Of a DNA stretch of 41,228 nt, positions 1 through 41,228 are shown in pieces. Each line of letters opens with the position of its first letter. Position 1 is the first letter of the stretch. Both the position numbers and the translations under genes were made by a program. The notes under the pieces were generated by a model. The model did not search any database. It was not told the DNA's origin and saw nothing but the letters and a program-made list of their open reading frames with translations. The DNA lies in IMG/VR virus record IMGVR_UViG_3300030390_001297, positions 1-41,228 of that record, one strand, 5' to 3'. Source of the DNA: a virus.

Positions 1-1277
1 GGCAGGGGTCTAAAGCATTGGACCTCCAACGAGCCACACAAAACCACCCTAGTTTGCAGCTTTTCTTGCCGTTTGTTCGTACCCCTACAAACCTGATTGT
101 GAGGGCAGTACAAAGGACGCCTTTGCTTCACCTTATGTCTAAAACCATGAAGGAAACACTGGCTAACGGAACACCCGAAGAAATAGCACAAATGCACGGA
201 CGGGTTGCGCTCGGTACTACCTTTATTGGCGGTATTTATTTTTCCACATTGGAAGGCAAAATTACAGGTGCGGGACCAGCGGGAGTAGACCAAAACAGAC
301 TTTGGAGAGCCGCAGGAAACCAACCCTACAGCATTAGAGTGGGTGACTCATGGGTTTCTTATAATCGTGCTGACCCCCTTTTCATGCCCATTGGCGCAAT
401 GGCAAACCTGTTCGACATGACCAAACACCTAACAATGGTAAACCGAAACAACATTGTTGGTGACTTAATGGATGGGGAAGACACACTCCCTGAAGTTGCG
501 GAATTAGCCGTATCGTTAATCTTTGCTATGTCCAAGACCCTACAGGATAAAGCGTATTTCCAAGGTATAGCTAATCTTCTGGAAGGGCTACAGACAGATG
601 ACCCAAGGCAACTAGCAAAACTAACCAGCATCATCGAAAACATGGGGGCGTCTTTTGTACCCATAGCACCACTTCAAGTCACTGAAGGGGCGACTCGCGC
701 CTCAATAGCTTTGGGTTTAGGGGGAGAATACCCAGAACTTTCGGAAGCTGTAGGATTTATAGATAAAATCCAAAGACGCCTTCCAAGCTACATTGATAAC
801 CTACCCCCAAAGTACAACTGGCTTACTGGGGAAATTATCAAGAACCCAGATGCTTTATCTTCAGGCTTTCCCATGGTTCCCGATAAAACTACGGAGCTTG
901 TAGGGTCTGAGTTGGTGCGTTTAAATTACCCATTTAAAGGACCACCAAGACGTATCCAACAGGTCCTTCTTAACAGCGAACAATACTCTGACTTCAATCA
1001 ACTCATGGGTAATATTCGTGACCCTAAAACGGGGCGTAACCTCATGCAAACACTAGAGGCTGTAATGCGTGACCCTCAGTATCGAAGGAATGAAGAAAGT
1101 GCCTATGACGGTCAAATTCAAACCAGAGAAATACAAGTAGTTAGCAAGGTCCTGTCTGCTTACAGAAAGGCAGCAAAGCTAAAAGTGTTTGAGAAATACC
1201 CTGAGTTATCTTCCGAAGTAACCAACAGGAAAATCAACAACAGGGCGGGAACACGCTTAAAAGAAACTAATAGGTAA
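1..1277 (+). CDS. Internal virion/ejection protein, gp16-like (C-terminal part; continues from 38795)
   Basis: This is the 3' end of a gene whose 5' end lies at 38795-41228. The reading frame is open from base 3 and has no start of its own with a ribosome-binding site. The first 9 bases of the window repeat its last 9, and when they are merged the frame runs on without interruption, giving a protein of about 1233 residues against 1318 for T7 gp16. Near the junction is the segment PFVRTPTNL, which I recognise from the large ejection proteins of marine podoviruses. The expected role, from T7, is an inner-core protein ejected into the cell to help form the DNA channel. I see no lytic transglycosylase motif. 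The tail-fibre gene starts 6 bases after the stop. Assignment rests on size, position and this motif. Confidence 0.8.
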   Translation, partial: QGSKALDLQRATQNHPSLQLFLPFVRTPTNLIVRAVQRTPLLHLMSKTMKETLANGTPEEIAQMHGRVALGTTFIGGIYFSTLEGKITGAGPAGVDQNRLWRAAGNQPYSIRVGDSWVSYNRADPLFMPIGAMANLFDMTKHLTMVNRNNIVGDLMDGEDTLPEVAELAVSLIFAMSKTLQDKAYFQGIANLLEGLQTDDPRQLAKLTSIIENMGASFVPIAPLQVTEGATRASIALGLGGEYPELSEAVGFIDKIQRRLPSYIDNLPPKYNWLTGEIIKNPDALSSGFPMVPDKTTELVGSELVRLNYPFKGPPRRIQQVLLNSEQYSDFNQLMGNIRDPKTGRNLMQTLEAVMRDPQYRRNEESAYDGQIQTREIQVVSKVLSAYRKAAKLKVFEKYPELSSEVTNRKINNRAGTRLKETNR

Positions 1278-1282
1278 CAAAC

Positions 1283-3577
1283 ATGCCAAATTCATATGTA
1301 GAAATAACATCGAATGGGTCTGCTAGTCAGGCTCTAGCCTTCAGTTTCCCTTATCTCAACCAGACAGACATAGGTGTGACTGTAAACGGGGCGGTGCAAA
1401 CCCTAACTACCCATTGGAGCTTTGCAACCACACAATCCATTGTCTTTGTAAGTCACCCTGCAAACGGTGCGGTCATAAAGATAAGCCGTACAACACCTTC
1501 GGCAACTAGGGTTGTGGATTTTCAGGATGGGTCCGTTCTCTCGGAAGCCGATTTGGATAACTCTGCTGACCAGATTTTCTTTATCGCACAGGAAGCCGCA
1601 GACACAGCGGCACAGTCGATTATCTTAGACACTGATGCTAAGTGGGAAGCCAACAGTAAACCCATTAAGAACGTAACAAACCCCACAAATGCCCAAGATG
1701 CTGTAACTAAGAATTACCTAGAAAACACTTGGTTATCTACAAGTGACAAAACACAACTAAATAACCTCAATACCACAAACCTAAACACAGTCGCGGGGTC
1801 CGTCAGTAACGTCAATACGGTTGCTGGGGCCATAACCAATGTCAATACTGTTGCTGGTAAATCCACAGAAATCGCCGCGTTGGGAACGTCAGCAAACGTA
1901 TCGAACATGGGTACACTGGCAGCTAGTGGTGTCGTTGGAAACATTGCGTCAGTCGCAGGAATTTCATCAGACGTAACCACAGTCGCTGGTAAAGCCAGTT
2001 TGATTACTTCAGATTTCGTTAGTGACCTAAATACCGTTGCGGTAACTGACGTAATTAACGACATCAACACGTTAGCCCATAGTGACGTTGTGTCGGACCT
2101 CAACCAACTTGCTACCAGTGATTTCGTTAGTGACCTAAATCAGCTTGCGACAACTACAAACGTCAACAATATCAGCACCGTTGCGGGGGCTTTGACTAAC
2201 GTCAACACGGTTGCGGGTAGCGTTACTAACGTCAACACAACGGCTGGCAGCATCTCTAACGTAAACGCTGTTGCGGGTGACATAAGCAACGTAAACAGCC
2301 TAGCGGGTGTTTTAACGGGGAGCACAACGTTTACCGTTACTGTTGCCAATGTGGGCGGTCAGAATGTTTTTGTAGTTGATGGCGTCAACAACCCTGTATT
2401 GGCGCTGGTTCGCGGTAACACTTATGTGTTTAACCAAAGTGACGGCACAAACTCGGGCCACCTTATTGCCTTTAAGGACGCGTCAGGAAACGCTTACACG
2501 ACAGGTGTAACGTCTAGCGGCACCGCAGGGTCATCAGGCGCAACTGTTACTTTTGCGGTTGCCTCTGATGCGCCTTCGTCTTTGCGATATTATTGTAGTG
2601 TCCACGGCAACGCTATGGGCAACACTATATCAGCTTCTAGCAATAACTTGACTGTGGTTGCGAGCAGCATTGGCAACGTAAACAATACTGGCGGCTCTAT
2701 ATCGAACGTAAACGCAGTCGGCGGCTCAATCGCAAACGTCAACACGGTCGCTACAAATCTTAGTGGCATCACTGCGTTTTCTGCTGTTTATTCTAGCGGA
2801 GGAACTGACCCTAGTAGCAATCTAAACGAGGGTGATTTATTTTTCAACACGAGCAGTGATTCTCTAAAAGTTTACAATGGTTCAGCTTGGGTTGCTGGCG
2901 TAACGGCTGGCTCTGGTTTCATGCCCTTGGCTGGCGGTCAGCTTACAGGCAATCTTACAATGTCTGGCAGTCAAACTGTTGATGGTCGTGATTTATCAAT
3001 TGATGGGACCAAGATAGATGGCATTGAGTCGTCGGCTGATGTAACTGATGCCGTTAATGTTGGCGCAGCTTTAACAAGTTTTACAACTGGCTCTGATGCT
3101 ACATCTACTGATTTTATTCCCGTTTATGACGTGTCGGCTGGCGCGTGGGAAAAACACACAATCGCCAACGCTGCACTACAGGGTCCACAAGGTCCGCAGG
3201 GTGCTACTGGCGCAGCGGGTGCAGCGGGTTCAAATGGTTCTACTGGTTCACAAGGGCCACAAGGGTCAACAGGTAGCACAGGTCCACAAGGTTCAGCAGG
3301 CTCAAATGCAACCGTTAGTACAACAACTGGTGCTGTACGCACCTACGCTTTGATGTACAACACTAATACACCGTCTGATTTTACTCCGGGGTCTACTGCA
3401 TCAGGTAACGGTTTAGGTTACGCAAATACTTTTACATATGGTACCTATGCACACGGCGGCGGCAATAGCTACGCCAGTGGAACTTGGAGAATAATGGGCC
3501 ACAGCGGCAGGAATAATTTTAACGGAGTTAGTGGCAACCCTAACAATTCAACCTCGCTTTATGTAAGAATATCATAG
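1283..3577 (+). CDS. Tail fibre protein, T7 gp17-like N-terminus, with cupredoxin-like and collagen-like domains
   Basis: Receptor-binding tail fibre, 764 residues (T7 gp17 is 553). Roughly the first 150 residues resemble the T7 gp17 N-terminus that attaches to the tail. Residues about 160-350 and 470-510 consist of short repeats of the type NVNTVAG, likely a repetitive beta-structured shaft. Between them, residues about 355-455 look like a cupredoxin fold, with H393 (GHLIAF) and the triad C438-x2-H441-x3-M445 in the position of type 1 copper ligands. Residues about 633-677 are collagen-like Gly-x-y repeats rich in GPQG and GSTG. The last ~85 residues are Gly/Ser/Asn-rich and probably form the host-contacting tip. 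The chaperone-like gene follows 12 bases downstream. Domain calls are by eye; copper binding is an inference. Confidence 0.9.
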   Translation: MPNSYVEITSNGSASQALAFSFPYLNQTDIGVTVNGAVQTLTTHWSFATTQSIVFVSHPANGAVIKISRTTPSATRVVDFQDGSVLSEADLDNSADQIFFIAQEAADTAAQSIILDTDAKWEANSKPIKNVTNPTNAQDAVTKNYLENTWLSTSDKTQLNNLNTTNLNTVAGSVSNVNTVAGAITNVNTVAGKSTEIAALGTSANVSNMGTLAASGVVGNIASVAGISSDVTTVAGKASLITSDFVSDLNTVAVTDVINDINTLAHSDVVSDLNQLATSDFVSDLNQLATTTNVNNISTVAGALTNVNTVAGSVTNVNTTAGSISNVNAVAGDISNVNSLAGVLTGSTTFTVTVANVGGQNVFVVDGVNNPVLALVRGNTYVFNQSDGTNSGHLIAFKDASGNAYTTGVTSSGTAGSSGATVTFAVASDAPSSLRYYCSVHGNAMGNTISASSNNLTVVASSIGNVNNTGGSISNVNAVGGSIANVNTVATNLSGITAFSAVYSSGGTDPSSNLNEGDLFFNTSSDSLKVYNGSAWVAGVTAGSGFMPLAGGQLTGNLTMSGSQTVDGRDLSIDGTKIDGIESSADVTDAVNVGAALTSFTTGSDATSTDFIPVYDVSAGAWEKHTIANAALQGPQGPQGATGAAGAAGSNGSTGSQGPQGSTGSTGPQGSAGSNATVSTTTGAVRTYALMYNTNTPSDFTPGSTASGNGLGYANTFTYGTYAHGGGNSYASGTWRIMGHSGRNNFNGVSGNPNNSTSLYVRIS

Positions 3578-3589
3578 GGAATAGGCATT

Positions 3590-4006
3590 ATGAGCATCAC
3601 AATTACGCAAGTGCGCAACGCAATCTCACTACAATCAGACAACACACGTTTGGACGTTGAAATCAATCACCCAGAATACGGTTGGATACCCTATGGGCTA
3701 AATTCTGAAGACACTGACACAACCATCAATAACGATGAAATCATGGCTTTAATTGGCACAGACTTCGCAGCATATGTAGCGCCTACCCAAGCGGAGTTAG
3801 ATGCGAAAGCGGCTGCAAATGTTCGTGCCGAACGTGATTATATTTTGGCTACAGTAGTTGACCCAATGGTGTCTAATGCTCTGCGCTGGGCTGACCTAAC
3901 ATCTGATAAGCAAACAGAATGGTCGCAATATAGAACGAACCTATTGAACGTGCCGCAGCAAGCTGGATTTCCAAATTCTATTACTTGGCCTACTGAGCCT
4001 AGCTAA
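3590..4006 (+). CDS. Phage tail assembly chaperone-like protein (Phage_tail_APC type)
   Basis: 138 residues. The C-terminal part contains the pattern RAERDYILA...W...QYRTNLLNVPQQAGFPNSITWPTEP, typical of a small family encoded directly after tail-fibre genes and annotated as tail assembly chaperone (Pfam Phage_tail_APC). The N-terminal half (VEINHPEYGWIPYGL) resembles the part that mimics or contacts the fibre tip. It lies 12 bases after the fibre stop and is probably cotranslated with it. The likely job is helping the fibre trimerise or protecting its tip; that is inferred from family and position. Confidence 0.75.
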   Translation: MSITITQVRNAISLQSDNTRLDVEINHPEYGWIPYGLNSEDTDTTINNDEIMALIGTDFAAYVAPTQAELDAKAAANVRAERDYILATVVDPMVSNALRWADLTSDKQTEWSQYRTNLLNVPQQAGFPNSITWPTEPS

Positions 4007-4010
4007 CAAC

Positions 4011-4211
4011 ATGACCCATGTGTTTGCCCTCATGCTATACGTGGGGGGAAACCTAATAGAACCCCCCATGCACTTCCATAAAATCGAGGCGTGTCTCTAC
4101 TATGCTAGAGAGGCGGTTCGTCGCTATGGAACAATGGAAACCCAAGAGCATTTTGGATTAGCTTACTGCATCCCCAAGATGGTTAATCCTGAAGAAACGG
4201 TGGTTTACTAA
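4011..4211 (+). CDS. Small hypothetical protein with a conserved Cys pair
   Basis: 66 residues, unknown function. It starts 4 bases after the chaperone stop and ends 2 bases before the next gene, so it belongs to the late operon. The N-terminus is hydrophobic (VFALMLYVGG). A cysteine follows in FHKIEACLYYA and a second in LAYCIPK. This layout (hydrophobic start, F-x4-C-x2-A, late Cys) is shared with the small gene at 7899, and the two may belong to one family of exported or membrane-associated phage proteins. No catalytic motif is visible. Confidence 0.6.
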   Translation: MTHVFALMLYVGGNLIEPPMHFHKIEACLYYAREAVRRYGTMETQEHFGLAYCIPKMVNPEETVVY

Positions 4212-4213
4212 AG

Positions 4214-4462
4214 ATGAAACTTAATGAGTGGAACGGGATAACCGTTGTCCTAGCCTTGGCGGGACAGGGGGCTGCAATAGTGTGGGCTGTAAGTGGGTTA
4301 GTCAAAGATGTTGAGAGTAACCGACACGATATTAGCGCAATGGCAAGCCGCATGGGAGCTATGGAATCTACCGCACATCACCAAGCGGTAACAATGGCAC
4401 GTATTGACGCCAACCTAGACGCAATTAGGGGAGCCATAGACCTGATGATTGCCTCTAAATAA
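4214..4462 (+). CDS. Small membrane protein with coiled-coil tail
   Basis: 82 residues. One transmembrane segment (about residues 9-28, VVLALAGQGAAIVWAVSGLV) is followed by a soluble helical region with heptad-like spacing that includes MASRMGAMES and MARIDANLDAI. It lies in the lysis/late block just upstream of the putative holin. The architecture is compatible with an inner-membrane lysis accessory or spanin-like protein, but no diagnostic motif is present. The first palindromic 15-mer of the genome-wide family begins at the last base of its stop codon. Confidence 0.6.
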   Translation: MKLNEWNGITVVLALAGQGAAIVWAVSGLVKDVESNRHDISAMASRMGAMESTAHHQAVTMARIDANLDAIRGAIDLMIASK

Positions 4463-4476
4463 TTAACTCAGTTAAC
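4462..4476 (+). promoter_or_regulatory. Palindromic 15-mer, site 1
   Basis: ATTAACTCAGTTAAC, overlapping the stop codon of the upstream gene and ending 6 bases before the AAGG ribosome-binding site of the gene at 4496. It is an exact match to the core TTAACT-N-AGTTAA. One of 13 copies in the genome; see findings. Confidence 0.8.
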
Positions 4477-4495
4477 TTTTAGAAGGATAAGGCCA

Positions 4496-4948
4496 ATGGT
4501 TGCCGAAGTATTGGCTGGGATTGCTTTAGTAAAAGCGTCCATCACAGGAATTAAAGGGGCAATAGGAGCCGCAAAAGATATTGGGGCAATTACTAGGGAT
4601 ATAGACAACCTTTTTGACGCCTCTAAGCAGCTTAAAAAAGACGAAAAGATGGCAAAGGCTACGGGTGCCTCTGCAACCCAAATTGTCATTGACCAAGAGT
4701 TAGCCAAGGAAGCCATTAAAGAGTGTAAAGAGTTGGTGATAGGTCGCTTTGGATTTAACGTATGGCAAGACATTATTAGACTACAACGGGAACAAGCGTT
4801 AGCAGCAAAAAATAAAGCCGCTGCGGAGCGTAGGGCCAAAGAAGAAACTCAGGAAATGCTAGGTGAAATGGCGGTGGTAGGAACCAGCGTGGGCATAGGT
4901 ATCCTGATAATAAGCGTAGTTGCGGCTGTGCTTCTAGCAATAGGGTAA
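4496..4948 (+). CDS. Hypothetical late protein with C-terminal transmembrane helix
   Basis: 150 residues. The N-terminus is Ala/Gly/Ile-rich (VLAGIALVKASITGIKGAIG), followed by a charged helical centre with Lys/Glu/Ala repeats (REQALAAKNKAAAERRAKEE) likely to form a coiled coil. The C-terminus is a strong transmembrane segment (residues about 131-149). Proteins of this shape are common near lysis genes of marine phages, but I cannot name the function. A spanin-like or virion-associated role is possible. Its ribosome-binding site AGAAGG follows directly after palindrome site 1. Confidence 0.6.
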   Translation: MVAEVLAGIALVKASITGIKGAIGAAKDIGAITRDIDNLFDASKQLKKDEKMAKATGASATQIVIDQELAKEAIKECKELVIGRFGFNVWQDIIRLQREQALAAKNKAAAERRAKEETQEMLGEMAVVGTSVGIGILIISVVAAVLLAIG

Positions 4949-4952
4949 TCCA

Positions 4953-5171
4953 ATGACACTTGAAGAACGACAACATATCGACATGAAGGTGTACCAAGCA
5001 AACCGTAGGCATATGTGTTGGGGTGCTATGGGCATGATGCTTTTGTGTACCGCTGCAACCCTATATGACCCTACAAGAATGGCGGCGGCTGAAAGTATCC
5101 TTATGGCACAGTACCTTGCTCTTTCGGCTTTGGTGGGTGCGTATTTCGCAGTGGGCCATAAAGAAGTATGA
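4953..5171 (+). CDS. Small protein with two predicted transmembrane segments
   Basis: 72 residues, unknown function. Two hydrophobic stretches, about residues 22-37 (CWGAMGMMLLCTAATL) and 52-67 (QYLALSALVGAYFAVG), are joined by a short polar loop, suggesting a membrane hairpin. It overlaps the putative holin gene by 4 bases (ATGA), which argues for translational coupling and for a role in lysis, for example as an antiholin or pinholin-like protein. That role is inferred from position and topology only. Confidence 0.55.
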   Translation: MTLEERQHIDMKVYQANRRHMCWGAMGMMLLCTAATLYDPTRMAAAESILMAQYLALSALVGAYFAVGHKEV

Positions 5172-5512
5172 TTGGCCCCATAGTATCCGCAATCAGTGGT
5201 CTTGCTAGTAGTTACATAGACGGTAAGACCGCTATCCAAAAGGCAAACGCAGAGATAGCCCTAAAGAAAGCCACAAGCGAAACCGATTGGGAACAGTCGG
5301 CTATAGAGGCTTCTAAGGACAGTTGGAAGGACGAGCTTTGGACAGTAGTTTTCGTGCTAATTCTAGCGGCTAATTTTGTGCCTTCTCTACAGGACCACAT
5401 GGCAATCGGTTTTGAGAACCTTGAGAACTGCCCAAGCTGGGTCCAATGGGGAATGTATGCGTCCATAGCGGCATCCTTTGGGTTCCGTACTCTCAAGGGC
5501 TTTAAGAAATGA
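5168..5512 (+). CDS. Putative holin
   Basis: 114 residues. The pattern is an N-terminal amphipathic segment, a charged Ala/Lys/Glu-rich region (KANAEIALKKATSETDW), then two hydrophobic segments (VVFVLILAANFVP and WGMYASIAASFGF) and a basic tail (RTLKGFKK). This resembles the three-segment holins of alphaproteobacterial phages and gene transfer agents. Holins permeabilise the inner membrane at the end of infection. The gene overlaps its neighbours by 4 bases on both sides, so the cluster is translationally coupled. A different membrane role cannot be excluded. Confidence 0.6.
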   Translation: MIGPIVSAISGLASSYIDGKTAIQKANAEIALKKATSETDWEQSAIEASKDSWKDELWTVVFVLILAANFVPSLQDHMAIGFENLENCPSWVQWGMYASIAASFGFRTLKGFKK

Positions 5513-5691
5513 CGGTGGTGCAGTTTCCACAGGTTGATGGTGTAGCCAAGCAACGCCTTGAGTTAGAACGCCAAACACAAACCATTGCAAAACAAGCCCA
5601 AGAGATTCGCAGGAAAATAGCTAATGAGAACAAGAGATTACAAAAAAGAATACGAGCAGTATCACGGGACACCCATACAGAAAAAACGTAG
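5509..5691 (+). CDS. Small coiled-coil hypothetical protein
   Basis: 60 residues, no membrane segment. Residues about 15-50 are strongly helical and charged (RQTQTIAKQAQEIRRK, ENKRLQKRIR), likely a coiled coil. It starts at an ATGA overlap with the putative holin and overlaps the following HNH-like gene by 68 bases in another frame. Function unknown; the late-operon position suggests a lysis or packaging accessory. Confidence 0.5.
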   Translation: MTVVQFPQVDGVAKQRLELERQTQTIAKQAQEIRRKIANENKRLQKRIRAVSRDTHTEKT

Positions 5692-5851
5692 GGCAGGGCG
5701 TAACTCCGCTAGGCGATACATGGTAGCAATGGGTCGCGCTAGGAAAGGCGATGGTAAGGATGTTGACCACAGGAACTTTAACACCAACGATAACCGACCC
5801 TCAAATCTCCGCATAATGTCCCAAAGTGAAAACAGAAAGAAACAAAGATGA
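5624..5851 (+). CDS. HNH endonuclease-like protein next to terminase
   Basis: 75 residues. The core DVDHRNFNTNDNRPSNL followed by SENRKKQR matches the compact HNH pattern in which D-H and a later N-L segment surround the metal-binding site. The rest is very basic (KKRRAGRNSARR), as expected for a DNA-binding protein. HNH proteins beside terminase genes help genome packaging in several phages. The start ATG has AGGA 9 bases upstream. It overlaps the terminase small-subunit gene by ATGA. A complete ββα-metal fold is not obvious at this length, so catalytic activity is uncertain. Confidence 0.7.
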   Translation: MRTRDYKKEYEQYHGTPIQKKRRAGRNSARRYMVAMGRARKGDGKDVDHRNFNTNDNRPSNLRIMSQSENRKKQR

Positions 5852-6081
5852 CTAGAAAAGTATCAGAGGTTCTTAACGACCTTCATGGGGCCTTGGCTGA
5901 AGAACTGCTGGACCGAGTGCGTAGTGGTGAAGCCAAACCATCAGACCTTGGAGTAGCTGTTAAGTTCCTGAAGGACAACGGTATTGAAGCTATCCCAACG
6001 GACGGTTCGTACCTACAGCAATTATTTGAGGAACTTCCTTTTGACGAAGACGAAGAAATCAAACTCATCAAAACTCACTGA
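5848..6081 (+). CDS. Terminase small subunit (T7 gp18-like)
   Basis: 77 residues against 89 for T7 gp18. It is identified by position directly before the large terminase and by its make-up: an N-terminal helix, the conserved stretch RSGEAKPSDLGVAVKFLKDNGI found in podovirus small terminases, and an acidic C-terminus (LPFDEDEE). It recognises the packaging site and recruits the large subunit. It starts at an ATGA overlap with the HNH-like gene and its end overlaps the start of the large-subunit gene. Confidence 0.8.
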   Translation: MTRKVSEVLNDLHGALAEELLDRVRSGEAKPSDLGVAVKFLKDNGIEAIPTDGSYLQQLFEELPFDEDEEIKLIKTH

Positions 6082-7741
6082 CTTCAGGAACTTCCTGTAT
6101 ATGGTTTGGAAACACCTAAACCTCCCACAACCAACCCCCATACAATACGATATCGCTGAGTACCTACAGAATGGTCCTAGGCGGGAAGTCATAGAAGCCT
6201 TCAGGGGCGTAGGAAAATCCTACATTACCAGTGCCTTTGTGGTCCACCAACTACTGCTAGACCCAGAGATTAAAGTTCTGGTTGTTAGTGCCTCTAAAAA
6301 CCGAAGCGATGACTTCAGTACCTTCACCCAAAGACTAATCAATGACATGCCCGTACTGCAACACTTGCGGCCCAGAGACGAACAAAGAAACTCAAAGATA
6401 TCCTTCGATGTGGGTCCAGCGGGACCTAGCCATAGCCCTAGTGTTAAGTCTGTGGGTATAACTGGTCAGCTATCGGGGTCCAGAGCCGACATAATAGTAG
6501 CCGACGATATCGAGATTCCCAACAACTCAGCAACCCAAATGATGAGGGAAAAACTAGCGGAAGCCGTCAAGGAATTTGATGCTGTACTCAAGCCCGATGG
6601 TCGCATAATCTACCTAGGAACCCCACAAACCGAAATGTCTCTCTACGAGGAACTCCCTAGTCGGGGCTATGACGCCCGTATCTGGCCTGCTAGATATCCC
6701 TCAGAGGCCGTGAGAAGCCGCTACAGTGGCAGGTTGGCCCCTTTGGTCACAGACCTACTTGACAGAGACACTGAGGGCCTCACAGGGCTTCCCACGGACC
6801 CTCTGCGATTTACCGATGAAGACCTGTTGGAACGCGAGCTATCCTATGGACGCTCTGGGTTCAGCCTACAGTTCATGCTGGACACCTCATTATCAGATGG
6901 AGACAGGTATCCCCTGAAGCTCTCAGACCTCATAGTGATGCCCCTTGATAACGACAAAGCTCCCGAAAAGATTATCTGGGGAAGAAACCCGCAGTACGAA
7001 ATCAAAGAACTTCCAAATCTGGGGCTGGCTGGTGACAAGTATTATGGCCCCAGTGACACCGTAGGAAGCTACCTAGATTACACAGGGTCCGTCATGGCTG
7101 TGGACCCCTCTGGTCGAGGGGCCGATGAGACAGCCTATGCAGTCGTAAAGATGTTGTCTGGTCAGTTGTTCGTAACGGATGCTGGAGGCGTCAAAGGGGG
7201 CTACTCCAGTGAAGCCCTACAAGCCCTCGCTGTGGTAGCCAAAAGAAACAAGGTTAACGAAATAATTGTGGAGAGTAACTTTGGGGATGGGATGTTCACA
7301 GAACTCTTCAAGCCCGTCCTGTATAAAGTCCACGATGTAACCATTAACGAAGTCCGACATTCCAAACAAAAGGAACACAGGATTATAGATACACTAGAAC
7401 CCGTTATGAACCAACACCGCCTAGTCTTTGACCCCAAGGTGATTGAGCGGGATTGGCAGAGTGTCCAAGGGTACTCCCAAGAGAAAGCCCCAAAGTATTG
7501 CTTGGCCTACCAAATGACCCGCATAACAAACCTACGGGGAGCCTTGGCCCACGATGACCGATTGGATGCCCTGAGTATGGCGGTATCCTACTGGACAGAA
7601 CAAATGGCAGCTTCAGCCGACAAAGCGATGTTCGACAGAAAAGAAGAGTTGCTTATGGACACCCTAGAAAGGTTCTCAACAGGTTCGTTACTCAAGAAAC
7701 AACAGGCCCCAGAAACAACCCAATGGTTCACTGTCCACTAG
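6041..7741 (+). CDS. Terminase large subunit (T7 gp19-like)
   Basis: Packaging ATPase and nuclease, 566 residues from the chosen start (T7 gp19 is 586). It is closely similar to gp19 throughout: Walker A in EAFRGVGKSYIT, Walker B in ADIIVADDIEI, the stretch HSPSVKSVGITGQLSGSRAD, coupling motif YLGTPQTEMSLYEEL, and nuclease acidic residues in AVDPSGRGADET, VESNFGDGMF and AHDDRLDAL. I chose the TTG at 6041 because GAGGA lies 8 bases upstream and the length before the conserved DFRNFLYMVW matches T7. An upstream TTG at 5984 is also open, and the first ATG (6101) would cut into conserved sequence. It overlaps the small-subunit gene by 41 bases. Confidence 0.93.
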   Translation: MTKTKKSNSSKLTDFRNFLYMVWKHLNLPQPTPIQYDIAEYLQNGPRREVIEAFRGVGKSYITSAFVVHQLLLDPEIKVLVVSASKNRSDDFSTFTQRLINDMPVLQHLRPRDEQRNSKISFDVGPAGPSHSPSVKSVGITGQLSGSRADIIVADDIEIPNNSATQMMREKLAEAVKEFDAVLKPDGRIIYLGTPQTEMSLYEELPSRGYDARIWPARYPSEAVRSRYSGRLAPLVTDLLDRDTEGLTGLPTDPLRFTDEDLLERELSYGRSGFSLQFMLDTSLSDGDRYPLKLSDLIVMPLDNDKAPEKIIWGRNPQYEIKELPNLGLAGDKYYGPSDTVGSYLDYTGSVMAVDPSGRGADETAYAVVKMLSGQLFVTDAGGVKGGYSSEALQALAVVAKRNKVNEIIVESNFGDGMFTELFKPVLYKVHDVTINEVRHSKQKEHRIIDTLEPVMNQHRLVFDPKVIERDWQSVQGYSQEKAPKYCLAYQMTRITNLRGALAHDDRLDALSMAVSYWTEQMAASADKAMFDRKEELLMDTLERFSTGSLLKKQQAPETTQWFTVH

Positions 7742-7749
7742 GTTGTCGA

Positions 7750-7767
7750 TTAATGGACATCTTCGGG
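7750..7767 (+). promoter_or_regulatory. Conserved GGACAT element (candidate phage promoter), copy c
   Basis: TTAATGGACATCTTCGGG, 15 of 18 bases identical to the element at 26712-26729. It lies just after the terminase stop in non-coding DNA. It is the weakest member of the set and lacks the TATAG core. Confidence 0.3.
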
Positions 7768-7791
7768 AGGGTCCATATATATCTATAGTAC

Positions 7792-7867
7792 CCCTATAGT
7801 AGCAGTAAGGCTTTTATAGACACACACCCACATGGATATATCCCTATAGATACTACTCCCTATAGGA
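7792..7867 (+). promoter_or_regulatory. CCCTATAG cluster with a T7-promoter-like sequence
   Basis: Three copies of CCCTATAG lie at 7792, 7842 and 7858 in the 157-base gap after terminase. The third has the context ATACTACTCCCTATAGG (7851-7867), which matches the T7 promoter positions ATACGACTCACTATAGG at 15 of 17 bases. The phage has a T7-type RNA polymerase, and T7 itself carries promoters near both genome ends. The small gene at 7899 begins about 32 bases after the third copy. Confidence 0.5.
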
Positions 7868-7898
7868 GCCAATAGTAGTCCCTTTAAGGAGGTAGATA

Positions 7899-8099
7899 AT
7901 GGTAGTCTATGTGATTGTTATGGTCCTTACTCATCAGGACCTCTTTAGTGTCCAAGCGCCCAACAATACCTTTAGGACCCTAGAGGATTGTGAGGTAGCC
8001 AAAAAGACCTTCCTAGAAATACTAGAAATCAGTAAGCCGCATAAGGATGCCTATTCAGTAGGTCAATGCGTGTCTGTTTCTTTAGGAGCCGATGCGTAA
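7899..8099 (+). CDS. Small hypothetical protein with a Cys pair
   Basis: 66 residues, unknown function. It has a strong ribosome-binding site (AAGGAGG about 8 bases upstream). The N-terminus is hydrophobic (VVYVIVMVL). One cysteine lies in FRTLEDCEVAKKTF and a second in GQCVSV. The layout resembles the 66-residue protein at 4011, suggesting a shared small-protein family. It is the only supported gene between terminase and the early region, and is downstream of the T7-promoter-like cluster. Confidence 0.6.
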   Translation: MVVYVIVMVLTHQDLFSVQAPNNTFRTLEDCEVAKKTFLEILEISKPHKDAYSVGQCVSVSLGADA

Positions 8100-8398
8100 A
8101 GGTACAGGATACACTCTGGTATTGCTCTGAAGGGGTCCAAAGTTTTCACAGAAAAATCCGAAAGGGTACTTCTACGTACCCATCACGCGCTTACCCCCCG
8201 TACCCCTTCGCCCCTGTGTGTCACATCAAGGGGGCCCGTGGGGGGTGTGGGTATCGCTTGGGCTTGCCTATGGGCTTGTTTCGACACAATGCAGGGCCAC
8301 AATGCCCCAAGGTTTGCCACAATCTCTTGTATCTAATTGATTTTATTGTGTTGGATTAGTTCAATAGTCTAATACTCAGGATATCAAAGGCGTGAATA

Positions 8399-8413
8399 GT
8401 TAACTCAGTTAAT
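8399..8413 (+). promoter_or_regulatory. Palindromic 15-mer, site 2
   Basis: GTTAACTCAGTTAAT in the long non-coding region before the early genes, 76 bases from site 3. The close pair in a likely promoter region would suit control of early transcription. Confidence 0.8.
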
Positions 8414-8440
8414 TTTATCGGGTAGGCCTTGGGCTTGTCG

Positions 8441-8460
8441 CTGAGTTGCGCTGAGTTGCC
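8441..8460 (+). repeat. Tandem 10-mer repeat
   Basis: Two perfect adjacent copies of GCTGAGTTGC lie between palindrome sites 2 and 3. The CTGAGTT portion overlaps the centre of the palindrome consensus, so these may be related half-sites. Confidence 0.5.
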
Positions 8461-8474
8461 CCTAAAATCCTAAA

Positions 8475-8489
8475 GTTAACTAAGTTAAT
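8475..8489 (+). promoter_or_regulatory. Palindromic 15-mer, site 3
   Basis: GTTAACTAAGTTAAT, an exact core match and the only copy with A at the central position. It lies 155 bases before the first early gene. Confidence 0.8.
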
Positions 8490-8643
8490 TATCTGGCCTT
8501 TCCCTATTTAATCCCATCTATTTTTTTTCTTCTTTTCCACAATGACCCTTAGACTTACCTTATCCACTCTGGTATACATGTAGGTGCAAAGGGGGCGATA
8601 GACCGCCTTGCATAAACCCAAGTTAACAAAAGGAACATACACA

Positions 8644-9537
8644 ATGACCTCCAAAACCGTAACAACAGCAGAAGCCCAACGCCTCCACAATAGCCAAGCC
8701 TTGAACCCTGCCTTTGGGGATGTTCAGGCAACCTGCCAAAACATCATAGATATTGAGAACGGCCTTAAGTTATCTTCTGCTGGCCTCAAGGATGTATCCA
8801 CAACGCTCTTTAATCAAGTTCGCAAGATATCCAAAACTGAAGGCCTTGCGGCCCCCGATATCTTTAATCACCTTTCGTTTCTCATGGGCTTTGACCATTG
8901 GGCAGACAAAGAGACGGGCGCGCCGGACATATCAGGCCCCAAGGTTAAGACAGGCGGGGGTGCATGGCCCAAGGGCAAACTGTCAACCTATCGTTCGTAC
9001 ATCAAGAAATATGAGGAAGTCACCAAAGGCCCCATACATAAGGCCCCTGACATGGTTGCAGTACGTGACGCAATCAAGCCCCCAAAGTCTGACAATATCC
9101 TATTGGATGAACTGAGGGCTTATCAGAGCAAAGACAATAAAGACTTTACAGACACACAGCGCGAAGTAGTGGACGCCAAGCTGCACAAAATGATGATTGC
9201 GGTAATCGCTGAGGAACGCAAGGCGGTCCAAGCCATTGCAGCGCAAGCGGCAAAGGTTGAGGCAGACGCCATTGCAGCGACACGCGACACAGCAAAGAAA
9301 GAGGCCGCTGCAAAAGCCAAGGCCAAGAAAGCGGCAAAGACCAAGGAAGCCAAAGAGGCCAAGGACGCGGCAAAGGTTCTTGAGGCATCCAACGTGCAAT
9401 CAAAGCCTGTTAAGAAACAAGCGGCCCCAGTAAACCCAAGGGCCAAGGGCGGCAAAGGTAAGTCTGCAAGCGCTGGTATGATGTCTTTGGCTAACCTGTT
9501 TGGCTCTGAGGAAAAGCCTCATGCGTCTGGTCTTTGA
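8644..9537 (+). CDS. Early hypothetical protein with Lys/Ala-rich helical linker
   Basis: 297 residues, first gene of the early block. The start at 8644 has AAGGA about 9 bases upstream; a longer open frame from 8608 lacks this. Residues about 1-190 look globular, without a motif I recognise. Residues about 195-255 are a long Lys/Ala/Glu-rich helix (KKEAAAKAKAKKAAKTKEAK), followed by a basic, low-complexity tail (RAKGGKGKSASAG). The highly charged helix and tail suggest nucleic-acid or host-protein binding. Being first in the early region fits a host-takeover role, but this is only positional inference. Confidence 0.75.
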   Translation: MTSKTVTTAEAQRLHNSQALNPAFGDVQATCQNIIDIENGLKLSSAGLKDVSTTLFNQVRKISKTEGLAAPDIFNHLSFLMGFDHWADKETGAPDISGPKVKTGGGAWPKGKLSTYRSYIKKYEEVTKGPIHKAPDMVAVRDAIKPPKSDNILLDELRAYQSKDNKDFTDTQREVVDAKLHKMMIAVIAEERKAVQAIAAQAAKVEADAIAATRDTAKKEAAAKAKAKKAAKTKEAKEAKDAAKVLEASNVQSKPVKKQAAPVNPRAKGGKGKSASAGMMSLANLFGSEEKPHASGL

Positions 9538-9538
9538 T

Positions 9539-9649
9539 ATGCGTAACTTTCTCAATGACCTTGCTGGTCTAACTATTATCTTTGGGTCAACCTACGCGGC
9601 CCTTACAGTTCAATGGTGGGTGCCTTGGTTAATCACTAAATTCAACTAA
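9539..9649 (+). CDS. Possible small membrane protein
   Basis: 36 residues, starting 1 base after the previous stop. The sequence has one hydrophobic segment (LAGLTIIFGSTYAALTV) and a Trp-rich end (QWWVPW). No good ribosome-binding site is visible, so expression would depend on coupling with the upstream gene. Function unknown. Confidence 0.4.
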   Translation: MRNFLNDLAGLTIIFGSTYAALTVQWWVPWLITKFN

Positions 9650-9740
9650 CCAACACATACACACAAACACACACAAACGACCTAGGGGGCCTTGCAGAAA
9701 TGCAGGGCCTCAAGGCGTTAACATGATAGGAACTAAAGAC

Positions 9741-10010
9741 ATGACACTAGAAGAAACACGCGAACAACAGAAAGCCCTTTATCATGTAGTCGGAGACTTA
9801 GAGACACCCGATGAAAAGGGCCGCATTGTAATTACCTTGTTGCACCAATCAGACACACTGTCGGGGGCCAAGGGCTGGATTGTTAGGTACGTTAAGAATG
9901 GCGAGATGGGGGGCTATGATACAATAGACGTTCTTGAACCTGAAGACGCCCAAGGCTACCGATATCATCGCTGTCAATTTGAAAGGGACTATGGGTGGAA
10001 CCATTATTAA
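9741..10010 (+). CDS. Early hypothetical protein
   Basis: 89 residues, no family recognised. I chose the ATG at 9741 because AGGA lies 9 bases upstream; an in-frame ATG at 9723 has no such site. Composition is mixed and soluble, with Trp and Tyr in the second half (GWIVRYVKNGEMGGYD, RDYGWNHY). A strong terminator follows 28 bases later, so it closes the first early transcription unit. Confidence 0.6.
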   Translation: MTLEETREQQKALYHVVGDLETPDEKGRIVITLLHQSDTLSGAKGWIVRYVKNGEMGGYDTIDVLEPEDAQGYRYHRCQFERDYGWNHY

Positions 10011-10038
10011 ACCAATAGGCATACAATAGGCACACAAT

Positions 10039-10067
10039 GGGCGAGCTTTCGGGCTTGCCCTTTTTTT
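10039..10067 (+). terminator. Rho-independent terminator
   Basis: Stem GGGCGAGC / GCTTGCCC with one G-T wobble and loop TTTCGG, followed by seven T residues at 10061-10067. It ends the first early unit. Confidence 0.85.
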
Positions 10068-10299
10068 GTCCCTTTTTCCTTTTTACTTCTCTTTTGTTTT
10101 TTCTTTGATGATAGGACGAATACCGTATACCGCCAATTAATTAACTTATTTTGCTTTTTCAGTATCAATAATTGACCCAAGACCTAAAGTCTGATAACCT
10201 AGTTATATCAAGGGGTTACGTCTTTTTGTTCGTTCCCTTTGAATACCAAGAAACACCCTAAAAAATTAACTCAGTTAACTCTATAAAGGAGTACACACA
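10068..10299. other. Non-coding leader/promoter region of second early unit
   Basis: No gene seen. It is AT-rich and lies between the terminator and the gene at 10300. It contains a possible sigma-70 promoter, TTGACC at 10172 with TAACCT at 10195 (17-base spacing), and palindrome site 4 at its end. The promoter call is weak. Confidence 0.35.
10265..10279 (+). promoter_or_regulatory. Palindromic 15-mer, site 4
   Basis: ATTAACTCAGTTAAC, ending 6 bases before the AAGGAG ribosome-binding site of the gene at 10300, the same arrangement as sites 1, 5 and 12. Confidence 0.8.
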
Positions 10300-10773
10300 A
10301 TGCAACTTCATGCAGACCTAAAGCTGTGGGAATATCCAGAGTCATACGCAGGGGCCACTCACTATGGCTCTTATGTTTTCCTAGGCCAACACCGCGACAG
10401 TGACACACTAAGCGAAAGCAACTTTGCGGTTGGCCTCAAGGCCCTTGGGGGCGAAAGCGATACCGTCAAGGTTATCCGAGAGGGTCATTGGGCGGTTGGT
10501 TGGCTTGAATGGATAGCCATTGACCAGAGCGACACCAAGGCCCTGCAATTAGCCAGTGCCATGTATGACGAGCTAGAGGATTACGCAGTGCTTTGCGACG
10601 AACACCATTCCGAGCTTGAGCATACCTATGCGGCTAATCAGTGGGAAAGCTATTCAGTCCGTGACCGAGCGTCCTTGTGTCGTGAAGCGGGTATTTCCAA
10701 GTTTGCCGCAAGGCGTGACTGCGTACCCCATGATGACCAAGGGTACATTCAACAATCTTTATTGGGGTATTGA
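10300..10773 (+). CDS. Conserved phage protein of unknown function (GHWAVGW family)
   Basis: 157 residues. I recognise the family from many actinobacterial and proteobacterial phages and plasmids by YVFLGQHRDSDTLSESNF, EGHWAVGWLEWIAI and a C-terminal half with LEDYAVLCDEHHSELE and YSVRDRASLCREAG. No biochemical function is known to me. AAGGAG lies 9 bases upstream of the ATG, directly after palindrome site 4. The next gene starts 3 bases after its stop, so the block 10300-11294 is one operon. Confidence 0.75.
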   Translation: MQLHADLKLWEYPESYAGATHYGSYVFLGQHRDSDTLSESNFAVGLKALGGESDTVKVIREGHWAVGWLEWIAIDQSDTKALQLASAMYDELEDYAVLCDEHHSELEHTYAANQWESYSVRDRASLCREAGISKFAARRDCVPHDDQGYIQQSLLGY

Positions 10774-10776
10774 GCC

Positions 10777-11103
10777 ATGAGCGATTGCACATATAAACTG
10801 CGTGTCATTGACATAATAGTTCACAGATGGGGCGAGAATGGTCAAGGCGAACACGTTTGTAACAAGGGCGGGTACACCATTGGTTCTTTTGATACCATTC
10901 CGAAGGCCAAGGCTGAATTAGCCGAGTTCTTTGGATATGAGCCGGATTATGAGGCTTATGAAGGCGAGGATTATGTTTGTTGCACCATCCTTGAAAACGA
11001 GGACGCCTACGCCGACCCCAATGGTGAATACATAGCTGATTACGTTGTTACTATGGACAAGGTTTGCACCGTGTCGAACTGGGGTATTGAGCCATGCAGT
11101 TAA
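10777..11103 (+). CDS. Early hypothetical protein
   Basis: 108 residues, soluble and acidic, with five cysteines scattered through it. It begins with YKLRVIDIIVHRWGE and has a central acidic stretch (YEPDYEAYEGEDYVC). No family recognised. It overlaps the following gene by 10 bases and follows the previous one by 3, so the genes are probably coupled. Confidence 0.6.
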   Translation: MSDCTYKLRVIDIIVHRWGENGQGEHVCNKGGYTIGSFDTIPKAKAELAEFFGYEPDYEAYEGEDYVCCTILENEDAYADPNGEYIADYVVTMDKVCTVSNWGIEPCS

Positions 11104-11294
11104 CCAAGCAACAAGCCAAGTCCCTGCTTACCAAGTGGCACGAAGGACAACATGAGAACGGCAGTACAAGAGACGTTAGTTTTCTAGCGTTTCGCCGCAC
11201 CGTAAATCCCGCATTCCACATGGACAACGCCGTTACCGTCCAATGGTGCGGCATGCGGTTAGCCATCGAAACCGATGGTTACACCCACTCATAA
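11094..11294 (+). CDS. Early hypothetical protein
   Basis: 66 residues, no family recognised. It begins MQLTKQQAKSLLTKWHEGQ, a likely helix, followed by a probable small beta region (TVQWCGMRLAIETDG). It overlaps the upstream gene by 10 bases. Palindrome site 5 lies immediately downstream. Confidence 0.6.
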   Translation: MQLTKQQAKSLLTKWHEGQHENGSTRDVSFLAFRRTVNPAFHMDNAVTVQWCGMRLAIETDGYTHS

Positions 11295-11297
11295 AAA

Positions 11298-11312
11298 ATT
11301 AACTCAGTTAAC
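11298..11312 (+). promoter_or_regulatory. Palindromic 15-mer, site 5
   Basis: ATTAACTCAGTTAAC, beginning 4 bases after the upstream stop codon and ending 5 bases before the AGGAG ribosome-binding site of the gene at 11331. Confidence 0.8.
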
Positions 11313-11330
11313 CCTGCAGGAGTACATAAA

Positions 11331-11528
11331 ATGTACCGTACCTTTACGCGCACTTGGTGGAAGAACAACCCCAAGTGGCCCAACGGCCTAGAGCCTCACG
11401 CTGGTCGCAAAACCTATCACGAAACCTTTGCTACTGAAGATGAGGCAAGGGCTTTCTGTTGTGATTACAACGACACCCACAATGCAGGTCGGTTGTCCCG
11501 TAAGATGGAGTATACCGATGACGCCTAA
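11331..11528 (+). CDS. Conserved small phage protein (FTRTWWK family)
   Basis: 65 residues. The sequence FTRTWWKNNPKWPNGLEPHAGRK and the end GRLSRKMEYTDD mark a small protein I recognise from many unrelated phages; its function is not known to me. The middle (FATEDEARAFCCDYNDTH) is a likely helix. AGGAG lies 9 bases upstream, after palindrome site 5. It overlaps the next gene by 11 bases. Confidence 0.7.
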   Translation: MYRTFTRTWWKNNPKWPNGLEPHAGRKTYHETFATEDEARAFCCDYNDTHNAGRLSRKMEYTDDA

Positions 11529-11865
11529 TGATGTTTCGTATGCCCATTGCGTCACTATTAAATTCTTGGGGCCAACAGACTACAGGCCCTCAAGATACAA
11601 GGTGACTTTCCGCAATTCTCAGTTTGAACGTGTGTCCAAAACCATCAGCAAAGATGCCATTACTAATCTCGCAGATGTTGGTTTGTTTGGGGAATACCAT
11701 GAGCGTCAAGGTGTAGCACATTGGGGCGCTAACGTATTCCTTGAATACCTCAATAGCCTAGACTGCAACCACCGTGACCCGATGATACTTCTAAAGGTAG
11801 TCACTGCTTCTATAGATGCGGATACTGACGCCGTATTCATAAATGCTGGCTACCAAAACCCATGA
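11518..11865 (+). CDS. Early hypothetical protein
   Basis: 115 residues from the ATG at 11518, chosen because GGAG lies 7 bases upstream; the open frame extends further back into the preceding gene without such a site. The first half is basic and probably beta-rich (YKVTFRNSQFERVSKTIS), the second contains GVAHWGANVFLEYLNSLDCNH. No family recognised. It overlaps the next gene by ATGA. Confidence 0.6.
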   Translation: MTPNDVSYAHCVTIKFLGPTDYRPSRYKVTFRNSQFERVSKTISKDAITNLADVGLFGEYHERQGVAHWGANVFLEYLNSLDCNHRDPMILLKVVTASIDADTDAVFINAGYQNP

Positions 11866-12077
11866 TGACGGACACCGTTGGATGTAACCAATGCGGCTAC
11901 CCCAAAACTGGGGTGGTCATGTCTATCACCGAAAACCGCAATGGCCTGAGATACCAACGCCGCAAGCGTAAGTGTCACCGTTGTGGTGCCTCATACCACA
12001 CCATTGAAATCATGGAGGATACCAATGAACGCAACAGCGATACAGAAACAAATAGATTACGTCAGGGCCATGGATGA
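11862..12077 (+). CDS. Small zinc-ribbon protein (first of three)
   Basis: 71 residues. Cysteines C8-x2-C11 (CNQC) and C38-x2-C41 (CHRC) form a four-Cys zinc ribbon like that of the NrdR N-terminus, with basic residues between (YQRRKRK) and the following SYHTIE as in NrdR-type ribbons. The ATP-cone of NrdR is absent. Such proteins usually bind nucleic acid or act as transcription adaptors. It is coupled by ATGA to the gene before and overlaps the next ribbon gene by 53 bases. Confidence 0.65.
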   Translation: MMTDTVGCNQCGYPKTGVVMSITENRNGLRYQRRKRKCHRCGASYHTIEIMEDTNERNSDTETNRLRQGHG

Positions 12078-12249
12078 GGCCCATGAATACCGTTGCCCTC
12101 ACTGTGGCAGGCGCAGCACTAAACTAGCCTCACAGATAACGTGCCAACACTGCCAGAAACCAGTGACGCACCTTTTGAATATCTACGGGCAGTTTCGGAC
12201 CACCAAGAAGGGCTACGAATACAAGGGCAGTGCCGTCAATGCAATGTGA
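12025..12249 (+). CDS. Small zinc-ribbon protein (second of three)
   Basis: 74 residues from the ATG at 12025, which has GGAGG 6 bases upstream. A helix (IQKQIDYVRAMDEAHEY) precedes a C-x2-C...C-x2-C ribbon (CPHC, 12 residues, CQHC). The C-terminus is basic with aromatic residues (YGQFRTTKKGYEYK). The function is unknown; nucleic-acid binding is likely. It overlaps the next ribbon gene by 11 bases. Confidence 0.65.
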   Translation: MNATAIQKQIDYVRAMDEAHEYRCPHCGRRSTKLASQITCQHCQKPVTHLLNIYGQFRTTKKGYEYKGSAVNAM

Positions 12250-12385
12250 CCGATGCCAAAAACCAGCGGTCTTTATCAAGCGGGGTACTCAGTACCTCTG
12301 TGCTGACTGCGAACTAGAGGAAATACGCAATGTTAATAAAAAGAACGTCCCTCGTATCGGGGAAAACCCACGTAGTAGAAATTGA
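12239..12385 (+). CDS. Very small zinc-ribbon protein (third of three)
   Basis: 48 residues. It contains a compact ribbon CDRC, 14 residues, CADC and little else; the C-terminus is polar and basic. The pattern of two CxxC pairs in a 48-codon frame overlapping both neighbours (11 bases upstream, 56 bases downstream) makes a chance frame unlikely. The ribosome-binding site is weak, so it may depend on coupling to the gene before. Function unknown. Confidence 0.55.
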   Translation: MQCDRCQKPAVFIKRGTQYLCADCELEEIRNVNKKNVPRIGENPRSRN

Positions 12386-12521
12386 CGTTACACCTGCCCA
12401 GATTACGGAGTGGAAAAACGGGGCCTTAATCCAAGATGTTATGCCCGACCTATCACCGACAGACCGTGAGTTCCTCATGACGGGGATTACGGATGTTGAG
12501 TGGGGGGAAGCCTATGCCTAG
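12330..12521 (+). CDS. Conserved small phage protein (LIKRTSLVSGK family)
   Basis: 63 residues. It starts MLIKRTSLVSGKTHVVEIDV and ends LSPTDREFLMTGITDVEW, a widespread small protein of phages and prophages with no known function. AGAGGA lies about 9 bases upstream of the ATG. It overlaps the RHH-like gene that follows by 8 bases. Confidence 0.7.
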   Translation: MLIKRTSLVSGKTHVVEIDVTPAQITEWKNGALIQDVMPDLSPTDREFLMTGITDVEWGEAYA

Positions 12522-12726
12522 GCCCATGGACAAACGGGCGATAATCAACAGGCAGGCACAGAATACCACGACAGAACGGTATACCTGTTCGTTCACCCGC
12601 AAACAACTGGACGGCTTACGTTCGTTAGCGCGGGAGAAAAGCCGACAACAGAATACCAGAGTGTCGGTGCAAGACCTTATCAGACAAGCAATCAACAGAA
12701 CCTTTGGAGGTAAATACACATCATGA
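12514..12726 (+). CDS. Ribbon-helix-helix-like DNA-binding protein
   Basis: 70 residues from the ATG at 12514. A basic N-terminus precedes a short strand (RYTCSFTRKQ), a helix (LDGLRSLAREKSRQQ), a turn, and a second helix (VSVQDLIRQAINRTF), matching the ribbon-helix-helix fold of small repressors. Such proteins bind short palindromic operators as dimers or tetramers, which makes this one of two candidates for the repeated 15-bp palindrome. It has GGGG(A)AG upstream and overlaps the next gene by 4 bases. Fold assignment is by eye. Confidence 0.55.
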   Translation: MPRPMDKRAIINRQAQNTTTERYTCSFTRKQLDGLRSLAREKSRQQNTRVSVQDLIRQAINRTFGGKYTS

Positions 12727-13079
12727 ATACCACAGATACAGAAATCCACGGATACCTTATCGACCCCTTTGCTGAGACAGTGACACAGGTTGCCTATGAG
12801 GGTGACTGTACGTGTATCTATAAGCACATCAAGGCCAGCTTGTTTACTTGGGTGTACCTTGAGGACAGCGATGAAATCTATGTCGATGACGAGGGTCTTT
12901 ATAAGGATGACCAGCGGTTCTTCACATTCAAGGGATACCATGAACCACTGGCGGGTCGGGGGCTTGTTCTTGGGGCCAACGCTGAAGGGGATACCACTAG
13001 CCCAAAGATTACCATGGAAAAGTTAACTGAGTTAATTTCCTTTGGTGACGTTTGGGACCTCATGAAGAAAGCGGGGTAA
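12723..13079 (+). CDS. Conserved phage protein of unknown function
   Basis: 118 residues. The stretch EIYVDDEGLYKDDQRFF followed by EPLAGRGLVLGANAEGD marks a family I know from many phages of alphaproteobacteria and others (DUF3846-like), without known function. It overlaps the RHH-like gene by 4 bases. Codons near the C-terminus (MEKLTELISF) carry palindrome site 6, so part of this protein sequence may be shaped by the DNA site. Confidence 0.65.
   Translation: MNTTDTEIHGYLIDPFAETVTQVAYEGDCTCIYKHIKASLFTWVYLEDSDEIYVDDEGLYKDDQRFFTFKGYHEPLAGRGLVLGANAEGDTTSPKITMEKLTELISFGDVWDLMKKAG
13022..13036 (+). promoter_or_regulatory. Palindromic 15-mer, site 6 (inside gene)
   Basis: GTTAACTGAGTTAAT inside the gene at 12723; read as Lys-Leu-Thr-Glu-Leu-Ile in that frame. 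Exact core match. Confidence 0.75.
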
Positions 13080-13083
13080 TACC

Positions 13084-13269
13084 ATGAATAAACTTACACC
13101 AGACCAACACTTCATCGACGCCACACCGTCTTGGGTGGAAATGGCGGTAATCATTGAAATGCTGTTTAAGAATGGCACCAATGAGGGCCAAGAGACAGCC
13201 CGACAGGAACTAAGAAAGATGGGCAGACTAGCAGATGCCTACGTGTCTCAACTAAAGGAAGCTGTTTAG
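13084..13269 (+). CDS. Early hypothetical protein
   Basis: 61 residues, mostly helical (WVEMAVIIEMLFKNG, ETARQELRKMGRLADAYVSQ). No family recognised. It follows the previous stop by 4 bases and shares one base with the small membrane ORF after it. Confidence 0.55.
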   Translation: MNKLTPDQHFIDATPSWVEMAVIIEMLFKNGTNEGQETARQELRKMGRLADAYVSQLKEAV

Positions 13270-13367
13270 TGCTTCAGGAAATCATAGCTAGGGCATTTTG
13301 TAATATCTTTGCCCTCTTTGTTCTATGGGTGTGGTTCAAGATACTTACAGGCATCTATGTACAATAA
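13269..13367 (+). CDS. Possible 32-residue membrane protein
   Basis: It starts at a GTG overlapping the upstream stop by one base, with AAGGAAG about 6-8 bases upstream. Almost the whole protein is hydrophobic (NIFALFVLWVWFKILTGIY), a single membrane segment. Function unknown. It ends the early block. Confidence 0.45.
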   Translation: MLQEIIARAFCNIFALFVLWVWFKILTGIYVQ

Positions 13368-13390
13368 CCACATATGCACAATAATCCCCC

Positions 13391-13415
13391 TTGACAGGTA
13401 TCACAGTGATATAAC
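13391..13415 (+). promoter_or_regulatory. Operator-like palindrome beside a TTGACA box
   Basis: A consensus -35 box TTGACA (13391-13396) is followed 2 bases later by the palindrome TATCAC-A-GTGATA (13399-13411), which resembles lambda CI/Cro operator half-sites. A TATAAC at 13410 is only 13 bases from the -35 box, so the -10 box is unclear. It lies before the genes leading into the MarR-type regulator and integrase and would suit repression of that unit. Confidence 0.45.
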
Positions 13416-13469
13416 AATCTACTCAGTACCTTTACAGATTCGGGGATAATTTAGGAGAAAGCAGTAGTA

Positions 13470-13631
13470 ATGAATAATTGGTTTGTTACCCTTGGTAACT
13501 TTGAGATATTTATGGAACCTTCCAACGAAAGTGGGTGGTTCTGTAAAGTAATACGAGAACCTATGAATACACATATCTGGTTGTTTAATAGATTTCATAT
13601 CCTAATCAGCAACAATGGAGAAAGACAGTGA
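13470..13631 (+). CDS. Small hypothetical protein at start of lysogeny module
   Basis: 53 residues, Trp/Phe/Asn-rich (NNWFVTLGNFEIFMEP, HIWLFNRFHIL). AGGAG lies 12 bases upstream of the ATG, a slightly long spacing. It overlaps the following GTG-started gene by 4 bases (GTGA). No family recognised. Its base composition is more AT-rich than neighbouring genes. Confidence 0.45.
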   Translation: MNNWFVTLGNFEIFMEPSNESGWFCKVIREPMNTHIWLFNRFHILISNNGERQ

Positions 13632-13858
13632 CAGAGTACCTACAGTTTTACATACCAAAGGGCATGAGGGGGTTCGTGTGGCGTAAGTTTACGTTCTGTT
13701 TCAACTCTGTCATATCCATGGTTCACCATATACGAACAGCGACCCCAAGCGAAGACAGGCGGGAACAAAATGCCACTGCTGGTATTTGCAATTCTATAGC
13801 CATCTTTGGGTTTGTCCCAATTGTAAGAATCCTAGCCAAGCCAATTTTATATAGCTAA
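13628..13858 (+). CDS. Hypothetical protein with C-terminal membrane segment
   Basis: 76 residues from a GTG coupled to the preceding gene. The first part is basic and aromatic (YLQFYIPKGMRGFVWRKFTF), the end is hydrophobic (ICNSIAIFGFVPIVRILA). No family recognised. It lies 27 bases before the MarR-type gene and is probably in the same transcript. Confidence 0.45.
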   Translation: MTEYLQFYIPKGMRGFVWRKFTFCFNSVISMVHHIRTATPSEDRREQNATAGICNSIAIFGFVPIVRILAKPILYS

Positions 13859-13885
13859 AGAACTTACAAAAAAGGATACCAGTTA

Positions 13886-14230
13886 GTGACCCAACCAAAT
13901 CTTAAAAAAACATTGCTTGCCTTTGAGCAATTCAGAGCAATCAATCCTGCAATGCCCGTTCAACAAGTACAGACGTTTATTTTTGTTGGTGAGAACCAAG
14001 ACAACCATGGCGGTGTATCCATAAAGGATATCGCTGAAGGTCTTGGGTTTTCTCAGGCTTCAGCGTCTAGGAACGTGGCAGCATTTACCGCTTGGACCCG
14101 TCATAAGAAAGAAGGTCCTGATTTGTTGGTGGCTATTGAAGACCCACAAAACCGTACACTTAAAAAAGTCTCACTTACTGCCAAAGGGCGTAGGCTAAGA
14201 GACACATTATTGGAGTTAACCCACTCATGA
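13886..14230 (+). CDS. MarR-family transcriptional regulator
   Basis: 114 residues. The centre (about 43-67, GVSIKDIAEGLGFSQASASR) is a winged helix-turn-helix. The wing follows as VAIEDPQNRTLKKVSLTAKG, very close to the MarR-family wing pattern. MarR dimers bind palindromes of 15-20 bp, usually repressing. The GTG start has AAGGA about 10 bases upstream. It overlaps the integrase gene by ATGA, a pairing also seen in other integrase-bearing marine podoviruses. It is the leading candidate for the lysogeny regulator and for binding the repeated 15-bp palindrome. No inducer-binding site is obvious in this short version. Confidence 0.85.
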   Translation: MTQPNLKKTLLAFEQFRAINPAMPVQQVQTFIFVGENQDNHGGVSIKDIAEGLGFSQASASRNVAAFTAWTRHKKEGPDLLVAIEDPQNRTLKKVSLTAKGRRLRDTLLELTHS

Positions 14231-15228
14231 CAATCACTCAACGAGGAAAGGGGTGGCTGGCAACAGTCACCCATTTAGGGAATCGCGCACGTCAGCAATT
14301 CTCCACATATGCAGATGCTACACAATGGGAAGCCTCTGCGAAACACGCCATTATTCTTGGTAAACCTATGCCAGAAGTTAACCGAGTTAACCAAATAGGC
14401 TGGACCCTTGGGGATGCCGCAGACCGTACATTCAGAACACGGTGGAAAGGCAAGGCATCTGAGAAAACCAACTTGGTAAACATGAGGCACCACATGAATT
14501 ACTATGGGGATAAGATGCCCCTTAGTGACTTGAATACCGAGCAGATAGATGACCTGATACTGGACTTGAGAGAGCGTAGGTATTCAGGGGCTACCATTAA
14601 TCGGATACTAATGAACCTCTCGCGTTGTCTTCGGACTGCGCGGGAGTACGGCAAGATGGACCACAAGCCCACAATCAACAGAGAGCCTGAAGGGGAACAC
14701 CGCCTTCGTTGGTTGACCACTGCCGAGTGTGATAGGATTATCAGCAGCGCACAGGAACTAGGATATCTACACGTTAGGGACGCCATTGTGGTTGCGCTTG
14801 ATACAGGAATTAGGCGTGGTGAGTTGTTTCGCATTACACCCGCAGATATCACTAGGCAGGGCCTTGGGGTTTGGATAACTAAGAACATGAAGGGCCGTAT
14901 TATACCGTTGACCAAACGGGCTAGGGCTGTTCTTGAGTCGCGTGTATCACAGTGTGAGCATAGAACCTCTCTGGTGTTTCCACAGACCAACATTAACAGG
15001 ACCCCATGGTATCGCGTAAAGTACCATGCTGACATGGATAAGGACGTTGTTTGGCATACCCTGCGTCATACCTTTGCTTCCCGCTTGGTTCAGAGGGACG
15101 TACCAATCCAACACGTTCAGAAACTTATGGGCCACAAGACCATTCAGGTTACAATGCGGTATGCTAAGATTGCCGATGCAAACCTAGGAAACGCAATAGC
15201 AGCACTAGACAATATGTCTACTGTGTGA
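14227..15228 (+). CDS. int: Tyrosine integrase
   Basis: 333 residues. An N-terminal arm-binding region (1-55) is followed by a SAM-like core-binding domain (about 60-145) and the catalytic domain with R196 (TGIRRGEL), a Lys in NMKGR (K222), H277 and R280 (WHTLRHTF), H303 (LMGHKT) and the nucleophile Y312 (MRYAKI). All catalytic residues are present. It would recombine the phage attachment site with a host site. The start overlaps the MarR gene by 4 bases. A stem-loop and a tRNA-Leu gene lie directly downstream, the usual place for attP. Palindrome site 7 lies inside the N-terminal coding region. Confidence 0.95.
   Translation: MTITQRGKGWLATVTHLGNRARQQFSTYADATQWEASAKHAIILGKPMPEVNRVNQIGWTLGDAADRTFRTRWKGKASEKTNLVNMRHHMNYYGDKMPLSDLNTEQIDDLILDLRERRYSGATINRILMNLSRCLRTAREYGKMDHKPTINREPEGEHRLRWLTTAECDRIISSAQELGYLHVRDAIVVALDTGIRRGELFRITPADITRQGLGVWITKNMKGRIIPLTKRARAVLESRVSQCEHRTSLVFPQTNINRTPWYRVKYHADMDKDVVWHTLRHTFASRLVQRDVPIQHVQKLMGHKTIQVTMRYAKIADANLGNAIAALDNMSTV
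14377..14391 (+). promoter_or_regulatory. Palindromic 15-mer, site 7 (inside integrase gene)
   Basis: GTTAACCGAGTTAAC, one mismatch to the core. It is read as Val-Asn-Arg-Val-Asn, a different reading frame from sites 6, 8 and 9. Confidence 0.7.
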
Positions 15229-15241
15229 AAATGTGGCATTT

Positions 15242-15263
15242 CCCGTGGCATACACGGGGTTTT
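15242..15263 (+). terminator. Possible weak terminator after integrase
   Basis: Perfect 6-bp stem CCCGTG / CACGGG with loop GCATA, followed by a short run of four T residues. It lies 13 bases after the integrase stop and just before the tRNA. Confidence 0.45.
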
Positions 15264-15268
15264 GTGGC

Positions 15269-15355
15269 GCGGGTGTGGTGGAATTGGTAGACACAAGGGA
15301 CTTAAAATCCCTCGCTTTCAACGGCTTACGGGTTCGAGTCCCGTCACCCGCACCA
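15269..15355 (+). tRNA. tRNA-Leu (anticodon UAA)
   Basis: Complete 87-nt class II tRNA with encoded CCA end. The acceptor stem GCGGGTG pairs perfectly with CACCCGC. The anticodon stem AGGGA/TCCCT encloses loop CTTAAAA, giving anticodon TAA at 15303-15305. A long variable arm and a T arm ACGGG-TTCGAGT-CCCGT follow. It can serve two purposes. It may be the attP identity segment for integration into a host tRNA-Leu gene, as in integrase-bearing marine podoviruses. It may also supply decoding of TTA codons, which are rare in high-GC Roseobacter hosts. Confidence 0.95.
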
Positions 15356-15394
15356 TAAACTCAGTCTTAAAATGTAACCACAGACCTGTCCACA

Positions 15395-15424
15395 TTGGTA
15401 TACCCTTTAAAATATAGCTATACT
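15395..15424 (+). promoter_or_regulatory. Possible host sigma-70 promoter for the RNA polymerase gene
   Basis: TTGGTA (15395-15400) and TATACT (15419-15424) with 18-base spacing, about 100 bases before the RNA polymerase start. The polymerase gene must be transcribed by the host enzyme, so a promoter is expected here or upstream. Match quality is moderate. Confidence 0.4.
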
Positions 15425-15526
15425 GGCATATTGCAGGGTTATCCTGAACGTATCCACATGTGTTAGACTTTATACCCTATGCCACAAAAACCTGTGGCGT
15501 GGTGGCTAATCAACCAAGGAAACATA

Positions 15527-17953
15527 ATGAACAATCATCTCTATGAAATACAGAGAACCCTTGAGGCCGACATGCAGCAAAAGGGCGTGGACTATTATCG
15601 CTCAGAGGTCCTGAAGGCACAGGGCCAAGGTAACGAAAGTACAACCCTGTATGGCATCCTTGCAATGAAGAAATCAGTAGACAGCGTGGTGTTTGCTATA
15701 AACAATTTTCTGGACGAGGCGTTTACTGGACGGGCTGGGCGGCTATCCAGTGCGGGACATTTGGTATCCCTGTTGGAACCTGAGACTGCCGCATACCTGT
15801 CTTTGAAATCTACTATGGATAGCGTGAGCAAAAACCAGACACTCACCAAGGCGGCTATGTCAATCGCGGGGATGCTTGAGGACCAGTTCAAGTTTACTCT
15901 GTTCGACAATCAGGAACCAATGTGGTTCAGGCGTATCAAAGACGAAGTGAACAAGCGCACCAGCAACCGATATTATCGTCGGTATGCCATTATCCACACG
16001 ATGAATAAGAAAGCCTTGGTGGACTACGAGCCATGGTCCAAGCAGGAAAAAATGCACCTTGGGTGTAAAATGATTGACCTAATTATTCAGGCAACAGGTT
16101 TGTTTGAATTGACTACCCACACATTCGGGAGAACTAAGCGGGTCCTGTATCTACAGCCCACCAAAGAAACGCTTGAGTGGATTGAGAATATCAACCTCAA
16201 GGGCGAAGTCATAAGCCCCCGATACATGCCCTGTGTTATACCACCCCGTCACTGGCATGGCCCTTTCGGTGGGGGATACCACACGAAGCACATTCGGCCC
16301 TTGCCTGTGGTTAAGACAGTCAACCGTCGATACCTAGAGGAAATGGAGTGGCACGAAATGCCAGCAGAGTACGAGGCCCTCAATTCATTACAAGCGACTA
16401 GCTGGGAAGTGAACACAGAGGTCCTAGAGGTCATGCGACAGGCATGGGAGACAGGAGACAGTTGGGGTGGACTACCACAGCGAGAGGATTACCCGCTGCC
16501 CCCAAGCCCCTTCCCAGATTTGAAGAAAGCCAACATGAATGACGCACAGCTTCTACAGTTCCGTGAGTGGAAACACGCAGCTTCCCGCATACACCAGAGT
16601 AACGCACGATTGACAAGCAAACGGCTTCAGCTTGTTCGTACCGTTGCTATGGCAGAGAAGTTCAAAAAGTTCCGAGAGTTCTTCTTTGTTTGGCAGAATG
16701 ATTTTCGTGGGCGTAAGTACGTTGTGAGTTCGTTCCTCAGTCCCCAAGGACCTGACTATGCCAAGTCGCTACTGCGGTTCTCCAAGGGCGTAGATTTGAC
16801 CGCTGAAGGCCAGTATTGGCTTGCGGTACATGGGGCTAATTGCTTTGGAGAGGATAAGTGCAGCTTTGATGACCGTAGGGCGTGGGTTCTGACTCACGAT
16901 ATGGACATTCGGGCCTGTGCTGCCGACCCCATGGGTTATACCATGTGGACCAAAGCTGGCGACCCTTGGATGTTTCTTGCGTTTTGCTTTGAGTGGGCCA
17001 GTGCGGAGATTGGGAAGCCCTCACGATTACCAGTGTCTCTTGATGGGTCCAACAATGGACTGCAACACCTGTCTGCCATTGGCCTCTGTGCCTCTGGGGG
17101 AGAAAGCACCAACCTAATACCGAGTGATGTTCCCCGCGACATTTATCAGGACGTTGCTGATGCAGTGATAGTTGTTTTGGAAAGCCGCAAGGCCCATGAC
17201 CCCATGGCGGCGCAATGGCTTGAATTTGGTGTGTCCCGCAAGACCACCAAGCGGCCTGTGATGGTGGTTCCTTACGGTGGGCGTATATACTCGACCAGAA
17301 AGTACATTGAGGATTACATAGTGGACCGCACAGAGGCAGGGCATAGCAACCCATGGGGCCATGACCTATTCGGCCCTAGTCACTATCTCAGTTCGATTGT
17401 GTGGGAATGTATCTCAGAGGTGATTGTAAGTGCGCGGGTGGTTATGGATTGGCTTCAAGAAATATCGTCTACCGTGTCCAAAGAAAACCTCCCCGTTATC
17501 TGGGAGACACCCACAAAGTTTTTAGTCCACCAGATGTACCCTGAAACTAGGTCCCGAAGGATAGTAACGCACATAGACAACAGCCTTATCAAACCACAGG
17601 TGCGCGAACAGGACTTCACTAAGTCCGACAGGCGCAGGGCAGTCAACGGGGCCTCACCAAATTTCATACATTCGCTGGACAGCGCAGCGATGACCCTCAC
17701 GATAAATAGGTGTGTCCAAAAGGGCATTACAGACTTCGCAATGGTGCATGACAGCTACGGGGTACATGCCTCAAATGTTCCTGTGCTTTTTGAAGAAACG
17801 AGGGTTGCTTTTTACGAAATGTATGCACAGAATGAGGTACTAGAGCAGTTTAGAATGTGTGCTCTTGAGGTAGTTGATGATGTACCAGATACCCCCGCAA
17901 AAGGTGATTTGGACCTAGCTTTGGTTAAGGAATCCAACTACTTTTTCGCATAA
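15527..17953 (+). CDS. T7-like single-subunit RNA polymerase
   Basis: DNA-directed RNA polymerase, 808 residues (T7 is 883). The catalytic residues are all recognisable: D506 in SLDGSNNGLQHLSA (T7 D537), K575 in TKRPVMVVPYGG (T7 K631), Y583 in the same motif (T7 Y639) and D742 in MVHDSYG (T7 D812). The C-terminus ends in FFA like T7 (FAFA), the foot region needed for catalysis. I chose ATG 15527 because AAGGAA lies 6 bases upstream; the frame is also open from an ATG at 15479. It would transcribe the middle and late genes from phage-specific promoters. It is separated from the upstream integrase by the tRNA-Leu gene, the same order as in marine podoviruses with integrases. Confidence 0.95.
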   Translation: MNNHLYEIQRTLEADMQQKGVDYYRSEVLKAQGQGNESTTLYGILAMKKSVDSVVFAINNFLDEAFTGRAGRLSSAGHLVSLLEPETAAYLSLKSTMDSVSKNQTLTKAAMSIAGMLEDQFKFTLFDNQEPMWFRRIKDEVNKRTSNRYYRRYAIIHTMNKKALVDYEPWSKQEKMHLGCKMIDLIIQATGLFELTTHTFGRTKRVLYLQPTKETLEWIENINLKGEVISPRYMPCVIPPRHWHGPFGGGYHTKHIRPLPVVKTVNRRYLEEMEWHEMPAEYEALNSLQATSWEVNTEVLEVMRQAWETGDSWGGLPQREDYPLPPSPFPDLKKANMNDAQLLQFREWKHAASRIHQSNARLTSKRLQLVRTVAMAEKFKKFREFFFVWQNDFRGRKYVVSSFLSPQGPDYAKSLLRFSKGVDLTAEGQYWLAVHGANCFGEDKCSFDDRRAWVLTHDMDIRACAADPMGYTMWTKAGDPWMFLAFCFEWASAEIGKPSRLPVSLDGSNNGLQHLSAIGLCASGGESTNLIPSDVPRDIYQDVADAVIVVLESRKAHDPMAAQWLEFGVSRKTTKRPVMVVPYGGRIYSTRKYIEDYIVDRTEAGHSNPWGHDLFGPSHYLSSIVWECISEVIVSARVVMDWLQEISSTVSKENLPVIWETPTKFLVHQMYPETRSRRIVTHIDNSLIKPQVREQDFTKSDRRRAVNGASPNFIHSLDSAAMTLTINRCVQKGITDFAMVHDSYGVHASNVPVLFEETRVAFYEMYAQNEVLEQFRMCALEVVDDVPDTPAKGDLDLALVKESNYFFA

Positions 17954-17980
17954 AACATCCACTTTGGTACAATGTGCATA

Positions 17981-17996
17981 TTATGGGACATTATAG
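17981..17996 (+). promoter_or_regulatory. Conserved GGACATTATAG element (candidate phage promoter), copy a
   Basis: TTATGGGACATTATAG just after the RNA polymerase gene and 2 bases before the ATG at 17998. It shares 14 of 16 bases with the element at 26712, and the GACA-T-TATAG core resembles the SP6 promoter core GACACTATAG. If transcription starts at the final G, the following gene would be almost leaderless. Confidence 0.45.
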
Positions 17997-17997
17997 C

Positions 17998-18195
17998 ATG
18001 ACCAAAACCACAGAGTGGCTAATTGCACAACACGAAATTCATCGTCTGAGGGACATGATAATTCCCACGGACCTGACAGCCAAGCTCATTGAAGCGGGTA
18101 TCGAACCTTCTGCACTCCAAGCGGAAAAATTAACTGAGTTAACTCACGATGAAGAGGATACATTTTATGAGTTACGCGACTACGAAAGCTGGTGA
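17998..18195 (+). CDS. Small hypothetical protein downstream of RNA polymerase
   Basis: 65 residues from ATG 17998; the frame is open from a GTG at 17974. Neither start has a clear ribosome-binding site. It is acidic and helical (TEWLIAQHEIHRLRDM, THDEEDTFYELRDYESW). In T7 this position holds small host-modifying proteins; no similarity is visible here. It overlaps the SSB gene by 29 bases and carries palindrome site 8 in its coding sequence. Confidence 0.55.
   Translation: MTKTTEWLIAQHEIHRLRDMIIPTDLTAKLIEAGIEPSALQAEKLTELTHDEEDTFYELRDYESW
18129..18143 (+). promoter_or_regulatory. Palindromic 15-mer, site 8 (inside gene)
   Basis: ATTAACTGAGTTAAC inside the small gene at 17998, read as Lys-Leu-Thr-Glu-Leu-Thr. 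It ends 9 bases before the GAAGAGGA ribosome-binding site of the SSB gene, so its placement also matches the pre-RBS sites. Confidence 0.8.
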
Positions 18196-18823
18196 GGCCC
18201 TGTGGGTCAACGCCTTTGTGCCTGACTTCAAGTTTGACGAGAACGGTGTCTACAATATGAAGTTTCGCCTACGTGGTGAGGAGGCAATGGAGCTTCAAGA
18301 GACTGTAGACAATCACCACTCTAACTCTAAGGCAAGAGCCAAAGAGGAAAACCCTAAGAAGAAAATCAAAGAGGCAAGTTTGCCATATACCGAAGTCTTT
18401 GATGAGGACGGTAATGAGACAGGCGAGCTTGAGTTTACCTTTAAGCAGAAGGCCGTAATCACCACCAAGAAAGGCCCCATGGACATGAGCGTTGCTGTGT
18501 TCGATGCAAAGGGCAGTCCCATTACTAAGCCTGTCAGTATCGGTAATGGCTCAGAGGTTATCGTGGCCTACGAACCATACCTTTACTACGTGGGTTCAAT
18601 GGGTGCGGGTGTCACCCTGCGCTTTAAGGGTCTTCAAATTCTCAAGTTAGTAGCACCCCCAAGTAAGGATGGGGATGAAGCGGATAGCTACGGCTTCAAG
18701 AAACAACAGGAAGGATACGAGAGCAAAGAAGAGAGCAGTGATGACCACTACGAAGACGAAGAAGACCAAAGCCCCTTCCAAGACGAAACCAAAGGCAACG
18801 ATGCCGAAGAAGAGGACTTTTAG
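18167..18823 (+). CDS. Single-stranded DNA-binding protein (T7 gp2.5-like)
   Basis: 218 residues (T7 gp2.5 is 232). Order and length match gp2.5: an OB-fold region (about 1-165) with VYNMKFRLRGEEA, a conserved GNGSEVIVAYEPYLYY...GAGVTLRFKGLQIL segment, and a strongly acidic C-terminal tail ending in D-F, the tail gp2.5 uses to contact DNA polymerase and helicase. The start at 18167 has GAAGAGGA about 8 bases upstream; an in-frame ATG at 18149 is less well placed. It overlaps the endonuclease gene. Confidence 0.85.
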   Translation: MSYATTKAGEALWVNAFVPDFKFDENGVYNMKFRLRGEEAMELQETVDNHHSNSKARAKEENPKKKIKEASLPYTEVFDEDGNETGELEFTFKQKAVITTKKGPMDMSVAVFDAKGSPITKPVSIGNGSEVIVAYEPYLYYVGSMGAGVTLRFKGLQILKLVAPPSKDGDEADSYGFKKQQEGYESKEESSDDHYEDEEDQSPFQDETKGNDAEEEDF

Positions 18824-19160
18824 AAGCGGCTTTGAAAAGACTGTAGCCATGGCCCTAGATAGGGCAGGGGTTAACTATGAGTACGAGGCTTACCGCCTTC
18901 CGTATATCGTAGAACGCAACTACCTTCCTGATTTTAGATTGCCTTCAGGCGTCTTCATTGAGGCCAAAGGTTACTTCAAATCTGCTGACCAACGCAAACA
19001 CAAGCTACTGAAACAACAATCTCCTGACATAGAGGTAAGGTTCGTTTTTCAGAACGCACGTGGGCGTGTTCAAGGGAGCCGTTTATCCTGTGCCGAGTGG
19101 TGCGAGAAACACGGCTTTCTGTATGCAGAAACCAAAGTTCCCAAAGAATGGATAAAGTAA
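18801..19160 (+). CDS. Endonuclease I, Holliday-junction resolvase (T7 gp3-like)
   Basis: 119 residues from ATG 18801. It is similar to T7 endonuclease I: FRSGFEKTVA carries the catalytic Glu, and YLPDFRLPSGVFIEAKG carries the Asp, Glu and Lys of the active site; then RFVFQNARGR and SCAEWCEKHGF. The enzyme resolves branched DNA and degrades host DNA. The frame is open upstream to 18669 inside the SSB acidic-tail codons, but the family begins just before FRSG, so I chose 18801 (AAAGG 5 bases upstream). It overlaps SSB by 23 bases and abuts the amidase gene. Confidence 0.88.
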   Translation: MPKKRTFRSGFEKTVAMALDRAGVNYEYEAYRLPYIVERNYLPDFRLPSGVFIEAKGYFKSADQRKHKLLKQQSPDIEVRFVFQNARGRVQGSRLSCAEWCEKHGFLYAETKVPKEWIK

Positions 19161-19595
19161 ATGGCAGAACGCAAAGAAACTGACTTTGTGGTTATTCATT
19201 GCAGTGCAACCAAGCCTGACATGGATATCGGAGCAAAGGACATTGACCGATGGCACCGCCAAAAGGGATGGCGCAAAATCGGATACCACTACGTGATTAA
19301 GCGTGATGGAACCATCGAAGAAGGCCGCGACCTTGGCGAAGTCGGCGCACACGCCAGAGGCATCAACAGTAAATCCGTGGGCATATGTATGTCTGGGGGT
19401 ATCGCTGATGACGGCAAGTCCGAAGACAACTTCACCGATGAACAGTGGAACGCTCTAGGGCCGCTGGTCAACCAAATGAAGGTAGCGTTTCCCGATGCTG
19501 AAGTGTTGGGCCACCGTGACCTTCCTAATGTGGCAAAAGACTGCCCATGTTTTGATGTGAGGGAATGGTGGAAAGAGACGGAAGTGAGTTCATAG
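19161..19595 (+). CDS. N-acetylmuramoyl-L-alanine amidase (T7 lysozyme, gp3.5-like)
   Basis: 144 residues (T7 is 151). Zinc ligands H13 (VIHCSATKP), H118 (GHRD) and C128 (KDCPCFD) and the catalytic Y42 (GYHYVIKRDG) and K126 are present. It cuts the amide bond between muramic acid and peptide, acting as endolysin. T7 lysozyme also binds and inhibits the phage RNA polymerase, and the same may hold here. The gene starts directly after the endonuclease stop and overlaps the primase-helicase by 31 bases. Confidence 0.92.
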   Translation: MAERKETDFVVIHCSATKPDMDIGAKDIDRWHRQKGWRKIGYHYVIKRDGTIEEGRDLGEVGAHARGINSKSVGICMSGGIADDGKSEDNFTDEQWNALGPLVNQMKVAFPDAEVLGHRDLPNVAKDCPCFDVREWWKETEVSS

Positions 19596-21202
19596 CGCAC
19601 ACACCATGCCCTGCCTGTCCATCGTCTGACGGCTTTGCGCTGTACGACGATGGGCATGGCTACTGTTTTAGCTGTGGGCATTACGAAGGAACCAATCAAC
19701 ATACAGAAGAAAGGAGTTCACCCAAAGTGAACACTGAGTTAGTTAACCAAGGCGATAATAGAGCGTTAGCAAAACGCCACATTACTGAAGAGACTACCAA
19801 GAGATTTGATTACCAGATTGGTAAGTTCAAGGGTAAGACTGTTCAGATAGCCAACTATAAAAACAACAGCGGCACAACGGTTGCCCAGAAACTACGTTTT
19901 CCCAATAAGGACTTTTTGTTCATTGGGGATACGAAAGAAGCTGGCCTTTATGGTCAATGGATGTGGCGCGATGGCGGCAAGAGATTGGTGGTCGTAGAAG
20001 GTGAGATAGACTGCCTCTCTGTATCTCAAGTAATCGGCAAGAATTGGCCCGTAGTGTCTGTCCCGACAGGCTCAAAGGGCGCAAAGAAAGCCATGCAAAA
20101 GCAACTTGAGTGGCTCTGCAAATTTGAGAGCGTCATATTGATGTTCGATAGTGACGATGCGGGTAAGGAAGCAGCAAAGGAATGTGCTGGTTTGTTCCCT
20201 GCGGGTAAAGCTAAGATTGCCCTGTTACCCCGCAAAGATGCCAATGAAATGTTGGTTGCTGGGGATACCAAGGAAATCACCAACGCCATGTTCGATGCCA
20301 AGCCCTTCAGACCCGATGGGATTGTCAACGGTACTGAGCTTTGGGACGTAGTTACCAGTGAGGACAATACGGTATCCTTTGACTACCCCTATGCTGGCCT
20401 CAACGCTAAGACCCTTGGGCTACGCAAAGGCGAGATTGTCACTGTTACCGCTGGCAGTGGCATAGGTAAGTCACAGCTTTGCCGTGAGTTCTCCCACTTC
20501 CTTCTGACACAGGGGGAAACCGTGGGTTACATAGCACTTGAAGAAAGCGTCAAGCGTACCTCTTTGGGCCTTATGTCACTAGCCATAAACAAACCACTTC
20601 ATCTTGGGACCGTTGAGGTATCACAAGACGAACTGAAGGAAGCCTTCGACACGACCCTTGGTACAGGCAGGGTCTTTTTGTACGACCATTGGGGTTCTAC
20701 CGACAGCCAAAATCTCATGGATAAAATTAGGTATCTTGCCAGTGGGTGTGAGTGTGGTTGGGTGATACTCGACCATATCTCAATCGTTGTTTCGGGCATG
20801 GAAGGGGGCGACGAAAGACGCCTCATAGACAACACCATGACCAAGTGTCGGGCCTTAGTGGAAGAACTAAAGATTGGCCTCATTCTTGTCAGTCACCTCA
20901 AGCGGCCTGAAGGCAAGGGACATGAGGAAGGCGGTAGGACAACATTGGCTCAATTACGTGGTTCCGCTGGTATCGCACAACTCTCAGATATCGTGCTGGG
21001 ATGTGAACGCGACCAACAGGACCAAGAGACAGGCAACATGACCGTTGTTAGGGTCCTGAAGAACAGATGGACGGGCGAAACGGGCGTAGGGTGTTTGTTG
21101 GAATACGACAAATACACTGGGCGTATGACAGAGATTTCTTCGGCAGAGTTCGATGATGACGATGCTGTTGTAAAGTTTCCCGCTGCAACTTCCGAGTTTT
21201 AA
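19565..21202 (+). CDS. DNA primase-helicase (T7 gp4-like)
   Basis: 545 residues (T7 is 566). The N-terminal zinc-binding domain has C15-x2-C18 and C34-x2-C37. A TOPRIM region follows (VVVEGEIDCLSV, MFDSDDAGKEA), then the RecA-like helicase with Walker A GSGIGKSQ (K302), Walker B WVILDHISIV and later ILVSHLKRPEG and QLRGSAGIAQLSD motifs of the DnaB/gp4 family. It unwinds DNA at the fork and makes RNA primers. It overlaps the amidase gene by 31 bases; GAGGG lies very close to the ATG. Confidence 0.94.
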   Translation: MVERDGSEFIAHTPCPACPSSDGFALYDDGHGYCFSCGHYEGTNQHTEERSSPKVNTELVNQGDNRALAKRHITEETTKRFDYQIGKFKGKTVQIANYKNNSGTTVAQKLRFPNKDFLFIGDTKEAGLYGQWMWRDGGKRLVVVEGEIDCLSVSQVIGKNWPVVSVPTGSKGAKKAMQKQLEWLCKFESVILMFDSDDAGKEAAKECAGLFPAGKAKIALLPRKDANEMLVAGDTKEITNAMFDAKPFRPDGIVNGTELWDVVTSEDNTVSFDYPYAGLNAKTLGLRKGEIVTVTAGSGIGKSQLCREFSHFLLTQGETVGYIALEESVKRTSLGLMSLAINKPLHLGTVEVSQDELKEAFDTTLGTGRVFLYDHWGSTDSQNLMDKIRYLASGCECGWVILDHISIVVSGMEGGDERRLIDNTMTKCRALVEELKIGLILVSHLKRPEGKGHEEGGRTTLAQLRGSAGIAQLSDIVLGCERDQQDQETGNMTVVRVLKNRWTGETGVGCLLEYDKYTGRMTEISSAEFDDDDAVVKFPAATSEF

Positions 21203-21230
21203 TTAGTTACTCCCGCGAGAGGACGTATAG

Positions 21231-23006
21231 ATGAGACTTCTGTTTGATATCGAAACAGACGGTTTGTTGGACTCCGTTACAAAGGTCCATTGCCTTGTTG
21301 CCAGTGATATAGATACTGGCGATGAATACTATTGGGAACAAAGGGATATCGTTACTGGTATCAGGTTCCTTCAGACAGCCAAGATGCTTTCTGGGCATAA
21401 CCTTGTTGGCTTTGACCTTCCTGTGTTGGCAAAGCTGTATCCCAAAGAAAAGTTAACTGGGTTAACAATTCGGGACACGCTGGTTATGTCACGGCTTATC
21501 TGGCCTGACCGTAAGGACAGGGACTTCAAGCTGTTCCGAATGGGCAAGCTGCCCCCGAAGATGATAGGACGCCACAGCCTCAAGGCTTGGGGGTATCGCC
21601 TTGGGGAATATAAGGGTGAGTTCGCAGAGGAAACTGATTGGTCAGAGTACAGCCAAGAAATGCTGGACTACTGCCGACAGGACGTAAAGCTAAACGTCAA
21701 GCTATTCCACAAGATAGAAGCCCTTGGGTATAGCGAAGATGCCATTCAGCTAGAACACGATATCCATTCAATCCTGATTCAACAGCAGAAAGATGGGTTT
21801 CCCTTCGATGAACGTAAGGCACAGGAATTGTTCGTTACCCTAAATGAAAGACGCATGGGTATCGAAGCGGAACTAACCACCAACCAATCCCCTTGGATAG
21901 AAGAAATAGAGTTCATCCCAAAGAGGGACAACCGTACTCGCGGTTACGTCAAGGGGGAGCCATTTATTAAGCGCAGGGAAATCCCGTTTAACCCCAGTAG
22001 TCGTGAGCATATCAGTCGGTTGCTCATGGAGAAACATGGGTGGGAGCCTTCTGAGTTTACAGACACAGGCATCCCCAAGGTGGACGAAAAAATCCTCAGT
22101 GAACTTGAGTACCCAGAGGCTAAACTCCTGAATGAATACCTTATGTTGCAGAAACGCATTGGGCAACTTTCGGACGGAGCGCAAGCATGGATGAAGCTAG
22201 TAAAGGACGGGAAAATTCATGGAAGTGTCAATCATATGGGCGCAGTTACGTCACGATGTACGCACCAAAATCCCAACACTAGCCAAATTCCTAGCGTATC
22301 GGCTGAGTATGGTGTGGAGTGTCGTAGTCTTTTTCACGCACCTAATGGTTTTGTGGTCCTTGGGGCTGATTGTTCTGGTTTGGAATTGCGTTGCTTGGCC
22401 CATTTCATGGCTCTTTATGATGATGGTGAATATGCTGATATCTTGCTTAACGGAGATATCCATACGGCAAACCAACTTGCGGCTGGATTACCCTCACGCG
22501 ACATGGCTAAGACATTCATTTACGGTTGGCTTTACGGGGCAGGCGACGAGAAAATTGGTAAGATTGTGGGTAAAGGCAGTAAGGAGGGAGCTAGGTTAAA
22601 GAAAGAATTTCTAAGTAAAACCCCAGCCTTGGATAAGCTGCGAAATGCGGTCAACAAAGGCGCACTCAGGGGTTATCTCTATGGACTCGACAGGCGCAAG
22701 ATGCCTGTCAGACACGCACATGCCGCAATGAATACCCTACTGCAAGGATGTGGGGCAGTCATTTGTAAGCGATGGGTTGTTGAGTTCCATAAATTACTAA
22801 AAGAGCAAGGCTTTACCCACGGCAAGGATTATTGGCAAGCCGCCTTTGTCCATGACGAGGTGCAGGTAATTGTTCGACAAGAGGTAGGAGATACCATTGG
22901 TAAACTCTGTATCGAAGCAATCAAAAAAGCGGGTACGTACTACAATTTCCGTATCCCACTCGACGGGGAATACAAGCTCGGAAAAAACTGGGCTGAAACC
23001 CACTAA
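21231..23006 (+). CDS. DNA polymerase, family A (T7 gp5-like)
   Basis: 591 residues (T7 is 704). The 3'-5' exonuclease has D6 and E8 (FDIETDG), and the later YCRQDVKLN fits exonuclease motif III. The polymerase domain has motif A with D380 (GADCSGLELRCLAHFM), motif B (DMAKTFIYGWLYGAG) and motif C with H541-D542 (FVHDEVQV). Compared with T7, the segment between the thumb start and NPSSREH, where T7 carries its thioredoxin-binding loop, is much shorter, and another finger segment is trimmed. GAGAGGA lies about 8 bases upstream of the ATG. Palindrome site 9 lies in the exonuclease region. Confidence 0.95.
   Translation: MRLLFDIETDGLLDSVTKVHCLVASDIDTGDEYYWEQRDIVTGIRFLQTAKMLSGHNLVGFDLPVLAKLYPKEKLTGLTIRDTLVMSRLIWPDRKDRDFKLFRMGKLPPKMIGRHSLKAWGYRLGEYKGEFAEETDWSEYSQEMLDYCRQDVKLNVKLFHKIEALGYSEDAIQLEHDIHSILIQQQKDGFPFDERKAQELFVTLNERRMGIEAELTTNQSPWIEEIEFIPKRDNRTRGYVKGEPFIKRREIPFNPSSREHISRLLMEKHGWEPSEFTDTGIPKVDEKILSELEYPEAKLLNEYLMLQKRIGQLSDGAQAWMKLVKDGKIHGSVNHMGAVTSRCTHQNPNTSQIPSVSAEYGVECRSLFHAPNGFVVLGADCSGLELRCLAHFMALYDDGEYADILLNGDIHTANQLAAGLPSRDMAKTFIYGWLYGAGDEKIGKIVGKGSKEGARLKKEFLSKTPALDKLRNAVNKGALRGYLYGLDRRKMPVRHAHAAMNTLLQGCGAVICKRWVVEFHKLLKEQGFTHGKDYWQAAFVHDEVQVIVRQEVGDTIGKLCIEAIKKAGTYYNFRIPLDGEYKLGKNWAETH
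21452..21466 (+). promoter_or_regulatory. Palindromic 15-mer, site 9 (inside DNA polymerase gene)
   Basis: GTTAACTGGGTTAAC, one core mismatch, read as Lys-Leu-Thr-Gly-Leu-Thr. Confidence 0.7.
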
Positions 23007-23421
23007 GGCTAACCGAAAGAAGTTTGACCTAGATTTGGCCTATGGTGAACTTCATGAAACTGAGTTCCTAAATGTCCTGAAGAATAAGAAGGTCGAAGTG
23101 AAGACCGAGAGGGACAAGTGGGTTAAAACAGGCAACATCTGCATTGAGTACCAAAGCTACGGGAAACCCAGCGGGATTGATGCTACTGAGGCCGACTATT
23201 GGGTTCACAACCTAGCTATAGGCGACGATGTTTATTGTCGTTTGTTGTTTTCTGTGGACACCCTTCGCAAGATTATTCGGGAACCAAACAAATTCAAAAC
23301 TGTTTTTGGTGGGGATAACAACGCTTCCCGAATGTATCTAATCAAACTCTCCAAGCTGTTCAACAAAGAACAACTAGAGATTTATTCTAATCTATCCACA
23401 TTGGTAAAGGATGAAGAATGA
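22897..23421 (+). CDS. Predicted PD-(D/E)XK-type nuclease-like protein
   Basis: Up to 174 residues. The recognisable part begins at FDLDLAYGELHETEF and continues with KKVEVKTERDKWVKTGNICIEYQ and SGIDATEADYW, a pattern I know from small phage proteins next to DNA polymerase that look like restriction-fold nucleases (Glu, then E-x-K). The start is uncertain. A TTG at 22897 has TAGGAG 6 bases upstream but lies 110 bases inside the polymerase gene, and no ATG or GTG exists closer to the conserved region. It overlaps the exonuclease gene by ATGA. Nuclease activity is inferred. Confidence 0.65.
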   Translation: MVNSVSKQSKKRVRTTISVSHSTGNTSSEKTGLKPTKANRKKFDLDLAYGELHETEFLNVLKNKKVEVKTERDKWVKTGNICIEYQSYGKPSGIDATEADYWVHNLAIGDDVYCRLLFSVDTLRKIIREPNKFKTVFGGDNNASRMYLIKLSKLFNKEQLEIYSNLSTLVKDEE

Positions 23422-24134
23422 CTGCACTACTTATAGATGGTGATATTGTGGCTTTTAAAGCTGCTACTGTAAGTGAACACCCCGTCCATTGGGGGGATGA
23501 CCTATGGACACTGCACTCATACACCAGTGAAGCATATGCTTACGCTGCGGATATGGTGGAACGATTACACGAACAATCTGGATGCACTCATGCTTGGGTT
23601 TTCTTTTCAGGCAAGAAGAATTTTCGAAAGGAAGTGGACCCAAAATACAAGGCAAACCGCATAGGCAAGCGTAAGCCCCTTTGCCTAGGACCACTGCGTG
23701 AACGAATGGAAGAAACAATGCGGTGTGTTTCCTTCGACGGCCTTGAGGCTGATGACCTATTGGGTATTTATGGAAGCGCACTCCCACACAAAACTGTAAT
23801 CTGGTCCATAGATAAAGACCTTCGGCAAATCGCTGGGTTGCACCTCATAGATGACGAGGTTGTAGAGATATCCCCTGAGACTGCCGAGCGTAATTTCTGG
23901 ATGCAAGTTTTGGTTGGTGACACAGCGGATAACTACAAAGGCTGTGTGGGTGTAGGTCCTGTAAAAGCCGAAAAGATACTCACGAAAAAAGACGGGCTGA
24001 CCACATGGGAAAAGGTACTCGCGGCCTATGAGAAAGCTGGGCAGACCTTCGATGATGCCCTGACCAACGCCCGACTAGCTTTCATTCTCCGAAAGAACCA
24101 GAGGGACACGCTTTGGGAGCCACCAATCCAATGA
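23418..24134 (+). CDS. 5'-3' exonuclease (T7 gp6-like)
   Basis: 238 residues (T7 gp6 is 300). It belongs to the FEN/5' nuclease family: N-terminal LLIDGDIVAFKAA, the metal-binding acidic cluster in FDGLEADDLLG and WSIDKDLRQIAG, and the helix-hairpin-helix region GDTADNYKGCVGVGPVKAEKIL. It degrades host DNA and removes primers. It is coupled by ATGA to the gene before and the gene after. Confidence 0.92.
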   Translation: MTALLIDGDIVAFKAATVSEHPVHWGDDLWTLHSYTSEAYAYAADMVERLHEQSGCTHAWVFFSGKKNFRKEVDPKYKANRIGKRKPLCLGPLRERMEETMRCVSFDGLEADDLLGIYGSALPHKTVIWSIDKDLRQIAGLHLIDDEVVEISPETAERNFWMQVLVGDTADNYKGCVGVGPVKAEKILTKKDGLTTWEKVLAAYEKAGQTFDDALTNARLAFILRKNQRDTLWEPPIQ

Positions 24135-24397
24135 AATACGAACACTATAAAAGATTAGAGGATGCAAGAGTGACGGATGAAATGGTCAATAAACCCGCCC
24201 ACTATAATCAGAGCGAGATTGAGTGCATTGATGCAATCAAAGCGGCAACAGGTAAATCCTACGAAGCCTACCTTCAAGGTACAATCATCAAATACCTATG
24301 GCGGTACAATCATAAACACAAAGACAGAATTGAAGACCTCAAGAAAGCCCAAAACTACCTCTCAAGATTAATCCAAGAGGTAACAACTAATGGCTAA
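24131..24397 (+). CDS. DUF3310 protein
   Basis: 88 residues from ATG 24131, which overlaps the exonuclease stop by ATGA. The motif VNKPAHYNQSEIECIDAI followed by GTIIKYLWRYNHK and DLKKAQNYLSRLI is the DUF3310 (SaV-like) pattern found in many phages beside nucleotide-metabolism genes, with no established activity known to me. It overlaps the MazG-like gene by 8 bases, so it probably works in the same nucleotide-pool cassette. Confidence 0.88.
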   Translation: MKYEHYKRLEDARVTDEMVNKPAHYNQSEIECIDAIKAATGKSYEAYLQGTIIKYLWRYNHKHKDRIEDLKKAQNYLSRLIQEVTTNG

Positions 24398-24773
24398 ATG
24401 GAGTTTTTCTATGATTAACCGTGAAGAGTACGCAAAGGTTTTAGAAGCCAGCAAAGCCCTTAATTTCAATAACTACCAAAAGGAAGCCCATAGCACAGCG
24501 GTCTATCCCCCAGAAATGGGTATGGCCTACTGTGTCACTGGGTTGTGCGCTGAGACGGGCGAGGTAGCCGATAAGGTTGCTAAATACTACAGGGGTGACG
24601 GTGATTTAAACCGTGATGGCCTCAAGAAAGAGTTGGGGGATGTTCTGTGGTTTATTGCAGAGCTTTCCACACACCTAGGATTTGACTTGGATGAAGTGGC
24701 CCAAGGCAACCTAGACAAACTAGCAGATAGACAAAAAAGAAATGCCCTCAAGGGTAATGGAGATAACCGTTAA
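24390..24773 (+). CDS. MazG-like nucleotide pyrophosphohydrolase
   Basis: 127 residues. The all-alpha NTP-PPase motif is visible as AETGEVADKVAKYYR and KKELGDVLWFIAEL (E-x2-E...E-x2-D), which binds Mg2+ and hydrolyses NTPs or (p)ppGpp-like nucleotides to monophosphates. Phage MazG proteins are thought to adjust nucleotide pools during infection. The start could also be ATG 24411, which has GGAG 7 bases upstream. It overlaps the RNR gene by one base (TAATG). Confidence 0.88.
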   Translation: MAKWSFSMINREEYAKVLEASKALNFNNYQKEAHSTAVYPPEMGMAYCVTGLCAETGEVADKVAKYYRGDGDLNRDGLKKELGDVLWFIAELSTHLGFDLDEVAQGNLDKLADRQKRNALKGNGDNR

Positions 24774-26656
24774 TGGACCAGTATCAGCAATATATCGCAC
24801 TCAGTAAATACGCACGTTTTGTCGAAGGTGAAGAACGCAGGGAAACATGGGGAGAGAGTGTCGATAGATATATTAACTTCTTTTCAGAAAAATTCCCCCA
24901 AGCTAAAAAAGACCTTGCTGAAGCCTCTGGTTATATCAAGTCACTTGCCGTTGTTCCTTCGATGAGAGCAATAATGACAGCGGGTCCAGCTTTAGACAGG
25001 GACCATATAGCAGGTTATAATTGTTCGTATCTGGCGATTAACGACCAAAGGGCCTTCGATGAAACCTTGTATCTCCTGATGTGTGGTACGGGTGTTGGGT
25101 ATTCTGTGGAACGTGCAAACACCGAACAACTACCAACAGTACCCCTGAAGCTAAAACCAAGTGATGATTTGATTGTTGTTGAGGACAGCAAAATAGGATG
25201 GGCAGAGGGCCTACGTGAACTCATAACCGCATTGTATAATGGGGAAGTTCCTCAGTGGGACTTGGGCAAGATTAGACCCTCTGGCTCTCGCCTCAAAGTC
25301 TTTGGTGGTAGGGCCTCTGGACCCGACCCACTTGAGAAACTGTTTAAGTTTACCATTAAGACTTTTCGGGAAGCAGAAGGACGCCGCCTAAAACCTTTAG
25401 AATGTCACGATATTCTTTGTGCTGTTGCTGCGTCAGTTGTGGTTGGCGGGGTGCGCCGAAGTGCAATGATTAGCCTATCGGACCTTGATGATGACGAAAT
25501 GCGTTACTGCAAATCAGGGGAGTGGTGGGAATACAACATTGACCGTAAGTTTGCTAATAATTCTGTGGCTTACGAAAAGAAGCCTGACATGGGGGAATTT
25601 CTCAACGAATGGACAGCCTTGTATAAATCTCAGAGCGGTGAACGAGGTATCTTCAACCGACAGGCAGCTATGGACCAAGCGACCAAATCAGGCCGTAGGG
25701 ACCCTAATCATGCCTTTGGGACAAATCCTTGCGGAGAGATTTTATTACGCGATATGCAGACATGTAATCTCTCAGAGGTTATCATTAGGGCTTCTGATGA
25801 TGAGGAACTACTAACCAAAAAAGTCGAAATCGCGGCCCTTTTAGGCACACTTCAGTCTGCGTTGACCGACACTCGTTACCTACGTCCTGAGTGGAAGAAA
25901 AACATGATGGAAGAACGGCTTTTGGGCGTTAGTTTTACAGGCATTATGGACAACCCTTTGATGTACAGTATCGACAGTTATGACGCTACTTTCTTGTCTT
26001 GGAGACTTGAGCGTATGAAAGAGGTGGTCATCAAGACCAACGAGAAATGGGCCTCGATTCTGGGTATTAACCCATCTGTGGCTACAACTTGTGTCAAGCC
26101 AAGTGGGACGGTTTCACAGCTAAGTTCGTCTGCCTCTGGGATTCACCCACGATACGCTAACCACTACATTCGGCGTGTACGTGCAGACATTAAGGACCCT
26201 CTGGCAACATGGATGGCTGACCAAGGGCTTCCAAACGAACTAGACAAACACCAAGAGGATAATTTGGTTTTCTCGTTCCCTATCAAATCCCCAGCAGGTT
26301 GCGTTACTCGCCACTCTATGACCGCTATGGACCAACTTAACCTATGGATGATTTACAGAAAACATTGGACTGAGCATAACCCCAGTATCACCGTGTATGT
26401 CTCTGAGGACGAGTGGATTGAGGTTGCCGATTACGTGTATCAGAACTTTGAAGAGGTAGGTGGGGTGTCGTTTTTACCTAGGGAAGACGACAAACACACC
26501 TACGTACAAGCACCTTATGAAGAAATAAATGAGTTGCAATATGCTGATTTTATGGGTAAAATGCCCTCAGTTTCTTTCTCGGCTTACAGGGAAGCTAAGG
26601 ACATGACGGTTGCTTCACAGGAACTAGCATGTACGGGCGGTGCTTGTGAGCTTTAG
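24773..26656 (+). CDS. nrdJ: Ribonucleotide reductase, class II, adenosylcobalamin-dependent
   Basis: 627 residues. It converts ribonucleotides to deoxyribonucleotides with a B12 cofactor, using host-supplied B12. C84 (GYNCSYLA), the N318-x-C320-x-E322 active site (NPCGEI), LMCGTGVGYSVE, VVGGVRRSAM, PSGTVSQLSS and the C-terminal pair in ACTGGACEL fit the monomeric class II type. No ATP-cone is seen at the N-terminus and no NrdB partner gene is present in the genome, as expected for class II. It is the last gene of the replication block; palindrome site 10 and a strong terminator follow immediately. Confidence 0.94.
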   Translation: MDQYQQYIALSKYARFVEGEERRETWGESVDRYINFFSEKFPQAKKDLAEASGYIKSLAVVPSMRAIMTAGPALDRDHIAGYNCSYLAINDQRAFDETLYLLMCGTGVGYSVERANTEQLPTVPLKLKPSDDLIVVEDSKIGWAEGLRELITALYNGEVPQWDLGKIRPSGSRLKVFGGRASGPDPLEKLFKFTIKTFREAEGRRLKPLECHDILCAVAASVVVGGVRRSAMISLSDLDDDEMRYCKSGEWWEYNIDRKFANNSVAYEKKPDMGEFLNEWTALYKSQSGERGIFNRQAAMDQATKSGRRDPNHAFGTNPCGEILLRDMQTCNLSEVIIRASDDEELLTKKVEIAALLGTLQSALTDTRYLRPEWKKNMMEERLLGVSFTGIMDNPLMYSIDSYDATFLSWRLERMKEVVIKTNEKWASILGINPSVATTCVKPSGTVSQLSSSASGIHPRYANHYIRRVRADIKDPLATWMADQGLPNELDKHQEDNLVFSFPIKSPAGCVTRHSMTAMDQLNLWMIYRKHWTEHNPSITVYVSEDEWIEVADYVYQNFEEVGGVSFLPREDDKHTYVQAPYEEINELQYADFMGKMPSVSFSAYREAKDMTVASQELACTGGACEL

Positions 26657-26661
26657 GGATT

Positions 26662-26676
26662 GTTAACTGGGTTAAC
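26662..26676 (+). promoter_or_regulatory. Palindromic 15-mer, site 10
   Basis: GTTAACTGGGTTAAC between the RNR stop and the terminator stem (8 bases before it). One core mismatch, identical to site 9. Confidence 0.75.
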
Positions 26677-26683
26677 TAACTTC

Positions 26684-26708
26684 GGGTCGCCTTCGGGCGG
26701 CCCTTTTT
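26684..26708 (+). terminator. Rho-independent terminator after RNR
   Basis: Stem GGGTCGCC / GGCGGCCC (one wobble) around a TTCG tetraloop, followed by five T residues. It separates the replication block from the virion genes. Confidence 0.9.
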
Positions 26709-26711
26709 CGT

Positions 26712-26729
26712 TTATTGGACATTATCGGG
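26712..26729 (+). promoter_or_regulatory. Conserved GGACATTAT element (candidate phage late promoter), copy b
   Basis: TTATTGGACATTATCGGG, 3 bases after the terminator and 9 bases before the first virion gene. A late promoter is expected exactly here. It is related to copies at 7750 and 17981. Confidence 0.5.
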
Positions 26730-26738
26730 TTTACCACC

Positions 26739-26921
26739 ATGAAAATATTTACAGGCACACCGCTGATATCAAAAGAGGTTCTACATTACCTTGAAGCTCA
26801 GTACCCAGACAGGATTCCTATGGATACCTCTCTGACCGCTGAAGACTTCCGTTATCTGCAAGGCCAACAAAGCGTTATCGAAAAGATACGCCAACTCACA
26901 GAGTTTGAAGAAGAGGACTAA
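26739..26921 (+). CDS. Small hypothetical protein at start of virion block
   Basis: 60 residues from ATG 26739; an open TTG at 26715 overlaps the candidate promoter and is rejected. It is acidic and helical (EVLHYLEAQYPDRIP, SVIEKIRQLTEFEEED). There is no clear ribosome-binding site. Its place corresponds to the T7 gp6.5-gp6.7 region, but no similarity is evident. Confidence 0.6.
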   Translation: MKIFTGTPLISKEVLHYLEAQYPDRIPMDTSLTAEDFRYLQGQQSVIEKIRQLTEFEEED

Positions 26922-26925
26922 CCAA

Positions 26926-27147
26926 ATGTGTCTGTCAAAACAAAAAGTTCCAATGTCCCCTATTAGGGCATCAGCACCCGCTGCGGCGGTATTAAACACA
27001 AAGCCTGTAGATTTTGATGCGGTAGATAGCGACAGTGCGTCCCTAAAGAAGAAATCCAAGGGCAAGAAAGCCTTTCGTATCGCTAAGAATAAAGATGTGG
27101 GTACACCTATGTCTGGTTCTGGCCTCTCAATTCCTAAGAGTTCTTAG
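26926..27147 (+). CDS. Possible gp7.3-like virion protein
   Basis: 73 residues. AAGAGGA lies about 9 bases before ATG 26926. The protein is basic with a C-terminal part KKKSKGKKAFRIAKNK followed by SGSGLSIP. This recalls the end of T7 gp7.3 (KKSLSVARSSGGGINI), a small tail-associated, ejected protein. Position two genes before the portal agrees. The similarity is short, so the call is tentative. Confidence 0.55.
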   Translation: MCLSKQKVPMSPIRASAPAAAVLNTKPVDFDAVDSDSASLKKKSKGKKAFRIAKNKDVGTPMSGSGLSIPKSS

Positions 27148-27149
27148 AA

Positions 27150-27398
27150 ATGTGTACGGGTGTAGAGTACGTTTCGCATGAGGATTACTATAACCCCAAA
27201 CGCACCGCTGCACCTGTAAGAACTTCGGGTGAAGGTGACGGTGGTGGGCATGTGGGCAGAGCCTATAGAGACACACCAATGAACGTCATGGGTTCAGGTA
27301 AAAAATCAAAATCCACAATGACTACAGCCCCAACGCGAAGCACTAGCAGAACCACAGGATTAAACATAGGTGGCGATTATTCGGGCGGTTTATATTAA
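27150..27398 (+). CDS. Small virion-block hypothetical protein
   Basis: 82 residues, Gly/Ser/Thr-rich and probably disordered (GEGDGGGHVGRAYR, MTTAPTRSTSRTTGLNIGG). The GLNI near its end recalls the C-terminus of gp7.3-type proteins, so this and the previous gene may be related. It starts 2 bases after the previous stop and ends 12 bases before the portal gene. Confidence 0.55.
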   Translation: MCTGVEYVSHEDYYNPKRTAAPVRTSGEGDGGGHVGRAYRDTPMNVMGSGKKSKSTMTTAPTRSTSRTTGLNIGGDYSGGLY

Positions 27399-27410
27399 AA
27401 AGAGGGTGCC

Positions 27411-28973
27411 ATGCTAAACGCACAAAATAAGTCTGTAGCTGGTAGGTACACACAGCTAGAGTCACACAGGCACTCATTCCTAGAGCGCGGCAGGGATGCC
27501 TCTGAGTTAACCATTCCAACACTTGTACCGCCCGAAGGACACTCAGGGTCCACACTGTATAAAACACCGTATCAGTCGGTGGGTGCCAGAGGTATCAATA
27601 ACCTAGCCTCTAAACTACTCATGACCCTTTTGCCGCCCAACGCGCCGTTCTTTCGGTTATCTATTGATGACTTTGATATCGAACAGCTTGCAGGGAAGGA
27701 CGCTAGGGGAGCCGTTGAGGAAGCCTTGTCCCGAATAGAACGTGCGGCAATGCAAGAGATTGAAGCTACTGCCGTTAGGGTCCCTGTGCATGAAGCCCTG
27801 AAGCAACTTATCGTAGCAGGGAACGCTCTGGTCTATATGCCAAAAACTGGTGGTATGAAAGTGTACCGATTAGACCGCTATGTGGTCAAACGCGATACCA
27901 TGGGTAACGTACTGGAAATTATCACTAAGGAGACTGTTTCTCCTATGATGCTTCCTAAAGAAGCCCAAGAAATCATAGCGACCTCTGAAGATTATGATAG
28001 GGACACAACAAAGAACTGTGACCTATACACCTACATTTGTCGCAAAGGTAATAAGTTTGAGATTTATCAGGAAGTAAAAGGGTTCGTTATCCCTAGTACC
28101 CAAGGTACTTTCCCGCTTGAAAAACTCCCGTTCATTCCCCTGAGATTTATTAGGATTGATGGCGAAGATTATGGGCGTGGGTATGTAGAAGAATATATAG
28201 GTGACTTACGAAGTCTTGAGGCTCTTACGAGAGCTATTGTCGAAGGTGCTGCGGCGTCTTCAAAGGTACTATTTCTGGTAAGACCCAACGGAACAACAAA
28301 ACAATCAACATTAGCAAAGGCCCCCAATGGGGCTATCGTCCAAGGGGATGCTAATGACGTAACTACCCTTCAGGTACAGAAGTACAATGACTTCAGGGTA
28401 GCCCAAGAAACAGCTTCAACTATTACAGAACGTCTGTCTTTTGCGTTCCTGTTAAATAGTGCCATTCAAAGAAATGCGGAACGTGTCACAGCGGAAGAAA
28501 TAAGGTACTCTGCACAGGAGCTAGAAACAGCCCTTGGTGGTGTCTACAGTATTCTCTCCCAAGAGTTTCAGTTACCGCTTGTTAAGCTCTTGCTGGCTCG
28601 TCTTGAGACAACAGGCAAGATGCCAAAGATGCCCAAGGATTCCGTAAAGCCTCAGATTGTTACTGGCTTGGAAGCTCTTGGTCGTGGACAGGACTTGAAC
28701 AAACTATCTCAATTCCTGAGTTTCCTACAGCCATTAGGCCCTGAGATTATTAGTCAGAACTTAAATGTTGAAGACTACATAGACCGTCTTGGAGCGTCCC
28801 TAGGGATTGACACTGGTGGGCTAGTTAAATCTGCGGAGCAGAAGGCCCAAGAAATGCAAGCGGCACAAGAGGCCCAACAGCAAGAACTTGGGAACCAAAC
28901 ACTAGCTAACATGGCTGAAAGGGCAGCACCAAAGCTGGCTGAACAAATCCCAGAGAACCTTCAGCCTAACTAA
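27411..28973 (+). CDS. Portal / head-tail connector protein (T7 gp8-like)
   Basis: 520 residues (T7 gp8 is 536). It forms the 12-subunit ring through which DNA enters and leaves the head. Segments typical of podovirus portals are visible: TPYQSVGARGINNLASKL, LLPPNAPFFRLSI, KQLIVAGNALVYMP, EDYGRGYVEEYIGDL and AERVTAEEIRYSAQELE. The C-terminus is Gln/Ala-rich (QEMQAAQEAQQQELGNQ), as in T7 gp8. The scaffold gene follows closely. Confidence 0.93.
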   Translation: MLNAQNKSVAGRYTQLESHRHSFLERGRDASELTIPTLVPPEGHSGSTLYKTPYQSVGARGINNLASKLLMTLLPPNAPFFRLSIDDFDIEQLAGKDARGAVEEALSRIERAAMQEIEATAVRVPVHEALKQLIVAGNALVYMPKTGGMKVYRLDRYVVKRDTMGNVLEIITKETVSPMMLPKEAQEIIATSEDYDRDTTKNCDLYTYICRKGNKFEIYQEVKGFVIPSTQGTFPLEKLPFIPLRFIRIDGEDYGRGYVEEYIGDLRSLEALTRAIVEGAAASSKVLFLVRPNGTTKQSTLAKAPNGAIVQGDANDVTTLQVQKYNDFRVAQETASTITERLSFAFLLNSAIQRNAERVTAEEIRYSAQELETALGGVYSILSQEFQLPLVKLLLARLETTGKMPKMPKDSVKPQIVTGLEALGRGQDLNKLSQFLSFLQPLGPEIISQNLNVEDYIDRLGASLGIDTGGLVKSAEQKAQEMQAAQEAQQQELGNQTLANMAERAAPKLAEQIPENLQPN

Positions 28974-28994
28974 CCAGTGGAGACAGTAAGAAAT

Positions 28995-29753
28995 ATGGTT
29001 GAAGCACTCAACACACACCAAGAACAAACGCCCGAAGACCCTTCCTATGTTCAGGAAATGGTGCAAAAGGCCGAAGGTTTAAACAACCAACAAGAGGAAC
29101 GCCCAGAGTGGCTACCTGAGAAGTTCAATTCCCCTAAAGATATGGCAGATGCTTATGCAAACCTTGAACGTCAATTCCATGATAAACAAGGTGACACAGA
29201 TGAAGCGGCTGCTGTTGATGAAATGGGAAATGAGGAAGTCAAAGAATACCTTTCAGATAAGGGAGTTGACTTCAACACAATGTCCGAGGACTTTTGGCAA
29301 AACGATGGGTTGTCAGAAAACCAATACAACCAGCTTGAAGCCGCTGGTATACCTTCAGATATTGTAGACCAATTCATTGATGGTCAGAAGGCCATTGTGG
29401 ATGCCACCAGACAACAGGCGTTTAACATAGCTGGTGGCGAAGAAAACTATGGGCAAATGATGGACTGGGCAACCAATAATCTATCGGAGCCTGAACAAAA
29501 CGCCTTTAATGCAGCGGTAGACAGTGGGGATACGGGCAAAGCTATGTTCGCTATTCAAGGTCTATCGGCCCGTTTCCGTTCTGACGCTGGGAGCGAACCA
29601 AACCTACTCCAAGGTGAGGTTTCTAATTCGTCAGTGGGGTCTTACCAAAGTCTAGCAGAAATCACCTCTGCGATGTCTGACCCAAGGTACGAGAAAGACC
29701 CTGCATACCGTGACCAAGTAGCTAAGAAACTACAGCGGTCTTCGGTTCTCTAG
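28995..29753 (+). CDS. Capsid scaffolding protein (T7 gp9-like)
   Basis: 252 residues from ATG 28995; a GTG at 28977 in frame is also possible. It is very acidic and Gln-rich, with PEWLPEKFNSPKDMADAYANLERQ, a motif found in podovirus scaffolds, and a helical C-terminal part. Its place between portal and capsid confirms the role: it guides procapsid assembly and then exits. A strong terminator follows. Confidence 0.9.
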   Translation: MVEALNTHQEQTPEDPSYVQEMVQKAEGLNNQQEERPEWLPEKFNSPKDMADAYANLERQFHDKQGDTDEAAAVDEMGNEEVKEYLSDKGVDFNTMSEDFWQNDGLSENQYNQLEAAGIPSDIVDQFIDGQKAIVDATRQQAFNIAGGEENYGQMMDWATNNLSEPEQNAFNAAVDSGDTGKAMFAIQGLSARFRSDAGSEPNLLQGEVSNSSVGSYQSLAEITSAMSDPRYEKDPAYRDQVAKKLQRSSVL

Positions 29754-29780
29754 TCCTGTCTCCCACAAGCAAACTAGAGT

Positions 29781-29815
29781 GGGCGACCCTATATCCTCCC
29801 CATGGGTCGCCCTTT
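29781..29815 (+). terminator. Rho-independent terminator between scaffold and capsid
   Basis: Perfect 9-bp stem GGGCGACCC / GGGTCGCCC with a 14-base loop, followed by TTTACT. The T run is short, so read-through is likely, leaving the capsid gene partly on a separate unit. Confidence 0.75.
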
Positions 29816-29947
29816 ACTATTCACAAGGCCACATAACGAACAAGCAACTAACCGCTGACCCCTTGCGAGGGACAATCTGAGGCGAAAGTGAGTGACTAAA
29901 GGGCTGAGTGTGCAAACCTAATAACATTAACCAACGAGGTAAACGAA
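29816..29947 (+). other. Capsid leader with possible RNA structure
   Basis: 132 non-coding bases before the capsid gene. It includes a hairpin CCCT-TGCG-AGGG near 29860 and purine-rich, loop-like stretches (GGCGAAAGTGAGTGAC). No known riboswitch recognised. A stabilising leader or promoter for abundant capsid synthesis is possible. Confidence 0.3.
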
Positions 29948-31063
29948 ATGGCTATGCAAGCTGCTTCTAACCCAGCCTACGATGTTTCGCGGCTCGGTCA
30001 AACTAACCTCTCTGGTGATGTGCGTGACCTGTTCTTAAAATTATATGCTGGTGAAGTTCTCACTAGCTTTGAAGCTAAGAACATCATGATGCCACTTGTT
30101 CGCACTCGCACAATCACTAAGGGAAAATCAGCGTCCTTCCCGATGCTGGGACGTACCACAGCGGAATATCACACCCCTGGCAATGAAATTACTGGTGGGC
30201 AAGTACGTGCTTCGGAACGTATTGTCACCATTGATGACTTGCTGATTTCCAGCCAATTTATCACTTCGATAGATGAAGCTATTAATCACTATGATGTTCG
30301 TTCAACTTACTCCAAGGAAGCTGGTATCGCTCTGGCTACTGAGGCTGATAGAAACATCCTTCGGACTGCCATTAAAGCCGCGCTCTCCACCAACGCCACC
30401 CGCGCTGCTGCTTTGGTACAGGACTACACTGCGTTTACTGAAGAAGACTTCACTGACAACGTGACCATTGGTTCTGGTAACAGTGCTGATATTATTGACC
30501 CAGCCAAAATCGCTAAGTCAATCTTTGACGCCAAGAAGGAAATGGACAAGAAGAACGTACCTTACGATTCTGGTGTTGTTGTTGTTCTTCCACCTGACCA
30601 ATACTACGCCCTTATGGACGTATCTGACGGTAGTAAACTGACGTACATGAACCGTGACTTTGGCGGTAATGGCTCTGTTGCTTCTGGAAGCGTACCTACG
30701 ATTGCGGGTTGCCCAGTAATGATGAGTAATCACTTGGTTACTGCTGATTTGTTGCAAACTTCTGGCGGCTCTAAAGGTCAGTCAAAGGGCAACCGTCCTC
30801 TGGCAAACACCGCTGGTTCTGGTCGGACTACTTCCTACGATATCACTAACACTACAACAGACGGGGTTAACCTAGTTGACCTTGCTGCAAAGGTCCGTGG
30901 CATGATTATGACACGCGATGCTGTTGCTACTGTTAAGCTCATGGATTTGGGTGTTGAGAGTGAATATCAAATTAACCGTCAAGGCACCTTGATGGTGGCA
31001 AAATATGCCATGGGTCACAACGTACTGCGTCCAGCATGTGCGATTGCTCTACTGGCAGCTTAA
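29948..31063 (+). CDS. Major capsid protein (T7 gp10-like)
   Basis: 371 residues (T7 gp10A is 345). It has the podovirus HK97-fold pattern: FLKLYAGEVLTSFEAKNIM, GKSASFPMLGRTTAEYHTPG, ITIDDLLISSQFITSIDEAINHYDVRS-type segment, VVVLPPDQYYALMD and, near the end, NRQGTLMVAKYAMGHNVLRPACA. GAGG lies 9 bases upstream of the ATG. There is no sign of a 10B-type frameshift extension at the stop; palindrome site 11 and a terminator follow. Confidence 0.95.
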   Translation: MAMQAASNPAYDVSRLGQTNLSGDVRDLFLKLYAGEVLTSFEAKNIMMPLVRTRTITKGKSASFPMLGRTTAEYHTPGNEITGGQVRASERIVTIDDLLISSQFITSIDEAINHYDVRSTYSKEAGIALATEADRNILRTAIKAALSTNATRAAALVQDYTAFTEEDFTDNVTIGSGNSADIIDPAKIAKSIFDAKKEMDKKNVPYDSGVVVVLPPDQYYALMDVSDGSKLTYMNRDFGGNGSVASGSVPTIAGCPVMMSNHLVTADLLQTSGGSKGQSKGNRPLANTAGSGRTTSYDITNTTTDGVNLVDLAAKVRGMIMTRDAVATVKLMDLGVESEYQINRQGTLMVAKYAMGHNVLRPACAIALLAA

Positions 31064-31066
31064 AGA

Positions 31067-31081
31067 GTTAACTGAGTTAAT
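31067..31081 (+). promoter_or_regulatory. Palindromic 15-mer, site 11
   Basis: GTTAACTGAGTTAAT, starting 3 bases after the capsid stop and 14 bases before the terminator stem, like site 10 after RNR. Confidence 0.8.
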
Positions 31082-31094
31082 TTTTTGGCAAATT

Positions 31095-31126
31095 AAGGGG
31101 GGTTCCATTGGGGCCTCCCTTTTTTT
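31095..31126 (+). terminator. Rho-independent terminator after capsid
   Basis: Stem AAGGGGGG / CCTCCCTT (one wobble) with an 11-base loop, merging into a run of T residues (31120-31126). It corresponds in position to the T7 terminator T-phi after gene 10. Confidence 0.8.
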
Positions 31127-31143
31127 CGTTTTAGGAGACAAGA

Positions 31144-31305
31144 ATGACCAAAGGTTTGTACGATAATATTCACGCCAAGCGTAAGCGTATCGCTGCTGGT
31201 TCTGGCGAAAAGATGAAAAAAGCTAGTAGCAAAGGCGCACCGTCAGCCAGTGACTTCAAAAAGTCAGAAAAGACTTCCCGAAGATACCTACAGAAAAAGG
31301 CGTAA
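31144..31305 (+). CDS. Small basic hypothetical protein
   Basis: 53 residues, strongly basic (HAKRKRIAAGSGEKMKKASS, TSRRYLQKKA). AGGAG lies 6 bases before the ATG. Small proteins starting TKGLYDNIHAKRKRI occur widely in phages beside structural genes, with no known function. The next gene's ATG is 4 bases after its stop. Confidence 0.75.
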   Translation: MTKGLYDNIHAKRKRIAAGSGEKMKKASSKGAPSASDFKKSEKTSRRYLQKKA

Positions 31306-31309
31306 CCAT

Positions 31310-31624
31310 ATGTCGAGGACACCCGCATGGCAACGCTCAGAAGGGCAAAACCCAGAAGGGGGCCTGAACGCCAAGGGCCGAGCGTCTTACACAGGGGGTA
31401 CACTGAAACCACCCGTAAGAAAGACAGCAGATACCCCAGAGAAGAAAAGACGGAAGGGTTCGTTTCTTGCGAGAATGGGGGGAGCCAAAGGGCCACTCAT
31501 GAAGGATGGGAAGAAGACCAGATTGAAGCTCTCATTAGAGGCATGGGGTCACTCTGGTGACAAAGCGTCTGCCCAAGCAAAAGGCCGCAGAATACTAGCA
31601 CAATATAAAAACTCAGAGGCATAA
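31310..31624 (+). CDS. Small conserved virion-block protein (DUF6321-like)
   Basis: 104 residues from ATG 31310, which directly follows the upstream gene; the longer open frame from 31250 overlaps that gene and is rejected. It carries RTPAWQRSEGQNPEGGLNAKGR, GGTLKPPV, KRRKGSFLARMGGAKGPL and a basic end, a pattern seen in phage proteins I associate with DUF6321. It is basic and Gly-rich and may bind DNA or be ejected, but its role is not known. Confidence 0.75.
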   Translation: MSRTPAWQRSEGQNPEGGLNAKGRASYTGGTLKPPVRKTADTPEKKRRKGSFLARMGGAKGPLMKDGKKTRLKLSLEAWGHSGDKASAQAKGRRILAQYKNSEA

Positions 31625-31627
31625 CAA

Positions 31628-32227
31628 ATGGCACTCACGGCAACCACAAAATTAGAGGCGGTCAACACGCTTCTTACGGCTATCGGTGAAGCCCCTGTAA
31701 ACTCACTTACTTCAGGGTTGGTTGACGCCGAAACCGCAGAGACAATCTTGGACTCTGTTAGCCGTGAGGTCCAATCCCAAGGGTGGGCCTTTAACAGCAA
31801 CTACCTACAAGAATTTACCCCCAACAGTGACCTACAGATTGTGGTGGGTCCTGATGTTCTACGCATTGATATGGCAGAGAACAGAAGTACCACAATAGAC
31901 GTAGTGGCTAGGGGTAGTAAACTTTATAACCGAGCAACAAACTCATTCTACTTTGAAGCCACTACTGCAATCAAAATGAATACTGTTGTGGTCCTTGAGT
32001 TTACGGACCTTCCAGAATCCGCAAGGCGGTACATTACTATTCGTTCTTCTCGGATCTTTCAGGACCGTGTGGTTGGCTCTGATTTACTTCATGGCTTCCA
32101 CCAGCAAGACGAACTGAGAGCATTAGTAGAACTGAAAGATGCAGACAGCTTAGTAAACGACCACAATATCTTTGATAATTATTCTGTAGCCTCTGTGATT
32201 GACAGAGTAGGTGGGAGGGTACTTTAG
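31628..32227 (+). CDS. Tail tubular protein A (T7 gp11-like)
   Basis: 199 residues (T7 gp11 is 196). It begins with LEAVNTLLTAIGEAPVNSL, followed by SREVQSQGWAFNSN and the end part RYITIRSSRIFQDRVVGS, all typical of gp11. It forms the adaptor ring between portal and nozzle. The stop lies 1 base before the gp12-like start. Confidence 0.93.
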   Translation: MALTATTKLEAVNTLLTAIGEAPVNSLTSGLVDAETAETILDSVSREVQSQGWAFNSNYLQEFTPNSDLQIVVGPDVLRIDMAENRSTTIDVVARGSKLYNRATNSFYFEATTAIKMNTVVVLEFTDLPESARRYITIRSSRIFQDRVVGSDLLHGFHQQDELRALVELKDADSLVNDHNIFDNYSVASVIDRVGGRVL

Positions 32228-32228
32228 A

Positions 32229-34529
32229 ATGGCTCTAGTTTCAGCTTCGATACCCAATTTGATTAACGGGGTTTCCCAACAGCCCCCGTCACTACGGTTA
32301 AACACTCAGGCACAGGAACAGGAAAACGGTTTGTCTACTGTGGTTGACGGGCTGAAGAAACGCCCTGCCTCTGAGCATGTCGCTATACTGCCAAATGTCC
32401 CTAGTTCTGTAGATAACGCTTTTATCCACACAATCCGCAGGGATGATACGGAGTTTTATACGCTGATTATCACAGCGGGAGCCTTGAATATTTACGATAA
32501 GGCTGGGACCCAGATATCCACAAGTTCTGTCCCTAGTTCAGCAATAAACTACCTTAGTGGCCTATCTGACCCGTCCACAGAAATCAGCGCAACTACCATT
32601 GCTGACTATACGTTCATTGTGAACAAAACAAAGACCGTGGCAAAGAATACAAGCAACCTGAGTGCAGCTAGGCCCAAAGAGGCTTTGTTCTATGTGAAGC
32701 AGGGTGACTACAAGACTGACTTTACAATCCGCGTGAAGTACGCGGGTTCAACCTATACGTCCACAAAGACTACTTTGGATAGTTCTAACGCGGCTAACCA
32801 AGGGGATGTAAGAACCAACAACATTGCGTCTGCTTTAAGTAGTGGCCTTTCGTTACCCGCTGGGTTCACAAAGGAACTTTTGGATAACACACTGTATATC
32901 AAGCGAGATGATGGAAATGACTTTGAGGTAGAAGCCACAGATTCTCGCGGTGATACGTTTTTGTTTGCTTTTAAAGGGCAGTGTGGGGATTACAAAAAGC
33001 TACCACCAAAGGGCAAAGAAGGTTTCCTGATTGAAATTATTGGTGACAATCAAAAAGGCCAAGATGACTATTATGTGCAACTATCAGACCCCGATGGAAA
33101 CGGACAGTTAGTCTGGAAAGAAGTTATAGCACCCAACATAGCTAAGAAGTTCGATGAAACCACAATGCCTCACCAGCTTATTAGGACCGCTGGGGGAGCC
33201 TTTGAGTTTAAACCCGCAACTTGGGCAGAACGTGGGGCTGGTGACGATGAAACAAATGATTTTCCTTCCTTTGTAGGATACAAGATAAACGATATCTTTT
33301 TCCACAAAAACCGCCTTGGTTTCCTGTCAGATGAAAACGTAATTATGTCTGAGGCTGGTTCGTTCTTTAATTTCTTTCAGAGAACCGTGATTACCCTTGT
33401 GGACTCTGGACCCCTAGATATCGCCGTATCAAACAACCAAGTGTCTATTCTTAAACACGCTGTTCCGTTCTCTGAGCGTCTTCTGTTGTTTTCAGACCTT
33501 ACACAGTTTGTTCTTACTGCCGATGACATACTGGCCCCCGACACGGTATCTATAGATGTTACCACGCAGTTTGAGGCCAGCTTGAGGGCCAAGCCTGTAG
33601 GTGCTGGGAAGTACATATTCTTTGGAACCTCTAAAGGTACATCTTCAGGGGTCCGAGAATACTTTGTAGATAACGACACCAACACCAACGATGCCGCTGA
33701 AATAACGGCCCATGTACCTACTTACATTCGCGGGGAAATCACACGGCTTACAGCGTCTTCTAATGAGGATACTTTGTTGGTTCTTTCAGACACCGATAGA
33801 ACACTGGTGTATGTCTATAGGTACTATTGGAACGCCCAAGAAAAGCTACAATCAGCTTGGTCCAAGTGGAAGTTTGGCGGGACTGTCCTGAATGTAGACT
33901 TTAATAAATCAGAAATATTCATGGTTATCAAAAGAGGCAGCGATGTTTGCCTTGAGACAATTAACCTAGGGGAAGACACCGCCATATCCGTAACTGATGC
34001 TGGTCACTCTGTTCTGTTGGACCGTAGGGTTAAACTGAAAACTGGGGGTACAACTTCCCTACCTTACACCGATAGTTCTGCAATCTATGTGACACAGAAC
34101 GGGGCTATTGTTGCAGCTTCAGCGGTTGCCGCTTTGTTAGCAGCGGGTAAGACCGTGTATGCTGGGGTTCCCTTTACCTTTAAGTACAAGTTTTCTGAGC
34201 AAGTGGTCAAAAAGGACAACAACCCGATAACCATTGGTAGACTACAGATTAGAAACTTTAACTTGGTCTTTAATAATAGTGGGTTTTTCAAAGCCAAAGT
34301 GACACCCTCTAGGCGCAGTACATCCACTAAGTCTTTTACTGGGCGTAACCTTGGGAGCGTCAATAACATCATTGGACAAGTCTCCATAGATAACGGGACC
34401 TTTTCGTTTCCAGTGTTAGCCAAGTCAGACCAAGTAGATATTGAACTTGAGAGTGACAGCTTTCTTCCTTGTGTATTCCAATCGGCAGAGTGGGAAGGCT
34501 TCTATATGCTACGCTCAAATAGACTTTGA
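32229..34529 (+). CDS. Tail tubular protein B, nozzle (T7 gp12-like)
   Basis: 766 residues from ATG 32229 (T7 is 794). The N-terminus SASIPNLINGVSQQPPSLRL is the gp12 signature and fixes the start; the frame extends upstream to 32211 without support. Later landmarks are IHTIRRDDTEFYTLII, FFHKNRLGFLSDENVIMSEAG and SWSKW-like SAWSKWKFGG. It forms the nozzle of the tail. It overlaps the next gene by 4 bases (TTGA). Confidence 0.93.
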   Translation: MALVSASIPNLINGVSQQPPSLRLNTQAQEQENGLSTVVDGLKKRPASEHVAILPNVPSSVDNAFIHTIRRDDTEFYTLIITAGALNIYDKAGTQISTSSVPSSAINYLSGLSDPSTEISATTIADYTFIVNKTKTVAKNTSNLSAARPKEALFYVKQGDYKTDFTIRVKYAGSTYTSTKTTLDSSNAANQGDVRTNNIASALSSGLSLPAGFTKELLDNTLYIKRDDGNDFEVEATDSRGDTFLFAFKGQCGDYKKLPPKGKEGFLIEIIGDNQKGQDDYYVQLSDPDGNGQLVWKEVIAPNIAKKFDETTMPHQLIRTAGGAFEFKPATWAERGAGDDETNDFPSFVGYKINDIFFHKNRLGFLSDENVIMSEAGSFFNFFQRTVITLVDSGPLDIAVSNNQVSILKHAVPFSERLLLFSDLTQFVLTADDILAPDTVSIDVTTQFEASLRAKPVGAGKYIFFGTSKGTSSGVREYFVDNDTNTNDAAEITAHVPTYIRGEITRLTASSNEDTLLVLSDTDRTLVYVYRYYWNAQEKLQSAWSKWKFGGTVLNVDFNKSEIFMVIKRGSDVCLETINLGEDTAISVTDAGHSVLLDRRVKLKTGGTTSLPYTDSSAIYVTQNGAIVAASAVAALLAAGKTVYAGVPFTFKYKFSEQVVKKDNNPITIGRLQIRNFNLVFNNSGFFKAKVTPSRRSTSTKSFTGRNLGSVNNIIGQVSIDNGTFSFPVLAKSDQVDIELESDSFLPCVFQSAEWEGFYMLRSNRL

Positions 34530-34990
34530 CAGCACACTATAGACCCTCAAAATTTAAAGACTGTAGAAACCTAGCATCCAACATCAGAGACACAGACAAA
34601 AGGGAAATATGGGCTTCCCATGGGCTAACCCCTTTGGCGGGTCTTCAGCTTTCCTTTTTGGTTTCTGAAGAGTGCAACAGTGTCGTAAATGATAATCAGG
34701 ACATTATAGGAATGTTTGGCGTTACCAACAACGGAACCGTGGGTGTTCCATGGTTACTTATGTCGGAAGCCTCAGAGGGTCTTAGCTTTAATAGGGAGTT
34801 CGTTACTCAGAACAAACAATGGGTAACTGAGGTACAAAAGAGATACCAAGTTCTAACCAACTTTGTGTCTCAGGAAAACAAGAGGGCTATCAAATGGCTC
34901 AAGATACTAGGTTTTACCTTTATATCCCTAAAGCCTAACTACGGGGTTCACCCCCAGCCCTTCTATGAATTTGTAAGAATAAGGAGTTAG
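34526..34990 (+). CDS. Internal virion protein A-like (T7 gp13-like, GNAT-like fold)
   Basis: 154 residues (T7 gp13 is 138). The start is a TTG overlapping the gp12 stop. The pattern is the small GNAT-like family of podovirus gp13 (DUF2833): a start HYRPSKFKDCRNLASN, central IIGMFGVTNNGTVGVPWLLMSE, and end KRAIKWLKILGFTFI. T7 gp13 is needed for virion maturation. No acetyl-CoA-binding loop is clear, so enzymatic activity is doubtful. It contains a GGACATTATAG copy at 34699-34709. Confidence 0.75.
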   Translation: MTAHYRPSKFKDCRNLASNIRDTDKREIWASHGLTPLAGLQLSFLVSEECNSVVNDNQDIIGMFGVTNNGTVGVPWLLMSEASEGLSFNREFVTQNKQWVTEVQKRYQVLTNFVSQENKRAIKWLKILGFTFISLKPNYGVHPQPFYEFVRIRS

Positions 34991-34992
34991 CC

Positions 34993-35595
34993 ATGTGCTT
35001 TGCACAGATAGGTTTGGCACTTGGCGCAGCCAAGGGAGCCGCAGCAATAAGCACAGGGTTGAGCGCAGTAGGCACAGCGTTTTCCTTAGGTTCAACCTTT
35101 ATGAACTACCAAGCCGACCAGCAACAATTTGGCGCACAGCAACAGCAGTATAACACCAATAAGCTACTAGCCCAGCAATCTATGTTGGAACAAGCGGGGC
35201 AGTTAAGCCTTCGGGAATCTCAGGAACGGGATGCCCTATTGGATAAAGCCATGGCGAACAAAATCGAAGCTGCAAGAACCAAAGGTAGAACCATAGCTTC
35301 CGCTGGGGAAGCTGGGGTTTCTGGAATGTCTATAGCTGCACTTGTGGCAGACATTGAGAGAACCAAGCTGAACAACCAAAACACTATCGGCAGAAACTTC
35401 GCAGCCATACAGCAACAAGGGATTTATGACCGTAAAGCCTTGGAAGCACAGGCGCAAGGTAGGGTCAACAGCATGGCCCTTCCAACGGCCCCAAGTCTGC
35501 TAGGGGCTGGGCTTCAAATGGCTGGGTTGGGTCTGCAAGGCTACAACAAATACAACAAAATCAACAACCCCAATAAACCTGTTTTTGAGGTCTAA
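34993..35595 (+). CDS. Internal virion protein B (T7 gp14-like)
   Basis: 200 residues (T7 gp14 is 196). It has an Ala/Gly-rich N-terminal hydrophobic helix (LALGAAKGAAAISTGLSAVG), a Gln-rich middle (QADQQQFGAQQQQYN) and a long helical C-terminus, the build of gp14, which is ejected and placed in the outer membrane to start the DNA channel. Order gp13-gp14-gp15-gp16 supports it. Confidence 0.85.
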   Translation: MCFAQIGLALGAAKGAAAISTGLSAVGTAFSLGSTFMNYQADQQQFGAQQQQYNTNKLLAQQSMLEQAGQLSLRESQERDALLDKAMANKIEAARTKGRTIASAGEAGVSGMSIAALVADIERTKLNNQNTIGRNFAAIQQQGIYDRKALEAQAQGRVNSMALPTAPSLLGAGLQMAGLGLQGYNKYNKINNPNKPVFEV

Positions 35596-35597
35596 TA

Positions 35598-35612
35598 ATT
35601 AACTGAGTTAAC
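35598..35612 (+). promoter_or_regulatory. Palindromic 15-mer, site 12
   Basis: ATTAACTGAGTTAAC, starting 2 bases after the gp14 stop and ending 3 bases before the GAAGGA ribosome-binding site of the gp15-like gene. Confidence 0.8.
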
Positions 35613-35630
35613 TTTTGAAGGATGCCACCA

Positions 35631-38600
35631 ATGGCTAGAAGACCAAGAGCCAGAGTTGATACTTCTCGCTTGAGAGCGATGGGGGAAACATCAGCGGTAG
35701 TCGCTAGACCCGTTGATACCTATGTACGGCCAGCGGCCCCGCAGAAGAACGAACAATATGCTCAGATACTTAGTGCGCTAAGTACCGTAAATCCCGCACT
35801 TGATACCTTTATTGCTGATAAGGTTACTAAAGACAGAGAAACACAGGCAAACAAAGGTGAGAAGTCTTTTTATGAGGCTACCCCTGAAGAACGCAAAGCG
35901 GTATCCGCACAGATTAAAAGCGGAGAGATTAACGAACTTCAGTCTTCCTTTTGGGTCGAAGGTTTTGCACGTGAGCTACTAAGAAACCATGCTAAAACTT
36001 TTGGTTCTGCTCTGACCCTTGAGTGGAACAGGCAAAAAGATTCTGGTGGTTTTGATTTTAATGCGTTTGTTGCTGAAGAACGAGGAAAATACGTTGAGGC
36101 TAACAACCTGTCTAGCTTCCGTAGTGACCTGTTTAACGATGAGTTTGCAGCGGTAACACAGACCTTTGAAAATCAGGTTCTACAGAGAAACTTTGAACAC
36201 AGAATAGCCCAAGCAAAGAAAGCCCGTATGCAAGTTGCGGGTGACAGCATGGTTACTGCTCTTGAAGCCCTACAGTTAAAAATGGATACAACACCCTTTG
36301 ATGACCAAGCAGGGGATAGCCATTCAGATAACATTAACGCAGTAATTCAAACAGCTATTGACCAAGGGAATGACTCAAAACAACTCATCAACATGGCTGT
36401 TGGGTTCCTTAAAGGTACAATAAAAGATTTATCGAAAAAAGGTGATGAGGATGGAGCAAAAGTAGCTTCAAACATGCTCAGAAACCTCAAGCTAAAAAAC
36501 GGAACCTATGGGCTAGTCTACAAAGATGGCTACGAAGACATAGAATCTACTTCCGAAAGGTTACTATTAAAGGCAGAGACAGACGCAGAACAAGCCGATG
36601 ATGATGCCTTGACAGCAGAGAAAGAAAATCTTTTTGGGCAACTCTATGACGGACTTAATAAGGCCATTGATAACGAAGATAACCCCACGGCTGTTCAGGA
36701 TTTTTGGGAAGCCAACACAGATAACCTCCGAAGAATTGGGAAGCTAGACGAGTTTACCGATGGAGACATGCTGCCAACACTAAATAAACTCTACAAAACT
36801 CGCGGTAAAGTAACCCCTGATGTTACCGATGAAGAAATGTTGGATTTATTAGAAAGCGTGGATAAAAACAACACCTATACTTCTCAAGAAATGCAAACTC
36901 TTGCGGAAGATATGGGTTTAAGTGCTAGGCAATTTATAGCGTTCCAAAATTACAACAGAGACAGACCTAACCAATTTCTAAAAGAAATAGGAATTAATGG
37001 TGTAAGAAAAGCACTAACGGATGGCATTGACGCAAAAGGGATGTTCGAGTTTGGACCGCAAGGTGGGATATCTTTAGGGGCCATTGAAGCTAGAGGTAAA
37101 CTTAATGCCTACATTAAAAGCCAGCTTTCGCTAGACGCTACTAAAGAAACGAAGATAGCAAATATTTTAGCTGAATCTCAACGTCTCATTGAAGAATACG
37201 GAAACAAAGCAAAGAACACAAACGTAGAACAACTAGCACTAGACTCTGTTGGTACACCTACAGCCTCAGAAAAAACCGTTGAAAAGTTTGAAAATGGCAC
37301 TCATGCCCCTTGGAAAAAACCTAATGGAAGCATGGTACTTTCAGATATGAATAATGCCGTTCAAACCTTTAATAAAGCAACGAAAAAAGGACAACCTTTA
37401 GATAGCACAGAGTTTGGGGCACTCATACTACCCCTTTTGAAAGCGAAGGTTCCTTTAGATACTATTCTTGACGCCGCTTATGCAGACTTTGAGGCCTCTT
37501 TAGGTCTACAGGATGATAAAGCAATACAGGACTTTGAGGCTGCTAAACCAGACCTTTCGGTCTTTTCAAGAGGCAATGCCTCAGAACAGAGTTCCACTAA
37601 GAGTACACGTGAACCTGTATCTGCCGTAGAGTTCGCCCAAGAGCTTGTGGAAAAAGGCAGTGAGCTTGTTAATGGTGCGCTGGGCGGCGAACCAGCAACA
37701 AACGAACCAATGTTTAAAGCCTCTGATGGTGAGTTTTTCAATGACGGTAAAGGTTCTTTGACAGAGCAAGTGGTTGGTTCTGTAGTTGACGGTGTGTCCA
37801 AACTAACATCAGGCACAGGTGATAGGTATTCTTCAGAAAACCCCATGTTTGAAGCCTCTGATGGACAGTTCTTTGATAGAGGAACTGTTGAGTTACCACC
37901 TAGCATCCAAGGAGGCCTGTTAAGTCAGGAAGACTATGATGCCATGGCGGTTGATGCACAGCAAAGAATTGATGAGAAAGCAACAGCAATCCAAGCAGAA
38001 GCAATAGGGAATGTTGGTAGTCCAAGAGACAGAATAGGGGATATCAATACAGCCATTGTGGACCTTGGAGAAGGTTTCGTTAAAGCTGTAGCAAGGAGCT
38101 TTGAGGCTACAGGAAAAGCAGGGGTAGAAGTGGCGGCTAAACTACTAGCCGAAGAACCAGACCCCGACAAAGCCCTAGCAGCAGCCCAGAAGTATCTTTC
38201 ACCAGAGGCAAAAATACGCATACAGAATGTTTCTAAAAAGTTTGGGAGCCAGAAGGCGGCTGACGCAGCACTGGTGATTGCACAGCAATACCTTAGTGAT
38301 ACTGCTAAAACCAGAATAGATACAGGCGAAACAGGTCAACCAGTGTCTGCAAGGGCAAACAAAGTGATTGCCGATGAGGACCAAGTAATGAACGCGGCCT
38401 TCCCACAACCTAGGGACCCACAGCCTAAAGTTAGTGATACAGCAACAGAAACCGTCAATAACATACGGTCTATAGTGAACCTGACAGGTAAAGTTCCTTC
38501 GCTATCTAGCATAGGCGAAAACTTACCCAAACGGGCAGCATGGAGAAAAGCCTTTGGTGCTAACTTTAAACCAAACGGAGCCGCCAAGCCTGTATTCATA

Positions 38601-38795
38601 CGAAAAGCACTTGAGATATCAAAAGCAACCGACACTGACGTAACGGCGGTTATCAAGGCTGTTATGGGCAAAGAACAAACGGCAGAGGAAGTGTTCGTTA
38701 CTTCAGGCTTATCCATGATTGAAGCCCAAAAGTTATATGAGAAAAACCAAGAAATAAGAAAGCTCTTTGAGCAAATGCAAGGGGGTAATTCCTAA
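35631..38795 (+). CDS. Internal virion protein C (T7 gp15-like), enlarged
   Basis: 1054 residues against 747 for T7 gp15. I chose ATG 35631, which lies 9 bases after GAAGGA; the ATG at 35622 is too close to it. The N-terminus is very basic (MARRPRARVD). The first ~650 residues are helical and charged, like gp15. Residues about 650-800 are less ordered and contain a duplicated segment, EPMFKASDGEFF at about 692 and NPMFEASDGQFF at about 737, 44-45 residues apart. It probably builds the periplasmic part of the ejection channel. No enzyme motif recognised. It overlaps the gp16-like gene by one base (TAATG). Confidence 0.8.
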   Translation: MARRPRARVDTSRLRAMGETSAVVARPVDTYVRPAAPQKNEQYAQILSALSTVNPALDTFIADKVTKDRETQANKGEKSFYEATPEERKAVSAQIKSGEINELQSSFWVEGFARELLRNHAKTFGSALTLEWNRQKDSGGFDFNAFVAEERGKYVEANNLSSFRSDLFNDEFAAVTQTFENQVLQRNFEHRIAQAKKARMQVAGDSMVTALEALQLKMDTTPFDDQAGDSHSDNINAVIQTAIDQGNDSKQLINMAVGFLKGTIKDLSKKGDEDGAKVASNMLRNLKLKNGTYGLVYKDGYEDIESTSERLLLKAETDAEQADDDALTAEKENLFGQLYDGLNKAIDNEDNPTAVQDFWEANTDNLRRIGKLDEFTDGDMLPTLNKLYKTRGKVTPDVTDEEMLDLLESVDKNNTYTSQEMQTLAEDMGLSARQFIAFQNYNRDRPNQFLKEIGINGVRKALTDGIDAKGMFEFGPQGGISLGAIEARGKLNAYIKSQLSLDATKETKIANILAESQRLIEEYGNKAKNTNVEQLALDSVGTPTASEKTVEKFENGTHAPWKKPNGSMVLSDMNNAVQTFNKATKKGQPLDSTEFGALILPLLKAKVPLDTILDAAYADFEASLGLQDDKAIQDFEAAKPDLSVFSRGNASEQSSTKSTREPVSAVEFAQELVEKGSELVNGALGGEPATNEPMFKASDGEFFNDGKGSLTEQVVGSVVDGVSKLTSGTGDRYSSENPMFEASDGQFFDRGTVELPPSIQGGLLSQEDYDAMAVDAQQRIDEKATAIQAEAIGNVGSPRDRIGDINTAIVDLGEGFVKAVARSFEATGKAGVEVAAKLLAEEPDPDKALAAAQKYLSPEAKIRIQNVSKKFGSQKAADAALVIAQQYLSDTAKTRIDTGETGQPVSARANKVIADEDQVMNAAFPQPRDPQPKVSDTATETVNNIRSIVNLTGKVPSLSSIGENLPKRAAWRKAFGANFKPNGAAKPVFIRKALEISKATDTDVTAVIKAVMGKEQTAEEVFVTSGLSMIEAQKLYEKNQEIRKLFEQMQGGNS

Positions 38796-41228
38796 TGGAA
38801 ATTGATAAAAACCAAGTGAGTGCCTTTGCAGAACGCATGAGAGCCGCAGAAAACGAAAGCCTTTCTTGGACGGGACGGGCTGGTGATGTTGCTCAAGGGG
38901 CCTTTGCGGGTGCTGTGGATGCAGTTGAGGAAACAGCCCAGTTTGCACACTGGGCCGCTGATGGCCTTGCGGAAGGTGCTGGCTATGTCATGGGTCAAGA
39001 TTGGGAAGGCTTTGAGGATAATCCCGACAGGTTTCTTTTTAATCCCGCTAGGCCCTCTACAGCCCTTGGGCGTGGTGTTAAAGATATTTCTCAGTTTGCC
39101 ACAGGGTTTGTTGGTGCTGGTAAGTTTAAGCTAATAGGGAATGTTGGGTCAAAGATTTTCAAAGAGGGAAGCAAGAAAGCCGCCATAACATCTTCAGCAG
39201 CTAAATCCGCAACTTCCTCTGTGGTAGCCCATGACCCCTATGAAGAACGCCTTTCAGATATCCTTGTGCAGTACCCAGCAACCACTAACGCTGTGACCGA
39301 GTATCTTGCTAGTGATGAGGATGACACTGAGGCCGAAAGACGCCTAAAGATGGGACTTGAGGACCTTGCATTAACAGGTGTGCTAGAAGGTGTTTTCTGG
39401 GCAGCAAGAGCCGTTAAAAAGGGTGGTAAGGCTGTAGAAGAAGCAGACGAAAATCTTAAAAATATAGATAAGAAAGCCGATGCTACCGAAGCAAAGAACA
39501 CAGCAGAAAAACGACAGGTTATTGCAGAGGCTACGGCACAGAAAGAAACTATTGAAGCTGTAGTCAAACAAGGGGGCGACCCCGAAAGTTTACCAAGGGA
39601 CAAAATACTTGAAACAGTTATCAATGACCTTGAGGCTCTAGCTAAAGAAAGTAAGACAACCCGCGATACTGTTATTGATGGGTTATCCAAACCTAACATC
39701 GTGGAGTTGGGAAAGGTATTGGGCGTTAAGATAGGGCAAAACACCAAGCTAAAGACGGTCAAAAAGCGGATTAAAAAAGTCCTTGATGACGCTAGGGAAG
39801 GCCAAAAAGTTAACTCAGTTAACAAAGCTGTACCCAAGGTCGATATACCCACAAAGGCCACCCCTGACCAAATACAAGCAATTCTAAAGGGCATTAAGAC
39901 ACCAGAGGATATGCAAGCGGTATTCAGTGGTACTAAGCGGGGTACTTTCAAACTGTTTAACCGCACAGAAGACGGTGATATTTCCATCATGCCTGATGAC
40001 TTCCCTGATGAGGTCACGGCAGTAATCCAACAAACCATTAATGCCTCTAAGCCCATGCTGGACCAAGTAAAAGGTACTTTGAGTGTTGATGATGTGAACA
40101 AAGCGGTTGCAGAACGTCTTTCGGAAACCAGCGACCTTACCGCAAAGCAGTGGATGGATACCGCCTTTCTTCACGCCAGTAATGTTGATGAAGCCATGAT
40201 TACTCTGCACAGCATTGAGTCTATGCTGACGGAATCCTTGGAACGAGTACACAAGCTGTTCTCTAATGAGCTTTATGAATCCAACGCGGAATGGCAAGCC
40301 AAAGCCCATGCTGAAGTGGAAACCTTCAATAACCTTTTGTCTGGTTCACAGAAACTTGAGTCAGTTAGTGGTCGTGCGTTGCGTATGCGCCAAGAGAAAA
40401 TCTTTGACAGTAAAGGCGTAGCCAAGGCCATTCGGTTTGATAGCAAAAGCGCAGCGGAAGCCATTGTTGACCTTGGGGGCGAAAAGAGCCTTGCAGAATT
40501 TAGAACCCTTGTTCTGGCTTCTGGTGGTGACTTAGGGAAAATCGGTAAGAAGGCCGCTAAACTTCCCAAAGGTAATAAACTTACTGCCCCGCTTGGTGAG
40601 TTATTTCGTGGGATGATTTTGTTTAACATCAAAACCCACGTAACCAACATAGCGTCAGGAATTACAGAGTCCGTTATTGTTCCAATGGAAAGATACATGG
40701 GTTCGTATATTCCATACGGTAGAAATCCCTTTGGAGTAGAGGCCAAGCGGGTACGCCAAGATACTGTGTATCACCTAATGGGCATGAGTTCAGCCTTTAA
40801 GGACTCGATTGCTCTTGCCGCTTCATCCTTTAGAGCAGAGAAAAACTTTCTGGACCCTGCCAACACCAAACTAGACGGCGGTGACGTTCAGAATAAGATT
40901 AGTTCTGGGTTTGCAGGTATTCGTGGGGATACCACTACGGGTAGGTTCTTGGACACTATCGGTAAAGTCTCACGTGGGTCCCTGAGAGCTTTAGGTTCTG
41001 AAGACGAGTTCTTTAAACAGATAAACTACAGAGGCCGTGTGTTCGCAGGGGCTATGCGCGAGGCAATGGCCCTTATGGATGCTGGCACCTTAAAAAGCAC
41101 TAAGGAAGTCAAAGAGTACGCCTTGAAGAAAGTCACAGAGGCTTTTGATGATGCTGGCAAAGGGACCAACACAGGAGCCTTGCAGTATGCCAGAGAGGTT
41201 ACATTTACGGAAGAATTACGGCAGGGGT
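38795..41228 (+). CDS. Internal virion/ejection protein, gp16-like (N-terminal part; continues at base 1)
   Basis: The open frame runs off the window end and continues at base 1, giving about 1233 residues in total. The N-terminus has no lytic transglycosylase domain, unlike T7 gp16. It has Ala/Gly-rich hydrophobic stretches (DVAQGAFAGAVDAVEETAQF; FATGFVGAGKFK; LTGVLEGVFWAARAV), then long charged helices, and conserved NIKTHVTNIASG near nt 40630, which I know from large ejection proteins of marine podoviruses. The start overlaps the gp15-like stop by one base. Palindrome site 13 lies inside it. Membrane insertion at infection is inferred. Confidence 0.85.
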   Translation, partial: MEIDKNQVSAFAERMRAAENESLSWTGRAGDVAQGAFAGAVDAVEETAQFAHWAADGLAEGAGYVMGQDWEGFEDNPDRFLFNPARPSTALGRGVKDISQFATGFVGAGKFKLIGNVGSKIFKEGSKKAAITSSAAKSATSSVVAHDPYEERLSDILVQYPATTNAVTEYLASDEDDTEAERRLKMGLEDLALTGVLEGVFWAARAVKKGGKAVEEADENLKNIDKKADATEAKNTAEKRQVIAEATAQKETIEAVVKQGGDPESLPRDKILETVINDLEALAKESKTTRDTVIDGLSKPNIVELGKVLGVKIGQNTKLKTVKKRIKKVLDDAREGQKVNSVNKAVPKVDIPTKATPDQIQAILKGIKTPEDMQAVFSGTKRGTFKLFNRTEDGDISIMPDDFPDEVTAVIQQTINASKPMLDQVKGTLSVDDVNKAVAERLSETSDLTAKQWMDTAFLHASNVDEAMITLHSIESMLTESLERVHKLFSNELYESNAEWQAKAHAEVETFNNLLSGSQKLESVSGRALRMRQEKIFDSKGVAKAIRFDSKSAAEAIVDLGGEKSLAEFRTLVLASGGDLGKIGKKAAKLPKGNKLTAPLGELFRGMILFNIKTHVTNIASGITESVIVPMERYMGSYIPYGRNPFGVEAKRVRQDTVYHLMGMSSAFKDSIALAASSFRAEKNFLDPANTKLDGGDVQNKISSGFAGIRGDTTTGRFLDTIGKVSRGSLRALGSEDEFFKQINYRGRVFAGAMREAMALMDAGTLKSTKEVKEYALKKVTEAFDDAGKGTNTGALQYAREVTFTEELRQG
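39809..39823 (+). promoter_or_regulatory. Palindromic 15-mer, site 13 (inside gp16-like gene)
   Basis: GTTAACTCAGTTAAC, exact core match, read as Lys-Val-Asn-Ser-Val-Asn; the same reading phase as site 7 and different from sites 6, 8 and 9. Confidence 0.75.
41220..41228 (+). repeat. Contig-end overlap with bases 1-9
   Basis: GGCAGGGGT here is identical to bases 1-9. Merging the two keeps the gp16-like reading frame open, showing that the contig is circularly permuted or closed as a circle in assembly. Confidence 0.85.

Follow-up and report, generated by a model that had tools for sequence, protein, structure and literature searches.

Integration of phages at tRNA genes

The concept of tRNA-dependent lysogeny has been named in actinophages (Fionnbharth and others), and tests outside this group have been called for (PMC10865867). 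Among T7-like phages, the rhizobial phages vTRX32-1 and RHEph01 have a 12-bp core, CAGATTTAGGTT, in tRNA-Leu, and the phage tRNA-Leu is said to replace the broken gene (PMC8631192), a replacement that has also been stated for two S. meliloti prophages resembling Mesorhizobium phage Lo5R7ANS (PMC11476347). Fonsiphage and the pelagiphages HTVC011P and HTVC025P, which are T7-like as well, integrate in tRNA-Leu, and Fonsiphage carries a replacement tRNA-Leu(TAG) (PMC6811365). The tRNA-Leu of Pseudomonas phage LUZ100 was read by its authors as a remnant of excision, and no lysogens of this phage were found (PMC10134795). Finally, in P-SSP7, which integrates, the attP is an exact copy of part of the host's tRNA-Leu; the related S-TIP37 integrates without forming stable lysogens (PMC8776855).

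The DNA analysed here (the window, that is, the whole stretch of 41,228 nucleotides from IMG/VR record IMGVR_UViG_3300030390_001297) probably belongs to a marine T7-like bacteriophage able to insert at an essential leucine tRNA gene of its host. With tRNA-dependent lysogeny already known in actinophages and in T7-like Leu(UAG) phages, the window phage appears as a new, Leu(UAA) member. It has in common with the actinophages a tyrosine integrase, a short core matching a host tRNA gene that would not be rebuilt, a phage tRNA of the same isotype and candidate arm-type repeats. In contrast to these phages, which use tRNA-Lys and others, it is a proteobacterial T7-like podovirus with tRNA-Leu(UAA), a MarR protein as candidate regulator and a presumed need for the tRNA. 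The systems of vTRX32-1, RHEph01 and the Lo5R7ANS-like prophages, recovered in the present analysis as L053, RHEph01 and Lo5R7ANS, are of the same family but use Leu(UAG) instead of Leu(UAA); in RHEph01, moreover, the tRNA is antisense and upstream of int, unlike in the window. Fonsiphage, HTVC011P and HTVC025P also differ in using tRNA-Leu(UAG), and have SAR11 hosts. LUZ100 shares marR-int before the RNA polymerase gene, a complete tRNA-Leu(UAA) and an anticodon-loop core, ACTTAAAA, after int, whereas its tRNA is antisense and lies between marR and int. As for P-SSP7 and S-TIP37, they share an integrase with a downstream attP and tRNA-Leu as target, and P-SSP7 also a marR-like gene, gp0.7. 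The parallel with P-SSP7 drawn in a preliminary description of the window stands as regards an attP identical to part of a host tRNA-Leu; it is otherwise a different case, as no complete tRNA gene was found near int in P-SSP7.

The module and its proposed attachment region

The window itself contains the genes of the module, a complete tRNA, a separate core and flanking repeats (Table 1), arranged in the order marR, tyrosine integrase, tRNA-Leu(UAA) and T7-like RNA polymerase (RNAP). The position at which the preliminary description had begun the module, 13391, is that of a good sigma-70-like -35 box, and the two small ORFs upstream of marR gave no match in Pfam and PHROG searches. The gene for the RNAP probably starts at 15527, because its homologue in the related contig L010 starts there and a good ribosome-binding site (AAGGAA) is present; a start at 15479 was set aside on the same grounds. 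As in Autographiviridae (T7-like phages), the RNAP, with its PF00940 domain, is followed by a gp2.5-like SSB, and the T7-like gene order is the same as in LUZ100, HTVC200P and CRP-118. In addition, the order marR-int-RNAP is common to LUZ100, Pasto, HTVC200P and CRP-118, and also to P-SSP7, where gp0.7 is the MarR homologue.

Following the LUZ100 model, marR is located directly upstream of int on the same strand, and the two ORFs share the four bases ATGA. The same neighbourhood was detected with an HMM of phage MarR proteins in 20 of the 20 related integrase loci tested. Relatives of marR occur in P-SSP7, LUZ100 and pelagiphages, and a MarR protein search of viral contigs returned none. The integrase has the PF00589 domain and all six catalytic residues (R196, K222, H277, R280, H303 and Y312, as aligned with XerD, 1a0p), and is thus a phage-encoded tyrosine integrase. 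Its stop codon is separated by 40 bases from the tRNA-Leu(UAA), which is the sole tRNA found by both ARAGORN and Rfam. The overlap of four bases, the full catalytic set and the complete, CCA-ending tRNA after the integrase had all been reported in the preliminary description and are borne out. Between int and the tRNA, positions 15241-15259 resemble a terminator stem, on which no weight was put since its T-run is lost in the relative L002.

Table 1. Features of the lysogeny module and its surroundings in the window
Feature	Position	Strand	Basis and remarks
TTGACA-16-AACAAT, candidate promoter of host type for the lysogeny operon	13391..13418	+	Consensus scan, 10/12 matches; predicted
Two small ORFs (53 aa; 76 aa from GTG), 4-base overlap, upstream of marR	13470..13858	+	ORF list
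marR, MarR-type winged-helix regulator, candidate lysogeny repressor	13886..14230	+	Pfam MarR_2 E=6e-5; PHROG 9665 'transcriptional regulator' E=4e-24
int, tyrosine integrase, 333 aa	14227..15228	+	PF00589 E=3.5e-26; PHROG 1 E=4e-57
Candidate arm-type sites of the integrase on the P arm (TGTGGC, 15232 and 15263)	15232..15268	+
Complete tRNA-Leu(UAA), encoded CCA; proposed replacement tRNA	15269..15355	+	ARAGORN; Rfam RF00005 60.8 bits vs 29-bit threshold
Proposed attP core CAGTCTTAAAAT	15362..15373	+	Conserved in L002 and L010
Promoter-like site TTGGTA-18-TATACT between core and RNAP	15395..15424	+	Consensus scan; CACATTGGTATA conserved in L010
Candidate arm-type sites on the P' arm (GCCACA, 15481; TGTGGC, 15493)	15481..15498	+
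T7-like single-subunit RNA polymerase	15527..17953	+	PF00940 E=2e-95; PHROG 414 E=5e-245

Two related contigs allow the locus to be compared. L002, also from IMG/VR, is a close relative (integrase 98%), whose tRNA has an identical 3' half and one change in the D-arm; an exact search for the tRNA 3' half among viral contigs matched L002 only. L010, a 33 kb phage contig binned in the Rhodobiaceae MED766 MAG (RNAP 76% identity, integrase 59%), has marR, int (again with a four-base overlap), tRNA-Leu(UAA) and RNAP in the window's order, with a clearly different tRNA sequence. The layout is no accident, as L010 repeats the same order at 76% RNAP identity. The Rhodobacteraceae host implied in the preliminary description is not supported by this nearest relative, which is binned with a MAG of the order Hyphomicrobiales, binning being weak evidence. 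An integrase search of 297 genomes of that order and an RNAP search of the 14-genome family of the MAG gave no close relative except the MED766 MAG itself, and no integrants of the window phage, L002 or L010 were found.

The preliminary description had taken the tRNA gene itself as the likely attP. A second copy of the anticodon loop is, however, present a few bases past the tRNA, within AGTCTTAAAATG in the window and L002 and within AGACTTAAAATC in L010. Specifically, the heptamer CTTAAAA at 15366-15372, 10 bases past the tRNA, has the same sequence as the tRNA-Leu(UAA) anticodon loop and constitutes the proposed overlap region, and the core is among the few conserved blocks outside the tRNA when the gaps of the window and L010 are aligned. 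In other words, a complete tRNA-Leu(UAA) adjoins a core of the UAA-loop type, the isotype that would be disrupted by the window phage. The chance occurrence of the seven-base core in the window's int-RNAP gap is about 4%, so that the case rests on comparison. An assignment of the host from the core was rejected, seven bases being not specific.

The core is moreover framed by short repeats. The int-RNAP gap of 298 bases contains TGTGGC/GCCACA four times, against 0.15 expected (Poisson p=2e-5), and in L010 the variant TGTGAC/GTCACA is likewise found four times (4737, 4749, 5001 and 5013), at matching places (p=2e-6). In both genomes the core lies at the centre of the four repeats, whose sequence has changed in concert on its two sides. 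They are read as candidate arm-type sites of the integrase, the alternative being MarR operators.

Judging from these sequences, the separate core at 15366-15372 is a better attP than the tRNA gene, whose designation as attP is probably wrong. That designation implies that the phage tRNA carries a host 3' part and rebuilds the host tRNA, in the manner of P-SSP7 and S-TIP37. The heptamer does occur in the phage tRNA too, at 15301, and a crossover there is conceivable for the window phage itself, yet this would not explain why a further core is conserved at 15362-15373, nor why the arm repeats are centred there. Furthermore, half of what the preliminary description had named as speaking against its own reading, namely the lack of a contiguous host sequence identical to the tRNA region, was found: in 84,980 species genomes of bacteria and archaea, a collection from which the host may be absent, no exact match was found for the 38 bases that make up the 3' part of the tRNA. 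Together with the prophage data given below, this makes the tRNA gene an improbable attP.

Crossover sites in related prophages and candidate cores in free phages

An alignment of T7-like RNAPs was scanned against genome contigs, which yielded 80 loci, and the integrase genes of these genomes were mapped next. In integrated prophages the RNAP is found at one end and int at the other, 37-43 kb off, as expected if attP sits between int and RNAP. The host flanks were joined at every shared word of at least 7 bases (114-400 joins per prophage), and ARAGORN was asked for a tRNA spanning the joint. In nine prophages (L013, L015, L021, L022, L023, L026, L032, L040 and L053) the joined empty site is a complete host tRNA-Leu, and because the crossover falls at the same place of the tRNA in all nine, the accepted joins are not due to chance.

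In these nine prophages, hereafter disruptors, a core of 8-17 bp at the anticodon loop splits the host tRNA-Leu with no rebuilding. That is, the host 5' half is found at one junction and the host 3' half at the other, the phage tRNA lies intact elsewhere, and ARAGORN detected no complete tRNA at the nine broken 5' halves. The target is tRNA-Leu(UAA) in L013 (core CAGACTTAAAATCTGCT), L021 and L040 (GACTTAAAATC in both), L023 (CTTAAAATCCC), L032 (GACTTAAAA), L022 (ACTTAAAA) and L026 (TTTTAAGTCCG, on the opposite strand), and tRNA-Leu(UAG) in L015 (CTGGATTTAGGTT) and L053 (CAGATTTAGGTT). What all seven UAA cores have in common is exactly CTTAAAA, the anticodon loop. A complete phage tRNA with the anticodon of the broken gene is carried by every disruptor (UAA in seven, UAG in two), and in L021 and L023 int, a tRNA on the same strand and the core follow each other as in the window. 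In 9 of 9 the crossover lies outside this phage tRNA, which argues against the tRNA gene as attP: the relatives use a separate anticodon-loop core and keep their tRNA whole.

The host genomes were also searched for other copies of the broken gene. Patterns for the two halves of tRNA-Leu(UAA), 5' and 3', picked up no copy in the seven UAA genomes apart from the broken gene of the host and the gene of the phage, an extra match in the genome of L040 (L194) being no tRNA. In the two UAG genomes another host copy is likewise absent, as judged by the 5' pattern alone, the only informative one. Xanthobacter sp. YC-JY1 is a complete chromosome, and some other lysogen genomes are MAGs, for which absence is weaker.

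Seven further prophages (L018, L019, L029, L033, L035, L043 and L072) are restorers, with Leu(UAG), Cys and Lys tRNA genes as targets. Among them L018, L019 and L043 are classical examples, whose cores of 50-60 bp extend from the anticodon to the CCA, and these provide a precedent in the lineage for an attP that rebuilds the host tRNA. None of the seven, however, has an extra tRNA of the target kind closer than about 1.5 kb to int or RNAP, so that a phage tRNA is present in 9/9 disruptors and 0/7 restorers (Fisher p=9e-5; 5e-4 with near-duplicates merged). Restorers and disruptors are interspersed in the integrase tree (a rough one, in which L107 and L102 at least are mis-extracted); consequently, the disruptors are not one clade. 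In L024, L034, L047, L052 and L089 no tRNA att site was resolved.

The free phages obey the rule of the prophages, tRNA(UAA) going with a UAA core and tRNA(UAG) with a UAG core. In particular, CTTAAAA is found between int and RNAP, outside the tRNA, in 9 of 9 free phages or contigs with a complete tRNA-Leu(UAA), namely the window, L002, L010, L011, LUZ100, Pasto, HTVC200P, HTVC119P and YIMV22061 (on the minus strand in the last). Lo5R7ANS and RHEph01, which have tRNA-Leu(UAG), show the UAG loop there instead. Six phages without a tRNA (BB8, CRP-118, HTVC019P, HTVC022P, HTVC121P and ProddE) have neither heptamer, and HTVC120P only one off-strand UAG-like heptamer. HTVC105P, HTVC109P and P-SSP7, with a Leu core and no tRNA gene, look like restorers. 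The heptamer is expected by chance, as estimated by shuffling, in 3-14% of cases per phage, chances that were not multiplied since several of the phages are related.

This match of anticodons bears on the published suggestion, made for LUZ100 and pelagiphages, that the tRNA was left behind by imprecise excision and no longer serves a purpose (PMC10134795). Such an origin would not account for a tRNA that tracks the anticodon of the core, nor for the restorers, which show no separate tRNA. Moreover, the full cloverleaf has been kept: across 17 divergent phage and prophage copies of tRNA-Leu(UAA), 99.2% of stem pairs hold and double changes are seen in 19 of the 23 stem pairs (99 double-change cells), far above shuffled or slid controls. 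This shows the copies to be working-type tRNAs, even if part of the covariation may come from bacterial donors, and an excision relic is very improbable. The anticodon-loop core found in LUZ100 suggests that its tRNA-Leu, too, is a replacement gene and not a remnant.

A role in lytic growth is commonly proposed for phage tRNAs. For the window phage, a tRNA serving codon supply or resistance to tRNA-cutting defences (discussed in PMC10865867), with integration as a separate matter, is scarcely credible: UUA makes up only 11% of its leucine codons, so that codon supply in lytic growth gives no obvious reason for the tRNA, and neither the tight link to the core type nor the broken host gene in lysogens would be explained, a second, lytic role beside replacement being conceivable.

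Proposed course of lysogeny and its control

It is thus quite likely that the module of the window serves the integration and lysogeny of a temperate T7-like phage, by tRNA-dependent lysogeny at tRNA-Leu(UAA) with the phage tRNA replacing the lost one. The broader proposal of the preliminary description, that is, a T7-like phage with a marR-int lysogeny module and likely integration at tRNA-Leu(UAA), is in this respect upheld. The window phage would behave as its integrated relatives do, with its tRNA expressed and needed and MarR acting as repressor. Specifically, the host RNA polymerase would transcribe marR-int, possibly together with the tRNA, from 13391, and the integrase would recombine CTTAAAA with the identical seven-base anticodon loop of the host tRNA-Leu(UAA). 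In the resulting prophage the RNAP would mark one end and marR-int-tRNA the opposite one, with the host tRNA gene left split and never restored. The phage tRNA-Leu(UAA), placed after marR-int on the same strand, would then replace the lost tRNA, so that UUA codons are still read and the cell survives. A further requirement concerns the RNAP, which would come to lie beside the host 5' half. The promoter-like site, situated between the core and the RNAP, would remain with the RNAP in the prophage, and the latter would have to stay silent, most likely through MarR. A possibility is also that the module is in decay, given that some T7-like phages with int integrate but do not lysogenise stably (PMC8776855), and that LUZ100 yielded no lysogens (PMC10134795).

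MarR is the only evident regulator, in agreement with the preliminary description, and is likely to be the repressor that keeps the phage RNAP silent, its operators being candidate sites. The candidate MarR targets in the window include TTAACTSAGTTAA palindromes. Palindromes of the form TTAAC-NNN-GTTAA are present in 13 copies in the window, mostly as GTTAACTSAGTTAAC, and the L010 contig has 8 copies of the palindrome TTAACCRYGGTTAA; matching places in the two genomes are found inside int and after the RNAP. A tentative and rather doubtful idea is that lysogeny in both the window phage and L010 is controlled through operator palindromes arrayed over the whole genome, which MarR or another small regulator would bind so as to silence the prophage at many points. 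If true, this would represent a stoperator-like system in a T7-like phage, beside tRNA-dependent lysogeny. As a general MarR operator the dispersed palindromes were rejected, since no comparable array is present in 16 related phages, of which 14 have an integrase and most a marR that is annotated or supported by the HMM.

What is added to the known systems is the Leu(UAA) branch, including the window phage, the match of anticodons, the copy-number evidence and the contrast with restorers. These observations would suggest a single rule, valid for many temperate T7-like phages: cutting by the integrase takes place in the anticodon loop of a tRNA gene, most often tRNA-Leu, and the phage supplies either the 3' half, with which the gene is rebuilt, or a complete tRNA of matching anticodon as a replacement. 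The rule could account for the tRNA-Leu genes of LUZ100, Pasto, HTVC200P and HTVC119P and predicts their attP and attB. The core being short (about 7 bases) and shared among tRNA-Leu(UAA) genes, phages of this kind are not tied to one host sequence, a freedom that may help them move between hosts.

Putative operator sequences

The palindrome TTAAC-NNN-GTTAA, mostly in the form GTTAACTSAGTTAAC, is dispersed across the window in 13 copies, against at most two copies of any palindrome in the randomised-sequence control. A variant, TTAACCRYGGTTAA, occurs eight times on the L010 contig, a related phage binned in a Rhodobiaceae MED766 genome, and is confined to that contig, being absent from the rest of the bin. 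Copies of this variant lie inside the integrase gene and after the RNA polymerase gene, that is, at positions matching those in the window. No such array is present in the 16 related phages checked. The copies in the window may constitute an operator array. In addition, the candidate lysogeny promoter contains a perfect inverted repeat, TATCACAGTGATA, which could be an autoregulatory operator.

Genome ends and gene content

The first and last nine bases of the window are identical (GGCAGGGGT), and joining the ends leaves one reading frame open across the junction; the contig therefore probably represents the whole genome, about 41.2 kb long and circularly permuted. Mid-genome, a ribonucleotide reductase-like gene matches a Pfam barrel domain, a class II insertion domain and PHROG 367.

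Positions of the features
Feature	Sequence	Position
TTAAC-NNN-GTTAA	window	4463, 8400, 8476, 10266, 11299, 13023, 14378, 18130, 21453, 26663, 31068, 35599, 39810
TATCACAGTGATA	window	13399-13411
GGCAGGGGT	window	1-9, 41220-41228
Reductase-like gene	window	24773-26656
Phage tRNA-Leu(UAA), L022 prophage	L102 (reverse-complemented locus)	1398-1474
ACTTAAAA	LUZ100 (L005)	3917-3924

tRNA genes and integration in related phages

Three T7-like prophages rebuild the host tRNA gene with cores of 50-60 bp: L018 (P. putida) and L019 (Methylovorus), both at tRNA-Leu(UAG), and L043 (Paraburkholderia) at tRNA-Lys(UUU). At just 77 nt, the tRNA-Leu(UAA) carried by L022 lacks the long variable arm, which is atypical among leucine tRNAs. 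In Pseudomonas phage LUZ100, ACTTAAAA lies between the integrase and RNA polymerase genes, where it is a candidate for the attP core through which the phage would integrate at the tRNA-Leu(UAA) gene of Pseudomonas.
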